Shown here piece after piece: positions 1 to 64,000 of a stretch of 64,000 bases of DNA. Numbering within the stretch: position 1 is the first letter of the stretch; each line of letters starts with the position of its first letter. Origin of the DNA: Schizochytrium sp. TIO01 (lineage: Eukaryota; Sar; Bigyra; Thraustochytrida; Thraustochytriidae). Both the position numbers and the translations under genes were made by a program. The notes beneath the pieces were generated by a model that was not told where the DNA came from, ran no database searches, and saw nothing but the letters and a program-made list of their open reading frames with translations. The DNA lies in contig SMSO01000014.1 in NCBI GenBank assembly GCA_004764695.1, forward strand, positions 3,609,148 to 3,673,147, written 5' to 3'.

Positions 1-2473
1 CAAGTACGTCATGGTTTTCAACATGTTCTTCTCCTGCTTGACTGCCTTTTTCAGATTCTCCATCCTGCAACACAGACCTTGTAGAAGACGTCTGACTTTG
101 ATCAGAACTCTCGTTTTCCTTGTCTATCACTAACGAGTCCATATCTCGACCAAGATTCCTTGCTTGGAATTGCTCCGTGTCAGAGATATGCTCAGGTTCT
201 GGCGAAGGTGGTGTCATTGGCCGCGGAATAGTCGGTTCACCAAATACATCGTCTGAGTGCCGAGCCGTAGGATGGGCCAATTTGGCGTTATCTGTGTATA
301 CCTGTTCAATGTTTTTATGCGGCTCTCTCGACGTGTTACTCTTGTGGTTGTCCATATCAGAGGCCTCTTCTTGTGTTTCACGATCTTCCTCCTGGTAATT
401 CTGAGTTTTTTGTTTTGGGGACTCTAGGTTTGAATCATCATCGTTATACTCCTCGGATTGCGCTTCCATGATGTCCTTGGCAACTTCATCCGTGGAATCA
501 GGTTTGTGATGTGCTTCTGTTTGTGGAGATAACTTCTCAGATAGAATTTCGACATCAACTGGGTCTACACCATCAACACGATCACCATCATCGAAGACAA
601 GGTTAATAAATCCATCGCCTCTTACTTGCGAAACATAACCTTCGTAGTATTGAGTCCAGTCAAATAGACGAGCGCGGATACGCGTGCCAATAACAAGGTT
701 GTGTGGAGGAGAATCATCTTCATTGTCTGATGCCTTCGCAGTACGAGAGACTTCTTCAGATGCTGGAAAGCGTTCTTCGCGTGGGCTATCATTCTCAAAA
801 TCAGTGCTTGCATAGTCCTCTGAATCATCGCCAGTGTCATGTGTAGAATCAGGGTTGTATCGAGGGGGCTTTGCTGCTTCATTATTTGTGGGAGGTGGGG
901 CCTCCGCATCTTGAGCATTCTCTTCGAAGGATCGATAGATGCGCTCAACTTCATCATCATCATTTTCTGTAGCCTGCTGGGTTGCTTGATTTGGCGCTGG
1001 CGGTGAAGAAAGAAGCCCATCTGCATCACTGTCGTCAGGATCCTCCAAGGGTGCATTCATGAGCTGAGATAGATCGCCAATAGAAATTTCTTTCTCAAGT
1101 TGGACAGGGAGCTTGCCGGAGGTCATATGCTCACTTAACCTGCGACGTAATTTCTCTAATGGGTCTTTCTCTTGAACATCTTTGGCAGGCGGCTTCCCGC
1201 GGGAAGGATCGTCTTCGGCGTCAGTATGGTCCTCGTCGTCTTCGTAATTGTCCTCATCCTCCTTGCTACCTTCTTCGTCGTTACGTTTCTGCTGTCTACC
1301 TCCCCCACCACTCTCATGACTATAGTCCTTATGTTCTACCTCCGTCGCGGGCATACGGGTCTGTGAAAGCTGCTTTGTAGACATCAACTGAGACGAGTAC
1401 CCTCCAACCTGAAAATCCGAAGAAGACATTTCTAGGGAGTCAGAAAGTTGGTCGTCGTCCTCCAGCATCGCATTCTGCTCAGCCTGAGCGGCTTCTCTCG
1501 CTGCCTGGAGACGTGCTGCAGCTATTTGCTGTTCCCTACGTTCCCGGTCTTCTTTTGCTTGACGTTCCTCTAATTCCTTTTGCCTCTCCCTGGCCAAGTC
1601 CATCTTTACAGACCCTAGCACATCCGCCATGCGTTCATCTGCACTTTGCCTTCGCTTGCGTTCACGTTCCTCCCTTGCTGCCCGCTCCTGTTCTTTGTCC
1701 CTCTTCGGGGTTTTTTTGGACTTCTTCTTTTTCTTGACCTTGTCTTTTTTATTCAAGTCAATGTCAAAGTCGTAAGCTGCATCCCCAGAACCAGCCCTGT
1801 TCTGTTGCCCGTAGTCCCCAAGTGTCGTGCTGACCTGCACAGCTAGCGACGGAGGCTTGATCCCTCTCGCAGCTCCGTACATTCCAAAACTATCCTCTTC
1901 ATCTAGATCTGCATCTTCGTCGTCTTCATGTCCATATTCATACCTTCCGCCACGGCCATAGCCACCCACAAAGCCTTGAACTCCAGCCCCGATCCCAAGT
2001 CCATCACTATCCTCCGCGCCGTCACCATCCTCGACGTACGAGTCGGAGATTCTTGATGACCTAGTTCCGAGACGACTTTGACCGAGAGAATTTACGTGAG
2101 ATCTGTTTTGATTGTGGTGGAACGAAGAGTCTTCGGAGTCGTCGAAGACATCTTCGTTGGAGTTCAAAGCAAGCGGTGCGGATGGCTCCCAGCTGCTGAT
2201 GTTGAAGTCGCCGGAGAGACCCTCGAGGGCAAGCCTCGAGCGGAGAGCAGAGTCAGTGGTAAGACCTGGCGAGCTATCAAGGGTAGCAGAATTTGGTGAT
2301 AGTGCGTCATAGTCAGCAAAAGCACGAGCTTCGAAATCCTGACCCTTACGGCCTGAAGAGGACGATGGTTGGAGACCGCCGTGGATGGTTGCGTAGCGGG
2401 AGTTCCCGCGGCCAGATAGGTAACTCTCGCCGCCGTCGGAGGTCGCGAGGTAGTTCTCAAAGCTCTCCTCCAT
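1..2473 (-). CDS. Acidic coiled-coil protein with Tudor-like domain, 3' end beyond the window
   Basis: The minus-strand frame has no stop from the ATG at 2473 to the left edge (824 codons), so the C-terminus lies outside the window. The N-terminal 240 residues are Ser/Asp/Gly-rich and look disordered. A Lys-rich stretch and a highly charged Glu/Arg/Gln coiled coil follow (about 246-339), then long acidic low-complexity sequence. At about 588-640 a compact module (IGTRIRARLFDWTQYYEGYV, then FDDGDRVDGV) has the pattern of Tudor/Agenet-like domains, which often read methylated histones. A chromatin role is an inference and no orthologue was recognised. The frame stays open 15 codons above the ATG, back to an acceptor-like TTAACAG at about 2519-2524, so an upstream exon may carry the true start. 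Confidence 0.75.
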   Translation of the reverse strand, partial: MEESFENYLATSDGGESYLSGRGNSRYATIHGGLQPSSSSGRKGQDFEARAFADYDALSPNSATLDSSPGLTTDSALRSRLALEGLSGDFNISSWEPSAPLALNSNEDVFDDSEDSSFHHNQNRSHVNSLGQSRLGTRSSRISDSYVEDGDGAEDSDGLGIGAGVQGFVGGYGRGGRYEYGHEDDEDADLDEEDSFGMYGAARGIKPPSLAVQVSTTLGDYGQQNRAGSGDAAYDFDIDLNKKDKVKKKKKSKKTPKRDKEQERAAREERERKRRQSADERMADVLGSVKMDLARERQKELEERQAKEDRERREQQIAAARLQAAREAAQAEQNAMLEDDDQLSDSLEMSSSDFQVGGYSSQLMSTKQLSQTRMPATEVEHKDYSHESGGGGRQQKRNDEEGSKEDEDNYEDDEDHTDAEDDPSRGKPPAKDVQEKDPLEKLRRRLSEHMTSGKLPVQLEKEISIGDLSQLMNAPLEDPDDSDADGLLSSPPAPNQATQQATENDDDEVERIYRSFEENAQDAEAPPPTNNEAAKPPRYNPDSTHDTGDDSEDYASTDFENDSPREERFPASEEVSRTAKASDNEDDSPPHNLVIGTRIRARLFDWTQYYEGYVSQVRGDGFINLVFDDGDRVDGVDPVDVEILSEKLSPQTEAHHKPDSTDEVAKDIMEAQSEEYNDDDSNLESPKQKTQNYQEEDRETQEEASDMDNHKSNTSREPHKNIEQVYTDNAKLAHPTARHSDDVFGEPTIPRPMTPPSPEPEHISDTEQFQARNLGRDMDSLVIDKENESSDQSQTSSTRSVLQDGESEKGSQAGEEHVENHDVL

Positions 2474-3547
2474 TTTTGCCGCAAGGATGTCCCGCAAGAC
2501 TGGTTTCCTTGTGCGACCCTGTTAAGGAAATGAGTGTTGATGACTCACAATCATACTATAACTTTCAAGCTCTTATTTTTAATGAGAGACGCGATCATTA
2601 TTTCACATATTACCAGGGTACCGGGGAGTATGACGTATAGCTTAAACGATCTGCATTCTTCAGACAACTTGTCGAGAAGAACTTGTTGTGCACGTCCTTT
2701 AATCTGACCAGCTTATGCCGTAAGAGGACACTGAGACTAAGTTCTGAGACGAAATGCTGATTGTAGAAATCGCAGAACTTGGAGCTATTCTTGTAAGTAG
2801 AATAAGAGCTGCTAAGAGCACTTACTGACTAGCTAGGCAAAGAAAGCTTACAGTTATGTGCCGTGGTCGCGGTGGTTTTTCCATGGTTAAAAGGGCTAAA
2901 AAGAGGGCTAATCAAATTGGATAGTACGCTCGCTCGCCAGCCAGAGAGCGTTGTGTCCGGTAGCACAGGTGCTGGGAAACAAATTCTTGTTTGCTTGCTT
3001 TAAGATGTTAGGTTTGCTTCGGGAATATTTAGGCAGGTTAACGAGCAGAGATAAGTTTAGAAAGGGGTAAGAATTGTTATCGTAATCGGGACGAGAAGGG
3101 AAGATAGATGATAGATTAGATTTCATTTTTTAGCCCAACTGTGTTTTCGGAGAATGTTTAGGACCGAAAGAGGTTGCAGACGTGCATAAAGCATGGGCTG
3201 CATTATTACTACCTTACTACCTTTTAAAGTAGATATCTTAATGAAAGTATGTCATACTGGAAGTATAGTTCATATAGAACATTTGGGAAAGTTCAGGTGT
3301 TAAACGCACAGACCTTTGTTAAGGGACTTTTCCGAGAGGCAAAAGGACAATCAATACCTAACAGTTGTAGCGGTCACCTTTCCTGCTGTGTCGAAACCAG
3401 ATCTGCTGACCAGTAGGCACTGCATCAGTAGGTCAAGCCAGCCTCGCAAGCGAGGGTAGCGCAGTTGTATGTCTGCGTAGCGTATGCAAAAAAAGCTAAG
3501 CCGCTGACACAGGCGTTGAGCCTGTGCAGCGTCTCTTTGAAGAAGAC
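2474..3547. other. Divergent intergenic region
   Basis: This region separates the divergent starts of the Tudor-like gene (-) and the receptor gene (+). It probably holds both promoters and 5' untranslated regions. There is no convincing reading frame and I can name no regulatory motif. The segment nearest 2519 may be an intron of the minus-strand gene. Confidence 0.5.
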
Positions 3548-6500
3548 ATGTCACAGTTCAAAAAGGTCGTGCCACAGGTATATGATAATATAATTGCTGC
3601 AGACATTCTTCAGACCAACAGTGCGCAAAGTAAGGCTGTTTTAGACGTAGCGAATTCTACTAATCCTGAACGTGGCAAGGAGGGTTCTTCTAAATTCGAT
3701 TCTGTGGAAGATTTCTATGATGAACACCCTCTCGAAGTGACCAAACATGAACCTGTTATTGCAAATGTAGCAAAAGTAAAAAGATTGCCGTCAAATATAG
3801 CCATCGCATCCCAAATACCCTTGAATTTAACCGCTTCAGAAGACATTAAGGGGGAAGCTCAAGAGAGCGTAAATAGGGCCAGAGCGATTAACAATTTGCA
3901 GGCAAGGCGAAGATTCAAGATTATAGGGTTCTGTCTCATTGCAGTTTGCATAATAACTGCAGTTGTAGTCTCATTTGTCTGGTATGCAACATCATCTGAA
4001 AGTGGCGGGACTTTGGATAATTGCGCGATTGGTTACTACTGCCTACGAGAAACATTTGTGTTTCCATGTCCAGGAGGAAGATTTGGGAATTCGACAGGTT
4101 TGACAACCAGTGATTGCTCTGGAGTTTGTACGGCTGGATATTACTGCCCGCTCGCAAGCATCACACCAACCGCAAATTTATGTCCAGCTGGTTCGTATTG
4201 CCCGGAAGGTAGCGCAGAGCCAATTCTATGTCCTGCTGGAAGTTTTGGTAATGAAACTGGGCTTTCTCATAGCTCGTGCAGCGGTAGTTGCTCAGCGGGC
4301 TACTATTGCCCCCAGGGCTCGACATCTGCGAAAGAAATTATCTGTCCTTTAGGGAGTTATTGCCCTGATGGCACACGTTATGGAACCGAGTTTATTTGCC
4401 CTCTAGGCACCTATAATGATGAGCCCGGACTTGCAGCGATCTCTGATTGCCCTATATGCGAGGCTGAGCCTGGCGCTGGCTATGTCTGTGCTCGTGGTTC
4501 TTCACAATCGCCTAGTGAAGATGTTATATTATGCCCTGAGGGGCACTATTGTACGGGCATTGGCTTGCCTATCGAATGTCCATCTGGAACTTATGGTAAT
4601 GTGGAAGGACTTAGTACTAGTGCTTGCTCTGGAAATTGTCCTTCAGGTTATTGGTGTCCAAATGGTACTGTCACAGCAACTTCTCAATTATGCCCTGCAG
4701 GGTATTACTGCCCAAGTGGAGTGCAAAACTACTCGGATAATCTATGCTGGGAAGGCTACTATTGCGCAGAAGGGACCCAAACACCATACACATTATGTAT
4801 CCAAGGTCGCTACTGCCCAGCTGGTTCTAGTGATGGAACATATTGCCCTGCCGGAACCTACGGCATCTCAGAAGGCCTTATCTACCCTAATTGCACAGGA
4901 TTATGCCCAGCATCCTATTACTGTCCAGCTGGATCCGTTGCACGTTTCACACACTTGTGTCCATCTGGTTCTTACTGCCCGGAGGGGACTGGAGCAGGCG
5001 AAGAATTTAAATGCCCTGCAGGAAATTGGTCTTCGTTAACTGGATTGAGCGAATTGAGTCAATGTTCTTGTACGGACCCAAGTGGAGAATGTAGCTACAA
5101 CGGTTTGTGTTACGCTGGCTACTATTGCCCAGAGGGGTCCACTTCTGGAACTGGAGAAATTTGTCCTGCCAACTTTTACTGTCCACGTGGTTCAAGTGCG
5201 CCAATACTCTGTGAAGAATTAGGTTATTACTGTCGAAGTCGAGCACAGAGCCCTTATGCATATACTAATGGTGCTCGCTTTACTATTCTAGAGACGTTGA
5301 GCGCAAAAGCTCGTCGGTGGGCAGCAGATTATCCAGCTGCGGCGCAGCAGTATCTGTACCAAAATTATACCCTTGAACAGGGCTTTATGATTGAATCCTC
5401 CAAAAGTACGTATGATGGATCTTTGTACGAAGATGAACGATACTATCCAGTACGTGGTTTGTCAGAACTCAATGTTAACTTTACTACTTATGGATTCTTT
5501 AATGCAAGTGTCTTCATCTGTAGCGTTTTGAATGGTACTGAAGACCCTTTACCATTAGCTGAAGTAGGAAATATCCAAATGGATGCAGCTCGAAACTCCT
5601 CTGATACATACACGCACTCATTTAAAGTACACTGGGACATTCCTCGTGAGTTCGTCGATGGTGAGATGGTCGTCTGTCTCCGGATGCCTCAAGGGGATGA
5701 TCCATTTGCACTTGTTGTTTCTGACATATTTGAGATCATGGCACCTGATGTTGTTAAGCCGTTGCGATACGTCGCTACAATTTGTATAGGCAGCCTATTT
5801 GTTCTCATCCTTGTAGCTACGATCCCTTGCTTCCTTCTGCATGCGGACCGTTCCCGAGACAGGGAGATCCATGCTCTTATTAAGTCCCCAGCGCCGAATT
5901 CAGTGCGGCTTCTGTCGAGGCTTTTTCGAGTTATCGAGCCTGCCCAATTCATGGCAGTTATATTCTGGAATCCTGCCATCAAGCAAGCCGATACTGCTGC
6001 AGATGCACTGGCATTCTGGTGGAACCATCTCCTGGGTCTATACTTCCTACCAGTTATGGGTTTTATTGTAGCCTGTTTGGTTGCCGGGGGCGTGATTATA
6101 TTCGCTGTATCTACCGATGTAGTTTTGAGGCTGCTTAAGCTTGAGAGGCGACGTCTTGAAATGACTTGTGTGGCTCGCCTCCTTGCGTTTGAGGGTCTTT
6201 ACATTCCAATCCTTATGACGCTTCTCTCTCCGTTCGACTGTGCGTACACGAACCCGAAGGCTGACGATGCTTACTTTGAGTTTGTAGATCAAGTTCGAAT
6301 GCGATATTTTCTAGCAACACATCTTGAATGCTGGCACAACCCTATGCATATATTATTCTCCTTAGGAGCGGTAATTTTAGCTCCCTGCTTCTACTACATG
6401 GCTCTCAAAAATGCGATCCAAGATGATTTTGTAGATGTGTTACATGTGAATATGGTTTGCAGGTACCGAGTGCTCTCAGTTATAGTTAAGACTATTATCT

Positions 6501-9163
6501 GTTTTGGCGCTGTCCTCACGAATGCCGGGCAGACAGCCACAGAGGCATTGGCGCTAACACTGTGCAGTACTACTCTGTCTATGGAAATATTTCTTGAAGT
6601 TCGCCACATGCAGCCAACATTAGGCCGTGCGGCTCGCACAAATGACCTCCTTGCCGGCTCGTACTTGGCTGTTGCATATTTGAGTCTAGCAGGGTTATTC
6701 ATTAGCTTGATTCACGAGGCTAAAAATATCGAAGAGCGCACAAGTTGGCCAATGGTGTTTGCTTACTGTTTCTTGCCACTTTCATTCCTCCTTGGAGTAC
6801 GTCTAAACTATAAGTTTTCACAAGCGCAGGTCGAGGCGAACACTTTTGAGAAGCTTACAAGTGCAACGTCAGCTAGTGTGCGCAATCGAGCGCTAGAAAA
6901 AACGATTGAGTTTCTTTTGAGCGTTTATACATACGAAAACGCCAAGGGTGAAAAACTGCAAAACTTCGTGAAGCATCTAGGCACCTTGGTTGAGAGTGAG
7001 CCCCTTGCACGCAATGCTGTGGCGAGCTTAGTTAGTTCAAATGCTGATCCAAGTCGGAAAACCTTTGGCGTGGACGTCGCAAGTGTTTCCTCCGCGGCAT
7101 TTCTTGGTTCTGGTTTCTTGCCACTTTATGGAGAACCAATTGAGATGCTTTCGATGATGCTTTTACCAATTCACAGCTGGGATTTGTCTGGGATTAAATT
7201 CGAAGATTCTGTGATTTTGCGGATTGGCCAAATGCTCCCCAAAATGCATAACCTGCATAGCTTTGAGCTGGGTAAACCTAAGTCATTAACTTGCGAAGGT
7301 TTTAAAGCTTTACTCGAAGGTTTGGAGCTAAGTTCGAGTATAATGCACTTCCAGTGTTCTCCACCTGAAAGTCTAAACGTTCTTGAGCATGGGCGAACAG
7401 TTGGAGCACTAATACAATTGAGAGCAGCTCAAGCTCAGGAGAATAAATCTGCGCTTCCAATTACTCGACTCGACTGTGGAAGTAGCTTATATATCCAACT
7501 GTTTTTTGGGCATGATGTTACATACCATGATTCTTCAGTAACAGTTAATGAAGAAATGAACTTGATTATCTCGCGGGCATGTGATGTACACATGGTTTCA
7601 ATAACCATAAGAAGTCAACGACATCCAGCAACGGAGGATCTGGATTCAGGGTTATACGGCTTGTGCCACTCGCTGTGCTATAAAAATGGTAGACCAGCAA
7701 CTTTAGCCTTTCCACAGCGCTTCAAACTTCGTTTTGCAGTCCCAAGTGGGTATACGGTTCACGTTGGAGAGTCACTCAAAGCAATAGGTTATCATTTCCC
7801 TCTCGAATCGATCTATCTAGACCAAATCCTAATTGCAGACGCGTCCACTTCAGAGATTCAAATGAAAAACTTTGAGAAAATCAAAGGGAGCATTACTTTT
7901 GTGGAGGGCCTCTTAGCAACATTACGACACGTACAGTATCTTGCTCTTCCAACTAGCAATGAGGGAGACGATGCAAATCAGTTAGATGCTGCAAAGAGAA
8001 TAGGCCAGGCCATTGCTTCAAACTCAGCTATGCGGGCGCTCAACGTCGGTTTTGGAAACCTAGATATTAAGGGTTTACAGTACGAACGTAGTGAAATCGT
8101 CTTTACCCAAGATTCGTCGCTTTCGAGTGAACAAGCTTTTGCTTTGATGCCTCTGATTTCATGTAACAATAGTCTTGTAAAGATTGAGCTTCATGGTGTT
8201 CCACCTCGTCAAATTCTGAGTGATATTGGTGTTGCAGAGGTATGCCGCAATCTGGAATCGTGTCCTAATCTGCGCAAACTTGCGCTAGGTGACTGGAAAG
8301 GCGGAAATATAGTCGGAAATCACACCGTAGACGCTTTGAATTCAGCTAATTTCATCACTCACTTAACTTCTTTAGATTTGCGCCATTGTAAGATAGGTCC
8401 AGAAGTTTGCCTTGGGTTGATGAATAACCTTTGTGGCAAGGCGGGCCAAATGACAAGTTTAAAGATTTCCCTTAACCCATTAGGGGATGAGGGTATCAGG
8501 GCAATCGGGAACTTCTTGGCTCATGAAAGATGTATTTTGAATAAACTTCATGTCAGCCACGCTGAGTTCACAACAGAGGGTTTTCGAAGCTTTTGTAACT
8601 CCGGCCTTCGATATAATAATAGCCTCCAACACTTAGTTTTAGATGGAAACGTTGGCGGAATCGATCTAGACATCTTGGCACGCTCCATCGAAGGTGGACT
8701 ACTTGTAACGAAGATAGAGTCTATAGCTTTAGTTGGCTGCGGCATCGAAAACTTTGCTCCTTTATGGAGAATCATAAAGTCACCAGAGGATCAGGTTGAT
8801 GGACTGCCTGTGTGCCAAAGTTTGATCAAGCTTAATCTCTCCGAAAATTCGGAATGTTATCTTCCTACACTTTTGATTCCGTGTCTGCAGAACCTGACAG
8901 TGCAAAATTGTGGATTAGATAACGAAACTGCAGAACGTATTTGTACTGCCCTGGAACTGAGAGCGTGTCCCAAGCTTGAGGGTTTAGACCTATCATGCAA
9001 TAAGATCACGGATGATGTAGCATTTCGCCTTGCAAAAGTTCTTGAGAGTCAAACCACAACAAGTGCACTCAAATGCGTGTGTCTTACTGAGAACAAGTTT
9101 TCTATTGAGTGCCTAGACGTTATAACTCGACTTTGTCCACCCAATGTTATCTTGGATATCTAA
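3548..9163 (+). CDS. Giant receptor-like protein: Cys-rich ectodomain, multi-pass membrane bundle, C-terminal LRR tail
   Basis: One uninterrupted frame of 1,871 codons from the ATG at 3548; the frame is open 8 codons upstream from a GTG, without an ATG. Residues 1-125 are hydrophilic. A single hydrophobic anchor lies at about 126-150 (IIGFCLIAVCIITAVVVSF). About seven cysteine-rich modules follow (157-564) with repeated GYYCP, CPAGSYCPEGS and CSGSC motifs, typical of GCC2/GCC3 ephrin-receptor-like repeats. A further ectodomain with several N-glycosylation sequons extends to about 732. Seven or eight hydrophobic segments lie at about 735-1094. The last 650 residues contain leucine-rich repeats of the ribonuclease-inhibitor type (LTSLDLRHCKIG, LEGLDLSCNKITD). 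The topology suggests a surface sensor with an intracellular LRR tail. Ligand and signalling partner are unknown. Similar Cys-rich membrane proteins are expanded in stramenopiles. Confidence 0.85.
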   Translation: MSQFKKVVPQVYDNIIAADILQTNSAQSKAVLDVANSTNPERGKEGSSKFDSVEDFYDEHPLEVTKHEPVIANVAKVKRLPSNIAIASQIPLNLTASEDIKGEAQESVNRARAINNLQARRRFKIIGFCLIAVCIITAVVVSFVWYATSSESGGTLDNCAIGYYCLRETFVFPCPGGRFGNSTGLTTSDCSGVCTAGYYCPLASITPTANLCPAGSYCPEGSAEPILCPAGSFGNETGLSHSSCSGSCSAGYYCPQGSTSAKEIICPLGSYCPDGTRYGTEFICPLGTYNDEPGLAAISDCPICEAEPGAGYVCARGSSQSPSEDVILCPEGHYCTGIGLPIECPSGTYGNVEGLSTSACSGNCPSGYWCPNGTVTATSQLCPAGYYCPSGVQNYSDNLCWEGYYCAEGTQTPYTLCIQGRYCPAGSSDGTYCPAGTYGISEGLIYPNCTGLCPASYYCPAGSVARFTHLCPSGSYCPEGTGAGEEFKCPAGNWSSLTGLSELSQCSCTDPSGECSYNGLCYAGYYCPEGSTSGTGEICPANFYCPRGSSAPILCEELGYYCRSRAQSPYAYTNGARFTILETLSAKARRWAADYPAAAQQYLYQNYTLEQGFMIESSKSTYDGSLYEDERYYPVRGLSELNVNFTTYGFFNASVFICSVLNGTEDPLPLAEVGNIQMDAARNSSDTYTHSFKVHWDIPREFVDGEMVVCLRMPQGDDPFALVVSDIFEIMAPDVVKPLRYVATICIGSLFVLILVATIPCFLLHADRSRDREIHALIKSPAPNSVRLLSRLFRVIEPAQFMAVIFWNPAIKQADTAADALAFWWNHLLGLYFLPVMGFIVACLVAGGVIIFAVSTDVVLRLLKLERRRLEMTCVARLLAFEGLYIPILMTLLSPFDCAYTNPKADDAYFEFVDQVRMRYFLATHLECWHNPMHILFSLGAVILAPCFYYMALKNAIQDDFVDVLHVNMVCRYRVLSVIVKTIICFGAVLTNAGQTATEALALTLCSTTLSMEIFLEVRHMQPTLGRAARTNDLLAGSYLAVAYLSLAGLFISLIHEAKNIEERTSWPMVFAYCFLPLSFLLGVRLNYKFSQAQVEANTFEKLTSATSASVRNRALEKTIEFLLSVYTYENAKGEKLQNFVKHLGTLVESEPLARNAVASLVSSNADPSRKTFGVDVASVSSAAFLGSGFLPLYGEPIEMLSMMLLPIHSWDLSGIKFEDSVILRIGQMLPKMHNLHSFELGKPKSLTCEGFKALLEGLELSSSIMHFQCSPPESLNVLEHGRTVGALIQLRAAQAQENKSALPITRLDCGSSLYIQLFFGHDVTYHDSSVTVNEEMNLIISRACDVHMVSITIRSQRHPATEDLDSGLYGLCHSLCYKNGRPATLAFPQRFKLRFAVPSGYTVHVGESLKAIGYHFPLESIYLDQILIADASTSEIQMKNFEKIKGSITFVEGLLATLRHVQYLALPTSNEGDDANQLDAAKRIGQAIASNSAMRALNVGFGNLDIKGLQYERSEIVFTQDSSLSSEQAFALMPLISCNNSLVKIELHGVPPRQILSDIGVAEVCRNLESCPNLRKLALGDWKGGNIVGNHTVDALNSANFITHLTSLDLRHCKIGPEVCLGLMNNLCGKAGQMTSLKISLNPLGDEGIRAIGNFLAHERCILNKLHVSHAEFTTEGFRSFCNSGLRYNNSLQHLVLDGNVGGIDLDILARSIEGGLLVTKIESIALVGCGIENFAPLWRIIKSPEDQVDGLPVCQSLIKLNLSENSECYLPTLLIPCLQNLTVQNCGLDNETAERICTALELRACPKLEGLDLSCNKITDDVAFRLAKVLESQTTTSALKCVCLTENKFSIECLDVITRLCPPNVILDI

Positions 9164-9392
9164 AAGATGAATACGTGCGTTCAAGTATTGAGAAACTTGT
9201 AAATTCTCAACAACATGTCGTCTATACTGTTTGATCTTAGCTATCTTCAGGCCGATATATAGGCAGAGGGCATTAATTGTAATCTATATTTACTGTGTAG
9301 TAGCCTTTATGTTCACGAAATATAAAGTTTAATTGTTAACGCAGACCATTTTTTCTTTCCAAACTCTATTCTGTATGTAAGAGTAAAAATTC
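9164..9392. other. Short convergent intergenic spacer
   Basis: About 230 AT-rich bases between the stops of the receptor (+) and the FSP1-like gene (-). It must hold both 3' untranslated ends. AATATAAA-like sequence near 9320 could serve as a polyadenylation signal. Confidence 0.4.
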
Positions 9393-10604
9393 TTAAATAC
9401 CTAGGAAATGGCGGGCTTTTCCAACGCCTTTATCCGGATGGATAATTTTACGAGAGAATTCGTCAGAAAAGATGACACCATTGCCCTCTGTCACACCTTC
9501 AGTCTCTCCAATATATAGAGAAAGGTGCGCAGAAGAGTTGACACGTGTTGCTTGACCCTTGCAGGCTAAAATAAAAGATAGAGGAATCGAATACCAAGGA
9601 TTTTCAGTGCGAGGTTCATAAACTGCGGAACCACCCATGATATTCTCTACAACTACACGAGCATGGGCATGGGCGCACTTAGCCTGTTTGAAATCACCTG
9701 TCTCCGCAACGTCGCCAATCGCATAGACATTGCTCGGCCCCCCTTCGATACGGAGCGCAGGTGTGACTCTGACTTCACCTGTGTTTTGATTCAGCCAATC
9801 TCTAGGAAGCATTTTCATAGTTGACTCGTTGGGCAGACAGCCAACTGTGAAAATAATTATAGCATCAGGGTGACGTTTAGCGACCTCCTCTTGACTGAGG
9901 CGACCTTCTCCCAGATGGACTTTGATTCCCATTTCCTCCATCTTTTCCTTGCAACGTTCAGAAAATTCATCCGAGACAGCTGGTTTTGCAGAGCTAAGCA
10001 GCTTAGTGCTCGAATGGTAAAGCTGAACATCCTTGCTTGGGTGCGTTGCCTTAATCTGTGATGCGGATTCGATTCCTAAGGCCCCGCCTCCAATTACAAC
10101 GATCGAGTGAGCAGCAGCAATTCGAGCTTGCTCATTGCGGAGAAAAGAAAGCATTTCATCCTTTGACAATCCTTGATCCGGAAGTTGACCATAACCATGC
10201 TTCATGCCCATGGCCAGTACGAGACTATCGTATCTAACTGACTCAGTTGATCCGTCTGGGAGACGAACCTCAACAGACTGATTTGAGGGTTCGACCTTTG
10301 TTACTTCTCCTTGTAGAAAAGTGGACGTTTTGCGTTTGAGGACCTTATTGAGGGGAATAACAGCCACGTTTTCATATCCAGGCTTAACGCAAGCTCGACT
10401 CCCGCCAATTTTGTGAAAGAACATTGCGTTTCGCTCGATTAGAGTTACATCAATTCCTTTAGTCTCAAGCTCATGGCTCGCTGCAATTCCACCATAGCCA
10501 CCACCAATTACAATAACTCGCATCGAGCCTTGAGCTAGCACATTATCTTGTACCTGTGCGACATCCTCGTCCGTGACTTTCGTTGAGACTTCTTGGCTTA
10601 CCAT
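9393..10604 (-). CDS. FSP1/AIFM2-like NAD(P)H-dependent FAD oxidoreductase
   Basis: A 403-residue protein of the pyridine nucleotide-disulfide oxidoreductase family. The FAD-binding Rossmann motif is at 30-40 (VIVIGGGYGGI), the NAD(P)H-binding motif at 168-178 (IVVIGGGALGI), and the second FAD contact at 293-298 (VYAIGD). There is no redox CxxC, as expected for the AIF/NDH-2/FSP1 branch, which passes electrons to quinones. Length and order fit AIFM2/FSP1-like proteins, the ubiquinone reductases that protect lipids in animals. Exact substrate is not shown. The N-terminus (MVSQ) lacks the position-2 glycine used for myristoylation in animal FSP1. The ATG at 10604 was chosen over an upstream TTG. 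The gene converges with the receptor gene. Confidence 0.85.
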   Translation of the reverse strand: MVSQEVSTKVTDEDVAQVQDNVLAQGSMRVIVIGGGYGGIAASHELETKGIDVTLIERNAMFFHKIGGSRACVKPGYENVAVIPLNKVLKRKTSTFLQGEVTKVEPSNQSVEVRLPDGSTESVRYDSLVLAMGMKHGYGQLPDQGLSKDEMLSFLRNEQARIAAAHSIVVIGGGALGIESASQIKATHPSKDVQLYHSSTKLLSSAKPAVSDEFSERCKEKMEEMGIKVHLGEGRLSQEEVAKRHPDAIIIFTVGCLPNESTMKMLPRDWLNQNTGEVRVTPALRIEGGPSNVYAIGDVAETGDFKQAKCAHAHARVVVENIMGGSAVYEPRTENPWYSIPLSFILACKGQATRVNSSAHLSLYIGETEGVTEGNGVIFSDEFSRKIIHPDKGVGKARHFLGI

Positions 10605-12314
10605 CCTTCTGAAAACCACCAAAATGGTGTCTGCTCTAGCCGTACTAGACGTTAATTCAAAGTTATATTGTTGTCAACACGTTTTGGGTTTGCCGAGAAG
10701 TGCTTCTCAACTTGAGTATCGTATTTTCGATGAATGTAACTACAACCCCTCCTACAATTCTACTTTTGTTTTCTTTCATTGAAAAAAAAATGTGTTAGCT
10801 CAAGCTCCTGTAATCAACAGAATTTATTCAGAACTTGGTCGGCAGTATAAGTAGGTACCTCGCTGATAATAACTTCACGGGAAAGCCACTTCAAATTGAA
10901 TTAAGGCCATGTTTGCCGCTCGTTTGAGCCACGGTCAAGCGTGAAGTTAAGGCTCACTGCTCTACTCTTGCTCTCAAGCTTGAAGTTGGTTCCCGCAAAA
11001 AGTGTATCAATCGTATTATATCCACACATCCTGGTGGTGCTGATCCACAGGTTCATGAACAAACCGACCCTCCGCCACGAGATATGAGCCCTTCAGAATA
11101 CACCCTTTGACACACCATGACTACAACTGCACGCTCATTGCTGTGCTGCTCGACCTTAAATTGAACCCTGGTCGTACTCTGCACGTGCTAAGGGACTGAT
11201 CAGAACACACATTCTGAATGTTCCTAGAGAACAAAGAAGACGCATCTGTGGAAAAGCAGCCAATATACTTGAACGAGTTGGCCCACTAGCAAATTCTGTT
11301 TTCATGTCAATGTGTAGAAACGTTGGTACTGTGTGTTTTTTTCGCCATGCCATCCGAGCCTTCTCCAATTTTGCTTCAGAAATCGCACAAGCGCCCCTTC
11401 CTTGGAAGATGCCAGTGGTTTATAATTCAAAGCAAGCTCTAGCACTGTTGTCGCACACTCATACACTATCAACGCAAGTGGTGATTGTTACCTTCGTATA
11501 TTCTGTTCCAAAATATGTACTAGGTAATTGATGTAAACTGTTGCACGAAGACCATACAGAGACCCAGAGGTCAAGTTTCCAAGCATGGTTTCCCTCATCC
11601 GGCTGCGGTTATGTCTAGGACACGGGTTCGTCTCAACTTTGATATCTTTGCAATATAATCCTTCGTTCACTGCCGGACCAAACGGAGTCCGCCCGTCCGT
11701 ACAACCTTTTTGGGTGCACACCCACGGCCTAGATAGATAAAGTGCATCATTGTCCCTATTCTGCTGGCAGAGGTGTGCAGGCTCTGCAGTAGAGCCTCCA
11801 GATGAGTGAAGAGAGGCGATGTTTATCAGCAGCGTGACTACCGACCGAGTTGACGTCGCAAGAACTTGGGTAGCTAACTCAAAATAAACTTGCTCAATTT
11901 ATTTTTGAGTGCATAATTAGGTGGCTTGAATATGAAATAGTTTGTGTGTGTAATATATTGGCTGAGACTTATCTATCTGCAAAATGCAACCATCACATAG
12001 TATTGGTTTCGTGCGTCGTTATTGCATTTGTTTACCCATACTCATACTCATAGGCATACTTGTACTCAAAAGGGCATCACTAATTTCTGTTCTTGTATAG
12101 AGCAATCTCGATCATGCGAATTGAATAAAACGTAAAAAATGCGTCGCATCTCTCTTTTGTGAAACAGGCGTCATGTTTGTGTTCTATTTTTCCCAAAACG
12201 TTGTATTTGAAGGTAACATACCAATTCTTGAAAGGAAGCGAAGTTATAGTTTGTTGGAGTGTTATATATAAGGAGCTCCAGTGTCTTATTCTGGTCACAA
12301 ATATACAAATGTAT
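10605..12314. other. Intergenic region without a supported gene
   Basis: About 1.7 kb between two minus-strand genes. Only short scattered frames without domain features were found. A GTAGGTACCT motif, one of several in the window, sits at 10851. The part next to 10605 should contain the promoter of the FSP1-like gene, and the part near 12314 the 3' end of the ankyrin gene. Confidence 0.4.
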
Positions 12315-13544
12315 TTACGTAGAATTATGATAATGAAAAGTGGAAAGAACCAGTTGTATTGCAGAATCATAGCGAGAATTAAAATCCGGATACGCCTCAT
12401 AAGACACAACGAGATCACAACTGTACGCCATAGCAATTATTCGAGCTACAATATCAGGCGCGAGACGCACAGAGAGAGCTGTGTAACATGACTTCATTGC
12501 CTCAAACAGTTGTACTGCAGGATCAACCAGAGACACTTTGTATACCTCCATCCATTTTTTTGCAGCAGATGAGATAGGCCTGCCAACCAAAACCTGCCTT
12601 CGAACTGTGTCTGATACATATCGCTGAATTGGCCTGCACCGAAGCAGCTCATGCAAGCAAGGCTCTTGGTACTCCAGGTCGAGCAAATTCAGGCCTACAA
12701 GAAATAAATCCGGTTTTCGTAGAAATGCTTGTAGAAGCTGAACATGACCTATTTTACAAGCTTCAATAATGAAATCGTGTGCTCGATAAAGAGGCAAATC
12801 TGACCGTGGATCTTGAATGAGCACATGCACGACGTCAACATGTCTATTCATTGCTGCTTTCTGACACGCGCGACTTCTAAACTCACTAGGGTCAGCTCCA
12901 TGCTTTAAGAGCAGTTTGACACACTCCACGCTCCCATTTTCAGACGCAAGGCGAAGAGCACCTCCAAGATTATGATCATCAAAAGTTCCAGGTCTAGATT
13001 CGAGAAGTTCTTTGCATATATCAAAGCAACCAGACTTGGCTGCAAAACGCAGTGCGCCACTTTGGTTTGCGTCAACATCTAACTCAAGTAAGAATCGCAC
13101 TGGTTCAAGCTGCCCATTTCCAGCGCTATCTCGAAGTGCTGAAGATTGTAAGCAACCAGGATGAATGATTAGAGGGAAGGTCCCGAGAAGAATTTTCATT
13201 GCCTCGACCCGACCTGATATTGCTGCCTCGCAAAAGATCTTTTCTAAACCTCGCACTTTACAAAGTTCCGGAAGCCCAGCCTCCTGCAATATATTTAGAG
13301 AATCTTGGGCCCATTCTGGTGTATTCAAATTTAAGTTCTCTACAGCCACCTGTATGTTATCCATATCTTCATCCACCTCATGAAGCTCCAACTCCGCAGT
13401 ATCGACTGACACTTCCTCCCTAGCATCAGAATCTTTCTGAGCTTTTCGAGGCTTCATCCTCGCAGCTCGGGCACGGCAGTAGTCTTCTAAAGATTGTTTA
13501 AGCCATTTCTCAGACTCTGATGTCTCTACGACGAAGGACTCCAT
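12315..13544 (-). CDS. Ankyrin-repeat protein
   Basis: A 409-residue protein starting at an ATG. The N-terminal 90 residues are charged and acidic. The middle (about 100-280) carries degenerate ankyrin repeats, seen in the spaced motifs SALRDSAGNGQLEPVRFLLE, GALRFAAKSGCFDICKELLE and GALRLASENGSVECVKLLLK. Ankyrin repeats mediate protein-protein contacts, and no catalytic domain is visible. The C-terminal 100 residues are unassigned. Similar free-standing ankyrin proteins are numerous in protists and their partners cannot be predicted. The gene is divergent from the Elongin A-like gene, about 1.1 kb away. Confidence 0.85.
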   Translation of the reverse strand: MESFVVETSESEKWLKQSLEDYCRARAARMKPRKAQKDSDAREEVSVDTAELELHEVDEDMDNIQVAVENLNLNTPEWAQDSLNILQEAGLPELCKVRGLEKIFCEAAISGRVEAMKILLGTFPLIIHPGCLQSSALRDSAGNGQLEPVRFLLELDVDANQSGALRFAAKSGCFDICKELLESRPGTFDDHNLGGALRLASENGSVECVKLLLKHGADPSEFRSRACQKAAMNRHVDVVHVLIQDPRSDLPLYRAHDFIIEACKIGHVQLLQAFLRKPDLFLVGLNLLDLEYQEPCLHELLRCRPIQRYVSDTVRRQVLVGRPISSAAKKWMEVYKVSLVDPAVQLFEAMKSCYTALSVRLAPDIVARIIAMAYSCDLVVSYEAYPDFNSRYDSAIQLVLSTFHYHNST

Positions 13545-14652
13545 CGTTCGGAACTTTGTAGATACCTAGGCACGTCAGAACAAAGCTTCTAAATTTGATC
13601 TTTGTGATGCAATCGCACCTGGAAAGCCTCCAAGCCCGCCTCGGTTCTGAAATGTGTTTTTGATACCTTTTTGAAGGTGTGACCGACAGCCGACGAAGCA
13701 GAGTGATTAGATCAACTCCAGTCGTGTACAGTCTGACAGACCTTATGCAAAGCACCCTTTGAGTTTCTGTTGGGATGTTTTGGTGAGTATGAAGTCAATT
13801 TTTGGCATCAGTTCATGAACTTGGTTTTATAATTTATAATTTTTATTATAATAGAAAGTAATTATTATTTTAACTTAAAAAGACCAAAGAAAAAAGAGAG
13901 AGGCTCGGGTGAAAACCTTGTTATTCAATCGAGTTCAAACTTCTTTTTTTGTTGATAGGGTTGCCGCGAACGATAGGTTGGTTTGTCCTCTATTACGCTA
14001 TCCTTTCTCCATGAATGGCGAATCATACGGAGATGAACTTCATAGGAATCAATTTTCTCTTGAATTTTTTAAAAATTAAAAAGAAGGGGTGTACTCGCTA
14101 AATTATTTCGTTATCCCGAGACCTTTCGCTTTTGATAGGTTTCATCCTGCATATTATCTGCTCAAACCAACATGGCTTCACTCAATCGCCCTAAGGACTA
14201 TCTTCGTAGTACCACGGTAATGTAGGTCGTACCAATTTACAGTTTGTCGTCATCATTATCAATATTATTATCATCTCCAGTTTCATGCTCATCGTCATTG
14301 TTATCAACAACATCAGAGTTCAGGCGCTATACCTTATTTGCAACTCAATTTGTTCTATTTGTGTCTAGTTTGTTCCACTTAGACAGTGGGATACTCCACT
14401 TTAAGTCCCGAATAAGCTACTATACGGACCGCGGAACCTCTCTGGCTTCTCCGCGCCTTCAATAGGAGCGCTTCATTCATTGTCGATTTCAATGAAGTTA
14501 TTAGCCACTCCGGCACTTCGTGAACACCTCGCGGCGTGAACTGTGGCAGTGCTGCGGTCCGCGAAGCCGAAGAAGTCGTTGTTGTGTGATCAGTCTGGTT
14601 CTGAGCGTCGGCAAAAGCCTCATAGGCAACAGAGGCCTAAGACTTAGGAGAC
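13545..14652. other. Divergent intergenic region
   Basis: Lies between the ankyrin gene (-) and the Elongin A-like gene (+) and should contain both promoters. An AT-rich part at 13830-13880 and short low-complexity stretches (for example TCATCATTATCAATATTATT near 14250) are seen. There is no supported reading frame. Confidence 0.4.
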
Positions 14653-15300
14653 ATGTTCTTTGAGGATGACGAAGAGCAGCAGCTCGACGCAGACCTTGAA
14701 GGCGAGCAATTCACCGTGCCTAGTCTCCGCGAGCTGTGCAAACGGTACTTAGTGACGCATTTGCGAGATTACGAATCTAAACCTTTGCTTTTGCCTGATA
14801 TTGCGGTCGAAGAACTTCTGAAAATTGCGGGATCTCGAGTTACTCCGGGCTTTCTGCGCAGGCTGGATGACGACCGAGAAGGCGATAAAAGCTTTCGCAC
14901 TATTCTTGAGCCATATTGGGAGCGACTCTGTAAACAGCAGTTCCGTACGAGCTGGGAAACGGTGCTCAAGTCTCACAATACATGGAGACGGAGGTATCGT
15001 CATCTGGAAAAGGATCTCAAGAAACGAATGAAAGCGACAGAACGTCTCGCTGAAAAACGGAAGCGACAGGACGAGAAATCACGGCAGGCGAAGCGAGTAA
15101 AGTCGATATCGATGAATAGCGTGCGAGTACCTTCAGCCGCACAGCTTCAGGACGGCTTCATGAATCCTGGTGTATCTTACGCCCGGTCGTCGCAGCCTCG
15201 TCGGCAGCGCACCGCTCGGCCTCCTGAAGATCGACTTGGAAAGGTATTTCGACTTGCTGGTAAGAGCTCCAAACTCATTCGGGCCAAACCTACGCGCTAA
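14653..15300 (+). CDS. Elongin A-like RNA polymerase II transcription factor subunit
   Basis: A 215-residue protein. Residues about 24-150 match the Elongin A (SIII subunit A, TCEB3) core: an F-box/BC-box-like start (PSLRELCKRYLVTHL), a leucine-rich middle, and the W.R.Y/R.LE pattern (TWRRRYRHLEKDLKKRM) running into a basic helix. In animals Elongin A stimulates Pol II elongation with Elongins B and C and also serves as a substrate receptor for a Cullin ubiquitin ligase. The basic C-terminus (KRVKSIS, RRQRTARPPEDR) suggests nuclear location. It is much shorter than animal Elongin A, which has an N-terminal TFIIS-like domain, but resembles the compact fungal and protist forms. The ATG at 14653 is the first in frame. 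Confidence 0.8.
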   Translation: MFFEDDEEQQLDADLEGEQFTVPSLRELCKRYLVTHLRDYESKPLLLPDIAVEELLKIAGSRVTPGFLRRLDDDREGDKSFRTILEPYWERLCKQQFRTSWETVLKSHNTWRRRYRHLEKDLKKRMKATERLAEKRKRQDEKSRQAKRVKSISMNSVRVPSAAQLQDGFMNPGVSYARSSQPRRQRTARPPEDRLGKVFRLAGKSSKLIRAKPTR

Positions 15301-16128
15301 AAATATCAAAGCATGTGTGGTCTTGTGATGAATGTGCAATGTATTTATACCTATGTGTCACTATGTAGGATAAATTGGGCGTTTGTATTCTTATTATCTA
15401 CCCTTTACGCTCTTTTCCTTCGAAAACCCTTGTGTTTCAAAAGCCCTGCCCGTAGCAGTCATCATTATGGAAGTAGTTGTCATTAAATGTGTATTGAAGC
15501 CCTTGCTTTGGTAGCTCTTATCATAATCACTTATCGTAATTTACAAATTTGCCGCGTTTCTCATTACTTTTTTTGTCGCAATGTATTAGTTGTTGCTTGC
15601 TTCACTAAATGTCTCATTTCCTCCTTTAATGTAGGAATCGTAAAATATATTATCAAATAACGATAGTTGAAGGAAATCTCGGGGGAAAAATGTATGCTTT
15701 ATATTGTTAATCAATGTTCCTAACTTATCTATCTTCGAATATATATAATTTAAAGAACATCTGTTATACACTGTACTGCAGGCGAATTAACACTCGGAAG
15801 ATTGTCTTCTTCTCCACATTTTTTCCAATCTGAATATTCCTCCCTTAATGATGGGTGGGAAGGGGAGATTGTGTAAAATGAAGAAGCTTTAGTTCATGGT
15901 CGCTTCTGACTTTTAAAATATAATTCAATTTTTTTATTTTAAATATTAAAAAAGAGTCTTCAACGGCAATCTATTAACAGAGGTTCGAAGCAGTTTGAAA
16001 ATCTTCGAGAGCGCAAGAGTTTCCAAAGTCCAACGTCAGAGAACGCTAGGAGACACGTCTTTACCAAACGTGAGTTTGTCTGGCAAACTTCATATTTCAG
16101 TTTGTTGTTTGGCGAGACGGTCCACAAC
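15301..16128. other. Intergenic region between two plus-strand genes
   Basis: AT-rich spacer holding the 3' end of the Elongin A-like gene and the promoter of katanin. A GTGAGT...TTTCAG stretch at 16070-16100 resembles a very short 5'-leader intron (about 31 bases), but this is weak. Nothing else recognised. Confidence 0.35.
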
Positions 16129-17760
16129 ATGGAGGCAAGTACTCCTGTGGCATTGGTAGACGAACTGCCAGAATTATTGCAGCGGGCTCGTGAATGCTCT
16201 CTTTTGGGGGACTACGACCGTGGAGAACAACTTCTTGCAGATGCTCAAGGACTTGCAGAGAACCAGGTGGCTTCATGTAAAGAAATTGTGGCGCAGAGAT
16301 TAACAGATCCCAGTTCGGACTTTGCAGATGACGACAGCCTCAGTGCGAAGGAACGCGAGGCCAAAAGAGGCCTTGCTTCATGGGAATCAGTTCTGAGTGC
16401 AATTTTACAGGAGAAGGCACTCGTGGGCACTCTTAAAAGCCTAATTGATGGGAAGTTCACAAAAGCAGCACCAACTACAACGCCAGCATCTGACCGACAT
16501 GGGACAGAGGCTCGAAGTTCCGGACATAATGACGAGCCAGCTCCAGTATGGCGCCAGCAAAGTGACGCAACACCAACAAGACCTCTTTCCGGACGAGTAA
16601 ACCGATCACGAGTCGCAAATTCAAGACCACGACAGTCAGTGGGGGGTCGAAGTAGCCACTCTAGCCACTCTAGCAAAACACCGGGCCAATCGAGACGTGA
16701 TGCAGGAGTTGATCGAAGTGCGGGAGGAGGGCGGCCCAGGCGCAAGCGAACTCCAGGAACAGATAAATCAAGTGGAAGTGATCAAAAATCATACGTGGAG
16801 GCTATGGAAGGTAGCCCTGATATTGAACTGATCAAGCAAATTGAATCAACGATGTTAACTCACAAGCTTGATGTGAAGTTTGACGACATTGCTGGACTTC
16901 AAGGTGCACAACGAGTTTTGCAAGAAGCAGTGCTTTATCCACAGATTATGCCGCAGTATTATAAAGGAATTCGCCGTCCTTGGAAAGGCGTATTGCTTTT
17001 TGGGCCTCCTGGCACTGGCAAGACCATGCTTGCCAGAGCTATAGCTTCTGAGTGTGATACTTGCTTCTTTAATGTTGCAAGTTCATCGCTGACTTCTAAA
17101 TGGCGTGGTGAGAGTGAAAAAATGGTAAGCATCCTCTTTGACATGGCCCGATACTACGCCCCTTCAACGATATTCTTTGATGAGGTAGACTCGATTGCAT
17201 CAACTCGTGGAGGTAGTACTGAGCACGAAGCAAGCCGACGGGTCAAGTCAGAGTTACTTACTCAAATGGACGGAATTTCTGATGAGTCTGAGAAAACAGT
17301 AATCGTTTTAGCAGCAACAAATTTACCATGGGACCTTGATGATGCGATTCGCCGGCGTTTAGAAAAGCGTATATACATTCCACTTCCTGATGCCGGTGGA
17401 CGTTGTGAGCTCTTCAAACTCGCCACGCGGTCGGTGGAGCTGGAGAACGACGTCGACTTTGATGCACTTGCTGATGCAAGTGAAGGTTACAGTGGTGCCG
17501 ATATTTCTAATGTATGCACGGAGGCATCCATGATGCCTGTGCGAAGGATAGTAGAGCAAGCCACACGTGAGGTACGAGCTGCAGGAGGCGGCCTTCGCCA
17601 GGAAATTAAACGGCTTAAGGAAATTGGACAGTCGGAGTCTAATAGCGCGCCTGTAACCCAACAAGATTTTTTATCTGCACTTGAAAATGTACAAAGCTCA
17701 GTTGGTGATCGTGACCTGTCCAAATATCAAGAGTGGATGGAAACATATGGAGCTCTATAA
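16129..17760 (+). CDS. Katanin p60-like microtubule-severing AAA ATPase
   Basis: A 543-residue protein. The N-terminal helical part (about 1-100) fits the tubulin-binding MIT-like domain of katanin catalytic subunits, followed by a disordered Ser/Arg-rich linker. The AAA module contains Walker A GPPGTGKT (about 292-299), Walker B IFFDEVDS (about 348-355) and the second region of homology with RRRLEKRIYIPLPD. These, with the C-terminal helix, are characteristic of katanin p60/KATNAL1. Katanin hexamers sever microtubules, notably at the flagellar base and in the spindle. The ATG at 16129 was chosen; the frame is open from an upstream TTG. Spastin, VPS4 and fidgetin are related, but the MIT-linker-AAA length and motifs favour katanin. 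Confidence 0.92.
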   Translation: MEASTPVALVDELPELLQRARECSLLGDYDRGEQLLADAQGLAENQVASCKEIVAQRLTDPSSDFADDDSLSAKEREAKRGLASWESVLSAILQEKALVGTLKSLIDGKFTKAAPTTTPASDRHGTEARSSGHNDEPAPVWRQQSDATPTRPLSGRVNRSRVANSRPRQSVGGRSSHSSHSSKTPGQSRRDAGVDRSAGGGRPRRKRTPGTDKSSGSDQKSYVEAMEGSPDIELIKQIESTMLTHKLDVKFDDIAGLQGAQRVLQEAVLYPQIMPQYYKGIRRPWKGVLLFGPPGTGKTMLARAIASECDTCFFNVASSSLTSKWRGESEKMVSILFDMARYYAPSTIFFDEVDSIASTRGGSTEHEASRRVKSELLTQMDGISDESEKTVIVLAATNLPWDLDDAIRRRLEKRIYIPLPDAGGRCELFKLATRSVELENDVDFDALADASEGYSGADISNVCTEASMMPVRRIVEQATREVRAAGGGLRQEIKRLKEIGQSESNSAPVTQQDFLSALENVQSSVGDRDLSKYQEWMETYGAL

Positions 17761-18038
17761 ACGATGTAATTAAGGCACATTTTTCCATACGTGGATTATT
17801 ATTATTTTTTAAAGCCCACTAAATTCATAGGAAAATGTAGCGATTTGTTTATCTTTTTATATTCTTTTCAAACTGTACCTAGGCTAGATCAGGGCGGAAA
17901 GGCCAAAGAGAACGATTAATACAACATGCAAAGATACAGCCGAAGCTTGTCTCTACGCACAATAAAAGGGCCACACCTGTTCTGTCCTGTGAAAGCATCG
18001 CCTGAGGAAAGAATAACTTTAACCAGTTGCACTTAAAT
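17761..18038. other. Short convergent intergenic spacer
   Basis: About 280 AT-rich bases between the stops of katanin (+) and the deaminase (-). No reading frame. It presumably provides the 3' ends of both transcripts. Confidence 0.4.
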
Positions 18039-18509
18039 TTAGTGCGAGTGCTCCTTAACTACGGCAAGTGCTTCGTCACCAAGAACGCCACCTTGCCATT
18101 CCTTGCACTTCGTCCAGGAGCTAGCAGCCTTGACCACTTCTTCAAACTGAATGCTAATCTGGTTGCGACCTCCCTCCTCAATGAGCCGAGGGATAGAGGC
18201 TCCAAAAATGACACGTGAAACTCCACTCCAAACAATTGCTGTAGCGCACATTGTGCATGGTTCACTGCTGGTGTATAGCGTAGTGCCTTCAAGATCCGCG
18301 ACATCATCAGGCAGAGCGTGCTGAGCAATTCGCAGGCAGTTCATTTCAGCATGACGAGTGCAATCGCGATCCTGTATCGAAGTGTTATGAGCCTTTGCAA
18401 GAACCTTGCCATTGGCATCCACAATAAGTGATCCAAAAGGGTAGTCTCCAAGCTCAGACTCTTTGATGGCCTCTGCCATGAAAGTTTCATCCTCTTGAGT
18501 AATCTTCAT
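18039..18509 (-). CDS. Zinc-dependent nucleoside/base deaminase (CDA superfamily)
   Basis: A 156-residue protein with the two signature motifs of the cytidine deaminase-like fold: HAE at 53-55 (zinc ligand and catalytic glutamate) and PCTMC at 84-88 (two cysteine zinc ligands). The PFGSLIVD segment before them and the LYTSSEPCTMC context are closest in style to bacterial-type guanine deaminases and tRNA adenosine deaminases of about 155 residues. Substrate cannot be decided from sequence alone, and guanine deamination in purine salvage is one possibility. The ATG at 18509 follows an upstream TTG in the same frame. The gene is tail-to-tail with katanin. Confidence 0.85.
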   Translation of the reverse strand: MKITQEDETFMAEAIKESELGDYPFGSLIVDANGKVLAKAHNTSIQDRDCTRHAEMNCLRIAQHALPDDVADLEGTTLYTSSEPCTMCATAIVWSGVSRVIFGASIPRLIEEGGRNQISIQFEEVVKAASSWTKCKEWQGGVLGDEALAVVKEHSH

Positions 18510-19624
18510 CTTCTCTTGCAAAGTGCAGTTGAACTTGGTTACGTCACGTTTTCTCAGGAAACTCCAAACACGAAGCCCAAACCTGTCGTGGCCTTTGCCG
18601 AACTGCCTCTCACGCGCACGGCTTGATTACATTCAAATATCTGCCGCCCTTTAAGTGGAAGTAGTGAGGTAGATACCAAGGTACGTATTTATTTACGACA
18701 TGCACTTTGATACAAATGTGACTCTTGAGTTGTCGTACCATGATTCCTACGTAAGTACCTAACCTACTAAGGTACATCATCCGAGTCATGAAAAAGTCTG
18801 CGGAACCCATAGCTAGACGGGGAACCCAGTTGCAGAACGCAAATTTAGACGGGGAACCCGGGGTTTTGCTTGGGCGAGATATCCGTTCGCAGTTCAGGGG
18901 TGAGTGAACACGAAGTGCCAAAATAAGCGGAGGAGTGGTGTGAGAAGAGTGAAAAATTACATGTGACATATGTGATAATGACGGAAAGTAGATGTCATTT
19001 AGAGAGAGGAGTTGTGGTTATTGGGTGTGGAAGGGTTTGGGAACGGCTGCTGCTTGAGAACGGTAGACTGAGACGCTGCAGGTGCTGCGGTTAGTTCTGG
19101 TTTTGGAATTCTGAGTTTGCATCTAAAAACGCAGATTAAGTTTCGCTTCCTTGGATGGCCTGAGCAGTGATCATATTTAGGAGTGTAATAGGCGTGCAGG
19201 GTATATGAGAACCGGGTTGGCGTGGGAGTAGAAAAGCTGCATGCTTGCTTGCAATTGTCAAATCGGAAGATAGAGATTCTGGATGGTTGCTTCAAAGAAG
19301 GACAAACTTTACAGTTGTTAATCCGCAGTCAAGCGAACGACAAGTTCACTGCTACCCCAAGCCTTGACAAAGTCGCAAGACAAGCATTAGGTAGGAAAGG
19401 CTTCTCCTGTATATATATACCTAGCTCAAGCCAAACCCCACAGAGATAGCTCGTAAGAGAACGCAAGTTTGCAGTTGCTGAATTGTACGCAGCAGCAGAA
19501 CTCAAGCCGTGGCGTGCTACATAAACGTGCTGTGGTTGTGGTAGAACTTGACTATAAGTGAACTTGGAAATATCTGATTGGTGCGCCATCTGCGCGTCTT
19601 GGGGCCCGAAGCTTCTCGATAAGC
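18510..19624. other. Divergent intergenic region
   Basis: Lies between the deaminase (-) and the LRRC9-like gene (+). No reading frame is supported. GTACCTA-type words recur at 18680 and 18751-18775. It should carry both promoters. Confidence 0.35.
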
Positions 19625-22600
19625 ATGGCTGGAATTAGAGAAGATCTCGAAGCTACGCTGGCAGAGGTTTGTAGATATAATGACCTCTATCCACGAGGAA
19701 AGCGAAGCAAGGAAGGTTCTAATTCACGATCTTCAACACCTTCGACGCCTACAAACAATGCTGATGTCAAAGAGCTAGAAGTGTTTCAAATTATGGAGGT
19801 GCAAAGTTTGCGGTTTGCTTCACATTTTCCCAGTCTTGTTGAGCTTCGTGTCATGTGCCAAAGTGGTATACGCGACCTCCAAGGAATTGGTTGCTGCGTA
19901 CTATTAGAGAAGCTCCATGTCACTAGTTGCGGTCTGCGTGATCTTGGATCTGATATTAGTAATTGCACGCAATTGAACACCCTTGATGTATCTTGCAATG
20001 AGCTTCAACGCTTGCGCCATCTCGCTGGTTTACACGAATTGAAAAAGCTGTGGGCGAATGAAAATCTGCTAACTTCTCTGGACGATGTTAGCCTGGTAAC
20101 TTCGCTTGAAGAGATCTGGGTTGCTCGTAACTTTATTGACGAGATAGACACTAGTCTTGATCGCCTGGGTTCGTTACGCGAGCTCAACATCGCTCAGAAC
20201 AAAGTTGGTACCTTCAAAGAGGTACTGAATTTAGCTCGATTACCAGAATTGAAGAAATTGAGTCTTAATGATCCACACTTTGGGGCTAACCCAGTTTGTA
20301 GCCTAAGTAATTACCGTACTTACGTACTCTGCCACCTTCGAACGCTCGAACAGTTTGACGGAACTTCTATTGACAAAGAAACGAAGCTTCTAACTGACGC
20401 CACATTCTACAAGAAGCGTATGTACTATAATATGAGGATAAAGACATTGAAAAGGAACATGTCGAATGTTATTCGTAAGGCAAAAGAAGAAGCTCGCGCC
20501 AGTGAAAGTCGAATCAATATGAGTCTGAGTATTCTATTACGTCAATACAAAGAAGTGCAGCGTGAGATTGATGAATTGAAGACTTATGGACTGAACGTAT
20601 CAACAGCATCACCCAGCGACAAAGAAGCTTATGCCAAGCAACTAGCAAATAAACAACTTGCTTTAGATGCTTGTATCGCTGGGCGGCGTGCTCAGCTTAA
20701 CACTATTGCAGACGCTCAGAAGCAAGTTGCGCAGAAAGTTCAACAGATTGGGGCAAAGGCCATTGATTATTTAAAGATGGAATTAGAGAGTGGAGGGAAT
20801 CTACGCCTTGTAGAAGGTAAACCATCAGATTCTTGGTATTCCTGGGCAGAACAGTTTTGCAAAAATGCAGTTGATACAATGGCGTATCGTGCGCTAGGAT
20901 ATGCTGGAGTAGAAGCGGATCGCATCCTGCGAGTTCATAATAAATCCCTCCGTGTTCTCTTCGAGCAACGTGTGAATCAGATTGTTGAGGCAACAGGACA
21001 GGCAATCCCTGTGGAACATGTTCTCTTTGTTGTCGACCGTGATGGGCTAGTCGCCGCAGATTCGATTTCAATTTATGGGTTCCCCGATCCTGCCTCTTTC
21101 CTCGTTGGAACTGGGCATGCTGCAATTCCGCTTCGAACATTTTTAGACACTCGAGAACTCAGAGGACGACACACTGGTCTTCCGTCTTTGACAGAATATA
21201 CAGTAATTATTGCTCAGTTCTGCCCTGGTCGGTATGGAACAGAAAAATCAGCGAGCGCTTTAGTTGCTGCTTCTTCAAGCGAAACCGAAGTTCCTTTGCG
21301 AAGACGATCCTATGGACAGATACTTGTGCCTCCACATCAACTGGAGCGTCAAAAGATTGAAGATGGATTCATTTGGGGAAGTGCGGAACAACAAAGACTT
21401 ATGCCAGAAAGTTTGGAATCATCAACAATAATGTCAAGCCGATTTCCAGGCTTTCATGCGCTTTTACAAACGCGAGCAACTGAAAATGTTGAAGGCAGTC
21501 AAGGTTCTGGAGACGAACGTGGACATGAATATTGGGCATTCGACAAGCATCTCATATTGCCAGAATATATAGTTCATCTCCGTTGCATTCCCACAGTGAG
21601 CTTTGGAGATAAACTTAATTCTGCTCTTGCGCTTTCCGAGAGCCTAGCTCGGGGCGAGTCTCAGGATCAAGACGCGAATGAGCAAATGTTATCAGTCGGA
21701 GGTGATTTGGGACCCATGATGGAGCCTTTAGTGACCTTTCTGAAACAATTACCGAAATTTGAAACCTCACATGGTACAACAGCAAAGCGTTGTGAACAAG
21801 TTGTTTCTATGCTACCAGCGACGCGCTCACGGCCAACAGTAACAGAGCTCTCTGAGCTGATCATTCTGAACTGGACATGTCAACCCAGCTTATCACAATT
21901 GACATATTTAAATTTACATGGAAATAATCTGCGCTCCATTCGTGGTCTTGGGACATGCAAGTCTTTACATACTCTGATTCTATCATTTAATGAACTTCAA
22001 GAGATCAATGGCCTGGATACTAACACAGCTCTAGCTCATTTAGACCTTGGGTACAATGCGATAAAACGAGTAACAGGTTTAGATTCTCTGAGCAAACTGG
22101 AGACACTTGAGCTGAACAACAACTTAATCTACCGCATTGGGGATGTTCTAAACTTGAAGCAATCTCACCCAATGCTAGTAAAACTCGAACCTAAGCAACA
22201 ACGCAGTTTGTGAGGTTGTGCAGTATACCATTCAGGTATTGGAAGCATTCCCTTTACTTGTAAAGTTAGACGGACGTCCTATCACAGAGCGAGATCGTTC
22301 TCGAGAAGCTATGAAAGTCGTCAAACTTGATGAAGACACGCTTGTCACCTTTGCCCGTCAGCTTGTTCCATCAATCGCAACCAGCAAGCTTGCCTCGGTG
22401 GAAGCAATCGAAGTTACTCAGGTGCACCTAAGTAGTTTGAAAGGTATTGAAAAACTTACGTCCCTTCGGCGTGGGTCGTTTTCAAACAATGATCTGTCAT
22501 CTATCGATAGCCTTGCAACATGTACGCTACTTGAGGAATTGAATTTGGAGGAGAATCGGATAACCTCAATTGAAGGGTTGCAAGCATGTCAATTCCTTAA

Positions 22601-24434
22601 AAAGCTAGATCTCGGAAAGAATCGACTGTCGCGGATGACTGGACTGGAAAGCCTCACCAACCTGACTCAACTTAGTCTCGAGGACAATGACATTCGTTCA
22701 ATGTCTGGCTTGTCTCGCCTTGTGAACTTAATGGAGCTTTACATTGGTAACAATCAAATCGATGGGCTGCGAGAATTACAGTACCTTCGTGGTCTTCCAA
22801 GGCTCTTAATTTTGGATCTTCTTGGAAATCCTGTATCTAAAGAGGATGGATACCGACTCTATGGTGTTTACTACCTTAAAAAATTGAAAGTGCTTGATGG
22901 CGTTAGTATTGAGCGTGGAGAAGTAAATTCTGCACGTGAACGGTACGCAGGTCGCATTTCTCTGGATTATCTTACAGACCATGTGGGTCATCGCTTTTAT
23001 GAACAGATTCATCAACTTGATTTGTCACAAAACAAGTTACGCGAAGTAGATGCCAACTGCCTGACAGGAAATAACTTTCCTCATTTATTTACACTAGATC
23101 TGAGTAATAATCTACTCACAACTGCTGGAGAGATTCGCGACATGTCTGCCCTTACAACTCTTCACTTGGCTGGAAACCGTATAACTTCTTTGGAGAAAAG
23201 CATGTTGGCTTCACTACCAGGACTTCAAGAACTTGACTTAAGCAACAATCGAATCACAAGTATGCTTGAGCTGAGCCTTAGTTACGCTGCTGAGCTTCGA
23301 TTGTTACGTCTCGAAGGGAACGAAATATCAGTGCTAGAAGGTCTGGGGCAATGCAAAGAACTTCGCGAGTTGATCCTTAACAAGAACCGATTTCGCTCTA
23401 TGGAGTCCTTTGAGAAATCAAGTGCTGCCCTGGCCAATCTTCGATGCTTAAGGATTGAAGAAAATGCTATTCGTCATCTGAGTCAGTTGAAGCACTGCGT
23501 TAGATTGCACTCTCTGTACCTTAGCGGTAATCGTATTTTGGAGCTTAGTGAAATTGATAAGCTTGGATGCATTCCATTTCTATTGGAGCTCAATGTCACG
23601 GGGAACCCCGTGGCTCGTAAGAAAATGTACCGCTCTAGAACGATGTTTAATTTACCAGCACTAAAGTTTTTGGATGGAAAGGAAATCTCAAGTGATGAAA
23701 GGAGTCGTGCCGAGGCATTCTTTAATCCTGGTCCAGAATCTCTCGATGCAATTGCCACAGCTGTTTTCCAGGATCAGGCCTTGGCTGCGATGTATGCTTC
23801 AGACGCATGGGAGCGCAGCACAACTGATCTAGGGGCATTAACCGTAACTGGCAAAGTTCCTGTTAAAGCTCCTGTCTTTGGTATTAATGGTCGAAACAAC
23901 AGTGTATCCAACAGCCCTACTCGGCGCGGACGAAACATTGAAGTTGCTTCGCAAAGTACTAAAACAGCATCACGACGTACTACATCATCATCACGTTTCA
24001 GCATTCCTGTGTCCCGTAAGCCAATTGAAGACCTCAAAATCATGGTAAGTAGTGCTGCAAATCAGTCGCAACGTTCAAATTTAGGAACCCAGGCACCGTC
24101 GCAACAACCTCCTTCTACAACAGCTTATTCTGGGAAGGATATGCAGCCTACAAATATTTCACAACAACCTGCACAAGGGCAACCACAAGTAGAGGAGGAT
24201 GCTTCATCTAGTGTTAAATTGCCACGTGTCGCCACTGAGTCATCTGATGCAGCAAAAACCCAAAATTCGAGTCAGCGCACAACTACAACGACTTCAAAGG
24301 AAGGTTCTGAAGGTCTTACAGAATTTCAAAAGCTGTTTGCAAACACACACAACCACAAAGCAATGTGGCAGTTACCTCCAGATCGATCAAGAGCTAGCAC
24401 GAGGCGGGCATTTGTGCAGGCAGGTCGTCGCTAA
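19625..24434 (+). CDS. LRRC9-like leucine-rich repeat protein, reading frame broken by +1 shift at about 22190
   Basis: Two frames belong to one protein. The first (862 codons from the ATG at 19625) has SDS22-type leucine-rich repeats at about 50-250, a coiled coil at about 265-340, a unique middle part, and a second LRR block starting near residue 750. It ends out of frame in the middle of a repeat. Skipping one base at about 22190 turns the end into KLE-LSNNAVCEVVQYTIQ, a textbook LRR cap leading into the second frame, which continues LRRs for 500 residues and ends in a disordered tail. The rebuilt length is about 1,602 residues. The order LRR / coiled coil / middle / LRR matches vertebrate LRRC9 (about 1,450 residues), which is associated with ciliated cells. 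No GT-AG intron fits the junction. Sequencing error or a real lesion are both possible. Confidence 0.82.
22187..22191 (+). other. Single-base frameshift in the LRRC9-like gene
   Basis: Codons read AAA CTC GAA up to 22189 and then CTA AGC AAC AAC from 22191, leaving the C at 22190 unused. Removing one base here restores a continuous leucine-rich repeat across the join. Without it, translation stops 8 codons downstream at 22211-22213. Confidence 0.8.
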
Positions 24435-24837
24435 TTTAGTACGGTCTGGCGTGATGAAATCTGGTTTCTTTAATCGTTCATTACTTCAAGATTTTGACTT
24501 TACGCAAGCTTTATCTTGGGCTTTAAAAAGTATTTATGGCGCCTGATTTATTCTATTGCAGAGACTGAAAGAAATGATGATTTTATCGATAGACAAAAGT
24601 TCGCTTTGAAGAAATAATAAACCTTTGACTTCTCCAGATGGTCAGCTTTCTGTCTCTGGGTTATATCCAAATGTTTTTCATTTAACTCCTGCTGTGACTA
24701 GAATTTTATATTCTTAAATGTAGAGATGTGCGGGACCAACGATCTATGTAATAAGGTGATTTGTCTTCTTCTTCTAAAGCCCCTACTGTTATTTAATTTG
24801 TTTTGCTTTGTTGGTTTGTTTCCAAAGAAAAAAAGGA
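24435..24837. other. Convergent intergenic spacer
   Basis: About 400 AT-rich bases between the stops of the LRRC9-like gene (+) and the methyltransferase (-). An AATAATAAA run near 24612 resembles a polyadenylation signal. No gene seen. Confidence 0.4.
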
Positions 24838-25767
24838 TCACTTGAAAAATTTGTTTGTGCCTGTGATACGAATGGCTGCTTGCTGTGCTTCTGCAATTTC
24901 TACAGTGACTGGATCTTCCAAAGCAGCACTTTGTGCAATCCATTCAAAGGTCCAGCCGAACTCTTCCGCAGCTTCGAGGAGAGCCTTCCACTCATGAGTC
25001 TCAAAGCCGGGATAGTTAATCAGTTCATCGAAGACGAGAAGCGTGCCAGGCACAATGCGGGGAGCTAGTTCCCGAAGCACATAAATGGTTGCGGAGTATA
25101 AATCTGCATCAAGGTGCGCTACAGCAACCTTCTGGTCACTAGGCTCGTTGTGTTCCACCAGAAAAGGTACAAGCGTGTCCTGGAAGAGGCCTTTTACTAG
25201 CGTCACATTGCTTTCCACTTCGGGGAACTTGCCTTTGCAGTCAAATGTACCCTTAGCAAACTTATCTCGCCAGCTCTCAGGGAGACCTTCAAACGTATCA
25301 AAGCCATATACTGTGCGGCCTGGAGGGGCATGTTTTGCCATAAGATTTATGGTCTTACCCGAAAAGACGCCAAATTCTAGCCACAGACCCTCCAGAGGTT
25401 TTCCATTTGAGCATGCAAATCCAAGTGGGTTCTTGGCAAGGCGTTCCTTAGGAGGTCTTTTGAGATCGAGTCTCCATGCTTTATCAGCCCTTAGCATGAA
25501 CGAGCTCAATTTGCTATCCTCCTCGCAGTTTTCCGAGACTGCAATTTCATCTTCGTCTTCGCTCAGTTCTCCTTCCTCACGCTCCGAATCGTTGTCGTCT
25601 GGATCGGCCTTGGATAAACCATTTGCGTCACACCTTGTGCCATCGTTGTCACTACCGTCGGCATTGTCGTTGGCAGAATCGGCCTTGGTGATATCTTCCG
25701 ATGCTTCTTCGCGAGCACGTTTCGAGGTACCCGAGCCAGCAGATGGCTCCTCACCAGACCGCTTCAT
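24838..25767 (-). CDS. TylF-like SAM-dependent methyltransferase with acidic N-terminal extension
   Basis: A 310-residue protein. Residues 1-90 are acidic and disordered and start with a possible nuclear localisation signal (SKRAREE). Residues about 125-300 form a class I SAM-binding fold of the TylF/macrocin O-methyltransferase type: motif I WLEFGVFSGKTI (129-140), YGFDTFEGLPESW (154-166), HLDADLYSAT (218-227) and FDELINYPGFE (246-256). Known relatives O-methylate sugars or small molecules with a metal held by Asp residues. The substrate here is unknown. The family is mainly bacterial and scattered in protists, so ancient transfer is possible but not shown. The ATG at 25767 was preferred to an upstream GTG. 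Confidence 0.82.
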   Translation of the reverse strand: MKRSGEEPSAGSGTSKRAREEASEDITKADSANDNADGSDNDGTRCDANGLSKADPDDNDSEREEGELSEDEDEIAVSENCEEDSKLSSFMLRADKAWRLDLKRPPKERLAKNPLGFACSNGKPLEGLWLEFGVFSGKTINLMAKHAPPGRTVYGFDTFEGLPESWRDKFAKGTFDCKGKFPEVESNVTLVKGLFQDTLVPFLVEHNEPSDQKVAVAHLDADLYSATIYVLRELAPRIVPGTLLVFDELINYPGFETHEWKALLEAAEEFGWTFEWIAQSAALEDPVTVEIAEAQQAAIRITGTNKFFK

Positions 25768-28700
25768 GGTGTATTCCCACAATGTCTGCAAAGCAACGCA
25801 GAGCTTACGATGCGTTTTGCGACAACACAGTCTCGACGGCACTGTTGTGAAAAAGAAGCTGGAAAAGCATCATATGATAAAGATAACAGAAAGTAGAAGA
25901 ATAGCGAGTACACAACAGCCTTCGAGAAGACAAAATACCAATCAAACAATCAGCATGTTCTGCTGTCATTCAAAACCCTATTTCCTCAGGAAAGCGTTTG
26001 CCTCCAACCTCGTCTCTGCCGTCAAGTCTCAAGTCTCAAGATCGATATATACACGAGTGCAAGCTCTGGAGGAAATCTGATAGGAATGCAGAGGATAAAT
26101 ATTTTGAGATTCATTTGCAAGACAAGAATATGGTATCTTTCCATAATAACGACAACTCAAGTTCGTACAATAGCAACGGGGGATAACAGCATATGGTTGT
26201 TTGTGCTGTTTGCCTTCAAGTGACTGCCAAATAGTCCAGCATGCTGGTCAAGAACCCTGTGCTTCTCTGCATGACTTGTATGGTTTCACAGTGATGAAAA
26301 AAGAACTATAAAAAATAATAATAAGCCCTGGGTACGTACCTGGTAAAGAAAAACAAGATTGGTTAATTTTCATTTTCTTTCTTCGTTTTGTACAAACTAA
26401 CCATCTTTTATGTAATAATAGCTGCAACAACAAAGGTCTCACAAGACATTTGGTCTCCAACACCACTGCCTCACGAGTCTCTGCAACCTATCTACGAGGC
26501 AGCTGGCTAGCTGGCTGATTTGACTTGGCAGATCTAGAAGCGCTAGCTCTGCTTCCCAGAACTTGCAGCCTTAAACCTTCTACTGACGAGATAAAGTGAG
26601 CGAAACAGCCTCGTGAGCTAGAAGATCAAAGCAAGTTTTGCACTTTGAACCAAGCAGAATATCTCACGGCAATAAGAGAAATGAATACCCAATGCCTGGA
26701 CTGTCGATGGACAATCTACAAGGTCTAGAAGGAAGTGGAGCAAGACTACTAATACCGAAATATCATCTCAAGGTGTTTTAAAGTCCCTTCACATGGAATA
26801 TCATGGGGATAAACGAAGTACTTGGTATCATATTATAATCCTCGAACAAACTTGAGGAGGTTGTTGCCAATGTTGAGCAGAATCCCTGTGTCATCATTCC
26901 CTTGAGCAACAAATGTGAGCCTATCCATCGTTGCCAGGCTTATGCCCACCCAGTATCCAAGTATGGCACAGAGCTGAAGCTCCAAGTTGGCAATGGAGAC
27001 ATAGTAGATTACACTTGGCGATCGAGAAGCTCAACTAAACATAGCACCTTCAGCACATTGGCGCTTTGGGGAAATACTTTGTCGTCGAGAAGATCTTGGT
27101 AAGGCCGATGTACAAGTTATAATGCTGCGGGCAAGCAAAGAATTGCTACCGATAAAAAAGCTGCGTGGGATTATTAGGTGGCTCTTACGGTTCCCTCCAG
27201 AGAGTACGAGTCATAGGAGAGCGTGTATCTCCCAACGCCGACAACGTATAACGAGGTTCTGTTCTGATATGTGATGTTTGGTATGTTTCAATATGAGGTT
27301 ATTGAGGCTTACTAAGGTGGGTGAAGGCAGCACCATCTTCCACCAAGAGGCCGGAGCTAGATCATCTGGAGCTTTTAAAGTTCTCGAGTTATAGTGTTCG
27401 ATAACCTGAGCTCGTAAGAGTTACACTCGAAATATGCATGCCTGCACTCAATTTGGCAAGACAGATAATAAGGAAACAACTCAACGAGTGAAAATATCAA
27501 TATTGACAATGGTAAATGCCCATTCAATGATCCCTCGAATGTAACTATGTTTTCGTCGATGATGCACCAGCTGCAGTGCTCCTGATTTTTCCACCTCTAA
27601 GAAACATGACTTTCTCGTTTTCATAATAAAATAAAAATCAAGTCTTGCTAAAGCTACTCATCATTTATCATCATGATAACTCAGCATAAGTGCGTTATAA
27701 TTGTCTCTTCACACACCATGCGGGGAAACCAACCTGTGGCCCACTTCAACTCGTAAGTAGACCACCCTTCTACTGGCCTTGTGATTCTGTCATCGAGTGT
27801 TTGGGACCAAGATCCCGGCAATCCAAATATTAATCTTGTCTGTTTAATCGTATAATTTTGAACTCCTCAAAGTTCGTGCAAAGTACCTTTCGATCTCCTT
27901 TAAGTGAAATTGCAGCATTAGCATCAGCACGAAAGAAAAATAAAATATAGCATCAGCAGTTGTAGATTTTCTCAATCGAACAAGTGGGTGGGACGATGCC
28001 ATTATTCCACATCTTCAGCACCGACACCTTCAGCGTTCTTCGCAACGCAGTACAGTCGATCGGCAGAGAATTGTTTGTCTTCACATGTTTATATAATATA
28101 GATTTATTGCCCCCCTTGTATTTTTCTCTGGCTAGGGTTGTTCTCGTTGAATGAATGAGTTGGCGCTTACTCTGAGGCAGATGACAACTGCGTACGCAAC
28201 AAAAGCTTTCATGCAGACGATCGGTCCTCAAGCGCACTGGACCCAAATGTCCCAGTTGCTAGGAATGGTTACGACAGTCGCAGCTTTCATACGACGGGAA
28301 ACCCAAGGGAGGGTGTGACGGTTTCGTACACGCGACCTAGATGGAAATTCAATTTGAGAGCGTCCTGTCTTCAATTGACCTTTACATTCACATTTTTCCA
28401 ACGAGGAAGAACCTCAAACAACATTCCGAAGAAACCAAAAAAGACACGCTTTACTTTATACAGGGACCACGACCCTGCGCTTGCGACGCGACCTAAAATC
28501 GGTCGCATCTTAAGCAGCCCTATCATATCTCGAGTTCGTTGAACCATTGAACCATGTTTTATCAATCGCCACCATAATCGTTTCCTCAGTATATTTCTTT
28601 ATAAAATTGCCCGTTCAACCCCCTTTTCAACCTTCCTAAAAGTATAATAGGAAATAGAACTTGGAGACAAAACTTGAAGAAAAATAAAAGGAGGAAAATA

Positions 28701-30060
28701 TACTTTAGAAAAAAACAAAGAAAACTTAATTTACTTAATTCATATCAGTGCTGAAAACATTTTTTAATTTTTTTCCCTTCCCCCCTAAAAAAATTCGAGA
28801 TTGAGATTGAGGTACGGTACATACGAGGGTAGTCGATGATCAATCATTGAGGTGAGTTCCATCTAACTCAACGCTTCTTCTTCTTATTCTTCTTCTTGAA
28901 ATTCTTCACCGGAGCTATTGTCTGCACATACCTCAACAGATCTGAGAGAAGCTTGCGAGCGTATTTTCTATTTATGGCATCTTTCCAAGCATGTAAATAA
29001 ATAATATCAAAAACAAATACATAAATTAGAGAATAGTAAGTAAGTAAGCGAGCAAGTAAACGAGTGAGTGAGTGAGTTTATTTGTTTCACAGCCCTGCTC
29101 AGATATCGCTTCTAAAAAATTGCCATCCCGACCAAGACTTCCGAGAAACTTGGCAGATTCTGTAGCAGATCTAAAGACATCATAACGGAGATGATTTCCA
29201 ACTTGAAGATTGGTCCAACGTGGTCAGCGTACAGGCAGACTATTTGTTTACAATAAAGTTTGCCATGCTCGTTATCTTTTGCCTGAGATAGGTCATTACC
29301 ATTCTGGAGGTGGAGAAATTTAACCCTCACTCGTTTCAAGTCTTTGCTGCTTCCCCCTCGCAGAGTCGAGCTACTCGGAAAGAAGTTGACCGCGGTGGTT
29401 GATGCGATTGAACTCTGCTAGTTTCATGGTTTGCTCAACTCCAGACGTCGCGAGGATGTAGCTACGAGTGATTCACCCACTCCTCGAAGTAACCCAAACA
29501 TTCCGTACACACCCTCTTTCTCAAGACTTCATTCATACGCACATGTGTAGGCAGGCCACAACTGTGCACACTCACTCACTTACTCACTGCCACGAGGCTC
29601 TTTAATGCCCGCTTCGCGACACCCGTGTAGGCTCCATTCTTCTACTTCCCTGTCCCCTTTCCGTGCAAGAGTTCCACGCCACATCAAACTAGATGTATAA
29701 GTTTCCGACATTTGTGTGAGCCAAATGTTTGAGCCAAATGTAAAGTAGGGATGAGGTCCTTTTTGCACTTCATGGCGACATCGCACCAATGGTTTCTGCA
29801 CATCGAGCGAGCTCTGGTCTCATGAACTGCTCAAGCCTGGCAGCTTGCACAGAGTGACGCTAAGAAGGATGGCGATTGCGAATCCGAGCTCTGTTCTCAG
29901 CTAGCCACGCCACATTCGATCGTGTGTGAAACGATCAATCACTCGCGTTTAACAACTCGCACTATTAACTTAGTATCTGCGACACTATCCGCCTCTGAGT
30001 TAGTTGAAACTCATCGCGCCGCAACAGTGCAACAATGAAGCACCAACTGCGTACTACAGC
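25768..30060. other. Gene-poor region, left part
   Basis: No intact gene was recognised. The first few hundred bases should contain the methyltransferase promoter. A possible decayed coding stretch lies at 26690-27103. The rest is moderately AT-rich, with A/T blocks near 28630-28790 and a short GAGT repeat near 29060. I saw no transposase or reverse transcriptase motifs. Confidence 0.4.
26690..27103 (+). pseudogene. Possible decayed coding remnant of unknown family
   Basis: Two short frames with protein-like composition follow each other in different frames: one at about 26690-26780 and one at about 26845-27100 (includes VEQNPCVIIPLSNKC and ELKLQVGNGDIVDYTW). Stops interrupt the first and no start or splice pattern links them. 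No family is recognised. It may be chance. Confidence 0.2.
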
Positions 30061-30077
30061 AACAGCAGAGTCCAAAG

Positions 30078-30101
30078 AATCAATCAATCAATCAATCAAT
30101 C
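30078..30101. repeat. (AATC)n microsatellite
   Basis: Six copies of AATC in an otherwise unique context. Confidence 0.9.
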
Positions 30102-30294
30102 AAAACGTTCTCTGCAAGGCCACCATTTATCCAGGCCCTGGCGCGGTTTTACTCTTCTTCAACTGCCTTCGTTCGTCGTCAATATCCTCCTGAAAAGGTC
30201 GCGCTGTGCAGTGCTGATGCTTTGTGGCGCACCCGAACGATGGAAACGAAATAGCGTATCATTTAGGGACCCGAACAAAGCTGGGAGCATACGA

Positions 30295-30330
30295 TTGGTT
30301 GGTTGGTTGGTTGGTTGGTTGGATGGATGA
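30295..30330. repeat. (TTGG)n microsatellite passing into GGAT
   Basis: About seven copies of TTGG followed by two GGAT units. Confidence 0.9.
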
Positions 30331-31071
30331 TGGAGAGCGAACTAAAGAGTGTAGTGTTGTCAACCTGGTTGGATTTCTCTCAGGTCCAAGGTTCGTGTAA
30401 ATTTGCGACGCCATCATCAATGACGGTAACAGGTACACCCAAAGTAGTGAAAGAAAGAAGTTTCCACCTTCGAAGGGTTTCACTGCTTAGCCATGAAAAT
30501 GAAAGTGTGTGTTTATTTGTTTATTTGGGTGTGTGCAAATTGAGCGAATGTAATTCATTAGAGGACACGCGCGAGGGAGGCAGGTGCAGGTGCTCCGATC
30601 ACTCCAGTTCTCCATAAGGTGCTGCTTTCTTGCGGGGGGGGGTAGCTAGCGTCGGCAGGTAGGTGCCTGATCCCTACTCTCGAGCACGAGCACGGGCCCT
30701 TTCGGTAGCTCCTCGTCGTCATTATCGAACACGTTGCCTGTCCTTAGACAAACAACCATCTCATCTCCTCAGGCTGCCCCATCCCCCCTAGTGTTTTAGA
30801 TACGAAACCCATTAGCGACACACCCAATTTCGAAGGGAACCCGCAACCTCATACTGAAAGCTCATTTTTTATTCTGCATTGAATTAGAACTTATATAATT
30901 CTATTTATTTTTAATTCTATTTAAAAAAACATCATTTAAGTAAAGGTATTTTACTGTTCAGTTTCAGAGTAGTGCCTACAGGTAATGGTAGGAGTACTGT
31001 TGTGTACCTAGGTTAGCACCTTATGGCTATGGTAGATAGAAATAAACAAATGGAATCTCTTGTGAAAGAAG

Positions 31072-31073
31072 GA

Positions 31074-31141
<68 letters not shown>

Positions 31142-31142
31142 A
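31072..31142. repeat. (AAAG)n microsatellite
   Basis: About 17 uninterrupted copies, an all-purine strand of 70 bases. Confidence 0.95.
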
Positions 31143-31155
31143 GTTTGTTGAGATG

Positions 31156-31215
31156 TGCTTTGCTTTGCTTTGCTTTGCTTTGTTTTGCTCTGGTCTGGTC
31201 TGGTCTGCTCTGCTT
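31156..31215. repeat. (TTTGC)n then (TCTGG)n pentanucleotide repeats
   Basis: Two related pentanucleotide arrays run into each other directly after the AAAG tract. Confidence 0.85.
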
Positions 31216-31397
31216 TGGGCTGATTGATAGATTGACTGCTGTGGCGGCCCAGAGGATTGAGCGAATCTGGGATGGCAAGGAGCGCAGGAAGGAAGGAGGG
31301 AAGGAGGCCTCCTCCATGGTCCGTCGGGGTACCATCCGGAGCGCCCTACCTCGAGGTGACCTGCCTTGAGGGCCAACTTCTATAACCTCCCTCAGGC

Positions 31398-31450
31398 ACA
31401 CAAACAAATAAACAAACAAACAAACAAATAAATAAATAAATAAATAAATT
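31398..31450. repeat. (AAAC)n/(AAAT)n compound microsatellite
   Basis: Alternating AAAC and AAAT units over about 50 bases. Confidence 0.9.
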
Positions 31451-31998
31451 GAAACACCTGCACAAATAATGAAGCAAGAGTCAAGTAGAAATGAAGAACT
31501 AAAAAGGGAATCGCACACCGTCTTTCAGGGATACACCTCGACCAACTCGAAGTTATGGTCGCAGTCACGATTAAGTTATTGCTAGAGCTCAACTGCACTC
31601 GGGAAAATCAGAATCGAGTAAAGTAATCGAACAATCATCCTCGAATATCGAGTAATTTGAAGGGGTTTCTTTTCATCCAGAATTCTTTCATAATACTATG
31701 CTCTTTTAAATTTTAATATAAGAAGAAATAAAAGAAAACATTATTATTATATATATTTTAAAAAAAGAGAAGAAAAAAAAAGAGGTTATAAATTAAATCA
31801 AATAGACCCTCCCACCAATAGGAGTATATATCATCCCTATAGGAGTTGTGCGGTGGTCAAGGGAGACCTCTGGCAACAACCACCAAAGGAATAAAATAGT
31901 ACAATTTTTTATTGTCTTGGCAAGCTGATTGAGGATTGGACACACACCTGAAGAGCTTCGAAGACGAAGAGCAAACAATAACCTGCAAGAGCTCTACC

Positions 31999-31999
31999 C

Positions 32000-32040
<41 letters not shown>
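31999..32040. repeat. (CAA)n microsatellite
   Basis: Fourteen perfect CAA copies with no coding context. Confidence 0.95.
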
Positions 32041-34530
32041 GCTTGAAACTACTTTTCTGATTTCTGTGCCTGTCTACGCTCTGCGTCGAAGCTTCGGAAA
32101 AATCTTGAAGAACTTGTTTATTTACAACAGCGGCTAATTCCTGCTTCATCGCTCGAGTGGACCGATGGGAAACGACAAAGCAGCACAACGCACAACGAGA
32201 ACAGGGAACGCATCGTAGAAGAAGAACTTGAAGGCGAGACGACTCAATTCACGAGGCCATGGTCAGCTTCGTATATAGTTTTTAAGTAGAAGGCGGCTTG
32301 AATTCATCCTCAATGAAATCGAAATAGCAACCCTTCGCAGAAAGCCCCTTTTCATGTGCTGTGCTGTCATCTCGAGGCCCGGAGACCTGCAGTGAATGTG
32401 TATAATTGATTGCCAGAAGTAGAACAGCTTGCTTTAAAAGGCCAGCTTCGACACAACAGCGGCGGCGGCGATCAGCGTCAGCAACGAAAACGGGGCGATT
32501 AAAGATGGAGACCTAAGTTCTCTGTAATATGGAGCAGCTTGCTCATCAAGAGGTCAGCAAAGTTGGCGACATGAAAATAAACGACGGAAGCCTCCATAGA
32601 AAGCAGAGATTGGGTCTTCAAGCCAGACGGACTCTTGAGGTCTGCAGTATCATATAGATAATCCTGCATTATTGCTCCGCCAGAAATCCCCAAAGCTTGC
32701 TTGCGTCAGAGAAACTCAGCGGTGCGGAATTCTCTGCTTTTTCATAAGGGATGCATGCTGAGAATCGGCGCGAAGAAGCTCAAGCAAAGGCGACCTAATC
32801 CAAGCTGCTGCAGTCGGAGACTCGCGCGATTTCCTTTTCCCGAGCTCGACGAACCCGTGGGAGTTGCAGGGCGTGAGACCTGCGTAGGTACCTTCGAGAC
32901 TCGAGGAATTGCAACACTGATGAGCTCACCATTACTTTGCAATGAGAGTATATCCTCTTCTTTTACTGAAGATAGAGAGACAACAAAAACAAAAAAAAAT
33001 AAAAGAAGAACGTACGTACTAAAATCAGACTTCATAAAAAAACAGTTAATGTATGTATGTATATATAGGCAGATATAGAGAGAGATACAGCGATAGGAGC
33101 GAAGAAGAAGCGGTCAGAGCTGCGCTTCGCTGCAAAGAATACACAGATCGATCGCGAGACTTGCAAGTTGAAGGCGGTGGATACGCATTCAGCACGCACG
33201 TATTCAGGGAAGTGGCGGTGAACTCAGTCCTTTGCCGGCTTCGAGTCGAGCGCCACTGGCGATCGGACGAGAGATGCGAGCTGCTCTCCAGCAGAATGTG
33301 CCCTCCTTTTAGCAAGAAAAACAAACAAAAAGAACACCAAAACGACACTATCTCTGTGAAAGAAAGAATGAATGAATGAGTGAATGAATGAATATGGTTT
33401 TCGTCCTTGATTCAACGCTCACATTGTGGTCGAGGACCTCTCAAATAACAAAGCTGCTGCCTCGTCCTGGTTCTCAGATCTCGTCTTCGCAGGCTGTTTC
33501 AGGATGATGCGGCAGTCCTAAGTCCACGTCAGTTCTCGCTCTGCGCTCGGCTTCTCCGTCGAAACTTGCGGTTTTGGACGTCTCAGGAAAGCCAAAGGAA
33601 GGCACGCAGAATGGAAAAAGGAAGGACCTTTGGCATACATAGTTAATAAAAGGAAACCTCTTCGCGAAGAGAGGTTTCGATTACTCATGTTTATGAGATT
33701 TGCGAATTCTATGAAGCACAAGTATCATTCATACCTGATTTCGCTAAAAAGACATAAAATAGTTTTTAATTAATAGAAAGAAAGTAGAAAAGAAAAAAGA
33801 CTCTCAGGAGGAATCAGCCACACTGGTACCCTACAACAAAAGCCACAGAAGAACCACCAGCTAGCTAGCTAGCTTTCTCTAGAGGCACGAAGAAGGGTCG
33901 CTTCGCTCATCTCGCAAATTGCCCTTTTCGTGGGCAGGAGCTCCGCTGGCTTATTGAGGTGCTTATTTATTTATTCATTCGTGAGGCGGAAAGGAAGGAC
34001 TTGAGGAGCTGAGCCATCCTAGCTTTGGTTTTTATAAAATAGCATCTATGAAAAACAGAACATCTTTTGTTTTAATTTTAAATTATCGTAAAAAGCTAAA
34101 AACTTTACACAGGCTAAAATAGTTGAAAACAAAACAATCAATGCCAAAGAAAGCATTTTTAGTAAGTAAGTTCGACTTCAGAACGATGAATTGGGAATCA
34201 CCGTCACAGAAGAAGTAGGTTTTACTAACTTACTGCTGACACAGAGAAACGCGTTCTTAGACAGAGCTGACCAGGTCTACGCAGAAAGATGTTCGTTTGC
34301 TTCGTCCTTCGCTTATTATCCATTCTCAGGCGTAGGCGAAGGCTTCTTCTTTCTGTCGGCTGCTTTAGCTCTTCTTTTAGTTTGCCTTTTGTCTTTTGTT
34401 GTTGTCGTTGTTCTTCGAAGTCAGGAAGGACAAAGAAAGAAAGCATTCGCAGAAGCGGTCCTACATCGAGCAATTAACAGTTGGCCATTTTGTGGGCGAA
34501 TCAAACGAAACAAAGGTCCTCGCAGAAGGC

Positions 34531-34570
34531 ATTCATTCATTCATTCATTCATTCATCCATTCATCCATCC
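34531..34570. repeat. (ATTC)n microsatellite
   Basis: About six ATTC units followed by ATCC variants. Confidence 0.9.
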
Positions 34571-34738
34571 GTATATCGTGCGGCGGGTACTCTTGCCGTT
34601 TGCTTGCATACCTGATTGCTGCTTAATTGCTGATTTTTGGCTGCTGATCGTTCACCTGTGAGTTTGTGTTTGAGCATCGTCACCGTAGAAGGCGAAGGGA
34701 AGAAAGGTAAAAGGAAAGTGACCAACAACTTCGTTTTG

Positions 34739-34770
34739 ATTAATTAATTAATTAATTAATTAATTAATTG
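34739..34770. repeat. (TTAA)n self-complementary microsatellite
   Basis: Eight tetranucleotide units. Each unit is a palindrome, so the tract can fold back on itself. Confidence 0.9.
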
Positions 34771-35318
34771 AAAAATAGAAAAGAAGAAGAAAAAGAAAAA
34801 ATACTGTTTCGTAGATCACTGACCAATGGAAGGATTGAGCTCTTGGACAGAATCATAACTCATTCTCGCGAACCGCGCGGTAGTTCTCCAAAGCCCAAAC
34901 TCGAAGCGCTAGAGCAGCGGCAGCGAGGCGAGCCATCTGCCTGCCTGCCTGCTTGCTTGCTTGCTTGTTTGACCCCGAGGCTGACCGAGGTGTCCTCCGC
35001 GAGCAGAGTTCTTCGAGGGCGACTGCCTGCCTCCGCCTCGCGATTGCAATCACTGAGAAACTCTGCTTATTTGTTTGTTTATTTGTTTGTTTGTTTTACT
35101 TTTCCTCTTTTGATTGTTGTTTCTGCGCCTTTGTTTTCGCTGTCCATCTTCTATTCTATCTCTTCATTTGTTTCTTTGTTGTTTGCACAAGGAGAAGTAC
35201 TGTTGTGATAGCTGTACCTAGCTAGGCACTTGCTGTGATTGCCGAGAGTGGCCAATCGCATTGCGGGTTGGGAGTGGAGATAGCGCTTTGCCGATTAATT
35301 AGCTAACTCTGTGCCAGA

Positions 35319-37819
35319 ATGCAGCGGAGATCTCGCAGCGAGCTTAGCCCCAAGTCTGAACCGCACTATGAAGCAGAAGAAGAAGAAGAAGACACGTCTG
35401 TGTCGACGCCAAGACTAAGCTTGGATGTGAATGACGAGGAGGAAGATCAAGTCACAAGCTTAGATGCATATCGTAGCAATAGATCCAGTCATGGCATTGG
35501 CACGAGTAGTAGCAGCAATGCCAAACGGTCAAGCAGCAAAAGGGCTAAAGTACACGTGAATGCGGGACCACAAGCAAATGTCAAGACCTTAAAGTGAGCA
35601 TTCCCAGTCAGGCTGAGCCGAGTGGACTCTACAATGACCTTGAAGGCAACTGGGTTCAGCAAAATCCATACTACCAAGGAATGCACCATGACGGCGAGGA
35701 TGATAGCAAGGAGCACGAAGAAACAAGTTATTTTGGCAGTGATTTTGTAAAGGGATGCGGGTGCAAAGAAGGCAACTCATTTTGGAGTTGTTCTAGACAA
35801 CGGTGGCTATGTCTCAATTTACGCAAGGAGCCTTTGCCTGAGATTTCGGAAGGATTTTGGGGAACTAGCTTGGTCAAGAAAATTAGATTTGGTGACCGGT
35901 TCCGCAAGGTCTTCGGCCCTTGGCTACTGGGCCTTATGACATGCATCATACTGGGTGGCTTCCTTTGGATTGCCTACATAGATTATATGGGCTTCTCCGA
36001 AGACGATCGCCCAACCCCAATTACATGCACTGCCAAGTATTGGTCGAACTCATCCAAGCTCGACGACACGTGTGGAGTTGGAGGCTATGATTGCCGGCCT
36101 TTCGAGTCAGACACCTGGTACACACTACGCTGCCCTGACCACTGTCTCGTCGACTATTCAACGCCCGTGTACGGTAGTGATGTATATACTGCAACCAGCC
36201 GTATCTGTGCCGCAGCAATACATGCTGGAGTAATCGAAGCCAAGGTAGGCGGCTGCTTCGAGCTTCGAATGATTGGTGCAGATTCGAATTTTACAGGCTC
36301 CACTCAAAACGGTGTGACTTCAGAATCGTTTGACGGTTGGTTTCCACGGAACTTCGAAGTCCGGGTTTCGGAGAACCAGCAGTGCAATGCAATGCGAAAG
36401 TGGATGGACGTTTACGTTGCTTTTGCCCTGATTTTTATCTGCATTATTCTCCAGCCTGATGGCTGGTACCTCGTTGTCGTCCTCAGCTGCACTGGTTACC
36501 TCTATCTAGTAACAGAGTACAGGTACTACGACAGCTTTGCCGAGATCTTAAATGAGAGGTCCACAAGACTGCTAGTTATCTTTCTCATGGCCCTATGCCT
36601 CTGGCCTCAGGCCATAAAGGTCACAGTTCCTGACCCGCGCAAGTTTCCGATCGATGCTCTTCTTTTCTATTGTGCACCCTTTTGGTTCGGCGTGCACCTG
36701 GACATGTTTGAAAACATAGGAATTGATACTACGCTATCAAGTGGAGGCTTTGATAGCGCTGGAGCTATTCTTGGAATTGCTCTTATTATTGGCATCGGGG
36801 TGCCTTTAATCTTTCTACAAGTGCTCATGTTTTATCGCGCGGAACTTTTACCCAAAGTAATCTTCTATGTTTTGGTGGTTGCTGTCTTAGTAGTGGTGTT
36901 CTCCGTAGCGACATCTAACTACTTGACAATTCACCTTCATCATTTCATGTTTGGTGGTCTAGGCGTCTTACTCTGTCAAGGTCAACCACGTCTGCGCTAT
37001 TCAATAATGCTTCAAGCAGGTCTGCTCGGAGTGCTGGTAAACGGAGTTACAGTGTGGGACATTGCGCCTCTATACGATACAGTGTCTGACTCATCTTCGG
37101 AGAGTGTTTTGATGTTCTGGTCTCAAATAGATCGTGTCGGGTTTGACCTCGAGGTTCAATGGGCATCCGATGATGTGGTTTTCAATGATTGGAAATGCTC
37201 ACAATCCGGCCTGGAGGAATTTATAGTGCTCTATGGTGCATCCTTAGAAGAAGGACAAAATATATCCCTCGCACAGACTGAAAGTGAAACCATTCGAAAC
37301 GGAGAACTTCTGGACTCTAGTCTCAAACTCTCCACTAATTCATCTTCAACAGCCCTACGTGGAGGTTCTTCCTCCTCCAATCAAGACGACCAGCCCTTTG
37401 ATACAATTATCGAAGATGGAGACTATGATGCGTATAACAATGATCGGCGTCTTGCAGATGACTATGATGAGGAAGGGGATGATTCTGTACCCTTGCTAGT
37501 GCCCTCTGATTCACAACCACGCTATCGTATTGCTGTGAACTCAGTTATATTTCAAGAGGAGTTCTATCTCTCTGATGCCATCCTCTATAATGCAACTCTG
37601 AAACTAAATGTGCCTGGCTCTACGTTTTACATAACTGTAGGCAACTCCGATACCTACACCGGTACAATTCCTTTTACAATGCCTGAAAATGCGACAGCAT
37701 TGGATTCAAGAGTGCAGGGTGCGGGAATTTACGACTTAAGTGCAGCTGACTTTTCAGATCCTTGCAACCGTGTCTATGCTCTTCTTTTGGCAGAGAGAGG
37801 TATCCTTCCCACCATTTAG
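35319..37819 (+). CDS. LCCL-domain multi-pass membrane protein (one short intron)
   Basis: Two overlapping frames form one gene. Exon 1 starts at the ATG at 35319 and encodes an acidic, Ser-rich tail. Joining 35549 to 35612 removes a 62-base GT-AG intron in matching phase and gives an 812-residue protein. Order: cytosolic N-terminus, a first membrane segment (GPWLLGLMTCIILGGFLWIA), an LCCL domain with CGVGGYDC and four further cysteines and the conserved CFELR, then about eight membrane helices, and a C-terminal acidic and Asn-glycosylatable part. The layout (membrane anchor, LCCL, multi-TM) matches the fungal-type LCCL membrane proteins. Their biochemical role is poorly known; LCCL domains are implicated in ligand or lipid binding. 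It converges with the MYB gene. Confidence 0.82.
35550..35611 (+). other. Predicted phase-0 intron in the LCCL gene
   Basis: Donor GTACAC at 35550, acceptor TCAG ending at 35611, both at codon boundaries of their frames. An alternative donor GTGAAT at 35556 is also phase 0 and would add two codons. Some such splice is needed because the upstream frame stops at 35597 and the downstream frame has a TAA at 35546. Confidence 0.55.
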
Positions 37820-38822
37820 ATATGACTATTATGATCTTCGAGGGCTTTTCATGTGAGCATAGAGTTTGCTTTTACTCAAGAGCAATGAAACCCTAGTTGT
37901 TTCAAAACCTGAAAGGAAAACAACGTATACTGAAAGATGCGACACAGCATCAGCTGCTGCGATCGTCAGAATGAAACATCAACACGAAGAAGGTGTAAAA
38001 TTGTTAGACCCACGAGAGCAGTTACACCTTCTGAACGGACCTCAATTGTTGTACAATATACCACAAGTAGATCTCACTACTAAAGTGTCATACAGCAATT
38101 CAGAAAGAAAAGCCATCAAGACCCACAAACCAATTCAAACCCAATGAATTCCTGCTTGGCCAATGAGACAATTCTCGAAGTAGTAGTCTATGCCATTACT
38201 TGATGCCCGCTTTGTATAAATAAGCCTTCAACTATTTCTACACGAAGGACCGGCTCCGCGTATCGAACTCTAGGTTCCTACGTTTGGACCGGAGTAGTTC
38301 ATTTATTACTTTTTGATTAGCTAGATCAATAGACAAATGTAAAACTATTTTTTTGATTACTCAACATATCAACCGTGTCAGATTCGATTATGTCAGAGAT
38401 CAAAAAGGTGATGCACAAGATGACTTCTAGTCATTTTCCACGTTCTGTTCGGCTAAATAGTGAGGGCAAACATGATTTATAGAAGCGCAAGCACAATCAA
38501 TCTGATATTGATGGTATGTCAATCATTTATTTCATTTCTCACTTAGATTAGCCAAGAACGCCGTGCTTGCATGTAATGCTCAGCAACAGCTTTGAAAACC
38601 ATGTACATGACTCTGGTCAGGCTGAGCTGGGCAACTTGAAAAAAAAAAACAGAGTGAATTTATATACAACCCGAACATCCATAACCAATACGTCAGCAAT
38701 GAGACTATTCTAAATCAGAATATATGTCCTGGAAAAGAATTCAAGGGAAGAAATAGAAAAAAATCACAAAAAAGGTTCAAAATCACTGCCATTCTCAAAT
38801 TATAAGAAACAAACAAAGAATT
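37820..38822. other. Convergent intergenic region
   Basis: About 1 kb between the stops of the LCCL (+) and MYB (-) genes. AT-rich; a 93-codon frame at 37866 has no recognisable features and was not called. Confidence 0.4.
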
Positions 38823-41585
38823 TTACTGGTGCTGCTGTGAGCGAAGTTGTTGCTGCTGTTGCTGCTGCAAAAGCTGCTGATGAAGGAATTGGAATGATGC
38901 AGATTGGGGCATTGAGTTAAGAGAAACATCAGTGCCATTAGAAGCAGCCACGGACGTTGGAGAGCCGACAAAATCGTTGCCACCGTTTTGAGATGAAGAT
39001 TGTACAACACCAGCATTACCATTACCACCTAGAAATCCCAGAGACTGAGTCAAAGCTTGTAACGATGGAAACGAGTGGGACCTTGGGAGAGAAATCGAAG
39101 ACGGCGGGCTGGCAGTAGTCGATGTAATAGTTGATGCGCTCAACTCGTGTGGGGAGTTACCGTCCATAGGCACCGTAGGAGGAGCAGCAGCCCTCGCAGC
39201 AGCGTAAGCAACGGCAGCACTTACAGCAGCGTCTGATGATCCTATAGTAGCTGCCGAGACGTTGTTGTGAGCGTTCAATCCACCGTGATGATTCGAAGGA
39301 CTTGAACCAACACTGTTGCGGTTGCTGGGAGAAGAAGATGCATGCATCAATACCTCGGGTGGGAGGTTCTTCAGAGCCTGCTGAGGCTCCAAACCGTTCA
39401 TAAAGGCTTGCTGAAGCGCCTGCATAGCATTCATTAGCGAAGGTGGAGCGGACTTCCGGACGAGCTTACGCTTGATGTCAGGGAGAGGCAAAGTAGCTGC
39501 AGAGGCTGAAGACAAGGGTGTATCAGTTGCAGTAGCAGAGCTTGGTGTGTCCGGAGGGGAGGTGGCGTCAGAGTTGGATGCAGGGCGTGAAAAGGCATCA
39601 GCATTAAGCGTTTGAATACCCATAGGTAGTGAAGCTGACTTGCGCTTCTTAAATTTGGAAACAAAGCTCCAACCTGAGGAGTGGTCAGCACGGGCAGCGC
39701 CAACCATGCCTTCCATGTCAGCAGGCACACCACTCGGGCGTTTTGCGCCCTTCTTTTTGTTGGTTTTCACATCGACAGAAGAGGTTGTAGAGGAGGCGTC
39801 ACTGGGGGCTGATTCACGAGTGGCTTCTCGTTCACGAGAGCGTTTGAGCGATTGGTATCTGACCTTCACGCTGTTTTCAGTACGACCAGGCATATTTCTT
39901 GCAATCTTTGCCCAACGGCCGTCAAGCTCAACGTAGAGACGTTCCAGCTCGCGGTCCTCCTCATCATTCCAACCACCACGTTTAATGGAATTATCAAGAA
40001 AATTTTGCCATCTCTCTCTACACTGTTTGGCATTGCGGCCCTCGATGGAATTTGCAACCCATGTCCAGGTCAAAGTAGGATCAGCAAGCTTTTCTTGGAC
40101 TTTCTGGCGAAGAAGTTCATCCTCATCAGTTCTCCATGAACCCTTTTTCAAGCCGGGCTTTAGAGACTTGCGCCAGCGTTGAAGACATTGTACATTATCA
40201 CGGGTGCCCACGACAGCGGCGATTTCCTTCCAACGGGTGTCGCCATACTGTGCGACAGCATTACGTAGCCTCTCATCCTCCTCTTCAGTCCAGCGGCGTG
40301 GGTTAGACCCGGAGCCCTTGCGACGACCTGTGAGGCTTGCCTTAAGTTTATTCTCTGGTTTGGAGTCAGATCCAGCTCCCTGTTGTTGATCAGCGTTGGA
40401 TCCGTCTGTGTTGTTGCTATTGCTGTTGTTGTTATTGTTGTTGTTAGCTTCTGAAGACTTTCTTCGACCACCACCAAGCATTCGGCTGGTTGTTTTAGCA
40501 ATGGACGCAGGGGTCAGGCCGGCCATGATGCTCGCTAGAACAAACTGCCGAGACTTGTGCTTTTTTGGAGCAGCAGTGCCAGTGTTGCTATTGTTGTTTT
40601 CGTTGTTGTTGTTTGCGCCATTGTTCATGTTGTCATTATTGCCACCATTACGTTCGTTGTTATTGTTCTGCGCATCCAGAATCTGACTACCGTCACCCAT
40701 GGTATCAGGAGCTGTGGCAGCACTATCCGAGAGCGACGCGCCCTGAAAAGCAGTAATAGGGATTCCGGAGCTTAGACGGTGCTGAAGGTGGATACTACTA
40801 CCTTGCCTTGCACTGGCTGTCTCGCTTTCATCATCTTCATCGTCATCATCATCAGCAGGGGCACTGCGAGGATTGGTGAAGGACAGTGGGAGCTCGATGG
40901 AGGCGGTACTTTCGTTTCGACTGTTAGTCTTGCTGATGCTCACGGTTTCGTTGTCAGCATCGTTAACATCGCCTGCAATGGACATGTTAGAGGAAGCACA
41001 TGCTCCTCCAGTCATGTCAACATCATTATCATCTTCTTCGGCTGTGTTTTGGCGGCGAAGTTGAAATTGCATTTGCGGTTGGGATTTGGCTACAGCCTCA
41101 AGGGATGCAGACGAGTTGGATGAGGCCATGGCATGAAACGGCGAGTTCACAGCGGTGGACTGTGAAGAGAGCGACGACGATGGAGAGGCCTTGTCAAAAC
41201 CAAGATTATTTGCACCTGTGGGATGGGCGGAGGACCCGGCAATCACAGAAAGATTAGGGAACAATGACAATTTACTGAGAGCTTCGGATGGGGACTGCTG
41301 TGAGCCTGCAAGGGCCGCGGCAGTTTCCACAAGACCTTCCATGGGACTCCCCGGTCTCAAAAGGGTTGGTCTGCCAGGTTGCTGGCGAATGTTTTGCTGG
41401 GCAGAAGCGGCGAGAGATGAGGGCGACAGAGCACTGAGATCAATGGCTGGCTTTAGTGAGGATGAAGATGTGGTCGACGATAGCGCTACGAACTGTGTGG
41501 AGTCGTCGTGCTGGGGCTCGTGCTGCGATGACGACGAGGTGTGAGGGAGGCGATAATCCAATGAGCCTAATCGGTTATGTTGTTG

Positions 41586-41621
<36 letters not shown>

Positions 41622-41879
41622 ATTGAGCCGCTGTTGAAGAGCGCCAAGAAGGATCTCATTCGAGAGTGTTGTGTGAGCATGGTGATGTTGTTGCTGATGC
41701 TGTTGTGTTTGACTAAACTGATGTTGAACAGGAATCTCTGTTTGCCAGTTTAAGGCTCCAGACTCAGTCCTTTTTGCTGCTGCCACTACCGCAGCGATGC
41801 GGGCAGAGAGCTCCTGGATTTCGTTCGCATCTAGTTCGGGTAGCATTTGAGGCCTTGCGTCCACTCCAGGCAAATCCAT
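38823..41879 (-). CDS. R1R2R3 MYB transcription factor with long Gln/Asn/Ser-rich flanks
   Basis: A single 1,018-codon frame from an ATG. Residues about 520-680 contain three tandem MYB repeats with spaced tryptophans: RRWTEEEDERL...W...RWRKSL, GSWRTDEDELL...W...RWQNFL and GGWNDEEDREL...RWAKIA...VRYQSL. This is the animal/protist three-repeat arrangement linked to cell-cycle gene control. In R3 the last tryptophan is replaced by tyrosine, and R2 carries a small insertion. The flanks are low complexity: polyglutamine near 88-105, long Asn-rich tracts before the MYB block, and Gln-rich C-terminal ends. A basic stretch follows R3. DNA-binding nuclear function is well supported; target genes are unknown. 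Confidence 0.93.
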
Positions 41880-42565
41880 CGATTATAAAAAAAAAGACTA
41901 GAACGTCTCCCAGACAAATCAAACAATACTGGCCTAGAGAAACAGGAGAACCCACGTATTCCACGTCGTTTCAAAGAAAGAAGCCTCTCTTCTTTGCCGA
42001 GATTTCACGTTCTGACAAGCCACAAGTTTGTTTTCCACCACGACCCTGATCTGTAAATAAATGAACAAGAGAGGAAAAAAGAAATGCCCAAGACTAAGCT
42101 AGCACGAAGGCTTGCAAGCCCAGCTTTGCTACTATCTCAATCTATGCCTGCTTTATTTGTTTTGCCAGCAAGCCGACCAGCTCGCTAGTAATACCGGGTC
42201 GCCGCCTCCACACAAAGTGCGAGTTCACTGGCTTGCCCGCTTTGAAAGCGCTTGCTGTCTCCTGGCACGGGCACGGGCTCGTGCACGAGCACCTCCACAG
42301 GCACTCCTCACAACAAACAATCTCGCTAGGTCACAAGGCCTTGCCCCAGAGGACTCCAAGAACGAACAGCCAGCCCAGCCCAAGTCAGCCCACCCAAGCT
42401 CCAAACAAGGCGCTGCTAGCTTGCCTGAGGCTCTCCGCGTCGTCGCCGACGCTCCAAGCTATGTCACTCGGTGCACCTCAATCGACGAATGAGTGAGTGA
42501 CCTAATGTACGAATGAATGATGAATCGATCAATCGATCAATGAATCACTTTTACTCACCCAATAC

Positions 42566-42591
42566 ACAGACAGACAGACAGACAGACAGAC

Positions 42592-42623
<32 letters not shown>

Positions 42624-42624
42624 G
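42566..42624. repeat. (CAGA)n followed by (AGTA)n
   Basis: Seven CAGA units run directly into eight AGTA units. Confidence 0.9.
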
Positions 42625-42639
42625 ACAGAAGACAAACAA

Positions 42640-42740
42640 ACAATCGCTATAGCCAATAGCCAATTGCCAATTCTCAATTGCCAATAGACCTAGACAGTAG
42701 ACAGTAGACAATCGCCAACAGATCGACAATCGCCAATAGA
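42640..42740. repeat. Irregular CCAAT-type minisatellite
   Basis: Variants of CAATCGCCAATAG and CAATTGCCAAT recur at short, irregular spacing, apparently after slippage and mutation. Confidence 0.6.
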
Positions 42741-43001
42741 CAAACAGACACACTGACTGACAGACTGACAGCCTGATAGACAGACAAACAAACAATCAAC
42801 AACTATTGAGCAATCGAAGCAAAGTGCCTCTTATTCTTTCTTTCTGTATATGATGCTGTCTGTATATAGACAGTCTCCCTCTCCCTCTCCCTCCCACTGG
42901 GTAGCCCCTTTATACCGGTATCACTAGGACTCCAGCCTTCAGGAAGAAAGGAAGTTGGTCAACAGATTAAGAGCCCAGCAGTGATGATGATAAAGAAAGA
43001 T

Positions 43002-43002
<1 letters not shown>

Positions 43003-43057
<55 letters not shown>
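43003..43057. repeat. (AAAG)n microsatellite
   Basis: About 13 perfect AAAG copies immediately left of a GC-rich island. Confidence 0.95.
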
Positions 43058-43064
43058 GAGGAAA

Positions 43065-43255
43065 TGAGCGAGCGCGCGCTTTGCCGCGACCCCGGCTGGG
43101 CGGAGGAGACGTGCGGCCGCTGGGAGAGGGCCCTCCTGCGGAGACGTGGCTTGCTGCCGCTGGCACCTTTCGCGCGAGGCGTCTGCCCTCACCGGTCGCC
43201 TCGGCTGCGCCCTGAGCTTGCTGCGTAGCCGCACGGCACGAGCCCGGCCAAGGAA
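43065..43255. other. GC-rich island in AT-rich desert
   Basis: About 190 bases with many CpG dinucleotides (GCGAGCGCGCGC, GCGGCCGC), flanked by AAAG and TTTG arrays. There is no convincing frame: the open frames extend into the flanking repeats. It could be a promoter-like or replication-related element. Confidence 0.4.
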
Positions 43256-43291
43256 AGGTGAATGGATGCGATGCTCGAAGTTTGAAAATAC

Positions 43292-43320
43292 TTTGTTTGT
43301 TTGTTTGTTTGTTTGTTTTT
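43292..43320. repeat. (TTTG)n microsatellite
   Basis: Seven TTTG copies, followed by a 20-base perfect palindrome at 43329-43348. Confidence 0.9.
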
Positions 43321-43566
43321 GGTTTTGTTTTTGTTTTCGAAAACAAAAGAAAACAAAAGAAAACAAAACACTTTCGAAAACCTTTCAAAGGAAAAGAGAG
43401 TAAATGATAAATCAATCAGCCAGGTCCTCAAAACCTTCAAACGGGGCAAGGATTCTGCTGCTTCTTCTCCTTCGCCTCCTTTCCTCCCCACTTCATTCGT
43501 GTCAGTTCGCTCTCTCGTGGGTCTGTCTGTCTTCTGCTTATTTTGTGGCTTCGGCTTTGTTCTTCC

Positions 43567-43605
43567 TTTGTTTGTTTGTTTGTTTGTTTGTTTGTTTGTT
43601 TGTTT
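43567..43605. repeat. (TTTG)n microsatellite
   Basis: About ten copies, in the same orientation as the array 270 bases upstream. Confidence 0.95.
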
Positions 43606-43762
43606 CTTTCTTCTTTCTTTCTGTGCTTTTTATTTTTGGGGATCGGCGATGCGAGAAAACAAAATAAACTATGGAAACGAGAATGGCAATCGCAAGCATG
43701 CACGCACTGCCTGACAGGCACACGAACGAGCAGGCGACCAGGCAATCTGCTCGAGTGGGGTG

Positions 43763-43800
43763 GAGTCAAGTCAAGTCGAGTCGAGTCGAGTCGAGTCGAG
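43763..43800. repeat. (GAGTC)n pentanucleotide repeat
   Basis: About seven copies with early A-for-G variants (CAAGT). Each unit contains a HinfI-like GAGTC core. Confidence 0.9.
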
Positions 43801-44121
43801 GCTCTATCGATCTCCCGCTGCTCGAGCGTGCTTCGCTCTTCGTCTGAACGTGCACGCAGTTGTTCCCTCCTTTTTGTACACAGGTTGTATTTTAATTGAT
43901 GAGGTTCTTGTCTTTTATTCATTCTCTCTAAACTTGCGATCTCAATTTAGTACACGGCTGTTTTTTATTTATTGCCTCTGTCTCTTCTTAATTCCTCGCT
44001 CTCCTTCTTCCGCCGCCACTCTTTAAAAAAAAAAAAAGAAGAAAGAAGAAAAAAGTGAAGAGAACGAACAAATAGAAACAAACAAACAAACAAACAAATA
44101 AATAAACAAAAACAAAAAAGG

Positions 44122-44148
44122 GCACGCTAGTACCTACCTACAGCGTGC
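44122..44148. repeat. Inverted repeat enclosing ACCTACCTAC
   Basis: Perfect 7-base arms (GCACGCT / AGCGTGC) separated by 13 bases that contain the CTACCTAC word found elsewhere in the desert. Confidence 0.7.
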
Positions 44149-45926
44149 GTAGGCACCTACCACTCCTAGCCACCTGCATAGCTGTCCGCATAGTCGTCCG
44201 CTTCGAGTAGACAGATAGACAGTTTGCGCGTCTTTTATTAATTTGGGACAGGAAGAGGGGCGTACAGAATTGCCGATCCCAAGCACCTCATTTGCGAATC
44301 CATCATGCATTAATTTGCAAATCGTCAAATGCGAGCGATCCGGCGTCGCGCCGTGAGGGAAAGGGAGCGTTGAGGATGCTCTGCCCACGCTCACTCTCCA
44401 ATGCAGCTCGGCCTTTGGCCTCCCAAGCCACGCCCTTTGCATCCTATTTGGATATCACGAAATCCATCATCATCCCGCGAGAGTTCTTTTTGTACACTAA
44501 CACTCACATATTCCCAACTATCACTTCCCTATTTTAGTACCGTCGCTCAGGAGCCTAAGGGAGGTAGTATGGATTAAACTACAGCCCGTCTACCTCTCTA
44601 TAGATAGCAGTACGAAACGATGGCGCTGTATTTTTATCCTAAGATAGGCCTATACAATTATATCTATGATTTTATTTTTTTAAATAGTTACTTCAAAAAA
44701 GAAAGAAGAAGTAAATGGAGAATATTATATTTTAGAGATATAAAGTTCATAGCAGTGGCTACTGATGCTTCAATGGCGGAGCCAAGTCTTCAGACCCCGT
44801 CGAAGGAGCGAAGTAGCTTCGAGTTCTTCGCATCTACGCTCGAGATCTGTCGAAAGACTTCACCGAGAGGCGTTGAAGGGGTCTTTGCCCATGCCAGGGT
44901 ACTCCGAAGTTGTCCACACACGTTCAGGATGGAAGCTGCACGGGCCATGGGCGCTTGCTTGTTTGTTATCTTCGAGTCAGGCTTTTGTTTGTTGTTTTGG
45001 CCTTCTTCAAAGGAAGGTATGATGGTCTCCTTTCAAGCTTTTCTACTTTATTTATTTTATTTTCTACTTTTCATTTTAATATCTCAATTCATTTTTGAAA
45101 AAAGAAAAGAAAAAAAGTTTCCACTTTTACCTCTTTGAGCTTCTCGTTCGATCCCTCCTTCCTAGAGAATTGTCTAGGAGCCCACTACACTATTGGCACC
45201 GTACTTGCGGAAAGCTGTGAAGTACTGGAAGGGAGGAGGGAGAGGGAGTTCCTACGGTAAAGGTTATGTGGCCAATAGGGAATTCAATTTTAAGACAGGA
45301 AGGGGAGCCCTCTGAAAGAGCCCTTTTTTCCCCTGCTCTGTCTTTAATTCAGCTACCGGGACTCCTAGGGGTCCACTACCCGTATCGCTATGCCCGCCGG
45401 GTTCGGAAATTAAATTTTGAAAAGTAAGCATTTTGAGCCAAAGTAAAGTAAATCTTGAAGAAGTTTAATGAGTGAGAGAGAGAGAAAGAGAAAGGGTCGT
45501 GCTCGTTCATCCTCGATACGCCTCGCAGGGTACCCATCTCATGCCGGTCTGCGCTTGTTCGAGTGTATATGCTGACGATTTCCGTTGGCGCCCAGGTATT
45601 TGCTAGTTTTCTATAAAGGAGGAGGAAGCGGCAAGAAACCCCAAATCTTGAAGCCCGTTGTTCTTTGCTCGTTTCTTTCTCTGTTTAATTCAGTGTCTTC
45701 TTTCGCTCTCGTTTGCCACATTTGTAAAACGCCAATTAACTATTGTAAATGTACAAAAATGCCAATCTTTATCATCATTCTTTATTTTCAGTCTAAAATT
45801 TAAATTCAAAGTATATACCTGTGACAGTAAAATGAAAACTTGAAACACTCTGCAGTTAAAAAGCGGAAAAGAGGAAGGAAGGAGGGAAAGAAAGAAGTGG
45901 AGTGAATGAACGTGAATGAGTGTGCG

Positions 45927-45957
45927 AAAAGAAGAAGAAGAAGAAGAAGAAGAAGGA
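45927..45957. repeat. (GAA)n microsatellite
   Basis: About nine perfect GAA copies. Confidence 0.9.
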
Positions 45958-46246
45958 CTTCGCGCTGTGCCTTTCCGTGAAGGTTGTCAGTCGTTCGATG
46001 CTTTGTTTCGCAGAAGAGACCCATCAAAAGACAGAGGACCCCTTCACCCACCCAGATATCACGAGTTAGCTTTTAAATCATCAAATTTCAAGCGCCGTTC
46101 AATGCGACTCCAGAGAAGGGATACCGACGATGTCCTGCAATATCAATCAATATGTCTTGCAGCTGTCTCCTCTGAGCAGGCGCCTCCCTCCCTCCCTAAT
46201 CAACACTGAGGTGGCCGCTGACCCTTTTCATCGCGGGTAGCAGTTG

Positions 46247-46258
46247 CCTACGCGTAGG
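46247..46258. repeat. 12-base perfect palindrome
   Basis: CCTACGCGTAGG, again built on the CTAC/GTAG word. Confidence 0.7.
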
Positions 46259-46517
46259 TAGCGAGGCGTCAAAATGTGCTTACAAGTTTTGGCCTCAACT
46301 TTGGATTGAGATGTATTTTAAATTTTAAAATTTTCATTTTAAAACTTCTAAACGAAAAGATGAAATAGTAAAAACATCTTCATTTCCAAGGGAGTCGGTA
46401 CTGCTTCTCCTCAGGCAATAAACGAGCAATAAAAATAGTGGAGAAGTCAATCGGGATCTCGATGCGGTACTGTCAAGAAAACGAAGGTTCAACACGTAAA
46501 TGTGCAGAGGAGTTTGC

Positions 46518-46545
46518 CATTCATTCATTCATTCATTCATTCATT
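46518..46545. repeat. (CATT)n microsatellite
   Basis: Seven copies, decaying into TTTATT. Confidence 0.9.
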
Positions 46546-47316
46546 TATTTATTCAATTATTCATTTATTTTATGCATTCAATCAGTCAGTTCGTTATCGA
46601 GGCAGTGCATAGTCAGTCACCTACGCAGTGACCTTTGCATCGCGGTATTAGACACGCAAGATTAATTAATTATAAAGTGCATGTGCTTGTAAATCCATAT
46701 CTTTTCCAGCACCTGGGCGCTCCCACTCCACAAGAATCCTGGTGCACCAGTGCTTCAAGTTCTACAGGACGAAGACCATTATAAAACCCAGCCCAAGCTG
46801 CCTTTGCTTCGCAATCTGTTCCAGAGCTTGGCACATTCCGACAATTATCACAGTGGCTTCGCAGTCAATTTATCAAAGAAAGAGCTAAGTGAATGGAAAT
46901 AGCGCTATCATTGGCGGTGCCCCTACCGGTGCTAGCCGTTTTCCCTAGCTCGCAGTGCGCAAGCTTGGCCGCCTGATCGTGCGATATTCGTCGTTTGCGC
47001 TGTCCACAATGTGACAAGAAAGGTACGTACCTGAGTGCCCAAAAGGTCTGTTGAGCAGGATTCATGGCGATATACATTGCGGTTGCAGCGGTGCCTAATA
47101 AGTTTTTGTTGACGGCGACGGCAGAGATTCAGTCAGTCAGCAAGTCAGTCAGTCATTCCCGTGGACCAATTCACTGGTGAAGGACGAGGCTTCGTGGGGA
47201 TCGAGTGCCTCAGGTCGCTGAGATTGGAATACTTCAGCAGCGATGAGTAGGAGAAGCCAGACTGACATTATAAAGAGGCGTGTTTAGTTGTATTGTCGAT
47301 TATTATGACAATGGCG

Positions 47317-47369
47317 TTTAGTTTAGTTTAGTTTAGTTTAGTTTAGTTTAGTTTAGTTTAGTTTAGTTC
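47317..47369. repeat. (GTTTA)n pentanucleotide repeat
   Basis: About ten and a half perfect GTTTA units. It is close to, but not the same as, plant and algal telomeric TTTAGGG. Confidence 0.95.
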
Positions 47370-48682
47370 ATTGTAAAGTTAATATCGAAACTTCTGTCTG
47401 AAAACCTTAAAGTTTGTTATGGCGGTGATTGATGTTGATTCGTTCCATTTTTCGAAAGAGATTTTCATTTATAATACGGTGAAAAATGAAATAAAAAAGT
47501 TAAAAAAAGTACAAAAATGTGACGATGGGTATTTATTTATTATGGAAGGACAATGAAATCATGTAATAACAGGCCTAGAAAGACAAAAGGCAGTATAGGT
47601 GGAGTGCCACGGAGGAGTTCTTATCAGGGCTCAATTGCGGATTGCTTGGTTGGTCCTTTGGCGGCTATGGAAAAGTCCTGCAGCTAGATTCTCGAGCACT
47701 GGAGGTCAAATGACTCGGGGTAGGTCCTCGCCTTGGCCGAGGATTGAGGCACCTATTCATTTGTTTAACACGCACATGTTGTGGCTGCGAACTTGAGCAT
47801 AGAGAAATACATTGCAGCCATGATCGCTAATGTGGAGACATCGAATGGCGATGGCTCGTTGACGATTTACTTAACCTGATGCTGCTGCTCCTTACTGACA
47901 ACGGCCAAGCCAATGGAAAAGGTCAGATATGGGTTATACAGAATCCTTGATGGCTCCCGCAGAAGATGAACAAACTTTGGCTATACGATAATCTAGTTTC
48001 CATAGACGCTAGCCATTTTCTGGACATTTAGATCAGACAGATGATGGTCTAGAGATTCATTCGCTGTAACTTCCATTGCATTCATTCTCTAGAGTACCCT
48101 CGGAAGCAAGCGACTGCCGTTTTCAATCAGCTTTTTATCAGCCATCCAGGCATTGCTTCAAGATATGTTCCCAAATCTTGGCCTGCATGTTCACCGCCAA
48201 ATTCTCAAGCCTTTGGAGGTAACTTGGTGGTATTACATGTGCAATGTAATCCAGGCCACAGGTTCTCTTTTGCATGCTGCATCCAACCTCGAGATTCGGG
48301 TCCTTCTCCAGCGCCACATTCATTGCCACTCTATCAAACTGCTTACAATTCTTGAACGAACGATGTGGTCCTCATACATCATCATGATTGCGTTGCTCTT
48401 ATTATTTGTAGCAGGAGTGGTCCAAGATGCTGGTCGAGTCATTTAGTCAGCAGACGATTGATTCTATTCCCCAGGTTTACAATCAGGTTCATCCACATAT
48501 TCATGTGCTTCAAAGCAGCGGAAGGTCGCAAAAGGCCATGCATGCGTGCGTGCTGCTGGCTATTTAGGTGCGAATAGGTCTTGCCTGCAAGTCCGCAATT
48601 CCTGCAAGTCGTTAAAGCAGGCAATTAATTCCTCTGGAGGTACTTATCGACGGCCACGAACGAGTTGGCGAATCAATCAATC

Positions 48683-48764
48683 CCCCGAGACTCTTCGGGG
48701 TTAGGGCACTCTTAGCGAAGTTCTAAGAGTCGGCAGGTGCACACCCCACCGCTCTTTCGAGAGC
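48683..48764. other. Cluster of four consecutive stem-loops
   Basis: CCCCGA/TCGGGG (48683-48700, 6-base arms), ACTCTTAG/CTAAGAGT (48708-48730, 8-base arms), GGTG/CACC (48736-48750) and GCTCT-TTCG-AGAGC (48751-48764, a UUCG-type tetraloop). Four adjacent perfect hairpins in 82 bases outside any gene suggest a structured RNA, strand undecided. No known RNA family was recognised. Confidence 0.35.
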
Positions 48765-48848
48765 CGCAAAAGCCAAGCCCAATACTTTTTTGTCTTTTCT
48801 TAATTTAAAAGTCTTTATCGTTTTATAATAATAACAATTAATAACAAT

Positions 48849-48862
48849 TAATAATAATAATA

Positions 48863-48900
<38 letters not shown>
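48849..48900. repeat. (AAT)n/(ATT)n palindromic microsatellite
   Basis: AAT units switch to ATT units at 48863/48864, giving a perfect 30-base palindrome (48849-48878) with a further ATT tail. Confidence 0.9.
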
Positions 48901-50505
48901 GTATTTTATTATTTGATGCTTTTTTTCTTTCTTTTCTTTTTGGACAATGAAGAAAATAAAATGATCACCAAAATCGAAATCACCAACAACTTGAAGAAAT
49001 ATAGAACAGCAGGTTCTGGTCGGTTTTCTTTCTTTGGTGTGGCCTCATCGCTGGGGAAAGAGACAAGAGAGCTGCTCAAGATCGATGGTTTATGGCAATC
49101 TGCCAAAGACCTCCAGCACCCCCAGCACCTTTGAGTTGGGACAAGCCCACCTGGAGCCTGTTTTTTTGTTTTGTTTTTATGTCTAGCTAGAGCTATTATT
49201 AGCTATTCCCATGGCCTTTCGCTGGCCAGCTGTCTGACTCCCAGTAAGCAAAACCTTGTATCTCTCTGTCGGAAGCAAGGTCAGGTAAATACATTTATGT
49301 GGTAGCGCTAAGTCTTATCTTCTATGGTAATGCGTTTTAGCCAATATTTTGTTGCCGAGAGTCGCATAGTGCGAATACAAACAAGTCACACGGTCGCGCA
49401 CGCACTAGCTTCTCTTCCTCTTTATGTTACAACTCAGGTTAGGAGTGCACATTCACTTTTTACCTAGATCTGTTATTTTACATATATTGCCATGAAAGGA
49501 ATCAATCAATCAGTGTGCAGTGATTTTGACGCTTATCTACGAAAATGGCGTTGAGTGAAGCGAAGCGAAGTGAAGTGAGTGTTCTTCGAGGTATTTCCAA
49601 TACTCAGCGTCTCAGCAATAAAACCACATAATCTTCTCCACTTTGGAGACTTTACGCATATAAGGCGAAACAAGAGTCACTGGTCGGCGACAATCGGCTC
49701 AACCCGAAACGAAATAGAAAAGCCTCTAGAGAATGAATGGATGAAAAACGGGGTACAGTCGAGAGAAAAGCACCTCCCTGCAATTTGATCGTTATTGTAA
49801 TAGGTCATTTGGTTGTCAAATATATAAAACAGACGTTCAACTTCTTCAAGGCTTGAAGTCTGAAGATCAATGTTAGGTATTTCAACCTTCGAGATACTTT
49901 GCCATCCATGAGGGTTGATCATGAGTCGCTGTGGCGCCATTACTACTACTATAACCACTACTACTAACTGCCTAGGCACTTTCTATAGTACCCAGGGAAT
50001 AAAAGAAGCGCGCCTCACTTCGGATTGGTTTTCATTCTGGCAGGTGAAGAAGGCGGCGGCGAAGAAGAAGAAGAGTTCATGAAAGACGTCCCAGGCGTCT
50101 GGATGTTTGACAATAGTGCGATACCCGTCTGTGAAAACCTTGGATTGTTTGATGTTCTGAAGCTTCATCTTCACTAATTCTGCGTGTTTGGATGCCGGAC
50201 CGACCGCCTTTCAAAGTCTGTTTTCTTTTCTTCACTTTCTTTTACCTTAGCTCGCTAGCGCACACCATAGTAGGTACTCCACCACTCGAGTTGTTCGTCT
50301 TCATCCGTGACGGAAGTGCCAGCTAGTACTATTAGCGCTACCAATATCGACTAGCGGGCGCTGCGTATTTTATTTAGCTTGGCAATTTAACTTTTTTTCT
50401 TTTTTTCTCTCTATTTTTTTCTTTTCTTTTGGGGGAAGCTTAGGTACCGCTGTTTATTTGATAACAAATAAACAATTTTATTTTATCTTTTAAAATCTGC
50501 TTATG

Positions 50506-50536
50506 GATTGATTGATTGATCGATTGATTGATTGAT
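50506..50536. repeat. (TTGA)n microsatellite
   Basis: About eight copies with one TCGA interruption. Confidence 0.9.
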
Positions 50537-50816
50537 TTGTCGAATTATAAAACAAATTAAACAATAATTCTCAGACTGGAGGTCGAAGCTCTTTAAATAG
50601 TCACGGTAATGAAAATGATGATGGTGGCGTATTCCATTGTCGTCATGAGATACTGATATCAGCGGTTCTGTGAGTGGCCTTAGAAGAGACGTGTCCAAGA
50701 GGGGAGACGGAGGAAGACTTTAGCAAGGAAAGGTGCGGGAGAGAATAAAGAATACTTGCTGCCTATCGTTGCATATTCGTGAAATCCCCGGGGAAAGGAG
50801 ACCAAGTGTCCTGAGC

Positions 50817-50832
50817 CAATAGGTACCTATTG
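50817..50832. repeat. 16-base perfect palindrome
   Basis: CAATAGGTACCTATTG, centred on GGTACC; the TAGGTACC core recurs in the window. Confidence 0.75.
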
Positions 50833-51155
50833 CGGCCTTCCTTTGAAGAGGAACTCTTTTTGGCTTCTTTTCTTTCTTTCTTTCTTTCGTTTATTCGTTT
50901 GTTTAGTTGTTTGGTTGTTTAGTTGTTTAGTTAGTTGTTCATCGCCTTAGTAAGTGCTTATACACTGTTAGGGCTGTTCCTTCCTTCTTCCCTTTGTGGA
51001 ACATGCGCAGAACATCCAGGTACACATTATGGGTGTCTCTAGTGAGAGGGGGTCGAGCTGTCTCCTCGTAAGTAGGAAGTTTGCCGTGCTTCTCTTTCAA
51101 AAGTTTAAAAGGCTTTTCTGCACATGAAAGAGAAAGAGAGAAGAACTTGAAAGAA

Positions 51156-51210
51156 ATGAATGAATGAATGAATGAATGAATGAATGAATGAATATTTATT
51201 TATTTATTTA
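51156..51210. repeat. (GAAT)n then (TTTA)n microsatellite
   Basis: About nine GAAT units pass directly into four TTTA units. Confidence 0.9.
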
Positions 51211-51626
51211 TCTGCAAAGTGCTGTTTCAAGTTCCTTTCCAAAATTGATGAAGGAAAGTAAACAAGTAACAAATAACAAACTTAAATCCTCTTATTAGAA
51301 GAAAAGGGGGAAAAAGAATACAGAAATAAATTAAGAAGAAGGAATGAAAGAGGCCAAGAAGCCAAGCAAGCAAACCAAAACCGCGCTTTCGGCTGTTAAG
51401 CGATTGGGAATCGCCGCAGCTTTCTTCGTAAACTCGAGGAGAGGGCGCCAGCATGCATAGCGCGTAGTCCTTCCCCGCCTCTCCTCCGCCCAGCGCCCTC
51501 TTCCTCTGCGGCCGCGACCTCGAGTGCGCCCGAAGATCTCCAACACGACACTGCTACCCAAAGGACTATACGGGTCTTAGCGCTGTATTTCCTCGTGGCA
51601 GAATCTACGAATGACTGCGCTTCTTT

Positions 51627-51660
51627 CATTCATTCATTCGTTCATTCATTCTATTCATTC
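51627..51660. repeat. (CATT)n microsatellite
   Basis: Imperfect CATT array with GTTC and TATT variants. Confidence 0.8.
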
Positions 51661-51788
51661 ATCCGTACGTGTCCACGCACCGTCGCCGATGGTGCCCCAC
51701 TCCAGGCCGTCACGAAGCCTGTGGACGTCCCGGGACTTGTCCAGGACTCCGCCAGGGCTTGCTTGCTTTCCTGTGGTCACTCGACTTC

Positions 51789-51812
51789 TTGATTGATTGA
51801 TTGATTGATTGG
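51789..51812. repeat. (TTGA)n microsatellite
   Basis: About five perfect copies. Confidence 0.85.
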
Positions 51813-52278
51813 CTTTTGAAGAAAGGGACCTCCATCTTCGATCGACCGTTGGCGCACACTGAGGAGGAACGAGGAGAGAACGCGCAAAGAACGGGCGGGC
51901 TCTGGGCAGTGCTAGCGAGGGGGTAGATAGTGCTAGCGGAGGAGACAGCCAGGCGATTGGACGATGGAACTCGGTCCTTCGTTTTCTTTGTTAGGTCCGT
52001 TCGTGAAAGCGAAAGCGCAGAGTTGAAGAGGTTTAGCGCACAGCGTGTGGTGCTGGCCGCCTTGCGTTGCGTTGCGGGTAGGTTTCCTCGACTGGAGCCC
52101 AGCGATGAAGGTCTGTCTACGTCTAGTAGGTATCTATCTTGGGCAGGTTTGGCGAAGAATGAATGGCCTTTTGCTGGTGAGTACAGCGAAAGATTGGTTT
52201 TGTTGGGAAGGAAGCTCATGATATCTCGTTTCAAGTAGGTTCACATAGAGTGGCTGTTGATCCATTTGTTTATTTAAA

Positions 52279-52333
52279 TGTTTGTTTGTTTGTTTGTTTG
52301 TTTGTTTGTTTGTTTGTTTGTTTATTTATTTGC
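52279..52333. repeat. (TTTG)n microsatellite
   Basis: About 13 copies; the third TTTG array on this strand in the desert. Confidence 0.95.
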
Positions 52334-52836
52334 TGGCGGAGCTTTTGGTGTGTTTCAGGTTGTTTGGTCTGTTGGTTAGTTGAGTTTTGATCTATACAAT
52401 GAAAAAATTGTTGAGATAAATCAGAAATGAAAAGATTGAAATAAGCCTGTGTAGACTCTATGCAGGACCTCTTAGCGAGTGATTAATTTGTATTTTATTC
52501 GTGTCCATACTCATAGGTGTCCTGAGGTGAAGTTCGGTGACCTCAGCTTGGCTGTTTTGGAATGGTGTCGGGGGCAACGGTGATTTTGATTCTAGGAACG
52601 GAGACCCTCGTTGAGTTCCTGAGGTGTTGTATTGTACAATATTATAATATGATGTACTGTCAAAGTGTACCCAGGTCTTCTTTTGTTCGTGCTGCTGCTG
52701 TTTCCAGGCCTGTTCAAGTTTTATGGCGAGGCTTCGAGTTCTGTGGCTATTTCTATGAATTCAGACAAGTTCATCAGTTTATCTATTTCTACCCTTTTTT
52801 AATTAAAATTTAAAAACAAAACAAAAAACATTTTGC

Positions 52837-52867
52837 AATAATAATAATAATAATAATAGTAATAATA
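52837..52867. repeat. (AAT)n microsatellite
   Basis: About ten AAT units with one G interruption. Confidence 0.85.
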
Positions 52868-53571
52868 AGCATAAATCAATAATGATGTACATAAAAAAAA
52901 CCAAAAACAAGTGCAAAGGAGGAAGGCAATTCCACTAAACCAAGTTCTTTCCATCCACAAATGTTCTGGTAAAAAGCTCTTCTTGCGACAGCAGAAGCAC
53001 TCGCGGCGAATCGCTCGTGCGTCGTTTGCGGCATGCCGAGAAGCGTCATCCATCAGTGGGACGCGAGCGGTAGGCGCAAGTATTCGAAGTGTTCGAAGTA
53101 CGCTGCGAAGGAAAATGACTTTAAAAGGGCAGCAGACTACTGCAAAAGAACATGAGAGTGAAAGAAGAGTGTGCGATGAGAGAAGGATTGAAGGATTGGT
53201 TTGTTCATTGAAGAGGGAGGTTGGTTTCCATGCTTGATGAGTAGCATAAAAACGCCAATGCTGATGAGCTTGGCTTGACTTGAACTAAGCAGGCCAAATT
53301 GAAGCGAGGCCCAGGACGGTCTCATGTCTGTGATTGGGCCCCGAGTTCACAAGCTGCTGCTGCCTTTAGATGGATTGAGCTGAAGAAACTTGCTTGGCAG
53401 GGGCATATTTTGATTCACGATGAACTTTATGACAAGCCATGGCAAAAACGTGAAGAAAGTCATCGAGGTTGGCGAGCACGCGCATTTAAAGGGGGAGACC
53501 ATCATTCATTCATCCATCCATCCATCGATGCATTGATTGATTGATGTATTGATTGATTGATGTAATGAATG

Positions 53572-53621
53572 ATGCATGAATGAATGCATGAATGCATTCA
53601 TTCATGCATTCATTCATGCAT
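53572..53621. repeat. Perfect 23-base inverted repeat with 4-base loop
   Basis: The arm at 53572-53594 is exactly complementary to 53599-53621. The arms are made of GAATGAATGCATG-type units, so a GAAT array has apparently been inverted onto itself. It would form a stable hairpin or cruciform. Flanked by TTGA repeats at 53531-53560 and CATT repeats to 53631. Confidence 0.9.
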
Positions 53622-54790
53622 TCATTCATTCGTTCTTAACCTCATTCATTACATTAATCTCGCCAGAGCTCAGAGGCTGGAACGTTGAAGAAGCACGAGT
53701 CTCAGCAGCGCTGCGCTATCTGTTAAAGGTAAAAGATCACCTTCGGAGTCCTGCAAGTCGGTGTCTCTGGCAGCATGGGAACAGCGCAGCTCCTCGCAAA
53801 TGGCAGCACATCTCCTGCTAGGCTTGTTTTTTGACAGTGAATAAGCACGTGCTGATACCTGACCTTTTCGAGGTAGAAGAAGTCAGGGCAATTTGAGGAT
53901 GCCTTGCTTTGCAGATTAGTCTCTGCCTATCGCAACTGATTCCTGCACGGGTAAGGGTCCACAGGCAGACTGGCTGGACTCGATAGGCGGCCGGACCTCC
54001 ATCAGGTGCTCAACTCCAAGATCAGGCCTCGCGTGAAAGCGGGATCCCGATGCACGCAGAATGTAAAATTGGCTCTTTGGCGAATTGGGATGATAATGAT
54101 AATGATAACGAATGATTTAGGTAGGTCATAGAACCCGTGGGTGTACCTTGTAGCGGTATTGCTAGTAGTGGGAGCCCACCAGCTAGGACATGGTGTGCAC
54201 ACTTGGCACTTGCCGAAGACTGCACAGCACTGTCTACAGAAAGAGGACATGATAGTCGATTGTTTTACAAGTCAAAGTATCGAAGCAGATTCTGTGGATA
54301 GGCTTTGTCCATCTCCTGAAGACATCCATCCTGTGGCCGATCGGTGCCTTGGAGAGAATGAGGTCCGCGAAGAGTTGGTTCCCTGCGATGATCTTCGCTT
54401 TTGGGCAGCAGAAGAAGTCCAACTTAGTACTCCGTACCACATCATCCTCTGCTTCTTAACTTCGACTCGGTTCATGAGAAGACGCCACACAAGAAGAAAT
54501 GTACAGTAGAATGAAGCGAACGTGCTCTGAAGACGACTGACGCATGCACGCAAGTTTTGCAGATGGAGACGGCTGCCAGGGTGGATCACATCAAGACTGC
54601 CTCGAAGAAAGCCCACGGCTTGAGACTTTTCAGGCGACGAGAGATGCCGTGCTCCCTGAAGAATTCATTCGCAACGATCGCCCGAGAAGAAATATCTTCG
54701 CTTGGAGCGATTTTAGATGCATGACTTGTACAGCAAACTTGGACTTTCCATACGAACGTACGTAGTGTCTTTCCAGCAGACAACAGCCTC

Positions 54791-54815
54791 AGATGGATGG
54801 ATGGATGGATAGATA
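54791..54815. repeat. (ATGG)n microsatellite
   Basis: About five copies passing into AGAT. Confidence 0.85.
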
Positions 54816-57247
54816 AATGTCTGCAGCAGATAAATATTCAGCCAGACCGAACACCTGAGCAACGACGAGGACAAATCATCCTGCGTCTTTTCAGATGGTT
54901 CGATCCCACTTCTTCGGCCTGAAAATCCTATCTTGAAGCTAAGTAGCCGCTATCGGGCACGTTCTCGGCCGCCAAAACGTGCCGCGGAATGAGGCCGGCT
55001 CCCTCGCAATCACGAAGAACGTACTTGTATACTAATTTTATTATTAAAGAAATTAATTTTTATAAAATAAGATAGAGGTAAATAAGGTAGAATATGATAG
55101 TCGTAAATTTGGGAAATGATCATAATTCAATCTTTAAAATGAAAATCATATCAGTGGGTTACTTGTATAATAAAAATGAAAGATGAAAGTAAGAGAGCTT
55201 GGTTGGTGTTATCGCCGCTGCAGAAATAGTTACCAAACTTGTTATTGCCTTGGACGTTGCTGGCTGCAGCGATGGTGTTTGAGGTTGATGCCGGCCTTCA
55301 AGAAACACCCCATCCTAGAATTCTTGAGAAACTGCGATAGACTGTTTTAGCTTTTATAAAAAAACTATTACTAATATCTGTTCTCATGGTGACCTCATCT
55401 CCATAATCTACCCTCTCCTGATGTTGCGTATGCAATTCTCATTGGTGTCTGCGAGTGAGAAAGACTTCCAATGCCAAAGTGAATGCTCGAAGTTCAAGTC
55501 GGAAACGCGTATCTACTTTGATTGGTTTGTTGTTCATACTACTTGATCACGTGCGATCAAATACCAAAATAAAAATTTCAAGGTGATCGTGTATTACTTA
55601 ATTAAAGTATGGCGCTCAAGAACTTGCGCACTACCCTGGACGGAAGGATAGTCAACACATATAATACACTCATGACAGGCATTGTTTTAATAACATGAAC
55701 ATTTGTAGCAGCTCTCACGATAGGTGCATGGCTGGTTCATGAATAATCTTACGGAAAGTCAATTGCAATGGCAAAGAGCTTGTTTGAGAACCTTGGTGTT
55801 TTATAATTATGGAGTAAACAGCATATCAGGTATACATACCTACCTGCCCACATACGTAGGTAGTTAGACGCCTATTATGTGGACCGTCTACAGAAAGAAG
55901 GAAGTAGCTGCAAGAAATGAATAGACACGTGCTGGTAGAGTGGTTTTAATACGCAGGAGCCTGCATGCCGTCGAGTGATATTATGATAGGATTCATCAAA
56001 TAACTTTCTCTTTGCCACGCGATTCGCAGGTTATACGTACGGATTTAGTCAGGATATAACTGGAATAGAAAGTACCTACCATAGGACTTCGGAATATAAG
56101 TCAAACTACTCCTGTGGCAGGACTATCTCAGATGAAGATACCAAAAGCGCCGGTCTGAGGCATGTGAGCTAGCCCGGCCATGTTCCGGCGTCCCCCTTAT
56201 CTTTAGGATTGTACTTAATCTGCATTTATACATCAAATGGGTGCGTACAAGACAACCCCTAACCCTATAATAAAACTTCGAATCATCACTCTGGCTGGTT
56301 TGAAATCCCTAACTTACTTTCCTGCTCTTTGCAAATATGTGAATGACACAGAATCAGGCATAAGATATTTCGGAGACGAATTTGGTTCTCAGTGGCTCAA
56401 TTCAAGAAGTCTGGAATTTTGGAATTTTGATTTCTCTTGAGTGAACACAAAAATGCCGGGTCTGGGTTATGATACTGCATAACATTTACTTCCAGTAGGG
56501 GTTCCAAGTACTTTGAAAGACAATATCCCTCTTGCATGGTGTCAGCTGTTGCTGCTGATTCAATAGGTTTTGTAGGATTTTATAGAGAATCTTCACAAAG
56601 CAGCTTACCTGATCCATTTGAAACATATAAATACATATGCAAACTTCAATTAAACGTCAAGCTGTTGACGCCTTGGCTGTTCATAATCATCAGGTTGTTT
56701 TTTGTCTTATTGTTTTCCCGCAACTCAAGCATTATTTGTCGGCCTTATGTTCTTACATGAATTGCATTTATCCTATTCTGGGATCCTTTCCGAACCATAG
56801 GTTTTTCCTTTCGAAGTGATGATATCAAAATTATTCGAAATGATCGTATGACAACATAAACGTTGATTCAGGATACATCATAGCTTACTAAAAGAGGTTG
56901 AGAATACAATATTGACTTAATTTGCAGGTTTTTCGAAAAAGAAAATAAAACCGGCATTAAAAAATTAAAATCTTTATAGGACTGAGACCCAAGTTCAGTT
57001 TCAGACTCACAGTCATGCTAGATGTTTATTTCAAGTGCTTTGCTCCCAGTCCAGATTGTCTTCTTCTTGTCGCCGATTGCAAGGCTCTTTCCCGCATCTA
57101 CTAAATACCAGTAGGGATTTGGTAAGGACTACTACCAGACATGATTTTGTATTTGTGATTTGTTACTTCTTCTTGTATAAAATCCGGTTGGTGGTTAGTT
57201 AGCAGAGCAGTTTCGTATCATTATTGATTTCACGCGTCGCGAAGGTC

Positions 57248-58120
57248 ATGGCGCCCACGTCCGAACCGGCTGGTGCGACAGAGCCTGGCGCCATGTCGTC
57301 TGTGCCAACCACTTCTTCCGCTCCGGGAGTTGTTTCTGCGGCTCCTGTTGCCCCTGCAACGTCAACATCTGCTGCAGCACCAAGCTCAACAGCTGTGCCT
57401 TCGGTACCGTCAACCTCGACGTCTCCAGCTGTGAAGCGGATGACAGGTAAAACCGTGGTGCGGCCGATTGTGTACGGATCTATTGCGTTTTTCTTGGGTA
57501 AAAAAAGTACTGAGGACTCCACGCATGATTGGAGTATCTATGTGCGTGGACTTGAGGACGAAGATCTCTCATACATGATTCGTCGTGTGGTTTTCACGCT
57601 TCATCCGAGTTGCCAGGTTCCAGTGGTGACCTGCGAAAAGCCACCATATGTAGTGACTCAGTCAGGGTGGGGCGAATTTGATGCTAAAATCACCATTGTA
57701 TTGAACGATGAAGAGGAGACATCCATAGACATGATTCACTTTTTGAGATTGTATCCTGTAGGTAGCTCAGCAGCAAACGTGGCAACTCTTAAAAAGAAAC
57801 CGGTCGTCGAAGAACGATATGAAGAACTTATATTTTACGAGCCCTCGGAGAGCCTGTATAAAACACTTACTTCACATGATGTCTCTACGGCCCCGAAAAA
57901 CGTTTCTCCAGAACAGTTGCGGGCATGCTTCACAACAATCTCTGAGGTAGAGTGTATGAAAGCTCTGGTAGCTGCTCAAAAGTTTGTATCACAGGAAATT
58001 GATCGTACGTGCCAGGAACTAAGTGAGGCAACAGCATTGGTGGATCAGCTCAAATCTATTAAAAACGAAGGCAAAAATAATAGCGCTGAGAGTGAATCTA
58101 GCGCACCTACAAATCCGTAA
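57248..58120 (+). CDS. YEATS-domain chromatin reader, GAS41/Yaf9-like
   Basis: A 290-residue protein. Residues 1-60 are a disordered Ala/Ser/Thr/Pro tail. The YEATS domain (about 65-170) shows the family hallmarks: HDWSIYVRG (93-101), the VVFTLHPSC strand (114-122), PPY (132-134) and the SGWGEF loop (139-144), which forms the aromatic cage that holds acetylated or crotonylated histone lysines. A helical, coiled-coil-like segment (about 240-285) ends the protein, as in GAS41 and Yaf9, where it joins the NuA4/SWR1/INO80 complexes. The SWR1/NuA4-type role is inferred from the fold order. The ATG at 57248 was chosen over a TTG at 57224. It converges with the PGAP6-like gene. Confidence 0.9.
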   Translation: MAPTSEPAGATEPGAMSSVPTTSSAPGVVSAAPVAPATSTSAAAPSSTAVPSVPSTSTSPAVKRMTGKTVVRPIVYGSIAFFLGKKSTEDSTHDWSIYVRGLEDEDLSYMIRRVVFTLHPSCQVPVVTCEKPPYVVTQSGWGEFDAKITIVLNDEEETSIDMIHFLRLYPVGSSAANVATLKKKPVVEERYEELIFYEPSESLYKTLTSHDVSTAPKNVSPEQLRACFTTISEVECMKALVAAQKFVSQEIDRTCQELSEATALVDQLKSIKNEGKNNSAESESSAPTNP

Positions 58121-59761
58121 TATGTACAACATCGGCATGATTTCCTTGGTGTCTTAATGTCGAAGTCTTAAGTGTTGTCATTCAGAGTGCTTGTGATATG
58201 ACCTCAGGCGCCAAACGATATTGGCCGTCCTAGCTAGCTCAAAGTGTTACTATTGTTCTTGAGGTGGAGGGTTAAAGCAATGCAAAATGGCCCTGAGAAC
58301 CCAGGATATAGATGAATAGCAAATGGCTTTTTAATGCGCGATGAGGGACTATTCTTGCACTTTTTTATCATTTACACTTTGTTGTTAAAACAAAAATTGA
58401 AGGGAAAATGGTGTATCCTGTATCGTAGATTTAGAAAAATACATATCACATATGTAATGAGCTTCAATGCTTATATAAGGTTTAACAGTAAAAATTGATT
58501 TCATGGGTGTGTCTTCTTACTTTAACTATGAAGGGTTTGGAGAGAGAAGTGTGTTAGGTCAAGCAGGGGCTCCTAAAAACAAACGATTGGGGAGACAATT
58601 ACTCTATGTTGTATTCGAAATACTTGTAGTGAATATCCAAATTCGAGTGTATCTTGTAAAAATCTCATTCTACTGTCGAACTTGAATTCCAGGGAGAGGG
58701 AACATTGCTATTACTCCTACGAACGAGGGATTGAAACATTGCTTTGAATTTAACAGATATTTTTTGGGTAAAGAAACTGGGAAAAAAGACTTGACGAAAG
58801 TTTTTGTTTATAAAATAGATGTGTACAATGGTAAGATGCTTCAAGGCTTGAAGAATTTGCAGAAAGTCTCGCAAGGCAAGCAATCAGCTGATCGTGGAAT
58901 TTATGTATTTCAAGATCATTTAATATACACTTCACGTAGTCGATTAAGGCACAACTAATCTGCACTACACAAAGTTGCAGAGGTCAGGCAATTCTTCCGC
59001 TCCGAAGCATTATTTAAATAGATAAAGTGTCGGTGCATTTGGAACTTTACTATCAAAGTTCTTGTATTCTTAGCTACTTATCTAATTGTCTTGATCCATA
59101 TTTAATAAATTTTCCAACCATGCTTTAGTCATTAAAACCTGACGATGGTGTCATAAACTCTAGCGGTAGATTGTCAAATAGTTCTCAGGACCCTTCAATT
59201 AGCAATCTTAGCAGAGGTACATCACCTCTTCCCCACAACGCTTACAAAATAGGTTTCCTGAAAACTCTATAGGTATATCTTGAATATCGCGAATCTTGAC
59301 GTGCAAACATTTACTACATATAAACATTTACCTTCAACATCGAGATTTTCATAGCTTAATCTTTCTACAAATATGAGACATATCTCAATGGAATATTTAA
59401 GTAAATCATTCTGAATTAAAATTTTATGGAATCATTTTGTGTCCTAAGGTTGAGCCAATACCACAAGAACTTAATGCTCTTTGATTACATTGATTTTCTA
59501 AAGTTGTCAAATCTCTACACAAATGTCCAAGAGAGCTTTGTCCTACATTGATAGACATAGGCTAGATAGAATATTTACCAAACAGCTCTGTAAGACCATG
59601 ACTAATAAAATTAATTCCTTACAACAGAAATACCCTTACTTAATGCAAAACCTTGTTAGGTTATCACCACTTTCCATCAAATTATAGAATGTCCTCGGTA
59701 TCTGCCTCTGGACTCATAAAAATTGGGATTTAGAAATTTGGTGCTATAGAGTTCATTCTCT
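58121..59761. other. Convergent intergenic region
   Basis: About 1.6 kb of AT-rich sequence between the stops of the YEATS (+) and PGAP6-like (-) genes. Frames at 58503 and 58731 (60-75 codons) have no domain features and were not called. Confidence 0.4.
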
Positions 59762-61598
59762 TTAAAAGTCACGTTTTTCGCGATGCTCTACAACGACATG
59801 GCGCAAGCCTTGCGCAAAAAATACAAAGCTTAAACCAGTAAAAAAATGCCAACAACCATGCGCAATGCGAAGCCAATCAGTTGCGTCATTAAGACCTTTG
59901 ATAAAACCAATAACACCAAAAAACAACATTATCGCAGCGCGGCGAAAAGCGTCTTCGGGATTACGCCCCAAAGCTGCACGGATGGTTGGATTATGCACAA
60001 GGTAAACCACAAACAACGAGGTAGCAACTAGGATTGGTATCAGAGTACATTCAAGCTGCCAGGGGCCAATTTCTTGGAATACTACAGTAAGCATACTGAG
60101 ACCCATACGCACGCGTTGCATTACATCTTCTTCTATTGTTGCATCTAAAACGTAAATCTGTAGCGATATGAAACTGAGGATGGCAAAAATATTATCTAGC
60201 CGGTGCCAATTGCCTTCAGTCATACCCAATACTGTATTATCAATCGTATCTGCTAGATGATACAGTGTAGAAAAGGCCATTGTGCCAATGGCTATTACAG
60301 CTGGGCATATTGTTCCAGTTCGCCATGTAAAAATTGCCACAGGAATCCCGCTTGCATTAGTTAGAACAGTAATGACGGCCATTTTCCATACATCAGTTGT
60401 CCATTGAGTACCTTCAGGACGCTCAAAATGGTGAAACCATTGAAAACTATGGCGACCAAATGCGCATCGGATAGAATGCCCTGTTGGCAACGTTGGCTGG
60501 ACACAGCACCAGCGCCCTGTACTTCCAAACTTTGCGTCATCTCGAGCAAAGATTGGCAGAGAAACTATGCTCTGCTCATGGGTAAATCCTTCTCCCCAAA
60601 GGATCACACCAAGGAATAGGCAGACGCAAGCACAAGCAAATGCTACGCGTCTTCTCCCTAAGCAAAATGCACAGTAGCTCGTGACGGCAGGCAACATGAG
60701 AATTGGCCATGTCACAGACCATAAAAGACGCGTTTCAGAACTGAAGAGTCCAAGTTCTACGGCAATGTTATTCTGTTGTTGTTGGTAGTTATAATGCTTA
60801 TGGTGGCCATGGTGCTCTTCATAAGGGAGTGTGTCAAACGCCGGGTATAATAGATATTAAGACTATAGCACATGACAAAGACACAAAAACACTTGTGAGA
60901 AAGCGGCAGTGGCGTCGTAGCATGATGATCATAGTAACAGTTGCAAGTGGAATTCCCACACCTGCAAGCGGCTTCCATAGCAGCTTTTCTTGAGCGTAGG
61001 TAATCACAAGCAACAAACCATACTGCACGAGTTCGCGATATTGCACAGATGAGAGATCTTGACCAAGGTTTGTGGCCAGGACCAGTGTGCCTGAATGCAT
61101 TAGCGTCGCAATATTCAACACGCGCATCCACCCTAGTGGGCTAAGTTCAAGTACCTTGGAGCATTGATATTGTGATAATGCAAGACCAAGGAGTGCCACT
61201 GCCGAAGTCAGTCCCGAAATGACGATCGTACAGTCCGGCAATTCTGCGCCCCCAAACGCTGCAACTGCACCCAAAATCCATACTGCAAGCATTGCTACCA
61301 CTACGATCAGAAACCCTTGTGCCTGCACCTCTGCAAGTGCTCTTTCGGGTCGATTTGGAGGCAGTAGAGGCCGATTATGTTGAATGGGGTCGTCCGGTAT
61401 CCATTTGTACCCATATCCATGCGCCCCGCAGGATCGCAAAGGTTCGCTCGAAGCTCCAATGGGTTCACAACATGTCATATAGTTAACCTTGCCGCCTGTA
61501 TTTTCAGACCTTGTTGCATAAACACACATGAAATCTAAACTCAGAAATAAGAGCCAACATATTGCTAAGCTCGCTAGCGACTGTCTCCGAGACCGCAT
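59762..61598 (-). CDS. PGAP6/TMEM8-like CREST-superfamily membrane hydrolase (one short intron)
   Basis: Two minus-strand frames one base out of phase are joined by a predicted 76-base intron (60817-60892), giving 586 residues. The N-terminus has a signal peptide (SLASLAICWLLFLSLDFMC), then a Cys-containing lumenal part and several membrane helices. The C-terminal half carries the CREST metal-hydrolase signature: Ser and His in FSTLYHLADT, Asp in HRLDNIF, and HGCWH near the end (about S418, H422, D443, H555, H559 in the joined protein). This resembles DUF3522 proteins such as PGAP6/TMEM8 and myomaker, GPI-remodelling lipases and fusogens in animals. Lipase activity here is inferred. The ATG at 61598 starts the model; the downstream frame on its own would begin only at a GTG. 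Confidence 0.78.
60817..60892 (-). other. Predicted phase-1 intron in the PGAP6-like gene
   Basis: On the minus strand the donor GTGTTT starts at 60892 and the acceptor GAAG ends at 60817. Exons join as A|AG (Lys) in matching phase 1, and the rebuilt coding length (1,761 bases) is divisible by three. The upstream frame stops at 60834 and the downstream frame has a TAA inside the proposed intron, so a splice or a frameshift is required. Confidence 0.6.
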
Positions 61599-62448
61599 AG
61601 TGCGACGCGCTTAGAGCTCGAGTTTGTCGCAACCTTCAATCGAGGTCCTCGAGCTCAGGTCTGCAGCCGCCCTCAAGCAACTGCACAGTATCAGCGTCCC
61701 ACGACGATTCAGCCTCAATTGAGTAGCATATGCATCAAAAGGCTCAATTGCCGATAGCTCCAAAGCAAACTCGATTTGATCTCGCGCAGGACAACTTCAA
61801 AACAGCGACTTTGTTCACAAAGGAATCGACAACTGTCCAACTCCGAAAAGGGCCAGGGGTCCTCCTAAGCCTTAGATACCCTTTACAATAGGACTCACAA
61901 GCTTAGCAGTGTAGATGCCTATAGGAGCAAATAATTCTGGAGTAGCTCGTCATAATTATGCCATACGATCAAGTGCCTCCGCTAGGCCCATGGCATCTTT
62001 TCAGCAACAGAGTGAGGCCGTGGCCGATGCAAGGTCAAACGAGTGTCACCATATACTGTCGTTCCTCGCTGTCCGAATAGAGTTCGCTTTTTGCGTACAG
62101 TGTTTCTTTTATTCTTTAGGAGAGAAAACTCACACATTTTTTTTAATCCATCGTTGTCCTAAATAACTCTTTGTAATTAAAAATTGAAATAGTAAATTTC
62201 ACTTTGTCGAAAATAAAAGGCTTTTAGAAGCACCATAGAAACCGCTTAGCTATTACTCTAGCACTGTTTGCACATCAATGTGAGCAGCGGGTAGGGGGGG
62301 GTACTAGGCCCCAAATAGGTTAAACTGTAAGAAGCTACGGGAACTGCGAAACCATATCAGTCCACGATCTGGAGAAGAAGTCGAAGTCAGCGAGCAGAGC
62401 ACAATTTGAAGACTTCGAGGAGGGATCAAGACACGCAAGACGCGAAGA
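61599..62448. other. Divergent intergenic region
   Basis: About 850 bases between the PGAP6-like (-) and TPR/STI1 (+) starts, so both promoters should lie here. An AT-rich part near 62130-62220 and a GGGGGGG run near 62295 are seen. No supported frame. Confidence 0.4.
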
Positions 62449-64000
62449 ATGACTGAGGGAAAAGCTGCTGCGTAAGTTGTTTGGGGCTGGGTCAACTTTA
62501 TTTATGCAAGAGGCGCAGGGGATGCAGAAGGAATCGAGACTGCGGTACCGAGTCGATGGAGGCCAGCCGCTGGAGAAAACTCAACGGACGAACACAAGGA
62601 GCTGAAGAAAAGAAGACTCCAAGAAGGCGGCTTACCAAACCTTGTGGCACCATGGGCTGTTTTACATATGAGGAGAGGAATTATCGAGAATACTGACTTC
62701 AAAATGCTCCTACGGACGTGGCATTGTGGACTAGAAATGCAGAATTCCACCACCCCTGGATGATAGCGACGAGGAAGCAGATGATGAATTTGTAACTCTG
62801 GAAGAAAATCGTGCAAAGGCCGAAACCCTGACAAACCAAGCCTTGAAATCTCTGTCGGCAAAAACTTCATCTGCAAACACAAGCGAGCAGGATAAGGTCA
62901 TTGAGCTCAGTGAAACAGAGAAGGCTGCAGCGGAGGCCGTCGACAAGCTGTATGCTCGAAAGAATCGCGATGGCGATGCCGGTGATAACGCAGAGGTTCC
63001 CTCAATTTTGGAGCAAATGCAAGCTGCAAGCGAGGCAGCAAAGTCTGTTGAAAGAGCTCGCAAAGAGGCCGAGAGGAAACGTGATGACGCGACTTTCGGA
63101 GCAGGACTTGCAGAAGCAATGAGGGCCAACCGGAGACGTCAAAAGGCATGCGAAGCCGAGGTGGTCAAGCTTAAAGCACACGGCAATGCAGCCTTCAAGG
63201 CGGGGAATCACTCTGAAGCTCGTGAATTCTACTCAAAGGCTATTAAAAAATGCAAAGATGCCTCATTGGGCTCCGGATGGTACGAGGATGAGGCCGTCCT
63301 TTACTGTAATCGTGCATTGATGGCACTGCATGTGGGTGACGCTAAGGATGCCGAGGAAGACGCTAAGCGGACCATTGAGCTGCGTCCAAGCTGGGCTAAA
63401 GGCCACGTGCGCTGTGCATTAGCTTTGCGTGCACAAAAACTTGACAAAGAAGCCCAGCGATGCTTTGAGAAGGGCGCGAAGCTCGTCTCGGCCAAGGAAA
63501 AGCCCCTATTAGAAAATGAATACAAGAAGATCTACCCGCAAGCATACGAAATCTACGCAATGCCAGTGATTGGTGGATTCCAAGGAAAGGAAAACAACCA
63601 ACAGCAGCAGGAGGAGATGCAAACAAGCAAGGGTGGTAGTAAACAGCAAGATAATCCAGATGCAAGGTGGGAGATCCCGGAGGCACAACGTATTGCCAAT
63701 ACTCTTAAGGATGGTATGTGGGCCAATGAAAAGCTCCAGCAAAGAATTATGAATAATCCGATCCTTGCGAAAGGCATGGCCGATCCCAGGAGTTCAGCTC
63801 TCTTCCAACGGATTCAAGAAAACCCAAGTGCAGCCATGAAGGAGTACGGAACGAGCCCTGAAGCCCGTGCTTTCATTGAGGAACTTATGAAGACTCTGGG
63901 AGAACACTTTATGAAGGAGGGTGAAGAGAGAGCAAAACGTGACTTTCAAGCTGCAATTCAAGGCACTGCTCCTGCCATCATGACTAAGGAAGAGGCAGAA
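62449..64000 (+). CDS. TPR and STI1-domain co-chaperone, right-edge partial
   Basis: A very short exon 1 (62449-62471, MTEGKAA plus two bases) is spliced to 62743, from where the frame is open to the window end, so the C-terminus is missing. The junction is in phase and yields MTEGKAAAIPPPLDDSDEEA. The start is acidic, followed by a charged helical region with DKLYARKN, then a three-repeat TPR domain (about 150-270) including LKAHGNAAFKAGNHSEAREF, YCNRALMALH and AKRTIELRPSWAKGH. A Gln-rich linker leads to an STI1/DP-type module with RIMNNPILAKGMADPR and FQRIQENPSAAMKEYG. Such TPR-STI1 proteins (Sti1/Hop, Hip, SGT-like) connect Hsp70 and Hsp90 with clients. Which member this is cannot be said. 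Confidence 0.82.
62472..62742 (+). other. Predicted phase-2 intron in the TPR/STI1 gene
   Basis: Canonical donor GC|GTAAGT at 62472 and acceptor ATGCAG ending at 62742, 271 bases. Both exons are phase 2 and join to GCA (Ala). The downstream frame has a TAG just inside the intron, so an upstream exon is required. Confidence 0.75.

Follow-up and report, generated by a model that had tools for sequence, protein, structure and literature searches.

The window, a stretch of 64,000 nucleotides from Schizochytrium sp. TIO01 (GC content 44.7%), contains a gene for a large membrane protein in which an anchor helix and two ectodomains, the first of them Cys-rich, precede eight hydrophobic stretches and a C-terminal tail that carries RNI-type leucine-rich repeats (LRRs). 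The genome also has two PfaD matches over the cut-off, a family that passes in 1/14 control genomes as well; they would fit a labyrinthulomycete such as Aurantiochytrium. This domain architecture is real and goes beyond chance, because a full-length paralogue in the same genome keeps both the domain order and the motifs of the membrane bundle. The LRR tail is predicted to face the cytosol.

One open frame and its paralogue

Open reading frame analysis gave one uninterrupted frame from the ATG at 3548 to the stop codon ending at 9163, which encodes 1,871 amino acids (Table 1). A single frame thus holds all the parts, as the earlier note on this DNA had claimed. Its description of the gene as one exon agrees with the uninterrupted frame at 3548-9163, although exon status is read from the open frame alone. 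Hydropathy analysis revealed a helix at residues 125-143, then about 600 residues without a helix, eight hydrophobic stretches within residues 742-1086 and finally a tail of 785 residues. The first of these, TM1, is a hydrophobic helix beyond those that had been named before, and the paralogue frame has its counterpart at residue 62. Because RRRFK directly precedes TM1, the N-terminus of the protein is probably cytosolic. Elsewhere in the window, a 409-aa frame on the minus strand (12315-13544) appeared ankyrin-repeat-like by eye.

Table 1. Positions in the window of the gene and of the features of its protein
Feature	Residues	Position	Strand	Basis
Whole gene		3548..9163	+	One open frame, 1,871 aa; paralogue
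N-terminal segment, no Cys, ends RRRFK	1-124	3548..3919	+	Hydropathy, Cys count
TM1, signal anchor	125-143	3920..3976	+	Mean hydropathy 2.92 over 19 residues
Cys-rich ectodomain, 46 Cys, repeated CPxGxYCPxG-like units	150-570	3995..5257	+	Cys count, related Cys-rich genes
Second ectodomain, one Cys pair kept in paralogue	571-738	5258..5761	+	Smith-Waterman score against shuffles
Membrane bundle, eight hydrophobic stretches	742-1086	5771..6805	+	Hydropathy; paralogue score 126
Conserved bundle motif E882-x-LY-x-P887 ... C898-x-Y900 ... C928-W929 ... H934		6170..6349	+	Paralogue alignment
First part of tail, weak or no LRR signal	1091-1558	6818..8221	+	Scores against three LRR proteins
RNI-type LRR region	about 1559-1852	8222..9103	+	Pfam and PDB matches
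G-x-W-x-x-G-N insert in LRR region, common to paralogue		8288..8308	+	Motif search

The paralogue frame (C35:1196846-1202653, minus strand) comprises 1,936 codons with the first Met at 12. It runs through the same parts in the same order as the window gene, from the anchor helix over the Cys-rich part and the second ectodomain to the bundle and finally the LRR tail. In BLASTP the two proteins aligned from TM1 into the bundle with 281/976 identities (29%, E 6e-84). At the level of sequence, the ectodomains and the bundle of both paralogues are homologous. When the genome was searched with the window bundle, only the bundle itself was recovered; the paralogue bundle found, besides itself, the window gene (2.4e-5) and one stretch on C3 (3.6e-4) interrupted by three stops. 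This stretch was rejected as a third copy, being without the conserved bundle motif. The genome has at least two such genes, as counted by a search that scores the best candidates only.

In Pfam searches (whole protein at E<=1, pieces at E<=10), the only matches of the window protein were to LRR families, apart from one that was taken as chance. Neither the whole protein nor the pieces matched NACHT, NB-ARC, TIR, death-fold or kinase domains, nor GPCR, GAIN, GPS, ephrin-like or channel families. The STM4015 family was the sole NCBIfam match, located in the LRR parts; its 18.6 and 20 bits are below the cut-off, which is 275. Scans starting from a few short peptide patterns found no relative of the protein or of the bundle profile A3 on viral contigs, and no relative in prokaryote genomes.

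Ectodomains

The Cys counts of the Cys-rich parts are even in both paralogues, with 46 in the repeats of the window protein and 48 in the paralogue. The earlier note had assigned these repeats to GCC2/GCC3. The corresponding family PF07699 (Ephrin_rec_like, GCC2/GCC3) gave no match with the whole protein at E<=1 or with its pieces at E<=10; an EGF match was likewise missing in Pfam. More generally, the Cys-rich ectodomain showed no Pfam match in pieces at E<=10 and no PDB match at E<=0.1. Across the genome, PF07699 passes its cut-off at 14 places, all outside the window gene. A tblastn search of the genome with the Cys-rich part (E<=10) returned 44 rows, one of them the query itself and several belonging to the same gene, and such matches can be inflated by composition. 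Among them, C32:1623917-1624582 is 39% identical to the window Cys-rich part, and PF07699 passes inside it (1624205-1624327). As judged from these sequence matches, the GCC2/GCC3 label is reasonable for a relative, but not for a member by the Pfam cut-off.

Further Cys-rich frames were observed in this genome. Three Ephrin_rec_like frames about 10 kb apart (C30:3566602, 3577614 and 3587106) form a candidate tandem family, and the frame at C30:3566602 also has Chlamydia PMP-type repeats. Two very long loci, C30:449823-468059 (plus strand) and C32:1618642-1627900 (minus strand, two overlapping frames), each combine Cys-rich repeats with ten hydrophobic stretches. Their bundles match each other strongly (score 760) and matched no Pfam family; TIG domains were matched in the scanned part of the C30 Cys-rich gene. 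Kinship of the window bundle with these two bundles is not claimed, since its scores of 38 and 52 compare with 42 and 40 for the reversed controls.

The additional ectodomain proposed in the earlier note is indeed present at residues 571-738, with a pair of Cys, and is homologous in the paralogue. Its Smith-Waterman score against the paralogue domain was 60, while shuffled sequences gave 30.1 +/- 4.6 (maximum 43) and the reversed sequence 25. No Pfam family, GAIN and GPS included, matched this domain at E<=10. A tentative reading is that it may be Kre9/KNH-like.

Membrane bundle and topology

The window bundle scored 126 against the paralogue bundle and 44 against the reversed paralogue bundle. 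Three further hydrophobic frames of the genome served as controls and gave scores of 33-52 with either bundle; one of these frames (C34a) overlaps an opposite-strand frame and may not be a gene. The polar or aromatic positions common to both bundles include E882, L884-Y885, P887, C898, Y900, E911-F912, D914, C928-W929 and H934, a pattern that might correspond to a putative protist LY-x-P ... CW ... H bundle family. The bundle matched no Pfam channel or transporter family at E<=10 and no PDB sequence. A Pfam match to CclA_1 (E 0.075, below its cut-off) and three PDB matches of profile A3 (E 0.31-0.39) were taken as chance. Structure prediction by AlphaFold from single sequences was poor for both parts, with mean pLDDT values of 45.3 for the bundle (370 aa) and 40.4 for the tail (775 aa).

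Topology was scored by a home-made dynamic programme that combines biological hydrophobicity values with a positive-inside term and fixes the start outside after the ectodomain. It was run at 12 settings for each of the two proteins. Topologies with the tail inside beat those with the tail outside in 24/24 runs. The margin ranged from 0.3 to 4.7 in the window protein and from 0.5 to 10.3 in the paralogue. After the ectodomain, the window protein was assigned nine crossings in 6/12, seven in 3/12 and five in 3/12 settings, while the paralogue was assigned seven crossings in 10/12 and five in the remaining 2/12. The bundle of seven to eight helices described in the earlier note corresponds to eight visible hydrophobic stretches, but judged by parity and charge the crossings are more likely odd in number (5, 7 or 9, depending on the setting) than eight.

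Glycosylation sequons were enriched in the ectodomains, with 11 in the window protein (3.5 +/- 1.7 by shuffling) and 9 in the paralogue (3.2 +/- 1.6). The tails showed no such excess, having 7 (5.8 +/- 2.1 by shuffling) and 2 (6.3 +/- 2.4) sequons, respectively. Because all runs place the tail inside and the sequon excess is confined to the ectodomains, the LRR tail is most likely cytosolic, a placement that prediction supports but does not prove and that the earlier note had suggested. It had also been argued that an even number of helices would place the LRRs outside. Eight stretches are seen after the ectodomain, yet odd crossings are favoured there, and TM1 had gone uncounted. Once TM1 is added, the favoured totals become even (8 or 10), yet the tail stays inside because the N-terminus lies there too.

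LRR tail

The tail matched Pfam LRR_6 at 3.8e-14 (52 bits against a cut-off of 23.4) and 38 distinct PDB sequences at E<=1, including ribonuclease inhibitors and NLRs. The bounds of the LRR region in Table 1 are the union of the best-matching PDB stretches. In contrast, residues 1101-1500 scored 43, 55 and 56 with three LRR proteins, and the corresponding shuffled sequences averaged 40, 38 and 40 (z 0.6, 3.3 and 3.6). On these scores, the "650-residue LRR tail" of the earlier note can be demonstrated only in part: RNI-type LRRs are found at about 1559-1852, while 1101-1500 is without a clear LRR score.

Compared with each other, the two paralogue tails scored 116; two further LRR proteins from the same genome reached 114 and 136 with the window tail. 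In a genome search with either tail, the other paralogue was absent from the matches listed. Within six frames of the window and the 64 loci, the motif G-x-W-x-x-G-N was confined to the two tails. Common descent of the two tails is likely because of their position and this shared insert, not because of the overall score. Alternatively, two separate gains or fast evolution may account for the tails, since they are no more alike than the window tail is to the two further LRR proteins, and the search with each tail did not list the other gene.

The tail searches also showed that LRR frames of RNI type are common in this genome. A frame in the region C36:2088172 (L003:595-3480, plus strand) encodes an LRR_6 protein (102 bits) of a second LRR-plus-membrane kind, in which the LRRs come first and several hydrophobic stretches follow, as seen by eye.

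Comparison with known systems

In plan, the window protein comes closest to the cysteine repeat modular proteins (CRMPs) of apicomplexans and ciliates (Toxoplasma CRMPA/B, Plasmodium CRMP1-4 and the Tetrahymena CRMPs), compared here by description only. As given in the available portions of two CRMP studies (PMC9815656, PMC9670195), these proteins carry Cys-rich modules outside, including ephrin-receptor-like ones, followed by a multi-helix core and a long cytosolic C-terminal tail. The same portions describe nine predicted helices in Toxoplasma and Plasmodium and five in Tetrahymena, C-terminal tails of 565 (CRMPB) and 478 (CRMPA) residues, experimental support for a cytosolic C-terminus of TgCRMPa, a CRMPA/CRMPB heterodimer, an expansion of CRMPs in Paramecium as well as Chromera, and Dictyostelium proteins for which a similar helical core is predicted. 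According to the text available from PMC9815656, the tail is a possible interaction platform, and downstream partners were sought in that study and none was found. For comparison, the window protein has eight hydrophobic peaks in its core (5, 7 or 9 crossings depending on the setting), and its last helix is followed by a 785-residue tail with a predicted inside position. It differs from the CRMPs in several respects. Its tail bears LRRs, whereas the words leucine, LRR and stramenopile are absent from the main texts of PMC9815656 and PMC9670195; the EGF-like, kringle or lectin modules of the CRMPs were undetected in it; and in place of their predicted signal peptide it has an anchor helix.

Adhesion GPCRs are similar in their large modular ectodomain, membrane-proximal domain and helical bundle, but the window protein is without a GAIN/GPS or 7TM match in Pfam. 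LGR receptors, in which the LRRs are N-terminal, likewise unite LRRs with a helical bundle. As far as the available parts of the sources go, LRRs are among the extracellular domains of adhesion GPCRs (PMC12716839) and those of LGR receptors are also extracellular (PMC4548225), whereas the window LRRs are C-terminal to the bundle. NLR proteins (the NLRP family and NLRX1), which are among the 38 PDB matches, share the RNI-type LRRs; unlike them, the window protein is a membrane protein and gave no NACHT match. Among PDB sequences, ribonuclease inhibitor matched the LRR region best (1.5e-13); it is not known to be part of a membrane protein.

An NLR-like signalling complex, for which the earlier note had offered the tail as an assembly platform, was rejected, the protein having no NACHT or NB-ARC match and LRR frames of this type being common in the genome. 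Elsewhere in the genome, 5/7 NACHT matches were over the cut-off, and the family also passes in 3/14 control genomes. One NACHT match (C30:7356586-7357119, 5.9e-9) lies about 5 kb from an LRR frame (C30:7361997-7362380), and the two possibly belong to an NLR-like protist gene.

No protein of the same domain order was described among the matches listed, which is weak evidence of absence as most subscription journals lay outside the search. This order was also absent from the portions available of PMC12716839, PMC12223298, PMC12221091 and PMC10445921. In PMC12221091, which deals with candidate ectoplasmic-network proteins of Aurantiochytrium limacinum, none of the terms ephrin, cysteine-rich, leucine-rich and GPCR appears in the available text. 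The domain order may be new to this extent, but the term "undescribed system" used in the earlier note is too strong, because the CRMPs, as far as the available texts describe them, share the Cys repeats, the multi-helix core and the long cytosolic tail.

Possible functions

We give about an even chance to the protein being a sensor of the plasma or secretory membrane with a CRMP-like or GPCR-like plan and a cytosolic LRR docking tail, the likeness to CRMPs being one of description only. With the N-terminus and the tail in the cytosol, TM1 would anchor the disulfide-rich part and the membrane-proximal domain outside. A ligand or surface contact would then be relayed through a bundle of seven or nine helices to the tail, where the RNI-type LRR arc would dock cytosolic partners. 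Sensing, signal transfer and the use of the LRRs as a docking surface are all what we infer. A GPCR-like output is possible because heterotrimeric G proteins exist in the genome (13/22 G-alpha matches exceed the Pfam cut-off), none of them linked to the window protein. By analogy with CRMPA and CRMPB, it is our guess that the two paralogues might act as a pair.

An ion channel or transporter, in which the LRR tail serves as a regulatory anchor, seems unlikely. The order of an N-in TM1, a large ectodomain and a further bundle of helices resembles the polycystin/TRP layout; against it, the bundle matched no channel or transporter family in Pfam (E<=10) and no PDB sequence, and its profile gave only the three chance-level matches. 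We consider it quite unlikely that the protein is a true divergent 7TM GPCR signalling via the G-alpha subunits of the genome, with the LRR tail as a secondary element. The preference of the paralogue for seven crossings and the 13 G-alpha places over the cut-off speak for it, but no Pfam 7TM family was matched and the window protein prefers nine crossings in half of its settings, with seven and five in a quarter each.

The fact that Cys-rich repeats are common to other large open frames of the genome would also suit an adhesion or wall-anchoring protein without a signalling role, whose LRR tail links to the cytoskeleton. An anchor, however, would not need a polytopic bundle that is conserved and has polar motifs in common with the paralogue, and this explanation is highly doubtful. 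Very improbable is the opposite topology, with the LRR tail outside like the LRRs of LGR receptors. It would follow if each of the eight visible stretches crossed the membrane once, and the margin against it is small (0.3, 0.4 and 1.4) for the window protein at the lowest charge weight; nevertheless, every topology run favours the tail inside, and the tails show no sequon excess, the paralogue tail even having 2 where 6.3 are expected.

Within the preferred reading of a membrane sensor with a cytosolic docking tail, a more specific proposal is decidedly unlikely as it stands. The two paralogues would work as a pair and form a class of receptors whose nine-helix core, similar to that of CRMPs, carries a cytosolic RNI-LRR docking arc. 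In labyrinthulomycetes the pair would couple contact at the surface to regulated secretion, for instance at the bothrosome, and so be the stramenopile equivalent of the rhoptry and mucocyst exocytosis that CRMPs trigger. Transformation has been reported for Aurantiochytrium in the part available of PMC12227449. If the protein is CRMP-like, contact sensors of the rhoptry-discharge type would reach past the alveolates into the stramenopiles, and the LRR tail would mark the binding site of downstream partners. If it is not, the layout would still be that of a membrane protein whose LRR arc probably faces inward.
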